Below, piece by piece: positions 1-64,000 of a stretch of 64,000 nucleotides of DNA. The stretch is from Glycine soja (Eukaryota; Streptophyta; Magnoliopsida; Fabales; Fabaceae). Position 1 is the first letter of the stretch. Every line of letters begins with the position of its first letter. The stretch is from the NCBI RefSeq assembly GCF_004193775.1, contig NC_041006.1, positions 29,193,102 to 29,257,101 on the forward strand, written 5' to 3'. The notes beneath the pieces were generated by a model. The model was not told the origin of the DNA, ran no database searches, and was given only the letters and a program-made list of their open reading frames with translations. Both the position numbers and the translations under genes were made by a program.

Positions 1-2865
1 CCAGGCACTCCATCTCTACTCGATCACGGATTAGCTGCGCCGCCATCACGATCTACAAGAAAGAAGAGAAAGGGGTAGACTCTTTCACAAGAATCTAACG
101 ACGCTGCACACAATGCATCTCATAACCACTACATGACGTTAGAAGGAGTATCTTGAGGCTTTTCATCTCTGGTAATCGATTACACAACCTTGGTAATCGA
201 TTACCAGAGGCTAAACTTGAATTACACAACCTCAGGACATGAAATATGCAATAATACACTGTGTAATCGATTACACATGCCTGGTAATCGATTACCAGTG
301 ACCCATTCCTCTGTGTAATCGATTACACAGGCTGGTAATCGATTACCAGAGGCTCCCTAAGTTTCCTGACTTCGTTTTCAAGCCTGGTAATCGATTACAC
401 CCCTTGGTAATCGATTACCAGAGACCATCTTAGCCTCCTGCCCTCAATTTTAAGCCTTGTAATCGATTACCCACCCTTGGTAATCGATTACCAGAGGCCA
501 CCATCCACATATTACACAAAATTCACAGCTGGCCAGCCACCACAAGCCTCCTTGCTTTGTGGTCTTGTTTTCCTTTTATCTGTTGACTGCCAGGAGCTCG
601 CCTGTTTAGGTACATCACAGGTTCTCACTGACCGACTATGCCCGGGTTGGGTCGGGATTGGTCAAGCTTGGTTTTGGGCAATAGCACCCCACCTGACGTC
701 CCCAAGGTCTCCTGACCCCCGCGACATATCTCCAGGTACCACTCTGTGGTCAACAATAAAAGCAGGAAGTTTCACCCTTCAACACTTCCTCATCTCAAGC
801 TTGTAGAATTATGGGGTACCCATCACATGTGGTACTAGGTGGCGGTCGGGCGATGGTGCACAACAAGCTTTCCACATCCACAATGCGCGCATAAACCCAC
901 CATCCCCTGTTGCCCACCTCCAACTGAGCTCACGTACTCCCACGTAGCCCATCTCCTCGTTTCTCTCAACACCGGGTCCCCATCAATCCTCTCAAGCTTC
1001 CACAACATCCAAGCAAAACAACGTTCAAACAGCACAAGCTATCACAGCCAAGCAAAACAGAGCAAAGGCAGAAAACTCTGCTCAACACATCAACCAAAAT
1101 CACAGCTTTTCTCACGTAAAGACCACAGTAACAATTCCTTCGATCCAATTCGTTAACCGTTGGATCGACTCCAAAATTTTACTGGAAGTCTATAGTGTAT
1201 AAGCCTGCATTTTGACCGTTGGGATATACTAGCAAACATCCAGAACTCATTCTGCACTAGACTTTCCACAGCCAACCACACACAAGCATTTTTCTGCACT
1301 TGTGCAAAATTCTGCTGCACAATTTCACAGCAAAAACTCTGCATAAGTGCAGATTTCGAAAATCACCCTTCCTCTCATCCAATCTTGCCCAAATCAAATC
1401 CTACAAGTCCCAAATCATGTATCAAACATGTCTAAACCAAAGCCAAGCTTCAAACCACAGCAACACAAAATCTAGGTGTCCAAAACCCCTCAATTCAATG
1501 GCTTTTCTAGGCTTGAAAGGTGGAATTTAGAATGAGGTAAATTTGGAGCAAACTCTCACCTCACACAAGTCTATAACATCAATCTAAACTTGCTCAAACT
1601 GGATTTACACCTAAATTTCCACCGAATCAAAATTTGACTCCTCAACACCCAATTTTGCCCTAGAAATGGCTCTTGGTTCACTTTGGTCATTTGTTTTTCT
1701 CTCTAGCTCAGCCTAACCTTTCTCACATGTCCTAAATGACATTTCAAGCTATTATTAACTCACTTTAACCTCCATTTACCACAGAATTCAGACTTAGCCT
1801 TCCAACTCTCAAAGTCTCACTCTTTTTTTTCCACTCATAACATCACATTCTCACTTTCTAACCCTAGGTTAGTTCTACCCTTCATCTCTAACAGTTTTCC
1901 ATCAGCAATTTCAGCATATAAACATCACAAACATCATCACAAAAACCCTAAAACAGAATGGGTATGTCTAACACATCCAAACGTGGCAATTTCAACAAGT
2001 TTTCAGCAAATGCCTTCACAAATAATCATCACACAGCAGAAAACTAACAAAACCACCCATCATATCTCCCAAAACCCCATACCCACGAAATTTAAGAGAG
2101 AAAGAAGTCCACCCAAACCTGAAATTTCGAAGTCCCACTCGTAGCCACGCACTTCACGACTCCAAAAATGCTCTCCTTTCACGATTTGGGGCAGAAATGA
2201 TGGCCAAAGGTTGAAGCTTTGTGTGGAGCTTCAATGGAGAATGAGGGAGGAAGAAAAGCAACGTGAGGGAGAGAGAAAGCTGTCTGAAAAAAAATGAGGG
2301 CTGAGTGAAGAGAGAGAAAAGCTTTTTGGTTTTAAATAAAAGGTTTTCCTCTTTTTTTATTATTTTATTCAAGCTCTGCCACATGTCCCTATTTGATTGG
2401 AGCAAAAAGGGCCCACTTTCTCTTTTTGACTGTGACCCATACTCAGTCACAAAAGTGAGAAAAATCTGACCTTTGAAACGCTAAAATCCTGCCTCGGTTT
2501 GCGTGCCATTTCTCTGGTTCCAGTTTCTCGCGTTTCTCTGCGTCCGTCGGGGCCAGTTTTCGAAAGCAAGCAATATATATATCAAAACGCTCAGAATAAA
2601 ACCCCGAGCGTGGTTCAGAGGTTGGTTTCGTCAAATTCCAAGTTGCACGCAAAACGATGATTTTTAACTAATTAATTAAGAATTAACCCATAACCTCCCA
2701 GTTATGGATTTCTCTCCCTTAATTAGTCCAACCCGCGTATCTTGCCCCCACTATTCCTATTTCTACCAAGAACATATAGGCATATACACTGAATAATACT
2801 TATATATAATCATTCAAAATACATCGTTTCCAAAAATTCCGGGTAGAAATTTCCAGGGTGTTACA
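1..2865 (-). mobile_element. LTR-retrotransposon terminal region (minus strand, partial)
   Basis: Read on the minus strand, the block begins at 2865 with TGTAACACCCTGG, a TG-starting LTR end of a kind common in legume gypsy-type elements. It abuts Tat-element gag sequence at 2866, so it appears to be inserted in that older element. It contains no convincing coding frame. It holds a palindrome array near its left end (172-491), many short AC-rich stretches and a direct junction at 2865/2866. The left end lies outside the window, so whether this is a solo LTR or one end of a full element cannot be decided. The boundary is well supported; the family is not. Confidence 0.6.
172..491. repeat. Ten GTAATCGATTAC palindromes in five phased pairs
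   Basis: The exact 12-bp palindrome GTAATCGATTAC starts at 172, 193, 263, 284, 315, 335, 387, 407, 459 and 480. The copies form five pairs with 20 or 21 bp between starts. In several pairs one copy is extended as TGTGTAATCGATTACACA and its partner as TGGTAATCGATTACCA. Similar pairs occur in the solo LTRs at 41976-43485 and 49445-51028. The core TAATCGATTA is two inverted TAAT half-sites two bases apart, a layout bound by paired homeodomains in animals; a plant binder is inference only. Confidence 0.9.
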
Positions 2866-2889
2866 TAGAACATGTAGCACGTTTTCAAA

Positions 2890-3800
2890 TACAATGTGGT
2901 GATTTAGTTATTGATGAACTTCTTAAAATCAAGTATTTTCCTAGTTCTTTGAAAAAAAAATGTTTTCACTTGGTTCATCATATTACCACCAAATTTGATA
3001 TATGATTGGGCACAACTCGAAAGGGTGTTCCATGAACATTTCTTTAGAGGAAAGATTAAGATTAATCTCATAGATTTTGCAACAACTAAACTTTTCAATA
3101 GTGAAACAATTGAAGATTATTTAAATAGATTCTGACAAATGAAGTTTGATGTTATACTCAAATTTATAAACATGAATTAGTTAGAATGGCTACTGAAGGT
3201 TTAGATTTTTCAATTCGAAAGAAATTGGTAAATCAACAAGTTGGAGATATAGCACTGTTATAAGAAAGAGTAAGAAAAATCAAGCAAATAAAATATGAGA
3301 AAGATAGGAACAAAAGATTTGATAAGAGTAGAAGGGAGAAAATAGCATATGTGGAAGCATATAGAGAAAATGATAATTCTACAACTTATCAAGATCTAGA
3401 TGTTAATAAAGAAAAGGATGAAATATGTGTGGCAGAATTACAACCTGGACCTCCTTATACTTATCAAATGTTAAAATTGGAGTAAAAACATAAATTTCTT
3501 AATTCAAAACATAGTTTTGATGTTACTAAGGTAGATAAAATATTTGATTTGTTATTGAAAGATAAACAAACTACCCTTAGTGATGGTCATAAAATTACTT
3601 CTTTTGAACAATGAAAAGGATAAATATATTGCAAATTCCATAATGTCTTTGGACATTAGACTAATAGTTGTTTATGTTTCAGAGATATGGTCCAAAAAGC
3701 AATTGATGAAGGAAGATTGAATTCAAAGAAAAACCAATGAAGGTAGATACTGATCCACTCCACATCCAGGCTAATTACATTGAACCCATGTAGATCATGA
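2890..3800 (+). pseudogene. Tat element gag (nucleocapsid) remnant
   Basis: Around 3000-3140 the frame reads WAQLERVFHEHFF followed by DYLNRF, the retrotransposon_gag (PF03732) core with its tryptophan-led ELER and DYL-x-RF motifs. Near 3630-3690 the segment YCKFHNVFGH followed by TNSC is a zinc-knuckle-like Cys-His-Cys motif; a stop sits between GH and TNSC. The product would package element RNA in virus-like particles. At least six stops or frameshifts interrupt the reading, so no functional protein is possible. The N-terminus is missing because of the insertion ending at 2865. Confidence 0.75.
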
Positions 3801-4689
3801 TGATGAGAGATTTGATAGAAACGCCAAAAGTGAGCACTCATTTATCTGAAGGAGAGGTCTATCAAGCCTTGGAAGAGTTCAAAAATGAAAAGGATTCAGT
3901 TTTACCACTTGTTGGGGTATTATTGGTCGAATTTCTATTGAAGAAACTAAAAGTTGAGAAAGAAGTTATGTTGTGTCCTCATTGTAGCATCGTGTTCGAC
4001 AGGCCGACTGCTAAGGCTTTCAAAGCTTCAGATATTTGAAAGAGTTTTTAGAAAATTTAGGAAACTGATGTTAAAGGAAAGGAGAATAGAGTATAAGTAT
4101 GACTGCAAGTCACATCCATAGGCCTTATAGTTTTTCCCAGAGAAAGTCTTATGTCCATTATGCAAATGTTCTGTCAAACAAGTGGTTTCGATCTGGGAAC
4201 GAGGGAACTAGTTCACTTTCTAAAGAATTTGAAGTTAATAGTTTAGAACTTCAAAGAGGAGGAACTACTAAATGTTCCAAAAAGGGATTCTATGACTACC
4301 AGAATCCTCCATAGGTGAATAAGAACATGTTGAAAACCCAATAAAGGAGGCATCATAGGTTGAAGAGGGATGCAATATTGGCAATGCAACAAAAGAGTGG
4401 AGTTAGACCAATAACCGAAGGTCCACCCCTACGTTTCAAAAATAAAATATCAAACAAGGAAGAGGAGAAGGAAATTATAACTAACTCTTTTGAGTTTGGT
4501 TTTGATTATTCTTTGAAAGCCATATGTGGAGTAATTTCGATACTACCTACAGAGTATGCTGAAGACTATCAAAACAAGAACTTATTGAGCGATTAGGCTA
4601 GACAGGATTATTTCGATGATCACTCTCTAATCCCTAAGGCAATTTGGGTAACACAAGTTTCCTATTTTACTCCTTATCGAAATATTGTA

Positions 4690-4990
4690 GTTTTCGATTG
4701 TCCTACTGATCATATGAGATGTCACATGAAGCCACTCCATTTGATAGCTATGGTAGAAGACCAAACCATTAACAAGATTATGGTCGATGGAGGGGTTGCA
4801 TTTAACATCCTACCAAGTTTATCTTATGAAGGTTTGGTAGGAATGTATAGGATTTGATACCTCATAAATAGTGGTGTCGGATATCGATGGGAAGCCCTCA
4901 GATTTTGAATGGGTAATTTGTTTGGATTTTTCAGTAGGTAGTAGGAGAAGGCCTACAGTGTTTTTAGTGATTTCTTCACAAATCAACTTC
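4690..4990 (+). pseudogene. Tat element aspartic protease remnant
   Basis: The translation MVEDQTINKIMVDGGVAFN places a retropepsin active-site loop at 4786-4794. It reads Asp-Gly-Gly rather than the more usual Asp-Ser/Thr-Gly; I regard the DGG form as a normal Tat-lineage variant. The family cleaves the Gag-Pol precursor. Stops occur shortly after (TGA near 4855), so the domain is dead. It lies between the zinc-knuckle gag segment and the RT, as expected for gypsy elements. Confidence 0.7.
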
Positions 4991-5299
4991 AACATGTTAT
5001 TGGGAAGTGAATAGATACATAGAGTTGGAGCAATTCCATCAATGATTCATCAAAAGCTCTTTTTTGGAATGAGGATGGAAAACTTGAGATGGTGGAAGCT
5101 TATTAGTCATCCTATGGGATATATGCTGCTTTTGCAAGTGAAGGTGATCAAGCAATGGCAAGAACTTCTCCATTCAAAGTCAAAGATCCATTCTATGTTA
5201 ACAATATGTCAACTGATGAAAAAGACAAGTGCTTTTGTTGGGATGCGAATACAAGTTTCATGTTAATTAACAAGGTCGTCGAAAAAACAACCAAAGTTG

Positions 5300-5780
5300 A
5301 AGAGTCATGACTTCATTAGAAGCACATGCGAGCTTTACGGCTCACCTATCGGCTTACATGGCAAATAATAAGAAACAAATGGCTAATGCGGCCGTCGAAA
5401 ATGAAGGGAAGACTACTACAACCATCGAAATTAGAAAAATAGCTACCACGATTGTCGAAAATGAAGGAATGACTACTGCAATCGTTGAAATAAAAAAAAG
5501 CAGCTAGTGCGACTGTAAAAAAAAAGGAATGGATACTACGACTATTGGAAATAAAGAAAAGATGGATATTGATGTCATCAAAGAAAAAGGGAAAGAGATG
5601 GATATTGATACGATCAAAGTAAAGAAAGAAGATATGGATATTGATGCCATCAAAGTAAATAAATAAAAGATAGATACTAATGCTATCATAGAAAAAAGGA
5701 AAGAGATGGATACGAATGCCATCAAAGAGAAAAAAGAAGTATCGAATGATAAGGGAAAATCAAAAGATGTTTTCAAACAA
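5300..5780 (+). repeat. Degenerate tandem repeat in the protease-RT linker
   Basis: The DNA repeats short units coding for variants of VENEG-MTT-xxEIKK (5385-5510) and then KEKKEMDIDAIK-like units (5540-5750), about 40-60 bp each. The encoded peptide would be a highly charged Lys/Glu linker. The repeats are imperfect and contain stops at about 5504 and 5665. They lie between the protease and the start of the RT region at about 5880. I know no domain for this segment; it resembles a slippage-expanded hydrophilic linker. Confidence 0.6.
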
Positions 5781-5882
5781 AAAGGAGAGGAATTAAACTT
5801 AAACTATATTTATGACAATTCACCTTTAGGATTTGAGAATTTGTTGTCCTCAGGATTAAAAAAGATGGAGTCTTAAGATCCT

Positions 5883-6800
5883 TTGGAAGAGATTAACCTG
5901 GGGACTAAAGAAAATCAAAAGCCTACATATGTTAGTAAACTTTTAGATGTTGGGCTTGAAGAAAAAATAATTTCTCTGTTACATGAGTTCATGGATTGTT
6001 TTGCATGGGATTATGAAGATATGTCTGGACTCAGTAGAGAATTGGTGGAACACAAATTACCCATTAAAGCAGGCACCAAGAAGATTTTCTCCCACTATCA
6101 TGGAGGCCATCAAAGTAGAGATAGAAAGGCTATTGAAGGCCAATTTCATTCAAACTATAAGGTATGTTAACTGGATTTCTAATATAGTTCCTATAATTAA
6201 AAGAATGATAAAATGTGTGTGTGTGTGTGTAGATTTTAGAGATTTAAATGTAGCAACAACTGAAGATAAATATCCTATGTTAGTTGTTAATATGTTAGTC
6301 AATTCAATAGCAGGCAATGAGATTTTAAGTTTATTAAATGGTTATTCAAGATATAATCAAATATATATTGCTGAAAATGATGTATCTAAAATTGTTTTTT
6401 GATGCCCAGGGGCATTAGGAACATATGAATGGATAGTAATGTCATTTGGTATAAATAATGTTGGTGCAACTTATCAAAGAGCAATGAATCTTATATCTCA
6501 TGATTTGATTGGGAAATTCATTCAAGTCTATATAGATGATGTTGTTGTGTAATCCGAATCGAAAAATAATCATCCAGAACATTTAAGATTATCATTCGAA
6601 AGAATGGATTGAAAATGAATCCATTGAAGTGTGTTTTTGGTGTCTCTGCGGGTGAATTCTTGGGTTTTGTTATCCATCAAAAGGGAATTAAAGTAGATAA
6701 AAATAAGACGAAATCCATTTTGGAGACTTCCCCTCCAAAGAATAAGAAACAACTCCAATCATTATTAGGTAAAGTGAATTTTCTCTGAAGATTCATTTCT
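5883..6800 (+). pseudogene. Tat element reverse transcriptase remnant
   Basis: The RT thumb-proximal and palm motifs are readable: HEFMDCFAWDYEDMSGL (about 5980), DFRDLN (6232-6250), and the catalytic YIDD at 6529-6540. A plus-strand stop TAA at 6550 follows directly after YIDDVVV, and a frameshift near 6110 splits the N-terminal part. A (TG)n run at 6214-6230 has expanded inside the codons before DFRDLN. The enzyme copies element RNA into cDNA; here it cannot be made whole. It is flanked by the RNase H segment at 6850. Confidence 0.85.
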
Positions 6801-6849
6801 AATTTGTCAGGAAAAACTAAAGTGTTTTCACATTTACTCGGAATAAAGG

Positions 6850-7149
6850 ATGAAGTTGAAATTTTATATTTTCACCTCAGATTTGACTATTGCAAGCATG
6901 TTGGTGCAAGAAGACGATAATGGCATAGAATATGTTATATATTATCTTAGTCAAATTATTAATGATGTCAAAGTTAGATATAGTGCTATAGAAAAATTGT
7001 GTTTGTGCTTATATTACTCTTGTACTAAACTCAAGTATTATATAAAGTCTTTCAATGTTCAAGTATTGTCTCATAATGTTATCAAATTTATGTTGTATAA
7101 ATATATTCTGCATAATAGAATAGGAAAATGGACCTTTGCTCTAAAATAA
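6850..7149 (+). pseudogene. Tat element RNase H (classical gypsy type) remnant
   Basis: An open stretch of 99 codons contains FTSDLTIASMLVQEDDN, then YYLSQIINDVKVRYSAIEKL, the usual gypsy RNase H layout (D-x-S-x-x-A, later YS-x-x-E-K-x-x-L). The family degrades RNA in RNA:DNA hybrids. It follows the RT after a stop at about 6787 and ends in a stop at 7147-7149. In Tat elements this first RNase H is commonly degenerate, with the function shared by the second RNase H domain that follows here. Confidence 0.75.
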
Positions 7150-7170
7150 TTCTCACTTACCTTTGTACCA

Positions 7171-7767
7171 TTGAAATCTATTAAAGGCCAAATTGTAGTA
7201 GATTTTGAGGCTAATCATTCAAACATAGAAAGTTTGGAATGTTATATAGGAATTAAACCTTGGGTGTTGCATTTCGATGGATCGAAACATGTGAACAGTG
7301 TTGGGATTGGTGTTATTTTAATTTCTCCAAATAATACACTTGTGAAGATGTTTTTCAAAATCCAACCTTTATGTTCCAATAATGAAGTAGAACATGAAGC
7401 TTTAATAGTGGGTTTAGAAACGTTATTTAATCTAGGTGCAAGACATGTTTTGATTAAAGAAGATTTTGAGTTAGTCATCAATCAATTAACTCATAAATTT
7501 AAGTGCATCAAAAGTAATCTGTTGAAATACTTTTCGTATGCATCCAAGCTATTAACTAGATTTGACAAAGTCAAATTTGAACATGTGTTTCGAGAGCAAA
7601 ATAAAGAAGCTAATGACTTGGCTCAAATTACATCTAGTTATAAATTGAGTAAACAAAATTTTGAAACTTTGATAAATATCAAAGAAAAATTACAAGAAAT
7701 AGAATTTTTTAATATAGATGTATTGACAACTCATGATTGGAGAAAGCCTTTGGTTGATTATCTTTGA
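7171..7767 (+). pseudogene. Tat element archaeal-type RNase H (second RNase H)
   Basis: The 198-codon open stretch carries VLHFDGSKHVNSVGIGVIL, NNEVEHEALIVGLETLF, a GARHVLIKEDFELVINQL segment and HVFREQNKEANDLA, in that order. These match the archaeal-type RNase H acquired by Tat elements (Asp in FDGS, Glu in E-HEAL, Asp in DFEL, Asp in ANDLA). All four acidic positions are retained, so this is the best preserved domain of the element. It has no start of its own in a Gag-Pol context; the frame is part of a polyprotein. Confidence 0.85.
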
Positions 7768-7849
7768 AATCCTAACTTATTTGTGGATTGAAAGATAAAG
7801 TATAAAGCTATAAATTATGTTATTATTGGAGATGAGTTATAAAAAAAAG

Positions 7850-8870
7850 GCTATAGATGGAGTCCTATTAAAGTGTTTGGGAGAATCATAAGATTATATA
7901 GCTTTGGCTGAAACTCATGAAGGGATTTGTGGTTCTCACCAAGCAAGTGAAAAGATGAAGTGGATGTTATATCGACAAGGCTATTATTGGCTAACTATTT
8001 TGAAGGATTGCATTAATTATGCAAAATCACGCAAAGAATGCTATAAACATGATCTCATAAAACAAATTCCAGCAAGTGAGTTACATTCAGTAATAAAACC
8101 TTATCCTTTTCGAGGATCGACTTTAGATTTGATAGGTTAAATTCATCCATCTTCCTCAAAAGGACATAGGTATATTTTGGTTGTATTGGATTAATGTTAA
8201 TCAATGAGACATAATAAATTTCATAGAACAAAATATTAATTTTTGATTTGGTATCCCTGAAACACTTACGACAAATCAATGCACCATTTTTACTGGTCAT
8301 AAAGTGGTTCAATATGCCAATTCTCGAAATATTAAGTTATTAACTTTGACTCCTTATTATGCATAAGCAAATGGCCAAGTTTAAGCCATAAATAAGATTT
8401 TGATGAGCTAAATTAAGAAACACATTGGCCAAAAACCTAATAAGAGTTGGCATGAAAGTTTAGATCAAGTGTTGTGGGCTTATCGAAATTCACCAAAAGG
8501 GACCACTGGTGTATATCTTGTTAAGTTGGTTTATGGCCACAAAGCAATTTTTCCTATCAAAATAAATCTAGATTATATTCGAATTCAAAGACAAAACAAA
8601 ATTCTTGTCCAAGACTATTGGGATATGATGTATAACGAGTTGAATACCTTGGATGAGGAACATCTAATTTCTATTGAAAACATTATTCGTCAAAAAGAAA
8701 AAGTTGTTAAACACTACAATAAAAAATTGAGGAAAAAATCTTTTCGAATTGGAGACTTGATTTGGAAAGTTATATTACTAATGGATTTGAAATCGAAAGT
8801 TCTTAGTAAATGGTCACCAAATTGGGATGAACCATATGTTATCTAAAATGTTTTTTCAGGAAATGCTTAT
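7850..8870 (+). pseudogene. Tat element integrase remnant
   Basis: The zinc-binding part reads HEGICGSHQ (about 7915) and later KECYKH, with the first of the two expected cysteines replaced. The catalytic core begins PYPFRGSTLDLIG (8100-8138), keeping the first Asp. The second catalytic Asp is AAT (Asn) at 8274-8276, and the third position, normally Glu after GQV, is a TAA stop at 8382-8384. The C-terminal part from 8469 (LWAYRNSPKGTTG) is open for 125 codons. Integrase would insert the cDNA; this copy is inactive. Confidence 0.85.
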
Positions 8871-9627
8871 GTGATTTGAGAAGTAAATACAAACATTTAT
8901 GTTGGTTCGATAAATGGAGAGTAGTTAAAAGCATACAAACCAATGATAACTGAAATAAACATTCCATAACGTAGAAATTTAGGGTGCAATTTGTTCAAAA
9001 AGAGATTACGTGAATTGTAAAACATCAAAAGAAAATAAAAAAGCATTGTTTAAGAATCTACAACCAATGAAGATTTAGCATATCGAATAAAATGACTCTG
9101 TTTCAATTCATTAAAGGCATCGATCCATGTAGATAAGGCATTCATAGACTCCTTTTGAGCAAACTCGAGGTGTCTGCACTTCTTGAGAGGGCCCCTTTAG
9201 CTCTTACACTATGTCTTTAGCAGATGAGTACAAAAAATCTTTATTCTTCTCATTAGTTTCTTTGGTAGATCAAAGTTCTTCAAGCTTAAGGCAAGTGGAA
9301 TGAAGTTCTTCCTGAATAGGTCTAAGTTTCTCCAAAAGATTTTCTTCTTTCTTGACTAATTCTGCCTCAAATCTATCTATTTTCTTAGTTGGCCCTTGTA
9401 TTAGCATAAGATTCTATTTGGCATTCTAAGGACCTTCTCGAGCTTGAATTAAGTTATTTCAATCCTGCTCTATAAGAGACTTAATTTATCTCAACAATAT
9501 CAGCAATGTGTTGACTATATAATTGATGATCTTTGAAGGCATTGTTGAAGATATTAAGGAGATACTCTATTTCCTTTCGAATCTCATCAACCACTAAGTC
9601 GTTAAACTTAAAGACCTCATTTATTTA

Positions 9628-12550
9628 CTACTGAAGTTGAGGCTTGTAATCTGGATTAGAAAGAGAGTCTTTAAGAGGTTGATCAAACACCAGCCTTCGA
9701 AATTTTGCCACAACTTCATCAAAATATGTAAATGTTCTATTATAGCTAGATTCAAAAGCTTTAGATGGCATTGAATCAAAATACCAAACGTCTATGAAGG
9801 AAAGGGGATCAACATCCAATGGATCTGTTTCCCCTTGAGGATTTCCTACATCCACAATGGGAGATTCTTTGACAATAGCTGTAACCAAAACAAAGTAGAG
9901 TTTAATTCGATCATCAAAATAAAATAAAGGAATGTTAGTATTCTCGATGGTTACATACTTTGATCAATTAGAGGCTCATTGGTTTTGACAACTAAAATAG
10001 AAACAAAAACATCAACAGGATCTATGAACCCAAGTCCCTCTTCTGCAAGTAGGGTGTGTTGTTCAACGTCATGATTCAAAAAATGATCAATATTTGAATC
10101 CACCTTGACGGTGTTTTGTTCAACCATTGGCTCTGAGAGTGACACTGATTTCGATGGGGGAGGATTCACCGTGGCTTTGAGCATCCTCTTGTTCTTCTAG
10201 ATCTTCTGACGCTTCAACATTGCTTGCATCCGTTGTCGAAACGTGTATATCTGAATCCTTTGGAGAAGAAAACATATTTATTAATGCAGATTTTTGAGAT
10301 CTAAATTAAAGTATTGGAAAATAATAAGGGATCAAAATATATACCAAGTGTTTCCTTGTTTACATTTTTCGCACTAGAGTTGACTGTTGGGGTATCTTCA
10401 ATTTCTTTTTTCCAATCAAAAGTTAATACGTTAGGTCTATGGTTCTTAATAGAATTTGGTAGCGGGAAAAGGATTCATAATTGCTTAAGAAATTCACTAT
10501 GCCATCACGAACTTAAGAAGGATCTTGAGAGGAAGAGAGGTCCATTATTTTGTCATCCTACAATGTAGAAAGCTATGATTTATCCTTTAATATTCCATTC
10601 CAAAGATATGTCTCAAGAAATTCTCTAAATCAAGATCATGTGAAATAAATTTCCCTCAATTTCTTGGAATACCTTTCGCTTGGTCTTAGCAAAAGAGGTC
10701 AGTTTAAAGGAAGAATTGGTAGGCATGTCTTCATCATAATCATCTAATCCCTTTGAAACTTTGGACTTTGAAGGTTGAGAGGAAGTAGACTGGAATAATA
10801 GTAAAATTGGCAAGTTGTGTGAATCAAAGAAATAAGTTATGTTGAAATGGAAAGGATTGAACCTTTAATGGTTGTTGGAATTTGGGTGATCTTGGTGGAA
10901 ACTTTACTCTATCATCACTCTTGGTCTTGGTAGCTTTCTTCGATTCTTGAAAGAAAGTTAATTCTGTTAACAGAAGATTACTAATAATAAAAGCTAGTTG
11001 ATTAGAAATTTGGTATACCTTGTCATCAGTATTGCTGGAAGAAAGAGTTTTCCTCTTTCTAGAAGATTTTTTCAAAGTCCTCTGATCCTCATCCTCCTAA
11101 TCCTCATTATCTCCTTGATGGGGAATCTTGATAGGGATAGCTAAAAATTGAAATCGAAAGCATTAAAACATTAAGTGAGAATTGTTTTGAAAACTTTAAT
11201 ATGACATAAAATGAAATTTACCATTTATTTGTTTAGTTTTGATTTCTACCCATTCTTGTGGTATAATTCCTTTTGGATAACAAAGGTAATCTCCAAGATA
11301 ATTTTGATAAAGGTAGCTTTTTGAGAAGAAGGAGCGTTTTCAAGTTTGTACATGTTTGAAAAAGGTAATAGTTCTCAAACCCAAGTAGGATTTCAAAGAC
11401 TTTTGCTTAAAACAAAATAGGCTTTTGGGAAAAGATGAAGATTTTTAGGACAGTATCGAGAAAATTTGGTGTCTCCTTTCGAATTAATCATTCTACCATT
11501 GATTTTATTTTTCTCTATTTTTTCTCTAAGGGAAAATATGACTTCTCGAAAAGTGGCTTTGGGACAACTTGGATGATAACAAATATGATATAAATTTTCG
11601 AAGCGAGTAATTTCAACAAAGAGTTCGTGTTTACCTTTACTCTTTTTGATAGTGTCCTGCACATAACCATGAAATTTAATTAGTTTCTCTGAGCAAGTCA
11701 TGATGGAAATAGGTCTTTGAGAATAATAATTTGTCCACCATGAATGGAAATCTTATGTGCTTAGAAAACAGTTCTGGAGAGAGGATGGTTGGAATTGCAA
11801 CTTCACTTTGGGGATTTTGTTTCTGATGACTTTAGGAATTAACACTCCTTCGATTTTAATATCAAAATGGTCAGGAATGTCCATTTTTTGGGAGTTAGGT
11901 GATTGGCTAAGATGGCATTTAACCATAATTGCACAATCCATAAAGGCCCAACAATGTGTTGCCTCTTCCTTGGAGTGTCCATGATTTCGATAGCTTCTTC
12001 CATTACCTTATAAATAGAAGCAAGTAGAAATTCGCTAAGGCAGATGTCTTCTTCGAAATGAAGGGCTTGAGCTAAATTGTAGTTGTACATGGGAATTTGA
12101 AGGGAACAAGTACAAATAAGATGCAAGGACACCCAATACATTAAAAATGTTATATGCTCTTCATCAAAAATTTCTTTAGTGTATTTTGCATTTTTCTCAA
12201 TGAAAGCCCCATAAGACTTAGCACTAAAGTCTATATCTATCCCACTCCTTTCTATTTGATCCTCAATACATAGGTTTTACCTAAAGGTTTAAGACCAGTA
12301 ATTGCAGCTATATCCATTAAGGTTAAAGTGATTGGACAACAAGGAAGTTCCAAAGCATGTAAGCTTCTATTCCAGATTAAGAAAGAAGCCATCAACATAG
12401 GCATATCTAAACTAACAACATCGTAATCAAATCAAGGCCCTTGTTTGATGTCGTCATCGTTACTATCAGTATCAGAATTGGAATGCTTCTCTCAGAGTTA
12501 GCAGAAGCATCTTGGTCTGTGGAGGTATTGAGTTGAGAAGGAGCCGTCAT
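9628..12550 (-). pseudogene. Antisense plant-mobile-domain (PMD) gene carried by the Tat element
   Basis: On the minus strand, ATG at 12550 (MTAPSQLNTSTDQ) opens a decayed gene. Fragments between 12250 and 11750 read YGAFIEKNAKYTKEIF, YWVSLHLICTCSLQIP, LSEFLLASIYKVMEEAIE and GPLWIVQLWLNAIL, in the order seen in the aminotransferase-like plant mobile domain (PF10536; MAIN/MAIL family). Farther 3' pieces at 11701-11393, 11075-10625 and 10184-9628 are Ser/Lys-rich and acidic, typical of long PMD tails, and may be separated by introns. Frameshifts and stops break the domain. The position, antisense between integrase and 3' LTR, matches the additional antisense ORF reported for Tat/Retand elements. 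Confidence 0.75.
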
Positions 12551-12946
12551 TGGCAAGAGTAACGAGGAATGTGAGGGAGAATGCTCAAGAAAGGGAAGAG
12601 CAAAGGCTTGTGAGCTAGGGATTGCAAAGAAGAAACAATGGAAGTATAGCTGACATTTGGGTTATATATAGGGTTTAAAAGATTTCAAAATTTGAATAAA
12701 TTAAATATCTTTTAAACCAATGATGTGATCTTAATGTGACACATTAATAGGATAGGTAATCATATCCCTAAAAAGGGTAACCATGCTCATATTGGTTAGC
12801 ATGAAAATTGCAACCATGATTGGATTATGTTTCCAACATATTTGATGAGGCTTAGAGTGTTAATTGATTAAGATATTAAAGCAATATCTAAATATTTGCT
12901 ACAAAAATATTGTATTCTCGAAAGATGGTACTCGAACACAATATTT

Positions 12947-12956
12947 TTGGGGGGCA
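12947..12956 (+). other. Polypurine tract before Tat 3' LTR
   Basis: TTGGGGGGCA precedes TTTGTGACC, the usual arrangement at the start of a 3' LTR. It primes plus-strand synthesis in the family. It supports the plus orientation of the element. Confidence 0.7.
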
Positions 12957-12958
12957 TT

Positions 12959-13640
12959 TGTGACCTTCGTTATGTAAAATTTGTCTAACTAATGAAACTT
13001 ATATATAATTTTGATGAACTTGTCTAAAGAGGAATCAAAAAGTCCATTCAAAAGCGATCAAAATGTGGACTAAAATTTGAGAAATTGAATGGCCCATCAA
13101 AGAAAGTTTATTTTGATTGGAATTGACAATTTCGATAACTTCATTAAGACATGCAAGATTGGAAAGCGCTCAAAAGCACGATCTTCGAAATTCGAAATAC
13201 CAATTGAAGCAATTACAAAGAAGTTATAAGAAAACATTTAATAACACTAGATCTATGTATTCAAGAATATCATTGTACATGTGTCGAAATCATATAATAC
13301 AACCGTTAGTATTAAAAGTCCATAAATAAGACCTCTACCAGCAAATTTTGTGGAAGTTAAAATACTATCACCTAATTCCTCAAACACCAACAATGCTTAC
13401 CATCAAAATTGATTACAAGTTCTACCGTTCATCATGTATATATTTAATTTCCACCTTTTACGAATTCATGTCATTTTACTTTATTACATCTTTTTAAACC
13501 CTTTCCTTTTTCAATCTACATTTTTATATACTTCTAAAATTGATATTTCTACATTTGATGATTTCAGAACTTGCACTGTTGCAGCACTGGCTTCATTTCT
13601 CCAAAAACCATCAACGTCAATTTTTTAGTCCACAGCGCAA
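12959..13640 (+). repeat. Probable Tat 3' LTR
   Basis: The block starts TGTGACCTTCG directly after the polypurine tract. No partner LTR is in the window, so its right end is uncertain; I place it near 13640 where AT-rich LTR-like sequence gives way to the spacer before the subtilase. The sequence has no coding frame of note. From 13640 to 14124 I see only spacer and the likely 3' UTR of the subtilase. Confidence 0.5.
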
Positions 13641-14124
13641 TTGCAACCGTTTATTGATATAGACATAAAAAGTTCATTAATGAAACTAACATCAGCTACT
13701 TTGAAAATACCATTAATGTAGATCTATATAGCGTACGAGAATGGTTACAACTACTAGTGGCTTTGATGCAAACATTAAATTAAAATGGAAAGTTAAATGA
13801 ATTCACTTTAAAGTAGTTGAACATAAACTTTAATGTCAAGATGGTCGACGAAAAATATTCATCAATGATTAGAACGCTGTACACCGGGAAGAAAAGAAAC
13901 ACATGAGCCAAACATTTTTTCCCCTTTGCAACATTTCTCCCAGGGAACAAACAGAACCAACACCAATCAAGCACGAGGTCCCCGCTATCATCAATGTCAA
14001 CCTGGATAAACCCAACATTTTTGTTTGCAAAAAAAGTTAAATAATAATAATAGTAACATATAAATACTATAATCACTAACCAATCAAGACACACCCCCTA
14101 TTCGAGTGAGTGATGAACCTTGCA

Positions 14125-16392
14125 TCAACCCCAATTAATCGAAATTGGGGTTCCAACCACGTGCTTCCCATCGGACCATTCTACCCTTCCAAAAGCGTTC
14201 ACTCTTTGCTGTGGCGAACCCGAGGATGAAAATGTGACCGTGAATGATTTTTTTTCATTTTCCTTGAAACTCAGCACTTGCGGTTCAACCGAGATTTTCA
14301 CGGAAGCCATATCTGACGTTACTGAAGCTTTGTAAGTTCCCGCGGGCCCCACGTTCGTGAGAGTCCGCGTGTGCTTAACCACGCCCCCAGATTCAAACAA
14401 CACCGCAAACGAAGGGTAGTTGAGGTCGGTCACACTGTACTGCTTGCCCGCGTCGCACTGGAATTTTCTCTTGGCCAATGTGTTGATCTCGGAAGCTGAG
14501 TAGTTTAACGCGCAGAGAAAACCTAAATAATCATCCACCGTTAGATCGTAGACGAGTCCTGGATTGAGGGCAGCGACGGGGTCCACGTGTCCGGAACCGT
14601 GATCGAACGGCGTGGAGGGCTTTCCCGTTGCGCTGTCTTGCAGCTTCTCACCGGTTTTGTAAACTGTGTAAGCCGTTGTCATAAGAGCCGATCGGACCGC
14701 GGCTGGGCTCCAATCAGGGTGAGCCGACTTGATCAGCGCGGCTAAGCCGCTCACGTGAGGGCACGACATGGACGTGCCAGAAATGATGTTGAAATCCACG
14801 CGCCTGTTATCAACGGGTAACCCGGTGGGTCCCACCGCCTTGGACCACCCGGCTAGGATGTTGACACCTGGCGCGATAAGATCTGGCTTAAGGATCTGCG
14901 GGGTGATCGAGTTGGGTCCTCTAGAGCTAAACGCTGCCACCACAGGAGATGGCTGAATCCCCAACTTTGTGCCTTCAAACAAAATCTTCACCGTCGGTTT
15001 CGCATCAGAAAACAAATACTTCTTAATAGCGTCACCGGCTTTCTGCCCAACCGCGGTGGCAGGTAACAAATGAGCATCCGCCACCAGCTCCTCGCCGTTG
15101 GCAGCGGTGTTGCTGAGCACCATGCCCAACGCTCCGGCGGATTTCACCACGGAGCCTTTCTGAACCCTAGCAGTTAACCCACGGTCACACAAAACAATCT
15201 TCCCAGCAACTTTCTCAGGAGACAACGTTCCCGTGATACACAAGTTCCCATTCATAGCGCCGTTACTCACATTACCCGCATAAACAAAAGGCAGAGGAGA
15301 ATCCGGCACAGCGTTACCGCGATAGAGCGAAACGCCGGAGAAGTTAAGGCCATTCCCGAGCGCAACGTAAGCGGGGAAGTCACGATCCAGTGTACCAGCG
15401 CCCACGGTAGTTATCCATGGAGCCACATTGGAGAGACTGTAGGGACTGGGGCCCGCGTTCCCAGCGGAGCATGAAACTAAAATCCCATTCTCCATAGCGG
15501 AAAAAGCTCCAATAGCGACACTGTCTCTGTAATAATCCGACATGCCACCACCGAGCGACAGAGACAGAACGTTTACGTTGTCCAATATTGCCCTCTCGAT
15601 AGCGGCAAGAATGTCGGAGCTGAAGCATCCTCCCTTCCAGCACACCTTGTATGCAGCAACTCTAGCGCGCGTGGCCATCCCACGTGCTGTCCCGGACGCG
15701 TAGCCGAAGAGGCTCGCGTCGGATACCACCGACCCCGCGGCTGTGCTGGCCGTGTGGGTGCCGTGGCCGTCGTCGTCGCGCGCTGATCTCGACTCCTCGG
15801 TTTCATTAATAGGACCAAGAATGGCTTCAACACCCTTCGAGAAAAACCTCGCTCCGATCAGCTTTCTGTTACAATTCGACGCGGTGAAATTCGTTCCCGT
15901 CTCGCACGCGCCTTTCCAGGTGCTCGGAACAGGCCCAAGTCCCGTGTCGTCGAAGCTCTTGCTCTCCGGCCAGACGCCGGTGTCGAGGACTCCGATGATG
16001 ACGTCACTCCCGGAACTCGACTCGGGGAACATGTCGGCGCTCTTGTCGAGTCCGAGGAACATGGGCGTCCTCGTAGTGTGAAGCTCGTACCTCGTCTCCG
16101 GGAGGACAGCCAGAATCCCCGCTTGGGTCTCGAGCAAACGCGCTTCCTCAGCGGTTAGCCTCGTCGCGTAGCCGTGGATCGCGTTGTCGTAGGTGTACAT
16201 AATCTCCGCCGAGTCAGACACGGTCTTGAGCGACGACTCGTACCACAGCGCGTGGTGCTCGAAGCTCTCCGGCATCTCCGATTTCGCCACGTGTACAATG
16301 TATGTGCTCTTCTCTGGTTCCGCTGCCTCATGGAGACCCAGAAACAGAACAACCCAGAGAATGGCCACGAAGGGTTTACGAAACGAACTCAT
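14125..16392 (-). CDS. SBT1.7: Subtilisin-like serine protease (SBT1 family, ARA12/SBT1.7-like)
   Basis: The gene is intronless, 755 codons, ATG at 16392 and TGA at 14125-14127. Residues 1-23 form a hydrophobic signal peptide; about 29-105 are an inhibitor_I9 propeptide ending before TTRTPMFLGL, the usual mature N-terminus. The catalytic triad is present: Asp137 in GVLDTGV, His210 in DDDGHGTH, Ser541 in SGTSMSCPH, with oxyanion Asn312 in SAGNAGP. A protease-associated domain occupies roughly 340-480 and a fibronectin-III-like domain 655-755. N-glycosylation sequons are at about 168, 196, 350, 374 and 630. Length and order match plant subtilases of about 750 residues. The family acts in the apoplast; the closest Arabidopsis relative I recognise is ARA12/SBT1.7, which has a role in seed-coat mucilage. 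The exact orthologue is inference. It is GC-richer than its surroundings and is the only intact gene here. Confidence 0.95.
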   Translation of the reverse strand: MSSFRKPFVAILWVVLFLGLHEAAEPEKSTYIVHVAKSEMPESFEHHALWYESSLKTVSDSAEIMYTYDNAIHGYATRLTAEEARLLETQAGILAVLPETRYELHTTRTPMFLGLDKSADMFPESSSGSDVIIGVLDTGVWPESKSFDDTGLGPVPSTWKGACETGTNFTASNCNRKLIGARFFSKGVEAILGPINETEESRSARDDDGHGTHTASTAAGSVVSDASLFGYASGTARGMATRARVAAYKVCWKGGCFSSDILAAIERAILDNVNVLSLSLGGGMSDYYRDSVAIGAFSAMENGILVSCSAGNAGPSPYSLSNVAPWITTVGAGTLDRDFPAYVALGNGLNFSGVSLYRGNAVPDSPLPFVYAGNVSNGAMNGNLCITGTLSPEKVAGKIVLCDRGLTARVQKGSVVKSAGALGMVLSNTAANGEELVADAHLLPATAVGQKAGDAIKKYLFSDAKPTVKILFEGTKLGIQPSPVVAAFSSRGPNSITPQILKPDLIAPGVNILAGWSKAVGPTGLPVDNRRVDFNIISGTSMSCPHVSGLAALIKSAHPDWSPAAVRSALMTTAYTVYKTGEKLQDSATGKPSTPFDHGSGHVDPVAALNPGLVYDLTVDDYLGFLCALNYSASEINTLAKRKFQCDAGKQYSVTDLNYPSFAVLFESGGVVKHTRTLTNVGPAGTYKASVTSDMASVKISVEPQVLSFKENEKKSFTVTFSSSGSPQQRVNAFGRVEWSDGKHVVGTPISINWG

Positions 16393-16640
16393 GGGAAGAG
16401 TGTGTGAGTAGAATGGGAATGGGAAATGGAAATTAGATGAAGCTGGCTTTAACTAGTGGTGGTGTTTTCAATGCCTAATTTATGCCAGTTTATGCAAAGG
16501 GTGTGAGAAATAGTAAGGAAGCGGTGGGTGGTTGTCTGGTTCTCAAAATAATTGCGTTGAGACAAAAACAAAAGGTGGAAGAGAGAGAGAGTCAGGGTGG
16601 TAGTGAGAAGTAAGAGTAAGGATAGAAAAACATTTCAATT
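16393..16640 (-). promoter_or_regulatory. Upstream region of the subtilase gene
   Basis: On the minus strand a TATA-like CATAAATTAG lies at about 16475-16484, some 85 bp before the ATG. A CT-rich tract (GA-rich on the plus strand, 16577-16592) lies about 190 bp upstream, similar to the pyrimidine patches of plant core promoters. These are pattern matches only; no transcript data are available. Confidence 0.35.
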
Positions 16641-19600
16641 AGCTAATTCAAGATACTTTTCATTTCGTTCACATGTGCGTTTAGTTGACGACGGTTCTCA
16701 ACCCTCTCGAGTGTGCTACTTTCTTTTATTATTATTTTATGATAAATATTAGCCAGTATTTTTACTGGGATGCATAATATTGTATTTTTATGGGTTTTAT
16801 TATTATTTTTTTTGCAATAAATAATTTCTTTAAAGATATAAATGGTTGGATTATTGAGATCGAAGAGAAAAAATTATTAATTTAGAAAAAAAATTCCAAA
16901 TATAACGTGAGTTTCATATCTCTTTATTTCTATTTTAATTCAACTTTTTTTAATTTTCTTTTATTTTGTTTTTTTATTTCTTTTGGATTGAAGAAAAGAA
17001 AATGGAGAAAAAAGAAAATTTTAAATTTGAATTAAAAGAAAGAAAATTCTAAATTTCTATTAATACACATTAACATTTCTTTCCAATTTTTTTTCTCATT
17101 TTTTCTAACTAAATAAAAGAAATACATCATTATTTATATTTTTTTTCTTTTCTATTTCTTCCTTTCATCCAATGATACCATAAAAAAGAAGGAAATAAAA
17201 AAAACGTCGTTTTAATTTTCTTTATTAATAAAATTAATATTTTAATAATTAATATGCTTAAAAAATAATTTTTTTTAATAATATGGACAATGATCAGCAA
17301 GACCTTTGTTTTTTTATTATTACTTTTTTTTTTCTCTTCTCCTTTTTGCCTTTTTGCCCTGGTCTTTTCAAATTAAAACTTCATTATACTTTGCCTTTTA
17401 ACAGTTCCCTGCAGACCATCCGTCACATTTCCACGTTCTCCAAACATAACTTCATACACCAATTCTTAACCTACTAACCTTGAATTCCCAACTGCGTCTT
17501 TTTGCCGATATTTTATATACGTGGGACAGTAATATGGAATATACATGCATACTGTGTCTGTGCTTGACAGTGTAGAAGATAAGGTGAAGCTCAAAATATT
17601 GTAAATTAAGCGTTTCTATTCACTGGTATTTTATTTTTAGTGGCCATTTATACAATTACACAATCTCCACTTCAGCTTTATTAAATGCAAGATATTTTTA
17701 TATTTTACTAGTAAGGTTTGGACCTTATCGTCTCTATATGTATACCATCCAACCATGAACCAACCAAGTTTTATTTTTTATTTATTTTTTCTTTCCATTT
17801 CCTTAAGAAACAAGTTCACGGATTACCAATACGAAGAAATTTCAGTCACGGGCTTACTTCTGTGCTGGGGAATTTTTACGGGAGTTGACGAGAGAGGATG
17901 ATTTGTTACTTAAACATCGAATTTTTTCTGTTTTTAATAAATATTTTAATTTAGATGAGTGTTTTTGAGATTTTTGTTATCGAGACTTATTTTGTTTCTA
18001 CTCCTATAGCTTTTGTGATGTGAATTTACTTTGGCCTTGGACTAATTTGACTCGAGCAAAATGATTCACTTTTTTTTTTCTTATTCGTACATATCAAATC
18101 AAAATCTTATTTAATTATAATCAAAGTGTTGGTCCTCAAATCAGTATTGGTAGTTGGAACAACCTATTAATATTTATTAAGTAATTAATTATATATCTTA
18201 TAATGTAGTATTACTTTTTTTAATTCATCGTAAATTTAAAAATATAAATTATTTTTTTTAAATTAAGAATTTAATTTTCACATAATTAGGGATAAGTTTA
18301 TACTAGGGTTGGAAAGTTGATAGGATATGACTTGTCAAAAAATAAAAAGAAAAAGAAAAATTTATAATATTTAAAAGATTTAAAAGCTAAAAACATTATA
18401 AAAAAAAAAAGATTTAAGCTCCTACTAGCTAGTTATTATTATTTCCCTTGCCCAGTTGCCCACCTAATGATTTTAATTGCATTATTCTATCTAGCTTTTC
18501 TAACTGTTTTATACACATTTTGAAATACATTACTCATAACAAATGAGTCTTTAATGTCAAAGGTACAACTGGTAGCCTATAAGGCTCTAACCAAACATGT
18601 TATTTGTCTCTAAAAGAAATTGTCCGAAACAGATATTTACCTTTATTGAAATTACATGTTAAATACATTCTCAATTAATTCAAGTTTACGTGTTTTGCTT
18701 TTAAAATAATATCACACTGACCCAATAAAAATTATACTCCCCTTTCTTTGTCTTGTTACAATTGTGGTTTTAGATTGTTTTACATAAATAAAATAATAAT
18801 AATAAATAAATAAAAGAGAATAAAAATTTTATAAAATTAATTTTATATTATCATTAATTTATCTATGGATTTTTTTGTTTATCTTTAATATTATAAAAAA
18901 TGTAAATAAAAAAATAATTAATATGACACTAAAAAATCAAAATGATAATTATTTTAAGATAATTTTTTTGTCTTATATGACTAGAGAGAGGAAATAATCA
19001 TCATATGTTTTAAATATACTTTCAACTAAAAAGTGTATATACTTATTTTAAATTACAAAGTCAAGCTGTACCAGACAAAATAGTACAAAGTGAAGTCATT
19101 TAGATGTACAAAATTTTATGCTTATGAAAATCGATATAAACATATAGAAATTTACGAACTATACTTATTTTTATCTTACTCGCGTTGGCTACAAGCGAAA
19201 GATTCTCCGGTTTAAAAAAAAAAAAATACTCAGTGGTATAAATTTTCAAATACAGTATGATATTATTTAATTTTGTAAGCGTCATTCCCCAAAAATTTAA
19301 AAATTTATTTATTTTGTATTTTTCAATAAAAATTCCTAGTTTCATTTTCTTAATTAGTCTTAACTTTTAAAAAGTTACTCTGTTAAGGTTATTTCTATCT
19401 CAGTAACCTTTTGTTATTTTTTTTTTTTGGAGTTCTTGAATATGTAGTATACATTACTTATATAGCTACTTTTAACAATTTAAGTAACTCATTTTTTCCA
19501 ATCTTGCAAGTCTAAATAATTTACTAAATATATTCCACATATAGTCTCACAACCTTACATTTTATTACTATATTATAAAAATTGACATTTTCAAGAATTA

Positions 19601-21005
19601 AAATTTTATCTTAATTCCTTTAAATTTTTCTTGTAATATAAATATTAAAATTTATTGAAGATTAAGATTTCATCTAGTGATAATTAATGTCGTTGGGAAG
19701 TATTTATTCTCGGCCAGACACATATTGGCCAGCGCATCGAAAATCATAACCATCTTTATTTTATAAACACTTTATCAACTTATTATTTTTATATTTTTTT
19801 ACATCAGTAACATATTATCTACTATACTTAAATGTGTTTTAGTGAGAGTTAAAATTAATTTTAAATGAAATTAATTTTGTTAAAATGATTTTAGTTTAAA
19901 TTAATTTTTAATAACGTAATTAAGGTTTGGATACTTTTATCGTAAAAGTAATCTTGTTTTAAAACTTAGCATAAATTTAATAATAATTAAAAATTTAGTA
20001 TGTTTTTATAAAATCAAATTTAACTAATTAAATTCATAAAAAGAAAAAAATTATGTTTGAACAGTGGAAATTATAATTTAGCACATGTTTAAAAATTAGA
20101 ATGTGTTGCTTTTTGAAAAAAAAATCTCTCAAAATTATTAAGATATTCATTTATTTATACATAGTACATATATTTATTATTATAAATATGAATGAAATTA
20201 TGTATTTTATAAATCAGATTCTATGAAAGCCAACCACGTATCTATGTTTTAATTTCTAATAGAACTTTCTATTACTTTTTGCTAGTGATGTTGTAATACA
20301 CACAAGAAATGTGGAATCTGATACTCCGATGCATTGTTCAACAACGTGGACAGCCCACCTTAACATGAGCATTAATCATAGGGAAGGGAATTGTCTAATA
20401 AACTTTTTTAAAAAATCAATAGAAGTTTTAATTCAATCACTGTATATAAATAACGTCAAAATATTTAAGAATTAGATTATATTTTAGTTAAATGAAATTT
20501 TTTAATTTTATTATAATTAATATTAATATTATATTATTATTTATTTAACTATTAAAATAGTTATTCTATATTTTAATAATTATAAAAATATAAAATAATT
20601 ATGTAATTATATAATTAACCATTACATATAACATATATAATAATAAATTATATATAAATATATAATTACATTATTTATAATTATAAAAAAATATACGTAG
20701 GAAGGCGAAGGTGATATACTAGATCTTACTTTCGTCCCTGTCCCGCTTTTTCAAGTGGCGGAAAATTTGACCCTAACCCAATCAAAGTAGGTTTTCTATC
20801 AAACTCGAGATAGGGTTAGATAACTACTCATGGGTTCAATTTTTATTTTAATGCCTACTATCAAACACCTCTAGTAGATGTGGAATTATTTTAGCTCAGA
20901 GATTTTGAATTTAAATTTTAATATATAATTATATTAAATACTTAAAAATAAAATTTTATTGTGCATAATAATTCTAACTCATTTAAACATAATTATCTAT
21001 ATTCT
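16641..21005. other. AT-rich spacer, no gene recognised
   Basis: The stretch is strongly AT-rich with long A and T runs and many short direct and inverted AT repeats. No frame resembles a protein family and no RNA gene could be recognised. The segment 20730-20880 is locally GC-richer (for example GACCCTAACCC), and could be a remnant of a DNA transposon, but no ends are visible. Confidence 0.5.
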
Positions 21006-21522
21006 AGAAGAAAAAAAAAAGATAAAACAGATTTTATTAAGCATCAATTGCGCTGGAAAAAGCTGCCAAGAGCCTCTCTTTGCTCGCAGGGATAATGAAA
21101 CGTCTTTTGCTGCTAGCCAGTACTGGGTCGCACCTCATATTTTCACAGCTTGATGACACGTTTTCTAAATGTCTTCGTAGTTACACACTTACACGCTAAC
21201 AAGAAGTATCAGTGTATCACTTAGATTTTAGAAATACTTGTTGGGTCATGTTAGGTATTGTGTAATTGTGATGGTATTGATCTCCTTCACCAACTCATTT
21301 TCATTTTGACGATTTTTCCTTTTCCTAGAAAGGGCACTGATGAGATAAAACGACCCAAAAAATGAAAAAGCCTTTGACGTGTTATATGTATCACAATCAC
21401 ATGGCCAAAGAACATAACCATCACAAGCTTTGTATAATCTGAGATACTAGTCTAAAATACTACCAGATCGAATTTATAAAACCATCTTTCTTAAATAATT
21501 GAGGTTCATAATCATTAGTTTT
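21006..21522. repeat. Unclassified ~500-bp dispersed repeat, copy 1
   Basis: The segment is homologous to 24131-24528 plus 29498-29644. Shared blocks include GATAAAACAGATT, AGCATCAATTGCGC, GCTTGATGAC and the ending TTCATAATCATT. Copy 1 is uninterrupted and thus shows the empty site of the insertion in copy 2. It has no coding capacity I can defend and no clear terminal repeats. It could be a solo LTR or a non-autonomous DNA element. Confidence 0.7.
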
Positions 21523-23016
21523 TTTTTAAATGATATATGAACAGTGCAGCTTTTTTGTCTTGGTTATAATTGCATTGATCCATACCACTTGGTTACGAGC
21601 TTGCTTAGAAATTTCAATAATTATGAGCTACTTGATATTATTGTGTAATTTTTTTGAAACTGATTGCGAGGACACTGTCAGCAACTCAGCATATATTCTT
21701 CTTCTTTTTTCATTAACTATCAGCATATATTCTATATTTCCAAATTTTAGTGGACGATATATAATAGTTTGATATTTTGATTCATAGTCTTCTATGTGTC
21801 AGTGTATTTATTATACATGCCCCGGCCTTTTCTTAGCTCGGGGACCAAGTTCTACGTAAATTACAATTATATATTTTTATTTTTTTAAAAAGGAAATTAC
21901 AATTAGAGATAATATCTATATATATGGATCTAATTATCAATCAGCGTTTTGAGAGAAACTTCATTGGAAGGTTTTTAATTTGCTTTTTCCATTAAGGAGT
22001 TATACTTTTATAAGATGTACCATCAGAGTGCATTAAGTAACCATAAGTTATTTAGTAAGCATTGCTTATATAATACTATATCTACTCACAAAATGATAAA
22101 AAGCGGGTTGGTTTGGAAGTAAATTTTGTATTATTAACGTACTGTAAAGTTGTCATGTTGATTTTTTAAAAGTAAAGTTGTCATGTCGATGAAACATTAA
22201 GAAGTAGAATAATTTTTGAGTTTCATTTTGTATTATTGGAGTTGAGAATTGTTTAAATTCTATGAAGTAAAAAAATAATTACTACCAAAAGAAGTAAAAA
22301 AAAATAATATGTTATGATGAAACTTATTTAAATATTATATATGATAAAATTGTAAGTAACTATTTGATTACATTATTAGAGATATTCTAAAGAGAAAGAT
22401 AAAACAGATAAAGAAGAATTTAATTTTGGTTTATATAATATTTTCACATTTTTTTAAGTCAGTATTCTTTTCTCTTTAAGCTCTGCATAAATATTCACAA
22501 ACTCTCCAAAATTTGAAAGAAAAAAGAAACCTAGATTATCGTTTAATATAACTCAAGTACATTAAATATTTTTAAAGTATAAACTATGTTTATAGTTCTT
22601 AAACTTTTTTACATTTCTGTTTTTAATTCTTAAACTTTTCATTGATGGGTTAAAGTCTTTCAATTTTTTATCTTAAGTTTTGATCCTCGTCTACCACTGG
22701 AACACTAAATAATGACATAATGTTAATTTTATTATATTTTGTAGACATTCATTTTCAAATTGCTCGGATAAAATATTTATTAATTAGGTATTAAATAATA
22801 TTTTACAATTAAAAACTGTCAAAATATACTTCACTTGAACCCACCTATCTTCTACCAAATCCCTACACAATCCCAAACCTTCTTCACGAGATTAAGAATA
22901 GAAATAAATGTAACAAATGAAATTTTGCAAAGCCATATATTATGTGAGAAGACTAATATTAAACTAAATATAATAAACAAGAATAAAATATTTTACTTTA
23001 TAAATATGATTCTTTG

Positions 23017-23056
<40 letters not shown>

Positions 23057-24130
23057 TTTTTTTTATAATTCTTAACAGATGGTTTAGTCTCCCAACTATT
23101 AGAAATTTTAATTTTTAGTCCCCAACTAATTTTTTATTGGTCTTGCTCCTCAAAGTATTGTTTCATTTTCTTTTTCATCCAACTTCTCCATTAGGTAAAT
23201 TGTTGTCTAAGTTGGTGAATTAGTGGATGTCACGTGTCAAAATTGCTGACATGTGTATAAAAAAAATTCTATATCATATTTTGTAGTTTAATAATTTTAG
23301 AAATTATTGTAAAAATATTTTTCTTTTTAATTTCTTTTACTAAATATTATTAATTGGTAAAGTGTTGTGTACACTTCATAAGGGAGCAAAGCTACGTTGG
23401 TGGTGGAGCCCTAGCTTAGACAAGAAGTGGGAGGCTGCTCAAACTCGTCGTCAGAGGAGAAGTGGTCATCGAAGAATGCTAGGTCAAAGAGATTATCATG
23501 CTGATCAAATTGTCGAGGTCGAGGGATGTTCCTTCTTTAGAATCTTCGTCGATCTCCGTTGTTGAGAGTTGGAAGAAATGTCTTTGTAGAGATAGAGAAA
23601 TGTTGGTAACTTCTCCTGATGCAAAGAACAAGAAGGTTGTTTTGGGGATGCCCTAATTGGAAGGTAATTAGGCGTTTTGTTACTGTTTTATCTGTAAGAA
23701 TTAATGACAGTGTTAAAGAACTTACATTAATGTTTGGATCATTTTACCCTAAAAGTATATTTTAGGATCTTATTAACAATGTCATTAGAACATTAGTTAA
23801 TGAATTAAAAGAAGAAAACATTTAGTATGAATATTATAAGAAAGCATAAAAAAATAATGAACAACACAATTTTATTAATTCTAATGAAATTTTTTTTCTT
23901 TTAATTCTTTAACCAATGTTATATGGCCACTTCCTATTGTTTCTTTTTTTAAACTTAGCACGAATTTAATAATAAGTAAACATTTATATTTTTATAAAAA
24001 CAAAATAAACGTTTAACTTGAAATTTTTACCCTAACATGAATCACACTTTAATTTATCTCACTTCCAATTTTTTCTCTCCAATAGAGTGATGCATGCAAT
24101 ATTTTCTAAATTTCTAAACATCTAAACATA
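21523..24130. other. AT-rich spacer with microsatellite and common noncoding repeat
   Basis: A (TA)n microsatellite followed by (TG)n is at 23019-23056. At 22580-22700 and 23065-23260 are stretches of the type 'TTTAGTC-CCAACTATT ... ACGTGTCAAAATTG', which I recognise as a widespread plant noncoding repeat, possibly Mutator-like, without defined ends. The frame at 23362-23565 is rich in Arg and Trp and lacks a start context or homologue that I can name, so I do not call it a gene. Confidence 0.4.
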
Positions 24131-24528
24131 GAGATAAAACAGATTCTGTTTAGCATCAATTGCGCGGGAAAAAGCTGCCCAGACCGAGAGTCTCTCTTTG
24201 CGCGCAGGGATAATGAAATGTCTTCTTCTGCTAGCCAGTGGCTCGCACTCGCATGTCACTGTCGTCGCACCTCATGTTTTCACACAGCTTGATGACGCGT
24301 TTTCTCAATGCGTTTGTAGTTACACACTTACTACGTTAACAACGATTATTAGTGTTATCACTTAGATTTAAGAAATACTTGTTGCATCGACGTTACGTAT
24401 TGTCTGATTTGTGATGGTTTATCTCTTTTACCAATTCTTTTGACGATGTCTCCTTTTCCTGGAAGAGAAAGGGCACACAGATGAGATAATTTTGTCCAAA
24501 AAATGAAAAATTCATTCACGAGTTCTTC
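24131..24528. repeat. Dispersed repeat copy 2, left part
   Basis: It aligns to 21006-21390 with moderate divergence: both contain ATAATGAAA followed by GTCTT and then CTGCTAGCCAGT, and CAGCTTGATGAC followed by CGTTTTCT. The homology stops near GAGTT at 24520-24525, where the insertion begins, and resumes at 29498. Confidence 0.7.
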
Positions 24529-24963
24529 CACATATATTGATTAAAAAAAAAAATGACATATACCTTGCATACAGACATAAATTATTATAGGTAAAAATCA
24601 AAAAATATTTATACCTACAATTATTTATCATAAGTAAAATTAAAAAATTTGTACTTACTATTATTTGGTATAGATAAAACTCAAAATAATTTCTACTTAT
24701 AAATGTTTAGTGTTCGTAAAATTTCAAAAAATATATACCTATGATTACTTGGTGTTGATAAATCCTATAAAACTTTTATCCACAATTTATTGGTGTACAT
24801 AAAGTTTAAAAAGTTTCTACAATAGTGTAGGGAAAATCACATAAAATAAATACATATTAAAATAGTTATTTTAAGAAAGTTTATCAAAAACTCAACAACA
24901 TACATTATTCTCACTATTTTTTAATAATTATTAATATAATGAAGAACCACGCTTCAAATCATT

Positions 24964-25003
24964 TATGTATGTTCTTTAACATAATCCATTTAAGGCAGAA
25001 ATT
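24964..25003 (+). repeat. 40-bp direct repeat, first copy
   Basis: TATGTATGTTCTTTAACATA followed by AT(C/T)CATTTAAGGCA(G/A)AAATT occurs here and at 25586-25625, 622 bp apart and nearly identical. Both lie in the interior of the CACTA-like insertion. Confidence 0.8.
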
Positions 25004-25585
25004 TATAATAAACCTTTTCTTTTGTTGTCTCGGACTCAACCCAACCCAGAGTGTTATCTCTCTCTCTATAATCTCTCTTTCTCTCTCTTCCTTTGTAGCT
25101 TTCACTTTCATTTTTCTGGTTCTGATTTAGGGCACCCGAACTCGGTCTTTGACTTAGAACTAGCTCTGATTTGCTCCTTAAGTACTCTCTCTTCCTCTTT
25201 GAGTTGATTCCAACTTCAATCTACTTTGCTTTTCACTTCATCATTGTATTCCTTTAGATCCTCGTTACTCTTCCCTCACCCCTTCGCAACTCTGCACATT
25301 TTTGTTTTTCAGCTTCTCCAACTTTGAATTTTGGTGTAGGTTTTTATTCCTAACAGTTAATTCGATTCCGTGGACTGAAACCTATAGGTTACCAATGGTT
25401 TATGGTATAGCGTGTTTATCTGTGTAATGATTTGCATGTTCTTTTTTGGTTTACGATGTGAAAGGATTGAGGAATACGCAATTGAAAATTTAGCGCGACT
25501 TTGTTTTTGTAACTAGTTGCTGCTCTTGATTTATCAGTGCGTCGGCAATAATTTTTGGCTATGGTTTCTGCTTTGAATTTGTATG

Positions 25586-25625
25586 TATGTATGTTCTTTA
25601 ACATAATTCATTTAAGGCAAAAATT
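25586..25625 (+). repeat. 40-bp direct repeat, second copy
   Basis: Second copy of the repeat at 24964-25003, with about two substitutions. The pair brackets the CT-rich leader-like stretch and may flank a smaller insertion or mark an internal duplication. Confidence 0.8.
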
Positions 25626-28600
25626 CTTTATCAAATTTATTTTCAATGAAGAGAACAATTAGAGTACTATTATAATGTTTTATTTTACTTTTCATTCTCT
25701 AATATCATGACTATTTCACTTTATTGAGGAAATGAAAACTTTAGCTCCGATGCACTATAGCTCGATATAGATCTGATGGTTTGTTCAAGAACATGATAAC
25801 AATTCTGTCAATATCGATGTTAATTGATTGAATTGCCCTATGCTTGAGGGAACATGTTTGTGGGGTTAATATGTAAAAGTAATTTTTTGGAAGACTTCAT
25901 CTCGCGAGTGATTGCAACGATGTTGAGTTTCTTGTGTAGACTCTAGGTGAGTGTTGCTCCTATGGTTCTTGTGCAACTAATAGGTGTGTTGAATGTGGGA
26001 AGAGTTCTATTGCGGGTGTGCTTTCTACAATTAAAGGGCCTTGGGCTATCATCTACTAGCAGGTAACACCAAGTGGTAAGTTTCTTTGTGTTTGAATCTT
26101 TTGCTGTATAGTTTGTGTTGATGTGGTGTCAAAGGTGGTGCTTTCATTGTGTTTTGTTTTGTAGGATAGTTCGAGGACTCTTTGGTTTGGCTGAGATGCA
26201 TTTGGTAGGCGAAGCCTCCTTGTTCACTAGCCGACAGTAGATAACTCAACCTTTCTGCTTTCTTTTGTGTCACCTATTTCACCAGTTCAACAGGCCTCTG
26301 GTATGTAATACATGAAACACCTATAGTTATCTTGCACTTATGTTTCAATTTTTGTGCACTTGAACTAGAGTGATCTGAGTAGAGTCTATTGCCATGTAGT
26401 GAACTATTGACTGTTATTTTAGTTTAGTGCTGGGGGGAATGTACTGTAAAGTGTAAACTATTCAGTATTCACTCAATATGGTCTTGATATAGATGGTTAT
26501 ATGAAAGACACACAGAAAAGGGTGTGTCTGATTTTAGGATATTTTTTGCTTTCGTATGTGATGCTACTTGGATGACTCCTGTGTCTTGTTCTTTTGATAT
26601 ATATGAAGGTTTTGAACAGATGGGAAATGGTGGTTAAGAGAAAACTATAATCTTATAGTAAGTAAATAAAAAAAATTCAGAAGAAGTGCTCATTTTCTGG
26701 AAGATCCGGTAGATCACTATCCCTTACCATAATTTTCTTCCTTGCTCTCCTCCCCCCAGTCCTTATCTCAATCCACCTTTGCTTATCTCCAGAATATTTT
26801 CCTCCTCTACTAGGCTGCTATCTAACCATTTTATTACATTCCAATTCTTTGTCATCAACAACTACCTCTTTTGGCATGCCATCTTTGACAACATTCCCTT
26901 GTTGCCCTTTCTGGCCTTTTTCATATCCACTTGCATATTGGGCTTTCTCTCTTTTTATAGACTTGTACTATGGGAGGCCTATCACAATGTAAGCTCTTCA
27001 TTTGAGTTCAAGCTGTCAATCTTTGCAGCTTGAAATTTAGTCAAGCCATACCATTTTTGGGGGTTAAACCCAACACCAATTTGATAACTCTGGAACTCTA
27101 ATGAATTCTTTATTGAGAATTATGAAACAATGGATGAAAGGCTTTACAAAATGTTATATATCACTTCTTTATATGTTTTTTCCCCTCTTTCTCACTTATG
27201 CTTTTAGTTGTCAAGGACCAACTCTGCTTAAGCTGTTAGATTTCTTAGATTTAAGTTCATGATTGATTTTATATCACTAATATTAATTTATAGAGTTCCT
27301 TTGTGCTCCCCTTATATTATTTGGCTTTTCTTGTTAGTTACATATTTGTAAACCTGGACTAGTGGAGGAATCAATATGAGGGATAATTAGGTTAACTATT
27401 TGACTGTTGGTCTGGTCTAGCTAAAAATTCCAACTTGAGAAGAAAAGGAAAAAAGAAAAAAAAATCACAAAAAGGTAAATATCCTGGTTTAATTCTAACA
27501 AATACCCCTGGTTTTCCTAGTTTAACACATTTAAGCACATGTTTAGGTCTCTGTTTGGCAACCCTTGAACATGTATTTGTAAAAGGAACTCCTTGGTTAC
27601 TTTGGGACTCAACGTACATTCAGAGTGTGCTTACTGGTTTTCCAAGCAAACGTTAATCTGCTGGCCTGGGCTAGGTTTTGAAACTATAGTTAGTTATGTC
27701 AGACATTCTGTCACAAGTTATCCTTGGGGCAACATGCTAAGCATAAGCCTTCTTCATAGCCAGTTCCAAATGAAACAAGTGATTAATGTTAAATAGTACC
27801 AGAATGCTCCATTTAGTTATTCAATACTGTTGAGAATCAGGAATAAATGTTATATGTTTACTCTATAGTGATTTGAAATATGATTTGGAGGAAACATATT
27901 TGATTTAGAGGAAACTGAATATCTTGTAATTATGTGTAATTAATACGATCATTCTATATAAACCAGTACTGTAATGTCATTTAGTCATACGGTTTCAACC
28001 TAATATGCCTTTGATTTATGCTATTTAACGAATACTTTAATTTTTGTTCTTATACATTCTAGTTCCTTACTTATTGTAGCATAGTTTGGAAACTCTATTC
28101 TAGCTTTTAAGTCTTACCAAGTTGTGACACATCTTTGTCTTCATTAAGCAGGCTCAATTCAACCTGAAATTCCAATGCCAGCTCATATTTTTTCTAAATG
28201 CTTTAAAGGAATCTGTGTTATAGCGCACTTCAATGTATACTATTTATCAGGTACCAACTTAATTGGGCCAGTTACAAGTTTTGTATTCATATGTCACTGA
28301 TAATATGTCTTATCAGTTTTTATATTGTTAAGACTGAAGACATTTTCATCTGTGGGGATGTTTCTTATCTTTTTGATGAATGAATTTGAGTCTTAAATTA
28401 TATTCTTTATTAGATTCAGCTTGAGGCTACAAGTCTATGACTACACATTGGTTTGTCTGGTAACAATTTTTGGCCGACTTAATGTAATTGACACGGGGGA
28501 ATTTATATGTTGCTTCTTGAATGGTTGCATCATATAGAAGTGCCAATGGTTGCATGACACCACATATTGCTGTGAAAATCAAGGCACCTTACTTAGATGG

Positions 28601-29497
28601 GCTGATAAACCTTTGACAATAAATCATAATTAATCTTACACGATGCAATAACTTTTTATTTGATGTTTTTCTCACTAAATCCAGTTTTGGTAATGGATAG
28701 TAAGTTCCATCCCATAGAAATATCTGTAAAATTTCTTAATCCAAATTGTATACTTATATCGAAAATTCCAAATATAAGGATGAATCAATTGACTACAGTA
28801 AAAATCAAAATAATCTTACATGGTTAAATAACTTTCTATCATATGCTTTCTCATAAAATCTATTATTATTAGTGAAAAATCTAGCATTCTCTTGTATTTA
28901 TTTTTTATTTATAAATTTTAACTAAATTCAAACATACCTGTGCAACACATGGGAAGCTTGATAGTATTATTTATATTTGTATGACTTATGATAAATCTTT
29001 GGATTTGATTGCATAGGCTGTGATATCTGGTATTAGACAAGAAAAATTTGTTCCTGTGGTAATTCTTTTCTTTGCTGGCCTGGACTCTATGATACTTGCA
29101 ACGTTATTGGATTAATGTCTGAATCTTAGTTGTGAGTGATTTCAAATTAACTTAATTTACCTACTCCTATGCTCAGTATATATGGTACAATCTTAATTAG
29201 TTCCTTGTTTTACCTATAGTTGGAGATTGTAGGTACAAGTTAATATTTTTACCTATAGTTAAAGGTTGTAGATATAAATTAATGACTTTTACCTACGCAC
29301 ATTGTGAATTATAGGTGAAAGTAAATTCATAGGTAAAACCAATACTGATAGACGATAATCCATCACTGTACGCCCCCTCAAAGTTGACGACCAAAATGTC
29401 TGTAGGACAAAGTCTTTATTACATTTACCTATGCATTTTTAACATCTAGTGATGGTTTTTTTTTCGTAGAAATAAGTCAGTCATTTTTCTTGTAGTG

Positions 29498-29644
29498 ATT
29501 ATATTATGTATCACAATCACAAGAGGATAACCATCACGAGCTTTTTATAAACTAAGATAAAAGTACTATAATTGTCTAAGATACCACCAGATCGAATTTA
29601 TAATATGATCTTTCTTAAATAATTAAGGTTCATAATCATTGTTT
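29498..29644. repeat. Dispersed repeat copy 2, right part
   Basis: It aligns to 21384-21522: TGTATCACAATCAC, ATAACCATCAC, CACCAGATCGAATTTATAA with one difference, and GGTTCATAATCATT. It starts immediately after the CACTA-type terminus, completing copy 2 of the repeat. Confidence 0.75.
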
Positions 29645-29889
29645 TTTAAAAAACTAGGATGAGACCTATGCTCATTCACGGTTTTAAAAATAATCAAAAG
29701 AAAGAGAGATCGATTGAAAGAGAAACAATGAAAGTGAGAAATTAAAAAATGTAAATTTTGTGTCCAGCCCAAAATTTCAGAAAAAATAGAAATAAAACCT
29801 GATATTTTTAGAAACGTCAAAAAAATATCATATCTGTAAACTCTTTTTTTAAAGTTAAACAAAAATTTATTCTCAATAATTGAAATAAA

Positions 29890-30120
29890 CACTACTAGAA
29901 AGTTGGTATTCTACGACGTGGTTTTGACAATTGTTTTGCAAAAACCATCGTTGTTTACGAGACGATGACACTTTAGTAAATACTGTTTGTACTTCAACAA
30001 CATTTTTGTTGAAAACGACATCGAATTCACATTACAAAGATGGGTTTATTGGACACCGTCGTTGAACTGGATTGTTCAAAGACTCTTTTTATAAACACCG
30101 TCTTTGAAATTGAAGTAATT
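29890..30120 (+). mobile_element. CACTA-type terminus with subterminal repeats
   Basis: CACTACTAGAAAG at 29890-29902 is a typical CACTA terminal sequence. It is followed by repeated motifs such as AACCATCGTTG, ACACCGTCGTTGAA and ACACCGTCTTTGAA up to about 30110, the expected subterminal array. I could not find the opposite end; a weak match (CTCTAGTAGCC near 32451) is not convincing. The element could extend over the DFR-like fragment at 31057-31449. From 30120 to 31050 there is only noncoding DNA. Confidence 0.6.
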
Positions 30121-31056
30121 TAATTAATTTTCATCTTTTTCCCTCGCTCAGTCGTGCTACCCTAACCCCTGTCTGTCATTTTGCGCCCTTTGTCTCTGTT
30201 TGTGTTAGTCGTCGTGAAGGCTTTCCAGCACTATCGTGGTTATTGTTGACGGTGATCGTCAAAGGTCATTTTCCAGGTCATTGTTGTCGTTGACGGTCAT
30301 TGTGAAAGGTCATTTTCCAGCATTGTCGTGGTTTTCCAGCACTGCCGTGGTACCATTTGTGTTTTGTTTTCCAGTAAGTAAGATACACAAGTATCCTTTC
30401 GTCCATGTGTATTTGTCTGTCTACTTTTTTCTGATTCGAAAGGTTTTTCAATGGAATATTTGAGGGTCGAGCTCAATAGAATATCTTGTCTTATGACATT
30501 TGTAATTTACAAGTTGATTCTAGTGGATTTGTTAGTAACTCATTACCTACTATGATGATAGTTTTCAATTTTGTTTGAATATGAAAATTTCAGTTTAATT
30601 GTAATACTTGGTGTGCAAATATTTACTTTCAGACTGTGAATACAAGTGGTAGAGCTCCATTTCATCACACTGACTCAAGTCGTTGACTTCAAGTAAGTTA
30701 TTTATAGTAGCAAAATCGGTGTTTGTCTCTGTGCTTTAAATTACTTACTACAGTTTATGAGTTTACAGATTTATCCTGATTTTTTTAACCCTCTATAGAT
30801 GCATAATTATTTATTTGCACTTTAATATATTTACGTTCATTTTTAATGGTTTGGTATTATATAATGAATATATTCATAAGACTCATAGATTATAAGGGCC
30901 CTTCTATTGTGTACCAGTGCATAGCATAGACAAGAGTAATCATTTCTTCAGTGTTGGGAATGTGGTATCCAAAATCACTGCTCTAGTGGCTGTTGTGAAC
31001 TAAGAAGGGTATTATTAGACTAAAGTAAGGAAGGTATGGCTAAAACAAAACCCCTT

Positions 31057-31449
31057 ATGCATATATTTCTGTTAGAACATCCTAATCCAAAAGGGAGGTA
31101 TAATTTTTCAGAGTGTATGGTAACTTTTAAAAGGATTTCTAAACTTGTTTCTGCCTAATACCATGAATTTCAACTATAGACGATGGAACCAGCTTCCATT
31201 GCACTTCATGTTGTTACACACTTGGCATTCTTCTTCATTTAATTAAATGATTTTTCTTTGATTTCATTGCAAACAAAAAATTTGCAGTTTTCTTCTCATA
31301 GCTCGTCCAAGCAAATTGAAGGTATCAGGCTACTAGATTTATCGTCAAAGAAGCTGATAGATGCTGGATTTATGTACAAGTATGAACTTAATGAAATGCT
31401 TCATGGTTCAATCAAATGCTGCAAAGAAAAAGGGTTTCCTGTGAGGTAG
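31057..31449 (+). pseudogene. Dihydroflavonol-4-reductase-like gene fragment (last two exons)
   Basis: 31057-31180 reads MHIFLLEHPNPKGRYNFSE and later VTFKRISKLVSA, matching the end of the penultimate exon of DFR/vestitone-reductase-like NADPH-dependent reductases. After TTTGCAG at 31281-31287 a final exon reads LSSKKLIDAGFMYKYELNE and CCKEKGF, the family's C-terminus, ending TAG at 31447-31449. A stop (TAA at 31156-31158) replaces a Lys codon in VSAKY. A polyadenylation-like AATAAATCTT is at about 31625. The Rossmann fold and catalytic exons are absent, so this is a 3' fragment. It lies downstream of a CACTA terminus and may have been captured. Confidence 0.75.
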
Positions 31450-31695
31450 TGGTTTACCCTTTTATATATCAAAGGATGAGGATGGTTATCCATACAATAA
31501 GAGAATAGTTATCTGTGCTAAAACATTATTGTTCAAGCTAGCATTTGGACTTGAATGTTTTTGGGATTGGACTGCACAGGAAATAGAAACCACTGTTATT
31601 ACCAGTGTAATATGGTTTGTATTAAATAAATCTTGTAACATGTAGTGTATTGATTGTGACAAATGTACATATATTTCACCAAAGTAATTAAGCTG

Positions 31696-31916
31696 TTAGA
31701 GTTTTCACAGACTTTTAGAAATACTTTTATAGGAATATGCATTTCAATTTCACCAGTTAGTTAGTACTTAATTAATTAGTACCTATATAGAGGCTAGAGG
31801 AGTCACTTTTTGTACTCACCCCTTCTCATTATTAGTATAATCCATTTTCAGTTAGTTACATTTTTTTTTTCCAATTCTCTCTTCTATCTTGAACTGAACC
31901 ATGAATTCTAGCAAAC
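31696..31916 (+). repeat. Possible small copia-type LTR remnant
   Basis: The block starts TGTTAGAG and ends near AGCAAACA, with GTTAGTTAGTACTTAATTAA, CACTTTTTGTACTCACCCC and TTCTCATTATTAG between, a composition I associate with short legume copia LTRs. No target-site duplication or second copy was seen, so the call is weak. Confidence 0.3.
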
Positions 31917-31919
31917 AAG

Positions 31920-35705
<3,786 letters not shown>

Positions 35706-36915
35706 TCACTCACCTGGAGCAATATAGCCAAATGACCCAATCACAACTGACATGGTGTTAAGTTCCCCTGGCTTAATTAACATCTTAGCGAGTCCAAAAC
35801 CACCAACTTTTGCATTGAATTGAGTATCCAAAATGATGTTGCTTGTTTTTATATCTCTATGAACCATATGTGGTGAACAGTCATGGTGCATATAGCTTAA
35901 ACCTTGAACAAATGCAATGGCTATTTTCAACCAAGGCCAATCAAGGACCACTTTACTTACTGAACCTGACTTAACCTTCTTGTGCAACCACCTATCTAGG
36001 TTGTGATTTTCTAGATACTCATACACAAGGAGCATAGAATCCTCATTAGAGATACAACACATCAATCTCAAAATGTTGGTATGACGAATATTGCTCAGTT
36101 TTCTAACTTCTGCACGGAAGGACTTCTCGAGCTTCTTTTCTAACTTTCTATTATTCCAAACCTTTTTGACAGCAACATAGCCTGAACCAACATCAATGCG
36201 GTATACTATACCGTATCCATGACTACCAATGATGTTTTGTTCTATCATTGATGAGACAGTGCTTGATTCTGTGAAATTAAGCCTCTTTTAGGAAATGAGC
36301 TTCCATGAGTTAACCAATCCATGTTTTCTTTTTCTGTTAAATGTAATAAACAATAGTGATAGCAAAAGGGTCAGTAACAAGGCTACTATCACCAAACTTA
36401 TAACCAAACCAACAGACCAACATGGGCCTTTGTTTTTTCTTTGAAGGCCAGAATTTCTTAAGGTAAGGTTCAGTGCTGGGATATCAATTTAAAAGCCAGA
36501 ATTACCCAAAAAGCTACTAGCAAACACAGAATTTTCAAATTCACTTGGAATCCTCCCGGTCAAATGATTAAAAGACAAATTGAGATTGGTGAGTCTAGGG
36601 GGTAGACAAGGAACTTCGCCAGAGAATTCATTTTTTGATAGATCAAGTTGACTAAGGGCAGGTAACTGATCAATTGCATGAGGGATTTGTCCATAGAGTT
36701 GGTTTTGGCTCTAATTCAGAGCTACTAGGGATTTCCATGATATTATATCTGATGGAAGTGCCCCAGTGAGTTTGTTCTGATCAAGCAACAAGGTTGTTAA
36801 CTTAGAAAAGTTGTTAGCTATCGTGGAATACTTTTGCTAACATTGTTCTTACTTGCATCAAACACTACCAAATTAGTCCATGATGACACTCCACTTGGAA
36901 TTCCACCAGAAAATT
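35706..36915 (-). pseudogene. LRR receptor-like kinase pseudogene (HSL1-like)
   Basis: From 36915 downward the minus strand reads LRR units (LSQLDLSKNEFSGEVP, LTNLNLSFNHLTGRIPSEF), then a transmembrane segment (VGLVISLVIVALLLTLL) at about 36420-36355, then a kinase N-lobe and part of the C-lobe (36248-35706). VAVKK, the catalytic loop HRDIKTSN and the P-loop GSHGYGIVY are visible, but DFG is GFG. The exon ends GCTCCAG followed by GTGAGT at 35713-35718, the expected splice donor before the APE/YV junction; no second exon follows. Stops occur in the LRR (near 36713), after the LRRs (near 36488) and in the juxtamembrane part. The gene is truncated at both ends. Relatives are HAESA-like peptide receptors of the plasma membrane. 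Confidence 0.85.
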
Positions 36916-38487
36916 GGTTGTAACTTATTTATTTACACTATATATTTATACTATTTTATTTTAATTCTTTTAAAAAAAAATAGGATGCTGACATGTAGAT
37001 GATTATTATTCACTATTTCATTTATTGGTAGCAATTAGTTTATTTAAGTATATTCTTCTTGTTCAAAAAAAAAAAAAAGAAACAATATGTACATTGTAAA
37101 TATAGCTGCCTTTTTCTTTAGTACTCCTACTTCTAACATAAAGATATAGTAAACTGGAACAATAAAATTTATGTAGCTGACTACCTCATTGAATTGAAAA
37201 ACAAAATTAATACGTGTAGCACCCAATGGATTGACAACATTTTCACCATGAGGGTGAGAATTAATGACTGATTAACCATGATTAAATCTTATTTCTTTCT
37301 AGCAAAATTATATAAAATTATCAAACTTAGTACAATCAATATTTAATTTTGTCAGCTTTAATTTTAGTTGTTAGCAACACCCAATCCTAGGCACAATTGA
37401 TTGAAGAACCTGCAACAATTTTTAAAAATTAAGTTGTATGTATGTATCACTTGTTTTTTTAGGTCAACAGATAGAAAAAAATAAAATTACTCAAAACTCG
37501 GTGTTTAATTACGCAATCATGTGTTTATAGCCACCATGAATTACATAAATACAACTTTTTTAACAACACTTATGTACCATTTGAGTAGAAAATATATAAA
37601 GTCACATATCAAAAAAGTACAATTACACACAAGCAATTAATACATGATACAATTGAAATCCATAGGAAGTTTTTAGATCAGATATTCATGTAGCTGGTCT
37701 TTTGGATCATGTTAACTTCCACACCCAATTAAGGCACCAAACCATACTAAAAAGGTACCTACGGCCACACCTTCACTGTTGTATGCTCCCATTAATTAAT
37801 GCTGAACTACAGTCATGTACCGTTGCATTCAAACATATTGATATACAAACAACGAGTTGCAAGTCACATGGGATGTTTATATGCTCCCCATTTGATGAAA
37901 AATTGTATTTATGGGAAACAGCCTTGGGATTTGGCTTATTTTATTCTCTTAATCTTGACTTCATTCCTTAATCATCGAGTTTGTAGTCACATGACATGTT
38001 TATAATGCATTCTAAAACAGATATGGTAGTGTATTTGTTTTGTTTTTTGTTTTATTTGTTTCACTTTATTGGCTTGGCCTTACACAAGCAACTAAAAAAA
38101 GAAGTTGGCTTACATTATATAACCTTAATTACGTTTCAATCTCTAACAATGTGTTTTGGTTGTAGTACAACTTTTAGACAAAAATTTAGGAAGTAAATTC
38201 TTCTTTGACGACCATTGTACTTCAATCTTGACTGTTGTGTAGAGCATACCATTGCTCTTATCACACTCGTTGTTGTTGTTAGTGACCATATTTCGAGGTA
38301 TATATTTCTTTGACTCACACCAGTGATTATTACATGGTTGTTGATATATGACAACTGTATTATATAAGCAGTTATGTGCATTGCGAGTGAACCTTAGTTT
38401 CCTGTTTGAGATTCTATACAATGATTAATACGGAAAGTTTGAATTAATCGATGTATTGAATCTTGAATCTTCCATTTGGACAACTTG
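36916..38487. other. AT-rich spacer, no gene recognised
   Basis: LRR homology stops at about 36915 and nothing coding is recognised up to the inverted repeat at 38488. The left CACTA terminus for the transposase downstream should lie here or further left but was not found. Confidence 0.4.
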
Positions 38488-38703
38488 GGAAGACTCATTT
38501 TTTATAGTAGATTCATATGTATAGGTTAACTGCCTTTTCTTAAATTTGACGATATTTCGGTATAGTGCATTTCACTTTGTTCTTCGAGTGCATAGTTGAA
38601 TGTGGTGGATGATGACATGCCATCGCTTTACTGCTGAAATTTTATAAAATTTAGAAAAGACAAGTAACTTGTACTATTGAATCTACTATAAAAAATGTCT
38701 TCC
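38488..38703. repeat. Inverted repeat (~43-bp arms, ~130-bp loop)
   Basis: GGAAGACTCATTTTTTATAG continuing AGATTCATATG (38488-38530) is repeated inverted at 38661-38703 as GGAAGACATTTTTTATAGTA continuing GATTCAATAGTAC on the minus strand. It lies 91 bp before the TNP2 start codon. It could be a small foldback element or part of the CACTA 5' region. Confidence 0.75.
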
Positions 38704-38793
38704 TGAATGGGATAGGACCACACCTTTAATGAAAAAAGTGAGGTTTACATGCATGTCGGATAACTTTATGAAGTGTCACGGCAAAGGGGAAAC

Positions 38794-41700
38794 ATGGATC
38801 AAAGTTGGATGAAAGCATCACACATTAGTGACGAGTATGGGAATGAGGCTGAACAATTCCTCTAATTTACTGAACTTAATGCACCATGTTTGCATGGGAA
38901 ATTTTTCCATCCATGTGTTAAATATTGAAATGGGAGACACCAATCAATAAATGACATAAGATCACATCTTATATGTCACGGGATCATTCCAAAGTACACA
39001 AAATGGATATGGCATGGGAAATTGCCAGACATATCATCAATCTCTCACACTGAGCCGGTCGATGTAGACATCAGACATCGTATAGAAGACATGATTCACG
39101 ATCTTGGGCAAGACAGATTTCAGCAAGCACATGCACCTTTGTATGAGAAAATAGAAAATGATTCAAAGAAACCTTTGTATTATGGGTGCACAGCTTTCAC
39201 AAGGTTGTCAGCAGTGTTAGCTTTGGTCAACTTGAAGTCACGATTTGGCTGGAGTGACAAAAGCTTCACTAAATTGCTTGTGTTATTGAAAAAATTGCTT
39301 CCTGAAGATAACACGTTGTTGAAGAATCAATGCGAGGCGAAGAAGATTTTATGTCCATTGGGAATGGAGTACCAAAAAATCCATGCATGTCCAAATGATT
39401 GCATATTCTACAGAAATCAGTTTGCAGAAATGTGCAAGTGTCCCACATGTGGTGTATCACGGTACAAGGTCAACGATGACAAATGCAGTGATGCTGCAAC
39501 CACAAACAGCATTCATCCAACAAAGGTGTGTTGGTATCTTCCAATAATTCCAAGGTTTAATTGATTATGTGCTAATGGACATGATGCAAAAAACTTGACA
39601 TGGCATGCAAACGGCAGAAAAAGTGATAGATTGCTCCGACATCTGACTGATAGTCTGCAATAGAAGGCAATCGATCGTTTGTATCCAGATTTTGGGGTTG
39701 GGCCAAGAAATCTAAGGCTTGGTCTTGCTTTGGATGGAATGAATCCTTTTGGTAACTTAAGCACTAACCACAATTCATGGCCTATTTTGCTGATGATTTA
39801 CAACCTCCCTCCTTGGTTGTGCATCACGCGAAAGTACATAATGCTTTGTATGATGATAGTGGGTCCAAGGCAGCCAAGGAATGATATTGATGTTTATCTG
39901 ACTCTGTTGATTGAAGACTTGACAAAATTGTGGGAAGACGGGGTTGATGTGTGGGATGGGAATCTGCAACAGACCTTTAGGTTGCGTGGAATGGTTTTTT
40001 TTGTACCATTAATGACTATCCAACATATGACAATTTAAGTGGTTGTAGTGTCAAAGGCACACATGTCCTATATGTGAGAAAAATCGAGCTTCTTCCAACT
40101 AAAACATGGAAAGAAGACAGTATATACAAGGCACCGAAGATTTCTCAAACATTATCATCCATATCAGCGATTGAAGAAAGCTTTTAAGGGAACTCAGGAA
40201 AATGAAAGTGCGCCGAAACCATTAGATGGCAAAGAAGTTCATGATTGGGTAAAGGAAATCATAACTATCTTTGGGAAGACACAAAAAAACCCATCATCTG
40301 AGACAAACATATGGAAGAAAAGGTAAATATTCTTTGATCTTCCATATTGGTCCAATCTTGATGTTAGACATTGTATAGACGTCATGCATGTGGAGAAAAA
40401 TGTTTGTAATAGTTTAATTGATACCCTTCTTAACATTAAAGGCAAGACAAAGGATGGTTTGAAGTGTCATCAAGACTTGGTTGAGATGGGTATACGAGAG
40501 TAGTTGCATCCAATCTCACAAGGTTCGCGAACGTATCTACCCCCAATATGTCACACAATGTCAACAAAAGAGAAGAGGAGTTTTTATCAATGCCCGCATA
40601 ATCTAAAAGTCCCACAAGGATACTCTTCAAATATCTAGAGCCTTGTATCTGTCAATGATCTTAAATTGGTTGGCTTGAAATCTCATGATTATCATGTATT
40701 AATGCAATAACTATTGCTTGTAGCGATTCATGGTATCTTGCCTGACAAAGTTAAGGTTGCCATAACTTGTTTGTGCTTTCTTTTTAATGTTATCTGTAGC
40801 AAAGTTATTAACCCTAGAAAACTGGATGAATTGGAGAATGAGGCTACCATTGTCCTTTGTCAAATGGAGATGTATTTTCCTCAATCATTTTTTGACATAA
40901 TGTTTCACTTAATTGTTCATCTGGTGAGGGAGATCCGGTTGTGTGGTCTTGTCTTTTTATGGTGGATGTATCCAATTGAGTGGTACATGAAAGTGTTAAA
41001 GGGTTATACCAGTAATCAATATCGACCAGAAGCTTTGATTATCAAAAGGTACGTTGCTGAAGAATGTATTGAGTTTTGCTCCCAAATACATTGAAATTGT
41101 TAAATCTATAAGCTTTCCTGAAACTCATCATGGTCGAACATAAGGGGGCAAGGGTACACGAGGATACAATGTTGTGAAAATGACTCGGCAAGAGGTCTCA
41201 CAAGTGCATCTATATATATTAAACAACACAACAGAGGTGATTCCATACATAGATGTTCATAAAAAAAACTCACAACAACGAACCCAAAAATGAACATGGT
41301 GAGGGTTTTGCAAGAGCACAATAGAACTTTCATTAACTGGTTTAGAGAAACAATATTTGTTGATGATTGTGCTTCCAAAACATTAAGATTGTTAGCTTCT
41401 AGGCCAAATCTCAATGTACCCACTTCGAAAGGATATGATATCAACAATTATTCCTTCTACACCTAGTCACAAGATGATAAAAGTTTGGTGCAGAACAGTG
41501 GGGTGATTGTTGATGCTAATTCCGATCACTTTTGCAGTGCATTAGACAACAACCCGATTCGAGCATCCATGCCGTACTTTGGAGTGATTGAACAAATATG
41601 GAAGCTTGATTACAGTGAATTTAGAGTGCATGTTTTTAAGTTTAAGTGGGTCAATGACAATACCGATGTCCGTCAAGATCAATTGGAATTTACTTTAGTA

Positions 41701-41975
41701 GACCTAAATAAGATGGCTTACATGGACGAACCTTTCATTATGGTAGAACAAGCCAAAAAAGTGTTTTATATCCAAGATCCATGCAATTCAAGATTTTTAG
41801 TGGTTCTACAAGGAAGACCCAGCAGTTTCAATCACCCACATGATGATTCAACACTTGACATTTATGAGACACCGGCTTTTTCCATTAGAATGCCATCTAT
41901 AAATGAGTCACACAATGTTGATGATGTACATGCAAATCGTAATGAACATGATGAAGGATTATGGGAGAACATTCT
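38794..41975 (+). pseudogene. CACTA (En/Spm) TNP2-type transposase, decayed
   Basis: ATG at 38794 begins MDQSWMKASHISDEYGNEAE, the transposase-associated domain (PF13963). Transposase_21 (PF02992) follows in pieces: YGCTAFTRLSAVLALVNLK and CPNDCIFYRNQFAEMCKCP (39180-39440), LALDGMNPFGNLS (39725), DVRHCIDVMHVEKNVCNSL (40363). The DUF4218-like part is at 40870-41090 (PQSFFDIMFHL, EWYMKVLKGY) and the DUF4216-like part at 41485-41900 (NNPIRASMPYFGVIEQIWK). Stops and frameshifts occur throughout, for example near 38860, 38926, 39563 and 40324. A solo LTR interrupts the 3' end at 41976. The protein would cut the CACTA ends; this copy cannot. Confidence 0.9.
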
Positions 41976-43485
41976 TGTAAAATCAAGCTTCATGATGATG
42001 AACCAAGCAATTTTGATGATGCCAAAAGCCCAAGTGATTGATTCAAGACTTCAAGATCAAGCATCAAGAATCTAATCCAAGATTCAAGAGAAGAAATCAA
42101 GAAGCAACAAGTCAAGACTTCATATAGGATAAGTATTAAAAGAATTTTTCAAAAACCAAATAGCACAGTTTTGTTTTACAAAAGAATTTTCTCAAATTTT
42201 CTAAGTTACCAGAGTGATTACTCTCTGGTACTCGATTACCAGTTTGCACTAATCGATTACCAGTGACCAGTTTGGTTTACAAAATGTTTTCAAATGATTT
42301 TTAACGTTCCAAAATTATTTACAAATAGTGTAATCGATTACATTATATTAGTAATCGATTACAAGTGAATCTGAACGTTGAAATTCAAATCCAATTGTGA
42401 AGAGTCACAACTTTTCATAAAATATATTGTGTAATCGACTACACCTTTGTGGTAATCGATTACCAGTGAATAGTTTTGAAGAAAAAAGTTAAGAGTTATA
42501 ACTCTCAACATGGTTTTCTCAAAAGTCATAACTCTTCCAATGGTTTCTTTGACCAGACATGAAGAGTCTATAAAAGCATGACTTTGGCACATGTTCAATA
42601 TGTGTGATATTCTTCCAAACAATCCTTTTTCACAATCTTTCTCTAACCATTGCCCATTATTTTTTTCTTTGCCAAAAAGCTTTCTAAACTTTGTTTCAAA
42701 ACTTTGTTTTTTCTGCAAGTGGAAATTCTGCCGAAAACAAAAGTGTGCTATCTTTTCTTCCTTCTCCCTCTTGCCAAAAGATTCAAAGGACTAACCGCCT
42801 GAGAATTCTTTTGATTCTTCCTCCTCCCTCTTGCCAAAATATTCAAAGGACTAACCGCCTGAGAATTCTTTTGATTCTTCCTCTTTCATTTAAACAAAAG
42901 ATTTCAAAGGACTAACCGCTTGAGATATCTTTTGTTTCCCCTTACAAAGATTCAAGGGACTAACCGCCTAAGAATTCTTTGTCTTAACACATTGGAGGGT
43001 ACATCCTTTGTGGTACAAGTAGAGCGTACATCTACTTGGGTTGTAATACTGAGAACAAGAGAGGGAACATCTCTTGTGGATCAGTTCAAGTGGAGGGTAC
43101 ATCCACTTGGTTGTTCAAAGAGAACAAGGGAGGGTACATCCTTTGTGGATCTTTGCTTGTAAAGGATTTTACAAGGTTATTGGAAATCTCAAGAACCGGT
43201 GGTTGCTTGGGGAATGGATGTAGGCACGGGTTGTTGCCGAACCAGTATAAAAACTTGTGTTTGTTTTTCTCTTCCCTACACTCTTTAATTTCCGCTGTGC
43301 ACTTTTTATTTACGCTGTACTTTTGTCTAAGTTATTATTTTTTGTTAGTTACTTTCTCATAACTTAGTAGTAAAGCCTAATTGAATCTAGTAACATTAAG
43401 AAGGATAAATTTTTAATTAGTCGAGACACGTTCATAATTAATTCAGCCCCCCTTATTAATTATTCCGAGGCCACTTGATCCAACA
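41976..43485 (+). mobile_element. Solo LTR 1 (1.51 kb), inserted in the CACTA transposase
   Basis: It starts TGTAAAATCAAGC and ends GATCCAACA, and is flanked by ATTCT (41971-41975) and ATTAT (43486-43490), a 5-bp target duplication with one mismatch. It is homologous to 49445-51028. It carries three palindrome pairs (42228/42249, 42330/42351, 42431/42452) and about four tandem units of the AAGGACTAACCGCCTGAGAA type (42780-42985). The LTR end resembles those I associate with SIRE/Maximus copia elements, but without internal sequence the family is inference. Confidence 0.85.
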
Positions 43486-43599
43486 ATTATGACGTATTTG
43501 CTTTCTATCATAGTAATGTACAACTTATTGCTTTATTTGTTTTGTAATTTATTAATGTTCATATTTCCAATTTGTTACGTATATGCTATTTGTAAGTCC

Positions 43600-46040
43600 T
43601 TATGATTAATAAATTTGTTTTATTTTCACAGGCTCATGGGAACACCACCAGGGTCCCTCCGCAGCTGGATGGTCAGTCAGAGGCTATGTCTATGAAGACT
43701 AGACAATCCACACAGTTAAGAAGGTTGACTTTAAGAACCTTGGATCAGCCCAAACCAATTATTAACATCGATGCTGCAACTAGGCGAGGATTAGGCCGCC
43801 ATAAAGAGAAGTTTAACAACTATCTGGGAATACACCACAGATTGACTACCCCTCATCTCTCATTGAAAGACATGTTAAGTGGAAGTTGACATGCACAAAG
43901 CGATATGGACAAATGACATCTCAAGTGGCACAAGAAATATCTAATAAAATTGTGAGTTTGTGTTTTACATATAATTGCAATTACTTGTTTTTTTATTAAT
44001 AACAATGACCTCATTTGATGGTTGTCCATATGGTGCTTGATAAAGGACTCGTTAGAAGAACAGACAACATAGGATACTTTTGTTCACCATGGTCTTGACA
44101 ACATACTTAACATTGCCATTGGACAACTGGATCATGGAGGTCATGTTCATGCAGCGGGGTATGGTGACTCAATACTATGGAAGGGCATCACATGGCTCTA
44201 GCAACTCATCCACATCCATCACCCAACAACAAAGGAATGAGATTAAGGAAGAAGTCAGGAATGAGATTGGAGAAGAAAACAAATGAAGTCTAGAGAAATT
44301 GAAACAGGAGTTGAAGGAGGCCATCAAAATTGAGTTTTCGCAAACGGGATCGCAATACTCATCCCCGATTGAGGCAAATATACATGTGTTAGGTTCACAG
44401 GCTTGCACAAAGGGGAGCAATGCTGAAACTAATGCGAACCCATCTAGGGAAGAACATGTTTCTCATGTGATACCAACTATGGGGTTGTATGTGCAACGTC
44501 AGCATTCTACACACTTGGTAGCCTTGGGAAAAATATATGAGGGAGGGTCTACCATACACAACATGGCATATGCAGATGATATCGTAAGGGTTAGTGTTGA
44601 AAAAGTTATTGATGGTGATGCTCAAGTCTCGTTGCCGATGTCAGAAATTCAGTATGTCAGGCAGACCCTTCACACATTCATTGCATGGCCGAAACCTCTT
44701 GTAAAACTGGTATCAAATGAGGTAATTTTGATTTTGTTTAACATATATTAAGACATTCATACATATATATAAATTAGCAACTAACATTAGTTTAATTTTT
44801 TTTTCGTTAACCATATAGGATTCAACTATTACTCCAAATAAAGTGATTGAAATTGTTCAAAGGTCAAATGATGCTACTGTAGATGATCCCTTGCATGACT
44901 TGATTAAGATCGTGTATGACATTTACGAGAAGCCTATTGAGTTGTTGTGGGATGCGACTAAATTTGGGATTCCAAATGTAGATGCCTTCTTGTTAACATA
45001 TGCTGATGTCAATGAAATAATCTCAGGTGACAAATGTTTGAACATAGTTATACTATAGTTGTGGATGATGTAAGTAAATTCCATATCATTGACTAATGAA
45101 TCCATATTCGTGAGCTATATACATCATGTTAACTTTTCTTTTCAAATGTTCAAAATAGGTTTATGGATGAGTGGAGTTCTAGCTTGGGTCATGGTTCGAT
45201 GTATGGATTCCTTGAGCCTCATTCAATACACAATACAAAGGATAGACGTGGTCAATGTCAAGATTACATTGAAAGATGTGTTAAGGAATCCCAACGAGAG
45301 GTCTACCTAGGAGTTTATTTGAATCGGTTAGTAATATTTATTATATCCCTGTAAACAATGTTTGTGTTATTGATACCTAATTATTGTCGAATTCAGGGCC
45401 CGTTGGCAACTGGTTGTTTTGTGTCCTACAAACAATGTTGTCGTGTGGTTTTGTTCGTTGTGTAAGAAGCCTGATGTTCATATCAAACCTGCAATTAATA
45501 AGTTAAGTTTTATATTATAAGTCATTTAATGTATTTTAAATATGGATACATGAATAGTTTTGTCCTCATTTATACGTCCAAATCTTTCTATTCAGTGCGT
45601 TGAAGACATTAAAGACTACTTCTAACGGTAAGATTGATCAACCTACACCTTAGTGGATTGAAGTAATGGTTAGTCATACAATTAATGGTTATTTGCGACT
45701 GCTGATGTTGTGTAACATCTGAATCATAAGATTGAATTATTTTTCATATTTAATGTAGAGCCACATTCAAAGCGGGGGGCTATGAGTGTGACTATTATGT
45801 CGTGCATTGGATGTGGAACATAGTAAGCGGGGAGTTAAAGGATGATTGGAGCATGGTATATTTACTTTTGTAAAAAAATTTACTTGAGTAACACTTTTTA
45901 TTCCTTTGTGAAATGAAAATCACTAATTTTAATATTTTATAATTTGTAGTGGTTTGGTGATGACACACTACTAAACATCGAGACCACAACAACAATACAC
46001 AAAAAATGGGCAACATATTTTTTAAGAGTTAAAAGCATCC
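43600..46040 (+). pseudogene. CACTA second gene: Transposase_24-like / DUF8039-like / Ulp1 (C48) protease, decayed
   Basis: After an intron-like end (TTTTCACAG at 43623-43631) the segments read RRGLGRHKEKFNNYLGIHH, VKWKLTCTKRYGQMTSQVA, then QLDHGGHVHAAGYG (44120), the Transposase_24-like part. At 44490-44720 LVALGKIYEGGSTIHNMAYA and EIQYVRQTLHTFIAWPKPLV resemble the DUF8039-type domain. At 45400-46030 come ARWQLVVLCPTNNVVVWFCS and YECDYYVVHWMWNIVSGELK, an Ulp1/C48 protease. The position normally His is Arg (CGT, 45401-45403); the Cys is kept. Introns with GT/AG ends appear (for example AG at 45395). Several frame breaks make it a pseudogene. It belongs to the same CACTA element as the TNP2 gene upstream. 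Confidence 0.8.
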
Positions 46041-46486
46041 AATGTAGAAAGCTTTAAATGAGATTCAAACAAGCACTATGGTGAATTTGATGTCTTTCTT
46101 TAAATGTTATAAATAATTTTGTAGCTGTAATGACTATTATTTGAGAATAAAAATACATATTTGTTTATTTCATTTTGGTTTGCACCAAAAGATTTAGACA
46201 ATGCATTGTATTCGCAATGGGTATTTGTGTCGATAGGATATGTGTTTTTTGTGCAACCAAGCTGGCCATTTTTGCAGGTGTTTGTCAAGGTACGAATTTC
46301 GATACTCCTGATGATAGCACAATTTTTGCAGTCTAATATGAGGTGTGGTGGGGGTATATAACATCACTCTATAGCACCTAAAAATCATTATTGCTTGTGG
46401 ATTCATGATGGGCAAGTGGATTCTTCTGAAGTCAAAGTGAGACTTTTACTTGAAAATCATTATTGCTTGTGTTTCGACTTTGTCAT
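46041..46486. other. CACTA 3' flank with short direct repeat
   Basis: AAAATCATTATTGCTTGTG occurs at 46380-46398 and again at 46454-46472, 74 bp apart. No protein is recognised. The CACTA right terminus is expected near here or beyond the Athila insertion, but no clear TTTTCTTGTAGTG-type end was found. Confidence 0.5.
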
Positions 46487-47778
46487 TGATAACTACTAAA
46501 TATGAATTATTTTTTATAATAAAAATATATTGAAAATATCTTTAACAATATTTATTTACCAGTTATTTTTTGCTTAAATATTAGGAATTGATATTTTTCT
46601 TATTTATGGCTTGCAAATATGAAAAGGAGGGATTCAAAGCAAAAAAATCCAAAAAATATAAAAAATATGAATAAGGAATATTTTTGGCATCAGGCCTAAG
46701 TCCACTCCAACAACTATAAAATGGGAGTCAAGCCAAGGAGAAAACACACCACCCTGGAGACTCAGAGCTCTCTAATGAATACATCCTAAGCCCGAGTATC
46801 TCTAGTAGGGGAAATCTTTCTTTTTATGTCCTTTTTCCATCCCTTCTCTTCCATTATTTTCTAAACCCCTTTTCAAGTGTAAGGCCCCTTATGGCTATGA
46901 GAGGCTAAACCCTTAGTCATGGCCTGACAGGCCTAAAAAATCAAAAGATGTATTGTACACTTCATATTTATCAATGCAAACATGTGTTTTCTTTCCTATT
47001 ATCCTTTCTTATTTTAATTTCATATATCATTCATCATTGCATCATCTTTAGGGGTTAGTTGCTCGACGAGGGAAATCCTTAATAGAAATACAAAGAAGGA
47101 CATACATGCATCAGTTTTAAGGATTAGTCGCTCGACAGAGGGTAATTTCTAATAAAACTAAAAGGAAGGGGTATCTTAATAAAACCATTGCTAGACATAG
47201 AGTGATTGCATTATGCTCATGCATCAAAGAAAACATCTAGAATTAGAACTTCATGCATCTAATCTATTGAGTCTTTGCAAAGGCATTTAGGATATAAATA
47301 GGTAAAATAGGCTTGTCTTCAGAAGATATCAGGGGCAAGTATTCTAACAAATGTGGGTAGAAAAAAATTCACCAAATTGATAGAAAAAATCTAAAATAAT
47401 ACATCTTAGGAAAATAAGGTAGGCTAGGTCCCAACATTATCACATTCTGAATTTATCTTTCTTTATCTTCATCTTAATCTTTTATTTTTCTTATATTTTA
47501 CTTTTCTTATCTTATCTTTTTTTATCTTCTATTTTTATCTTTATCTTTACCATCTTTTAATTTAAATCTTTTATCTTTTCTATCTTGTATTTTTATCTTT
47601 AAATCTTTATCTTATCTCCTACCTTTCTTTATCTGTTATTTTAAATTCCTTATCTCTTTCCTGTAAATCGAGTTTGCATCAATCTAAATATAAATAAAGT
47701 CTCTATGGATTCAACACTCGGACTTCCGAGTACATTACTACTTGTGACAAATTTGGTGCACTTGCCAACGAGTTAAAA
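46487..47778 (+). repeat. Athila-like 5' LTR
   Basis: It starts TGATAACTACTAAATATG and ends CAACGAGTTAAAA (the expected final CA is mutated). It contains a pyrimidine-rich TTATCTT microsatellite-like tract at about 47455-47655. It matches 51698-52983 closely over its whole length. Confidence 0.9.
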
Positions 47779-47784
47779 GGTTTT

Positions 47785-47802
47785 TGGCGCCGTTGCCGGG
47801 GA
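47785..47802 (+). other. Primer-binding site (tRNA-Asp type)
   Basis: TGGCGCCGTTGCCGGGGA lies 7 bp after the 5' LTR. Its complement ends in CCA and matches the 3' end I know for plant tRNA-Asp, the primer used by Athila/Calypso elements. Confidence 0.85.
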
Positions 47803-47959
47803 CTTTGTTCTTTGTACTTGGTTGTTGCATATTCCAATTTTAAAACAATCAATTTTAAAACAATCAATTTTATTTTATTTTATTTCAAAAAAAAAATCTT
47901 GTGAGTCTATGCTTGTAGGGTGGAACCTCAAAAGATCTTGATCCATGTAAGACATTTTA

Positions 47960-48790
47960 AAGATGGAAGATCTTTCTAAGAGGTGAACTGAGCATCTGGA
48001 CAACACACGATCAAGGGTCAGTCAACCACCACCGATAAATTGTGATTTTTTTGGAGGAGAGCATTTCAATGACAACTGTCATCTCTACTCCATGAAAAAC
48101 TATTGGTGGGGACAGGAGTTACACCCTTATAATTAATATGAAGAAGAAAGAACTCCTAATCTTGAGAGTGTGTTTACGGAATTCATGGCATACCATGCTA
48201 GCTCTAAAACCAATCAAAACTCGGTGGGAGCAAGAGTTACAACCCTACAATCAATCTAAAGAAGAAAGGATTTCTAATCTTGATAATTTGTTGATGCAAT
48301 TCAAGGAATTAATTGAATATACTCAACAAGCATTTAAAAGTCTAGAAATTCAAGTAGGTAAGCTAGCAAAAGAAGTGGCTAAATTTATGGCCACAAGGAA
48401 GAAAACTTTGTAGAGGTTGAAGCTCATGAGGAAAGCCTAGTAGAAGAGCGTGATTCAAGAGAAAAAGATAAAGAAAAAAGTGAGGAGAAAGCACAACAAT
48501 GGGAGAAGTGCTCACAAGTAGAAATTCAACAAGAAAGTATTCTCCAAGTCAATACTCCTCCCCATCAATTGATTGTCAAGGAAGAAAGGCATGGAGAACA
48601 TGAGAAAGCCTTAAGTGTCATTCTTTCCTTGATCACTAGCACTTCTCTTGCAATGATATGGATGGTGTTTCCGGAATACATGAGTTTCATGGAGTCTCTA
48701 GCTAAGAAGCAAAAATGCAAGGAAGATGTGTTTTATGTGACCTTCATGCCACCTTGAAGGCATTTGACCCATCAACTAATGACGTTAAAG
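47960..48790 (+). pseudogene. Athila-like gag remnant
   Basis: A 91-codon frame (48138-48413) contains LDNLLMQFKELIEYTQQAFK and LEIQVGKLAKEVA, the coiled-coil C-terminal part of Athila gag. A second frame (48569-48757) contains FPEYMSFMESLAKK and ends before CTTATTGGGAGGCAACCCAT (48796-48815), a sequence usually found after the end of pol in these elements. Gag is therefore joined to the 3' region with all of pol missing. An internal duplication repeats the GG(A/T)G-AG-AGTTACAA-CC unit at about 48105 and 48221. No complete protein is possible. Confidence 0.65.
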
Positions 48791-49444
48791 AAGTGCTTAT
48801 TGGGAGGCAACCCATGATTTCTTACCCTATCTCTCTTTTAGTTAATTGCATTGTGTTTTTTTAGGATAGTTGTGTTATTTCTTTTCTTTATTTATGATTT
48901 TGTGCATTTTAATTCTAGTAGTTTAAATTCAGTCATTGAATAAAAATTGCATGATATTTATGAAGTCATTGCCAAAGTTTTTTTTGAAGGACTCAAACAC
49001 TTGAAATGTTGCATACCATTTTTGTGAAAATGCTGGTTCCATGATGGCAAGCGTCAGTTCAAGTAATGGAGTATGAATCACAACAAAGAGAGAAAAGGTT
49101 AGTCTGTCTGGAAGAAATCATGGTATGGTAAGCCAACAACTTTGTCTTGTCCCGGTGAGTTGTGTGAAACCTACTTGTGAGAGAACATCTGTTTTTATTT
49201 TCTTGATTTTGCATCATTCTTAGACTGTTAGATTAATTACATGAGGTGGAAGTAATCAAGGCCATGTTTTTGTTTCTTCTTATTTTCAGACACTTAGCCA
49301 AAAAGCTAACCTTTGATAAAAATTTAACCCTTGCACCTTATTTGAGCCAAAAATGATAATCATGTCTTTTGTAAAACCCCTAAGCCTACTTTAATCATCT
49401 CTTACCTTGTTTTAGGGTTTAAGAGAGCATAAGGGTTTAGTCTT

Positions 49445-51028
49445 TGTGAAAGCAAAGCTTTCCAAGTTTATTTTGATGATGCCAAAGACTCAAGTCAAGA
49501 ATCAAGAGTCAAACAAGTTTCAAGAATCAAGATTCAAGTGAAGATTCAAGAGAAGACTCAAGATATGCAAGAACTTCAATAAAAGCATCAAGATAAGTAT
49601 AAAAAAGATTTTTTTTTAAAAAGAAAAGATTGAATAACACAATTTGTCCAAAAGAATTTTTCAAAGAAAAATCTTTTACCAGAGTTTTTACTCTCTGGTA
49701 ATCGATTACCAAAAGGCAGTAATCGATTACCAGAAGCACAAATAGTTTTATAACTGTTTTACATAGTAGTAATCGATTACCATGAGCATGTAATCGATTA
49801 CCAATGTTTTTAAATGTTGGATTTCAAATTTCAAGAGTCACAACTTGTGACAAAACATTTTCAAACTTGTGTAATCGATTACACAACATTTGTAATCGAT
49901 TACAGTGTTTCTAAACGTTGATTTTCAAATTTAAACATGAAGAGTCACATCTGTTGATGAGTAATCGATTACACTATAATGGTAATCGATTACTAGTGAC
50001 TGGTTTTGAAAAATAAATTGCCAAGAGTCACGATTTTTAAAGTGACTAGTTTTTGAAGAATTTGCCAAGAGTCACAACTTTTAAAGTGACTAGTTTTGAA
50101 GAAATTGTCAAGAGTCACAACTTTTAACATGATTTCTTCAAAAGCCATCAAATGGCTATAAATATGTGACCATGGCACGAATTTAAAAAGATACTGATTA
50201 CTGAATCATTCTCAACATCTTTCTAAGAGTTTTTGTTCAATACTTGCTTTGTCAAGAAAAGTTCATTGGGCAAAAACTTGTGCTTATTCTATTTTCTTCT
50301 TCTTTTTTTCCTTCTCCCTCTTGCCAAAAGAATTCAAAGAACTAACCATCTGAGAATTCTTTGCCCAAACACTGAATTCAAAGAACTAACCGTCTGAGAA
50401 TTCTGTGTAAGAAGCGGGTAGCTTCTTGGTTGTAATAGTGAACACAAGGGAGGGTACATCTACTTGGTTGTTAAAAGAGAACAAGGAAGGGTGCATCCTT
50501 TGTGGCTCTTTACTTGTAAAGGTTTTTACAAGGTTATTAGAAATCTCAAGAACCGTGAGTTGCTTGGGGACTGGATGTAGGCACGGGTCATTACCGAACC
50601 TGTATAAATCTTGTGTTTGCTTTCTTCTTTCCTATGCTCTTTACTTTTCCGTTGTGTACTTTTTATTTCCGCTTTACTTTTGTCTAAGTTGTTATTTTTG
50701 TTCTTTACTTTCTCATAACTTAGTAGTAAAGCCTAATTGTATCTAGTAACATTAAAAAACTTCGTACCCCATTGCCCAGAGGCTCTTCGCTATGCGAAGG
50801 TATGGGGGAGGGATATTGTACGCAGTCTTACCCTTGCATATGCAAAGAGGCTGTTTCCGGATTCGAACCCATGACCAACAAGTCACCAAGGCACAACTTT
50901 ACCGCTGCACCAGGGCTCGCCCTCGTATCTAGTAACATTAAGAAGGATAAAATTTTAATTAGTCAAGACACGTTCATAATTAATTCAACCCCCCATTCTT
51001 AATTATTCCGAGGCGACTTGTTCCAACA
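49445..51028 (+). mobile_element. Solo LTR 2 (1.58 kb), inserted in the Athila-like element
   Basis: It starts TGTGAAAGCAAAGC and ends TTCCAACA, flanked by GTCTT (49440-49444) and GTCAT (51029-51033), a 5-bp duplication with one mismatch. It is homologous to the solo LTR at 41976-43485. It contains four palindrome pairs (49698/49719, 49769/49790, 49871/49892, 49961/49982), each exactly 21 bp apart. An Au SINE interrupts it at 50756. Confidence 0.88.
50756..50921 (-). mobile_element. Au-type tRNA-derived SINE
   Basis: On the minus strand the element starts GGCGAGCCCTGGTGCAGCGG and contains the pol III B box GGTTCGAATCC (complement of 50859-50869), then GCGTACAATATCCCTCCCCC, ending in a GTACGAAG plus T run. 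This is the Au SINE layout. A 17-bp target duplication GTATCTAGTAACATTAA flanks it (50739-50755 and 50925-50941). The homologous LTR at 41976-43485 shows the empty site at about 43385-43401. Confidence 0.93.
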
Positions 51029-51681
51029 GTCATGATATGACCCTAATTTGGGGGAGGGTTAAGGTAAAAATTGTCTCAGGATGGTAAAACAACACACAAT
51101 AAGGCATCCTCAAAAAGCTTGTAAGCCCAAAGTTTTAAAAAAAAGGGGCAGAAAATAAATAGGTGCCATAAGTGTTGTTAAAATAAATAAATAAATTGAG
51201 GCTAAAAAATAAATAAGCCTAGGCAGAATAAGTGGAAGTTTTTCTAGGATAAATGCTCTCTTATAACCCTAATTTTTGAAATCCCAGAAAAAAACATAAT
51301 TTCTTTGATTAGCCAGGCCACATTAGAAGCCAATAAAAGTCTTTAGTGATCCACCAAGTGTAAGTAGGATAACTTTAACTGAGATGAAGTGCGAAATTGG
51401 GAAAATTAATTACAGGTCATAGAATTTTAAACACTCACCCAAGACACTTCTGCGTAGAGAGAAACACTAAAGCCTTGTGAGGAAAAGTGAGGCAAGCCGA
51501 CCTGATTGATTTATGCTACTAACCAATTCTATCTCAATGTTTGTTTGTGCTTCCATTGTGAGATCATGGCAAATGCAAGAAGTTTCAGCTAAGGGAATTT
51601 GAAAATTTGCAGCTATTGAAAGTGTTGGAGCATTCAGAGCCTGCTCTCATTTTTGTTTTTGCTTGAGGACAAGCAAAGTTT

Positions 51682-51694
51682 TTAATTAGGGGGA
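51682..51694 (+). other. Polypurine tract before Athila-like 3' LTR
   Basis: TTAATTAGGGGGA lies just before the 3' LTR start at 51698, after CTTGAGGACAAGCAAAG, a sequence typical of the same position in Calypso-like elements. Confidence 0.75.
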
Positions 51695-51697
51695 TTT

Positions 51698-52983
51698 TGA
51701 TAACTGCTAAATATGAGTTATTTTTTATAATAAAAATATATTGAAAACATATTTAAATATATTTATTTAGCAGTTATTTTTTGCTTAAATATTAGGAATT
51801 GATATTTTTTGTATTTATGGCTTGCAGATATGAAAAGGAGGGATTAAAAGTGAAAAAGATCTAGAAAATATCAAAAATATGAATAAGGAAGATTTTTGGC
51901 ATCAGGCCTAAGTCCACTCCAACAACTATAAAAAGGGAGTCAAGCCAAGGAGAAAATACACCCCCCTGGAGACTTAGAGCTCTCTAATGAATAAAGCCTG
52001 AGTATCTCTAGTAGGGGAAATCTTTCTTTTTATGTCCTTTTTCCATCCCTTCTCTTCCATCAGTTTCTAAACCCCTTTTCAAGTGTAAGGTCCCTTATGG
52101 TTATAAGAGGCTAAACCCTTAGTTAGAGCCTGACAAACCTAAAAAGTCAAAAGATGTATTGTACACTTCATATTTATCAATGCAAACAAATGTTTTCTTT
52201 CCTATTATCTTTTCTTATTTTAATTTGATGTATCATTCATCCTTGCATCATATTTAGGGGTTAGGTGCTCGACAAAGGATAATCCTTAATAGGAATACAA
52301 GGAAGGTCTTACATGCATCATTTTTAGGGATTTGTCGCTCAACATAAGGTAATTTCTAATAGAACTAAAAGGAAGATGTATCTTAATAAAACCATTGCTA
52401 GACATAGAGTGATTGCATTGTGCCTATGCATCAAAGCAAACATCTAGAATTAGAACTTCATGCATTTTATCCATTGAGTCTTTGCAAAGGCATTTGGGAG
52501 ATAGATAGGTAAAATATACTTGTCATTGTGAGACATCGGGGGCAAGTATTCTAACAAATGTGGGTAGAAAAATTCACCAAATTGATAGAGAAAAATCTAA
52601 AATAATACATCTTAGACAAATAAGACAGGCTAGGTCCCAACATTATCACATTCTGAATTTATCTTTCTTTATCTTCATCTTAATCTTTTATTTTTCTTAT
52701 CTTTTACTTTTTTTCATCTTATCTTTTTTATCTTCTATTTTTATCTTTATCTTTATCATCTTTTAATTTAAATCTTTTATCTTTTCTATCTTGTATTTTT
52801 ATCTTTAAATCTTTATCTTATCTCCTACCTTTCTTTATCTGTTATCTTAAATTCCTTATCTCTTGCTTGTAATTGGGTTTGCATCAATCTAAGTACAAAC
52901 AAAGTCCCTGTGGATTTGGCACTCGTACTTTTGAGTACTTTACTACTTGTGACAAATTTGGTGCGCTTGCCAACGAGTTAACA
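51698..52983 (+). repeat. Athila-like 3' LTR
   Basis: It starts TGATAACTGCTAAATATG and ends CAACGAGTTAACA. It is the partner of 46487-47778, with a similar pyrimidine-rich tract at about 52665-52880. Divergence between the two LTRs is visible but modest. Confidence 0.9.
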
Positions 52984-54240
52984 ATCATGATTGGTGTCTA
53001 AATGTGTTTGTTAATTTTCGCAACGAGTCTGGAACTTCTACACAACCACTAGTTACATCAGCTGATGTGGAGCACCTTAGAAATAGTTTTTGGAGGCTTC
53101 TTTTACAACAAGAGATGTCATAGATAAATTCCAAATTGTTGCAGAGAAGGTTGTTACTGAACTTGACATTGTTGTGATATTTTAATGTGTATCCCATTGT
53201 AGAAGGTTATTGACAACCTTTGTGCTATTGGTATCAATTGGAAGCTATGGTCACCAATGATTCTAGGGATGGAAAAATACAGGTATAATGCTATGGTTCA
53301 CACTTTTTCAAATTAGACGGTGTTTACTATTATGCCTATTAGGAATTGCTATTACTACTATTGTTTTTTTTACCTTGATAATTTTTTTGCCACGTTTTAA
53401 TATTTGTTTTATGTTCTTATGTTTAGGGTGTCATTTCTGAAGTTCCTGAGATCATAGTTAGATAAGTTAGTCGAGACGAGGCAACTTTAAACTTTGATAT
53501 TTTTTATTTTTTTATTCAAGTGTGTTGTGTTTGTTGGTTTTTTAGGTGAGATTTTCAGTTTTTGGTAGGAGGAGACAAGCCTAAGGAGTTGGTTTTGTCT
53601 TTTCGATATTTCCATTTTCTGGGATTTTAACTTATATGCCTAATTGCATTTTATTAACAGTTGTTCTCTTCCTTACACAATAATTAGTCTGTTCAGTACT
53701 ACACAATACTAATGGGTTCTTTTTGCTACTTTTCTAATTGTGATATTTCGTGTGAAGAAAAAGGGAAAAGGAAAATGTTGTCAAAAATTTCTTTTTTCTT
53801 CTTTTTTTTTTGGTCTTACTTTTGCCCTATGGCTCTACCACTACCACCTCACCATTTTTGGGTTTGGTTGTTGAAACAAGGGTGTCTTGTTGGATTCTTA
53901 AGTTTTGCATAGGAATAGTAATAATGTTTGTATCCTTTAACAATGCATGTACCATATAGTTTTCACATCATACCATTACCAATATGTTACTTTATGCATT
54001 AGTCCATTGAGAACACAACCTCTAACAATTAAGTCTTACTTTTTGGGTTCTTACTTTACAACAATTACTACTCATTAGATTTCCATCTTTGTTTGTTTGT
54101 TTGTTTGTTCCTGCCTGAAGCAATTGGCACTATTTTGCTGTTATAAGCAAAAACTAAACGTTAAAAACTGGTCCTCTCTTTGACAAAGTGTGCTTATTCT
54201 TTTATGTGTATTCATTGGCCAACACTCACAAAAGGTGAAC
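52984..54240 (+). other. Upstream region of the AGO10-like exon, with exon-like remnants
   Basis: Two stretches at 53020-53130 and 53198-53281 look exon-like; the second is bounded by TTGTAG and CAG-GTATAA and reads KVIDNLCAIGINWKLWSPMI. I cannot name a family for them. The rest up to 54240 is T-rich and could be promoter, 5' UTR and a leader intron of the AGO10-like gene, ending CACAAAAG before GTGAACATG. No CACTA terminus was found here. Confidence 0.4.
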
Positions 54241-54370
54241 ATGCCAGTGAGACAAATGAGTGAGGGCTCAGAACAACACCTTGTGATCAAACCCCATTTG
54301 CAGAACCCCATCAATGGAGCTAAAAAGGTTCCTAGAGCTGTTGAAAATGGCAAAGGTCCACCACCATCAC
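54241..54370 (+). pseudogene. AGO10: ARGONAUTE10 (PINHEAD/ZWILLE)-like gene, 5' coding fragment cut by an LTR element
   Basis: ATG at 54241 begins MPVRQMSEGSEQHLVIKPHL and runs 43 codons to PPPS before the Ogre LTR starts at 54371. The opening MP-RQM followed by SE-HLVIK and a Pro-rich NGKGPPP stretch is the characteristic N-terminus of plant AGO10. The part present is only the disordered N-terminal extension; N, PAZ, MID and PIWI domains are missing. The family loads miR165/166 and maintains shoot meristems. The frame continues into the LTR to a TAA, an artefact. Because the right LTR leaves the window, the rest of the gene may resume beyond 64000, so this could be an interrupted gene or just a fragment. 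Confidence 0.75.
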
Positions 54371-55873
54371 TGTCGCAACCTGCCCTCCGGCGGGGGCGTT
54401 AAAAGGCCTCTCGTATGGGCCAATGGTGCGTCTTCCATTGAAGGAAAACGCGTGAAGTCACCACCAACATTTATTTGAGGAAAACGCTAGAAAAACCAAA
54501 AAGACAAAGGTCTGCGTATTTTGAAAATGAGGATTTAGGAGTTGTTTACGCACGAGGAAGGTATTAGCACCCCACGCACTCGTCACAAGGGACGACAACC
54601 TCTAATCGAGTGCGCAAATCATGACTTCACCTCCCTTTTTTATGTTATCTTTTTCCCTTTTTATGTCTTTTTTACTTTTGTTCCTTTTTATGTTTTTTTA
54701 CTTTTTTGGGGTCGACAAGGGTATTGCCTTCGCTCCTACGTATCCTCGGGTGCGATGAAAAATTAGACCTACGTAGTTCTTTAAGAGCTGAACGTTGGTT
54801 AAATTGCTTTTTTTTTTATCTTTTTTGAAAGATTGATTTTAACCGAACAAAAGTCGTTTAAGGTGTTGGACCTCGAAACGATCTTTTGATTTTTGAAAGG
54901 AGAGAATCGTTAAGGTGTTGGACCTTAAAACGATCTCTTGATTTTTGAAAATAGGAGAAAGAGTCGTCTAGGTGTTGGACCTTGAAACGATCTTCTCAAG
55001 TTTGAAAGGCAAGAATCGTTAAGGCGTTGGACCTTTGAACGATCTCTTGATTTTTTTTGTGAAATGAAGAAGTTTATGAATTGGTTTTATTTGATTTTGG
55101 CTCATTAATCTTCAATCCTTTTTTAGAGATAACTTGTGGTGCTAATGACCGGTTAAAACTTATTTTACATTGATGAAAAGAGTTTACGACGCAAATGATC
55201 AGTTGAAACTTATTTAAACAGTGATTAAGTGAGATTACAACATAAACGATCGGTCAAATTTTATTTTAATGGTGATTAAACGAGATTAGGGTATGAACGA
55301 TCGGTCGAAACTCGCTTTAAACAAAAAAAAAAAAGATCACTGATGATCAAAGAAGGAGATGAAGATGCACAAACAATAAAGAGGAACCCCTAAGGGTCCA
55401 TAAATCAAGTTCAAATCCTTAAAAGCAAACACAAACCGGATGAAGAATGAAGAACGATAAAGAACAACAAAGAACGGCCGAAGAACGAATGATGAACGGT
55501 GTAGGAATCGATCACAAATGCGATTCGGAAGCATTTGGCCTTGTTTTCTCTTCTTTCTTCCTCTTTATAGCAAAATGAAGCATTTGGGCTGAAGGTAGCT
55601 CGCCCAGGCGAGCTGATAACTTCATCCTGAAGCAACTTGCTCGCCCAAGTGAGCTGGTTACTTAATCATGAAGTTATCTAGGTGGCTTATGGGCTGAAAA
55701 ATGCCCCTAAAGTGACCCTTTAGCCCTCCTTTTGAGTAACTTGCACATTTCCTTTCGAAACGTCGAAAAATCTTACGGAATATTCAACAATTGGTGTTAA
55801 GCAGCTCAATTCGGCTGGCAAGAATCCAAATGTTTGCAAATGATCATCCCCGGACGAAATTAGGGTAGGATAG
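54371..55873 (-). repeat. Ogre-like 3' LTR (left copy)
   Basis: It ends, on the minus strand, with GGTTGCGACA at 54371 and starts near TATCCTACCC at about 55873, just after the polypurine tract. It contains four ~60-bp units of the AAGGTGTTGGACC...CGATCT type (54858-55055) and three ~62-bp units with GATCGGTC (55140-55310). Confidence 0.8.
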
Positions 55874-55890
55874 TTGCCCCTCTTTACTTA
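55874..55890 (-). other. Polypurine tract of the Ogre-like element
   Basis: On the minus strand TAAGTAAAGAGGGGCAA precedes the left LTR, as expected at the 3' end of the internal region. Confidence 0.7.
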
Positions 55891-55989
55891 TCTTTTATTG
55901 GAAATAAAAGGGGAAGTAAAGATAAAGACACTAATTTCGTTCGAGGGATCTCACCATCCAACCGACCACTAGCGAAAGTCTAAGCAGTA

Positions 55990-57020
55990 AAACCCGTGAA
56001 AGCATGAAGACATTGAAGTTCTTTGAAATGTAAATGAGGGTCATTGTCAGCTTTTGAAAGCATGCAATGACTGAAGACATTGTCGCCTTTTAAAAGCATG
56101 CAATGACTGAAGACATTATCGTCTTCGAAATGTAAATAAAGGCATTGTCGCCTTTTGAAAGCATGCAATGACTGAAGACATTGTCGTCTTTGAAATTCAA
56201 ATGAAGACATTGTCGCCTTTTAAAAGCATGCAATGACTAAAGACATTGTCGCCTTTTAAAAGCATGCAATGACTGAAGACATTGTCGTCTTTGAAATGTA
56301 AATAAGGGCATTGTCGCCTTTTGAAAGCATGCAATGACTGAAGACATTGTCGCCTTTTAAAAGCCTTCAATGACTGAAGACATTGTCGTCTTCGAAATGT
56401 AAATGAAGACATTTTCACCTTTTGAAAGCATGCAATGACTGAAGACATTGTCGTCTTTGAAATATAAATGAAGACATTGTCGCCTTTTGAAAGCATGCAA
56501 TGACTAAAGACATTGTCATCTTCAAAATTTAAATGAGGGTCATTGTCGTCTTTTGAATGCATGCAATGACTGAAGACATTTTTGTCTTTGAAATGTAAAT
56601 GAGGGTCATTGTTGCCTTTTGAAAGCATGCAATGACTGAAGACATTGTCATCTTCGAAATGTAAATGAGGGTCATTGTCAGCTTTTGAAAGCATGCAATG
56701 ACTGAAGACATTGTCGCCTTTTAAAAGCATGCATTGACTGAAGACATTGTCTTATTCGAAATGTAAATGAAGACATTGTCACCGTTTGAAAGCATGCAAT
56801 GACTAAAGACATTGTCGTCTTTGAAATGTAAATGAAGACATTGTCGCCTTTTGAAAGCATACAATGACCGAAGACATTGTCGTCTTTGAAATGTAAATGA
56901 TGACATTGTCTCCTTTTGAAATCATGCAATGACTGAAGACATTGTTGTCTTCGAAATGCAAATGAAGACATTATCACCTTTTGAAAGCATGCAATGACTA
57001 AAGACATTGTCGTCTTTGAA
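55990..57020 (-). repeat. Tandem array A: 36-bp and 29-bp modules
   Basis: A 36-bp module (GACATTGTCGCCTTTTGAAA followed by GCATGCAATGACTGAA on the plus strand) repeats, often followed by a 29-bp module (GACATTGTCGTCTTTGAAAT then GTAAATGAA). GCATGC positions show spacings of 36 and 65 bp (for example 56061, 56097, 56162, 56227, 56263, 56328). The long open frames through it are products of the repeat, not genes. It lies in the 3' untranslated part of the element. Confidence 0.92.
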
Positions 57021-57735
57021 AAGGGGCAGATGATCATAATTTGTCTCTGCGTGCCATCAGACTTGCATGTCTCTGGATAGCAAAGAGGGTGCAGATGACC
57101 ATAATTTGTCTCTGCATGCCATCAGACTTGATTGTCTCTAGATAGCAAAAGTGTGCGGATGACCATAATTTGTCTTCGCGTGCCATCGGACTTGCTTGTC
57201 TCTGGATAGCAAAGAGGGTGCGAATGACCATAATTTGTCTCCGCGTGCCATCCGACTTGATTGTCTCTGGATAGCAAAGGTGTGTGGATGACCATAATTT
57301 GTCTTCGCGTGCCATCAGACTCAATTTTCTCTAGATGGTGAAAAGCGTGCGGATGACCATAATTTGTCTCTGCGTGCCATCGGACTCGATTGTCTCTGAA
57401 TGGCGAAGGTGTGCGGATGATCATAATTTGTCTCCGTGTGCCATCGGACTCGATTGTCTCTGGATGGCAAAAAGGGTGCGGATGACCATAATTTGTCTCC
57501 GCATGCCATCAGACTCGATTGTCTCTGGATGGCAAAAGTGTGCGGATGACCATAATTTGTCTCCATGTGCCATCGAACTCGCTTGTCTCTAGATAGCAAA
57601 GAAGGTGTGGATGACCATAATTTTTCTCTGTGTGTAATCGGACTTGATTGTCTCTGGATAGCAAAGGTGTGCAGATGACCATAATTTGTCTCCATGTGCC
57701 ATCAGACTCGATTGTCTCTAGATGGCGAAAGAGAC
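57021..57735 (-). repeat. Tandem array B: ~64-65-bp unit, about 11 copies
   Basis: The unit contains GATGACCATAATTTGTCTC, then GTGCCATCGGACT and TTGTCTCTGGATGGCAAA. ATAATTTG occurs at 57036, 57101, 57165, 57230, 57294 and 57359 and onward, giving alternating 65 and 64 bp spacings. It directly follows array A with no unrelated spacer. Frames in it are repeat artefacts. Confidence 0.92.
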
Positions 57736-57769
57736 TGTAATAGTCTCGGTCGAAAAGTAAATGACAGAG

Positions 57770-57850
57770 GACTTTGAGTCCTATGAAAGCATAAAAGCAA
57801 GGACTTTGAGTCCTATGAAGGCGAGGACTTTGAGTCCTATAAAGGCGAGC
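57770..57850 (-). repeat. Short tandem repeat, GAGGACTTTGAGTCCTAT units
   Basis: Three units of AGGACTTTGAGTCCTATGAA, 27-34 bp apart, follow array B. Each contains the near-palindrome AGGACTTTGAGTCCT. Confidence 0.85.
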
Positions 57851-58687
57851 CAATAGGTACAAGTACCAAAGGGCCTTAACCTTATGAGAAAGCAAGATGT
57901 TGACTCTTTGAGAGGGCCCCTCATCTATGCGCTTATTGCCTAATATGAACATGATTTTCGAGGATGCAGATGTATGTAACCTTCATCTTGAAATGTAGTA
58001 AATGCAGGCTTTGTATGCAATAATGCAATGCAATGGAAAATTATACAATGTTCATGACATTCTTTGTGATTTTGATTTTGATTTGATTTTTTTTAAAACA
58101 TAGATTGATTGTTTTTTTTTCTAAGATGTGATAATTCATGCAACCTCATCCTGTTTTTTTTTTCAAATCTCATCGAGGACTCCCTCAAAGTGTATGTTCT
58201 GTTTGATTTAGTCACTTTCCAATTTTGGAGTGATGACGATGAAGCCGTTTGACATTTAATCAATCACTTGAAATATTGATCCTAGGGTTTTCCCCCTCTT
58301 CTTTTGTTTATTTAAAACATCAATTGCTCTGCACAACAAGAGAAATATAAGGTTTTGGGACCAATCGCATGCCCCCATTGAATGATGGAAATGGATTGTT
58401 ACACTTTGGTATATGACCATGTGAAACTTTCTTGATTTAGGGTCATAGAGTAATGCCATGTGTCTTTTGACTCCACTGAAACTTGATGACATGGGTTGAT
58501 CTTGAAAGAATTTATCTAGCGAAGGCTACCCTTGGATTCGAAAGAAATCCCAAAGGAGTCTGCATGAGAGACTAACATCAGATACACCCTATTATCATAA
58601 CTGTCTTTGGACTTTTCCCATGAGCTTTTGGTTGAATGAGTTTTCTTCTCAAATGTGCAAGTGCGAACCTTAGGGGATTCTCCTTTT

Positions 58688-58760
<73 letters not shown>

Positions 58761-60029
58761 CAATCACAAGTGCGCGCGGGTTTCATTCCAGAATCCCAAC
58801 TTAAAAGAAAATTAGTCGTTCCTTGATCCACATGGGCTTTATTGGGCTTGTAACGTGGTCAGGGGTAAGAGTGCTATGAAAGAAAGGATTAGACAGGCTC
58901 AAAGAGTGTTTGAGGGTTATATTGAGCAAGAACCTTGAGAGCATTGCTTGTACCTTTGGGTTGGGCTCTATTCCTTTTGTCTTATTCATTAATTTCCCAT
59001 CGCACTTTCGTGCCTTTCTTGCAAAATTTGGAGATCTTTCGTCTCTCTTTTTCTTTCTTTACTCGCCTTTGGCAGATTTTATTTTCTTTTTCATTGTTGC
59101 ATAACTTCATGCATGTGTTGTTTGCATTGCTTTTCCCTCTGGTTTAGCGGTGGTTCTTACTTGGGGTTCTTATTTTGTTTTTGTTTTTAGAAAACGAATA
59201 TGCTTTGGCTCGAAGGGGGTAGCAAAGGATAAACTAGTGTTTGGGATATTGAAACATGACCATGTGTCATTTCAAATCTTAACTTAGATCCTTTTGTAGT
59301 TTGGATTTTGGGACCAAACCTTAACAACACGCCCCTGATTGTTTTTTTTTCTATCACCCTAATTTTTGCTTAGGCCGCCCTTTCGGGTTTTAAACCTACC
59401 GGGTGAGAACTTTTTATTTGCCCCTAGGTTTGCTTAAGCTCATGCATGGTGTCTCTCATTGCCCCAGTGTAGGGCTTGAGGTATCTATTGTTTTCTTTTG
59501 TCACAACCTTGTAGCAAGGAAAAATGAAAGAAACTGTGCAGATTCTCGAAAATGAAATTTCAAGGACGAGAAACATTTAAAGGATTTTTCAATTGACAGA
59601 TTAAGCCGAATGACTCTTGTTCTTGACAACTCACATTTCTCTCAAAAAGACAAACTTTCAGGAATGATAAAATGAATGTATATACCTTTTTTTATTTGAA
59701 AGACAGTCAATCAAACGTTTTTCTGTTCTTTTTTTTTACCTTTTTTTGTTTTGAATTTTACTTGTCATTTTACGGCACCCTCACCAAACGTGTAGAACGA
59801 GTAATTTCTTATTGAACAGTCTTGGAAGTCAAAACTCAGGAGCGTAGGTCGCTTGAACAAATAAACCAATGGCTTACACTCATATTCCAGTGAAAGTCAA
59901 ATAAGCAAAGATGTAATTGTGAGAGGATGAGAGACAAGGATGTTAAATTTATCCATATTATTAGCATTGTAACTATGGTTTACAATAATGGCATAAACTT
60001 GAAAATCCTAATGAGTCATTAGAGACATC
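57851..60029 (-). other. Noncoding interior of the Ogre-like element
   Basis: No RT, RNase H or integrase motif was found on either strand. This is where pol would lie in an autonomous element. It contains a (TA)n microsatellite at 58691-58759 and AT-rich filler. Confidence 0.6.
58691..58759. repeat. (TA)n microsatellite, about 34 repeats
   Basis: An uninterrupted TA run of 69 bp. The frame coding IYIYIY on the minus strand is an artefact of it. Confidence 0.98.
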
Positions 60030-61890
60030 TAATAACAACCTTCAAATTGCCCCATGTATAGTGTCATTTGCCAACGTCAGAATTCACAAGCAATTCTCTT
60101 CAAATTTCAGTCAGCCCGCATCAATTAGACCTTGCACCTTATGTTTCAGGGTCCTACAATGCTCAATGGAATGCCCCAGAACTCCTTCATGATAAGCACA
60201 TGTTACGTTCAAGTCATATCCTCAGAAAAATGGAGGTTGAGGAACCTTGGCTAGGGTTATGGCTACCATTGAATTATCAAGTAGATATGGGAGCAAGTTA
60301 GCATAGGACACCAAAATTAGGGTGAATTCTACAGGTTTTGTCGTTGGAAAATTCCTTTCCTAGTTGGTGTTTTGGTTTGTATTAAGGGTGGTGTTTGGCA
60401 ACGAATATGCGGCAGGCAGACTTTGAGGCTGATTTAGGGATGACCTTTGTGGATGATTGGGTGGTGGGTAATGAGAAGGGCTAATATTGAGTAATGATAT
60501 TGTTGAGCTGGTGGGGATTTGGCCATGTAGGAATGACAATTACAACATAGGTTCCTCCCTCCTTCTCATTCTCTCCATTTGCCCCAGTTTTCTCATTCAT
60601 CAAAGTAGGATAATCAAATTTGTCTCTTTTCAGACCCATTTCGATCCTTTCGCCGGTGAAAACTAAATCGGCAAAGCTTGAAGGCGTGTAACCCACCATC
60701 TTTTTATAGTAAAACACTGGTAATGTGTCTACTATCATTGTTATCATCTCCTTCTATGTCATTTGGGGCGCCACTTGGGCTGCCGGGTCCTTCCACCTTT
60801 GGGTATATTATTTGAAAGATTTGTGCCCCTTTTTGCCCATGTTCTGTAGCTGCATCCTATTTGGAGCCATATTAGAATTATACTGATACTGCATAACAAA
60901 ACCAACCATTAGGTTCTTCCAAGAACGGACTCGGGAAGGTTCCAAGTTAGTATACCAGGTGACGGCTGCCCCAATAAGGCTTTCTTGGAAGAAATGCATA
61001 AGCAGTCATCTTTCGCGTATGCCCCCATCTTCTGACAGTACAGTTTCAAGTGATTCTTGGGGCAAGTAGTCTCGTTGTACTTATCGAAGTCAGGCACCTT
61101 GAATTTCAGAGGGATGATGACATAAGCACTAGGCACAATTCTGCCATGCCAGCAAAGGCATGATCTTCGCCTCTTTCAATGGCCCTGAGCCTTTCCTCTA
61201 TATGTCCCAATTTTCCCTTTTATGCCATACCAGGAGGGATTCTTCCCGCCTTACAATGCAAGGGTTGAGGTTGTGGGCAAAATTAGGGGCCCTCCAAAGT
61301 GTTTGGCAGGGGTACACCACCAACTGCTTGTCCCTCGGTAGCGTATCCGAGGCGAGACTTGAAGTCGACTAGATCGTGGTGGGGTATTTCATGTGTCTCC
61401 CCCATGGGTTGAGAGACATGTGCATGATTAGATTGAGGTTGTTGGCTCTCAACGAGTATGGGATTGGAGTTATTGATATTCTCACCGGGAGTATGCGCCA
61501 CATTGGGTGGCATATAGTTCGGAGGTAAGCCATATGGCGAGAAGGGATGCTCGTTTTGAACTTGCACAAAATGGGGACCGCCCACACTTCCCAACTCTTT
61601 GCCTCCCCAACCTACCATATTCGAGGTTGGATGATTTATTTGGTTGAGGCCAGAGAGGGGAGTCAGGTCCACCTCAGCAACGGTGCTGGTAACGGCAGCT
61701 GCACCCGCATTGACTTTCGTTATCTTCTTCATGCTCATCATGGGCTCCATCATTGTGACCATTTACTCTTTCATGGCCTGCATGTTGGCCTTCATCCGCT
61801 CTTGCACCTCCTCTATTTCACCCATTACTCTAGTTCTAACACGCATTCGGTAAGGGCACCGTAAAGCGCATTCTTTCCTTTTGATAACAA
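60030..61890 (-). pseudogene. Ogre-like gag remnant
   Basis: Minus-strand segments in order: EEVQERMKANMQAMKE (near 61800), GLPPNYMPPNVAHTPGEN (61510), IPLKFKVPDFDKYNETTCPK (61110), FFQESLIGAAVTWYTNLEPS (60990), YNSNMAPNRMQLQNMGKKG (60880), MIVDTLPVFYYKKMVGY (60740), and a zinc-knuckle TCAYHEGVLGHSIEHC (60205-60157). This matches the capsid core and nucleocapsid of Ogre-type gag. Stops at 61763-61765, near 61250 and within the knuckle region, and frameshifts near 61000, break it. It would coat element RNA. Confidence 0.85.
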
Positions 61891-63310
61891 TGATTACAGT
61901 TATGATTTCAAGGAAAGAATGCAATGAGCAATGCAACCAATGAAAAGCATGGATGTATGTGAATGATGCATTGTCAAAGTATTGCAAATTTCACGCAAGA
62001 CATAGGGTTGAATCAATTTTAGATTTTCATTTAAACCATAGTCCATCACGTCTTTGTCAAAGTGAAACTGGAAATAACACATGGACATTGACAATCCTCA
62101 ATTTTTTTGTAAATTGGCATAATTATGTGTTGGCAGTAGACAAAGAAACGATGTAACTCGATCCATCTTTTGCCCCAATTTTTGCAAGTCAATTACTTCC
62201 ATACTTGACCTTGACTCGATTAACCTTTTCTTAAAAGCATGTGCTTGGTTCAACCCCATAATCCAAGGAATAGCAATTTTGATCGCCAATACTTCGACCA
62301 CGTCTCATAGAGACGAATGACTCAGGCATACTTATGCTATGCATGGAAAATGCAACTATGAGATTAAGATGCCTGAAGAACCATCATTTTCCTAGTTTAA
62401 CCATGCATTAGGTACCACATTCACATGATTTTCAATCATCATCTTTTTTTTTATAGAGAAATGGGTGTATAATCCCAACATGGTTGGTTTATAGCCATCT
62501 TCATGGTACCCAACACATGTAACTAAGAATGTAGTGAGACTTTCATTCTTCATTGTGACTTTCTTTTTGTTTTGTTTTTGTGTTTTTTTTTACATGCAGA
62601 GGAAAATGCAAGGATCATGCATGAGTGAACATCATGTGAATGATGAAAATAGAATGTATGCAATTGGCATGCTAAATGAAGGTGTATGATAATGTCGTGA
62701 TTTATGCAAATGTAATGCACGAATATGATACAGGAATGATACACCTATTACGATGCTATGAAGAGACGCATGATGCCATCAAGGAATATGTTGGAGTAAG
62801 TTTGCTGCATGCCCCTTAATTGAGGAACCTAATGGAAATGATCCAAAAGTCCACTTCTAGTGATAACTCCAAAGGGTGGTTTCAAGTAACTTTACTAGCT
62901 TCTAAAGATATCATCCTCTTAGGTAATACATTGTGGTGATAGGGACTATCAGCGACAATGCATCACTAAAAGAGGAAAACTCTAGATGAGGCTTCAATGT
63001 CATCAAGCAAGTCAGAGACCCAGCATGACCACAGATAAACCTCCACTCCTTATGGCTGACATAGACCCGGGTATAGGGCTTAACATCTCAATGTGTGTGT
63101 GAGGTGTAGGTGTCATGTGTGTGTAGAAAAAGTATTTCTAACTATGAATGTAATCGATAGACAAGCACACACCAAACACAACAACATAGCAAAGGTTATG
63201 TACAAATATGGACAAAAACCAAAGATAAAAGGGAAGAGAGAGCATAAATAAAGAAGAAGTCATGATGAGATGTTGCACGCTGATTGATTGACCTAACTCT
63301 CTAAAAATAG
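61891..63310 (-). other. Leader region of the Ogre-like element
   Basis: The stretch between the primer-binding site and gag has no frame that I recognise. Ogre elements usually carry an extra ORF upstream of gag; I see no convincing remnant of it here. Confidence 0.45.
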
Positions 63311-63328
63311 TCCCCAGAGGAGTCGCCA
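63311..63328 (-). other. Primer-binding site of the Ogre-like element
   Basis: On the minus strand TGGCGACTCCTCTGGGGA lies 2 bp after the right LTR. This form is typical of Ogre-type elements, for which a tRNA-Arg primer has been described. Confidence 0.85.
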
Positions 63329-63330
63329 AC

Positions 63331-64000
63331 TGTCACAACCTGCCCTCCGGCGGGGGCGCGAAAAGGCCTCTCGTATGGGCCAATGGTGCGTCTTCAATTG
63401 AAGGAAAACACGTGGAGTCGCCACCAACGTTTATTCGAGGAAAACGCTAGAAAAACCAAAAAGACAAAGGTCTGCGTATTTTGAAAATGAGGGTTCAATA
63501 GTTGTTTACACATAGGGAAGGTATTAGCACCCCACACGCCTGTCACAATAGCCTCTAATCGAGTGTGCAAATCATGACTTCAAAACTATGTATTTTCCCT
63601 TTTTATATTATCTTTTTCCCTTTTTATGTTTTCTTACTTTTTTTTCCTTTTTGCTTTTTTTACTTTTTTTCCCTCGCTCCTACGTATCCTCGGGTGTGAT
63701 GAGAAAATCAGACCTACATAGTTCTTTAAGAACTGAACGGTGGTTAAATTGTTTTTTTATCTTTTTTGAAAGATTGATTTTAACCGAGCAAAATTCGTTT
63801 AAGGTGTTGGACCCCATGCGCATGGGGAAGGTATTAGCACGTCACGTGCCCGTCACAAGGGACGACAACCTCTAATCGAGTGTGCAAATCATGACTTCAC
63901 CTCCCTTTTTATGTTATCTTTTTCCCTTTTTATGTCTTTTTTACTTTTGCTCCTTTTTATGTTTTTTACTTTTTTGGAGTCGACAAGGGTATTACCCTCG
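63331..64000 (-). repeat. Ogre-like 5' LTR (right copy, partial)
   Basis: It matches the left LTR from 54371. It is cut by the window end. It contains a 310-bp internal duplication: GGAAGGTATTAGCAC occurs at 63516 and again at 63826, joined after GGTGTTGGACC. The left LTR has one copy only. Confidence 0.88.

Follow-up and report, generated by a model that had tools for sequence, protein, structure and literature searches.

Why should a 12-bp palindrome, GTAATCGATTAC, occur ten times in a single short array at this locus, and why should its copies come in close pairs? An earlier note on this DNA had listed ten exact copies in five pairs with 20 or 21 bp between starts, and the same positions were recovered here (starts 172, 193, 263, 284, 315, 335, 387, 407, 459 and 480; array A in Table 1). 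Its further description of the spacing as a constant 21 bp has to be relaxed to 20 or 21 bp, both of which occur in the array.

Three arrays of paired palindromes

In the window, that is, the whole 64-kb stretch of DNA that was analyzed, there are 24 matches to the palindrome with no more than one mismatch (21 exact and 3 with one mismatch), compared with a mean of 0.14 and a maximum of 1 in 100 dinucleotide-preserving shuffles of the window. The 14 copies beyond array A (11 exact, and 3 with one mismatch at 42228, 42249 and 42431) form two further arrays, B and C, in which 7 of 7 pairs are spaced by 21 bp. Differences between the flanks of the two members of a pair, also described in the earlier note, are clear in array A, where all five second members have CAG after them and the first members ACA, ACA, ACA, ACC and CCA, respectively; the contrast is weaker in arrays B and C. 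The array A pairs at 315, 387 and 459 follow a 72-bp period and, within the array, the segments 311-427 and 384-500 are 82% identical, so that these three pairs are not independent of one another.

Table 1. Palindrome arrays and their carrier long terminal repeats (LTRs) in the window.
Feature	Position	Strand	Description
Array A	172..491	.	ten exact GTAATCGATTAC in five pairs (21, 21, 20, 20, 21 bp); between-pair gaps 70, 31, 52, 52
Array B	42228..42463	.	six palindromes (3 exact, 3 one-mismatch) in three pairs, all 21 bp; gaps 81, 80
Array C	49698..49993	.	eight exact palindromes in four pairs, all 21 bp; gaps 50, 81, 69
Ty3/gypsy LTR, incomplete, running off the left window edge	1..2866	-	begins TGTAACACCC at 2866; assigned from the L124 copy
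Carrier of array B, Sirevirus-like LTR	41976..43485	+	without internal region (probable solo LTR); flanks ATTCT/ATTAT, 4/5 alike
Carrier of array C, Sirevirus-like LTR	49445..51028	+	without internal region (probable solo LTR); flanks GTCTT/GTCAT, 4/5 alike

The arrays lie in LTRs of two kinds

Positions 3-2872 of the window (minus strand) are 95.07% identical over 2900 bp to another locus of the same genome, L124:2503-5390, where an LTR starts near 2510 (TGTAACATCC), a primer site (TGGTATCAGAGC) is found at 6361, downstream of the LTR, and the frame that opens at 6647 contains Retrotrans_gag, zf-CCHC, RVP_2, RVT_1, RT_RNaseH and Integrase_H2C2 domains (gag-protease-RT-RNase H-integrase). In Ty3/gypsy elements, the integrase comes after RNase H. 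Because this copy combines a primer site with a gag-pol frame in gypsy order, array A is assigned by sequence similarity to the inside of a Ty3/gypsy LTR, approximately 2.4 kb from the LTR start, in agreement with the earlier placement of the array in an LTR. The gaps of the L124 array (21, 52, 20, 52, 20, 31, 21, 70 and 21) are those of array A in reverse, and the repetition of identical gaps in a second array that starts 8,620 bp farther on fits the other LTR of one element.

The carriers of arrays B and C can be aligned with each other, and each has a TATA-like box (CTATAAAAG at 42569 in the carrier of B, CTATAAATA at 50157 in that of C) as well as a C-run near the 3' end; no internal region was seen for either. 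Arrays B and C begin 252 and 253 bp into their LTRs and end 106 and 164 bp upstream of the TATA-like box, respectively. The TATA-like box, the C-run and the place of the array agree with the Sirevirus LTR described in PMC2829016 and suggest that both carriers are putative Sirevirus-like (Ty1/copia) LTRs. That the arrays serve the elements in replication, integration or recombination, for which the suggestion in the earlier note is the one point to cite, is scarcely to be expected, since the arrays lie within the LTRs, far from the LTR ends and the primer site.

Abundance and pair spacing in the genome and in public sequences

Over the 1,013,641,977 bases counted (1119 contigs), the whole genome holds 100,301 copies of GTAATCGATTAC, as opposed to 109 of the reversed control. 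Exact copies form 27,242 pairs at 21 bp and 8,900 pairs at 20 bp, compared with 0 control pairs at both distances; the pair spacing, counted at these two distances, is thus found genome-wide. Arrays are present in 5 of 19 10-kb stretches picked without regard to content (L127, L129, L133, L136 and L141). L129 matches the gypsy LTR, L136 and L141, as well as the further stretch L120, match the LTRs of arrays B and C, L127 matches only partly, and L133 is without a match to the window. In a set of 21 genome arrays (12 among the genome matches listed, 7 from extracted stretches, and arrays B and C), with the family of array A represented by its copies on contig C1 in place of array A itself, the short gaps measure 20 bp (n=10), 21 bp (n=41) and 22 bp (n=1). 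In L136 (2023-9547), a B-type LTR carries an array at 9120-9344, and an open frame that encodes the NB-ARC and LRR domains of a disease-resistance protein is situated approximately 2.3 kb from this LTR.

A sample of 179 palindrome-bearing proteins from public collections, consisting of translated fragments, provides a further measure of spacing. These fragments preserve distances to the base because GTAATCGATTAC, translated in the two frames that are open, gives NRL or VIDY. Among 333 adjacent gaps of up to 24 bp, 293 are of 21 bp and 38 of 20 bp, with one each of 17 and 24 bp, a distribution that is biased toward such matches by search profiles that themselves contained 20-21 bp pairs, a bias that does not account for the long gaps. 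Gaps of 18, 19, 22 and 23 bp, although readable in the frames of the fragments, were not seen among these 333. Two predicted proteins of Lupinus albus, P0023 and P0118, contain runs of the translated palindrome at 21 bp (NRLHTAG and NRLHSAG) and are probably annotated repeat DNA.

Gaps between pairs lie near whole helical turns

The near-whole-turn spacing that the earlier note had seen within pairs extends to the gaps between pairs, with best periods of 10.20 bp in the window, 10.15 bp in the genome arrays and 10.21 bp in the public fragments. For arrays A, B and C together, the score of 0.73 is matched by 20 of 20,000 random-gap sets, and a set of 18 distances from the window peaks at a period of 10.14. 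The 47 gaps of 26-130 bp in the 21 genome arrays give a score of 0.74, equaled by 0 of 5,000 random sets; the 18 distinct gap lengths alone still give a period of 10.20 with a score of 0.59 (7 of 5,000 random sets), and the same set includes off-turn gaps of 56, 83 and 85 bp. Pair-to-pair distances among the matches listed have periods of 10.20 below 130 bp (n=19; 1 of 5,000 random sets), 10.25 below 300 bp (n=24; 0 of 5,000) and 10.30 when only the 13 distinct distances are used (6 of 5,000), from data that overlap with the 21-array set, as the first part of contig C1 contributed to both. The period tests on the public fragments and on the 21 arrays cover gaps of up to 130 bp, above which lie gaps of 205 and 197 bp within listed arrays of the latter, and the pair-to-pair test covers distances below 300 bp. 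The best periods vary between sets and the gaps are not independent, and the phasing statistics are weakened throughout by the shared ancestry of the arrays.

The public fragments contain 282 gaps of 26-130 bp, and counting each length once per sequence cluster leaves 125 (bootstrap range of the period, 10.18-10.24), of which 93 lie within 1.5 bp of a whole turn, compared with 36.8 expected, and 3 fall on the opposite face, where 36.8 were likewise expected. With one gap taken per cluster, the score is matched by 0 of 5,000 frame-matched random sets at 83, 60 or 32 clusters, by 4 of 5,000 under looser clustering into 12, and by 1160 of 5,000 at the loosest setting, with 3 clusters.

All of these periods are nearer to 10.2 than to 10.5 bp. 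The helical repeat of DNA on nucleosomes is 10.2 bp, and a nucleosome-linked reading is thus conceivable, in which the palindromes set a rotational position, or bend the DNA in phase, without the aid of a specific dimer. Such a signal would not, however, need one fixed 12-bp palindrome kept at 98% mean identity, and we regard it as quite improbable.

Palindromes are conserved while linkers diverge

The comparison of arrays B and C illustrates which positions have been kept. Identity is 69/72 in the palindromes and 15/27 in the 9-bp linkers, 112/156 at the other array positions and 738/1048 in the remaining LTR, whereas the length of the 9-bp linker is unchanged in the three matched pairs. Window-wide, the mean likeness of ten 9-bp linkers is 32%, as opposed to that of the palindromes given above, and 24 of the 28 CpGs in the three arrays lie inside palindromes. 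Relative to array B, array C has one gap that is 11 bp shorter and one extra pair 71 bp after its neighbor, both changes being near whole turns. Tandem duplication as the sole cause of the pairs was rejected because linkers of constant length have diverged to this extent, and a single recent event of this kind, which the earlier note had allowed might explain the pairing away, is likewise contradicted; for the arrays as such, tandem duplication remains a rival.

That rival, in its broader form, is common descent and copying only, whereby the spacing was set in one or a few ancestral arrays, was multiplied as elements transposed and as units of approximately 72 bp were duplicated, and is now functionless. 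The 72-bp tandem units of array A are consistent with this account, and a unit of this length is found again in public fragments (e.g. P0002). Furthermore, most gap sequences fall in one cluster at loose thresholds, and two gap segments of array A weakly resemble segments of B or C (each matched by 2 of 300 shuffles, in a large number of comparisons). Copying alone does not, however, predict that linkers and gaps would diverge while the palindromes and near-whole-turn lengths were kept, and the periodicity in distinct gap lengths alone and the presence of carriers apparently from two superfamilies also argue against it. On balance, copying without function appears unlikely, if by no means negligible as an account of the arrays.

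Relation to known palindromic repeats

Palindromes are known from the LTRs of Sireviruses, where they have been described as repeated motif (RM) boxes (Bousios et al., 2010; PMC2829016). In the portions of that study available here, RMs are called Sirevirus-specific on the basis of a comparison of Ty1/copia elements only, and 13 elements are listed with RMs, SIRE1-1 not being among them. The likeness to the present arrays is considerable: in RM boxes, too, a palindrome is repeated many times in the upper LTR, upstream of the TATA box, and although their core is usually CGG-CCG, tobacco Tnd-1, the exception named in the same source, has ACAATCGATTGT, which shares the core AATCGATT with GTAATCGATTAC and differs in the outer bases (PMC2829016). 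RMs are defined there by at least 8 palindromes with dyad symmetry in LTR and linker together, compared, in the window, where such a linker is absent, with 10 in array A, 8 exact copies in array C and 6 in array B (one LTR). RMs begin 200-400 bp inside the LTR and precede the TATA box, as do arrays B and C but not array A, the carrier of which is Ty3/gypsy and not a Sirevirus (Ty1/copia). RM clusters are also reported to form CpG islands (PMC2829016); judged by ratio alone, CpG observed/expected is 1.3 in array B, 1.18 in array C and 0.73 in array A, and falls to 0.51, 0.20 and 0.09, respectively, when the palindromes are removed.

Neither pairs at 20-21 bp nor whole-turn spacing is mentioned for RM boxes in the available portions of PMC2829016. 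In the literature collection searched, this was the only paper on plant LTRs, by title, to be returned for AATCGATT together with retrotransposons; the titles returned for GTAATCGATTAC were bacterial only, none on plant LTRs was returned for TAATCGATTA, and none concerned helical phasing in plant LTRs. While palindromic RMs of Sirevirus LTRs are thus already known, the pair as a unit, the whole-turn spacing of the arrays, the scale of 100,301 copies and the presence in a Ty3/gypsy LTR were not found in that collection.

In maize Sireviruses, small RNAs have been described as being in excess at the clusters of palindromes (PMC10760457, citing Bousios 2016, as far as the available part of that text goes), and it has been proposed that transcripts of such LTR palindromes fold and feed small-RNA silencing. 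Array A RNA would fold at -156.2 kcal/mol, compared with -89.1 kcal/mol in shuffles (z -12.6), as expected for an RNA hairpin source. A low folding energy is, however, expected of any set of palindromes, and hairpins have no need of gaps that stay close to multiples of 10.2 bp for several turns, which makes this a rather improbable explanation of the arrays. No structured RNA family was found at Rfam's gathering threshold.

Outside plants, GTAATCGATTAC is present in at least 119 prokaryotic stretches (L001-L119), many from enterobacteria by title. As in the present arrays, the bacterial palindrome occurs twice at short distance, but without an LTR, and of 121 short gaps among the matches listed, 77 measure 31 or 32 bp; the two are probably unrelated, and a bacterial origin of the plant arrays was set aside. 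In one bacterial stretch (L037), an open frame begins within the span of the pair (6567-6609), and the bacterial pair looks like a double operator as far as its sequence goes. Viral contigs gave 0 matches to a palindrome pair with linkers of 7-11 bp.

A putative cis-regulatory module

We consider it somewhat more probable than the contrary that the arrays are cis-regulatory modules of LTRs, on which a dimeric host factor would be bound along one face of the DNA. Each 12-bp palindrome would be the site for a symmetric, dimeric host DNA-binding protein, the working unit would be two sites 20-21 bp apart with further units near whole helical turns away, and dimers phased in this manner would lie on one face, able to touch each other or one common surface. 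If dimers bind along one face, near-whole-turn spacing is expected even as the linkers drift. What would be expected of a transcription-factor array, namely that sites are conserved and their spacing helically constrained while linkers vary freely, was indeed found, with independence limited by shared descent. Binding by a protein, its cooperativity, an effect on transcription and the nature of the binder are what we infer beyond the sequence pattern itself. In the Sirevirus-like LTRs, the position of the array relative to the LTR start and the TATA-like box would suit an enhancer or transcription switch, and the same kind of array could have arisen in a Ty3/gypsy LTR through convergence or transfer. 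The location of the gypsy array deep within its LTR, away from the Sirevirus place, counts against this explanation.

As to what the binder may be, the nearest plant site encountered in the literature, that of HD-Zip III proteins, GTAAT[G/C]ATTAC (PMC3911943, as given in the available part of that source), has the half-sites GTAAT and ATTAC in common with GTAATCGATTAC. It is 11 bp long with one central base, however, whereas GTAATCGATTAC has 12 bp with a central CG and so does not fit the 11-bp consensus; a homeodomain-type factor, suggested in the earlier note, is a candidate at most. More tentatively still, and with considerable doubt, legume LTRs of both the Ty1/copia-like and the Ty3/gypsy type may have recruited a single host DNA-binding system that reads DNA at a helical repeat of approximately 10.2 bp, as on a nucleosome.

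If this is true, the approximately 100,000 phased sites would place this network among the largest of its kind in a plant genome and would give two retrotransposon superfamilies a common switch, acting for or against them; copies in such number could also draw off or redirect a host factor. The role of the palindromic boxes of plant LTRs was left open in the available portions of PMC2829016, and the near-whole-turn spacing points to one-face binding. A motif common to two superfamilies would, moreover, offer a handle on the control that plants exert over many LTRs.

Surroundings of the arrays

Several other repeats are found near the arrays. The LTR of array C contains an insert of approximately 169 bp, flanked on either side by a copy of GTATCTAGTAACATTAA (50739-50755 and 50925-50941), that is absent from the LTR of array B and looks like a SINE; ARAGORN detected no tRNA genes. 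Direct repeats approximately 5.2 kb apart (46486-47776 and 51697-52981), with pieces 86-97% alike and TGGCGCCGTTGCCGGGGA at 47785, probably represent a pair of LTRs from another retrotransposon that enclose the LTR of array C. The LTR of array B follows open frames (38929-42075) that contain DUF4216 and a weak Transpos_assoc match (below the Pfam cut-off), as in CACTA-like transposons. Finally, positions 56020-57841 are occupied by a tandem repeat with units of approximately 65, 129 and 36 bp (GTCTTCGAAATG, GCATGCAATGACTGAAGACATTG).
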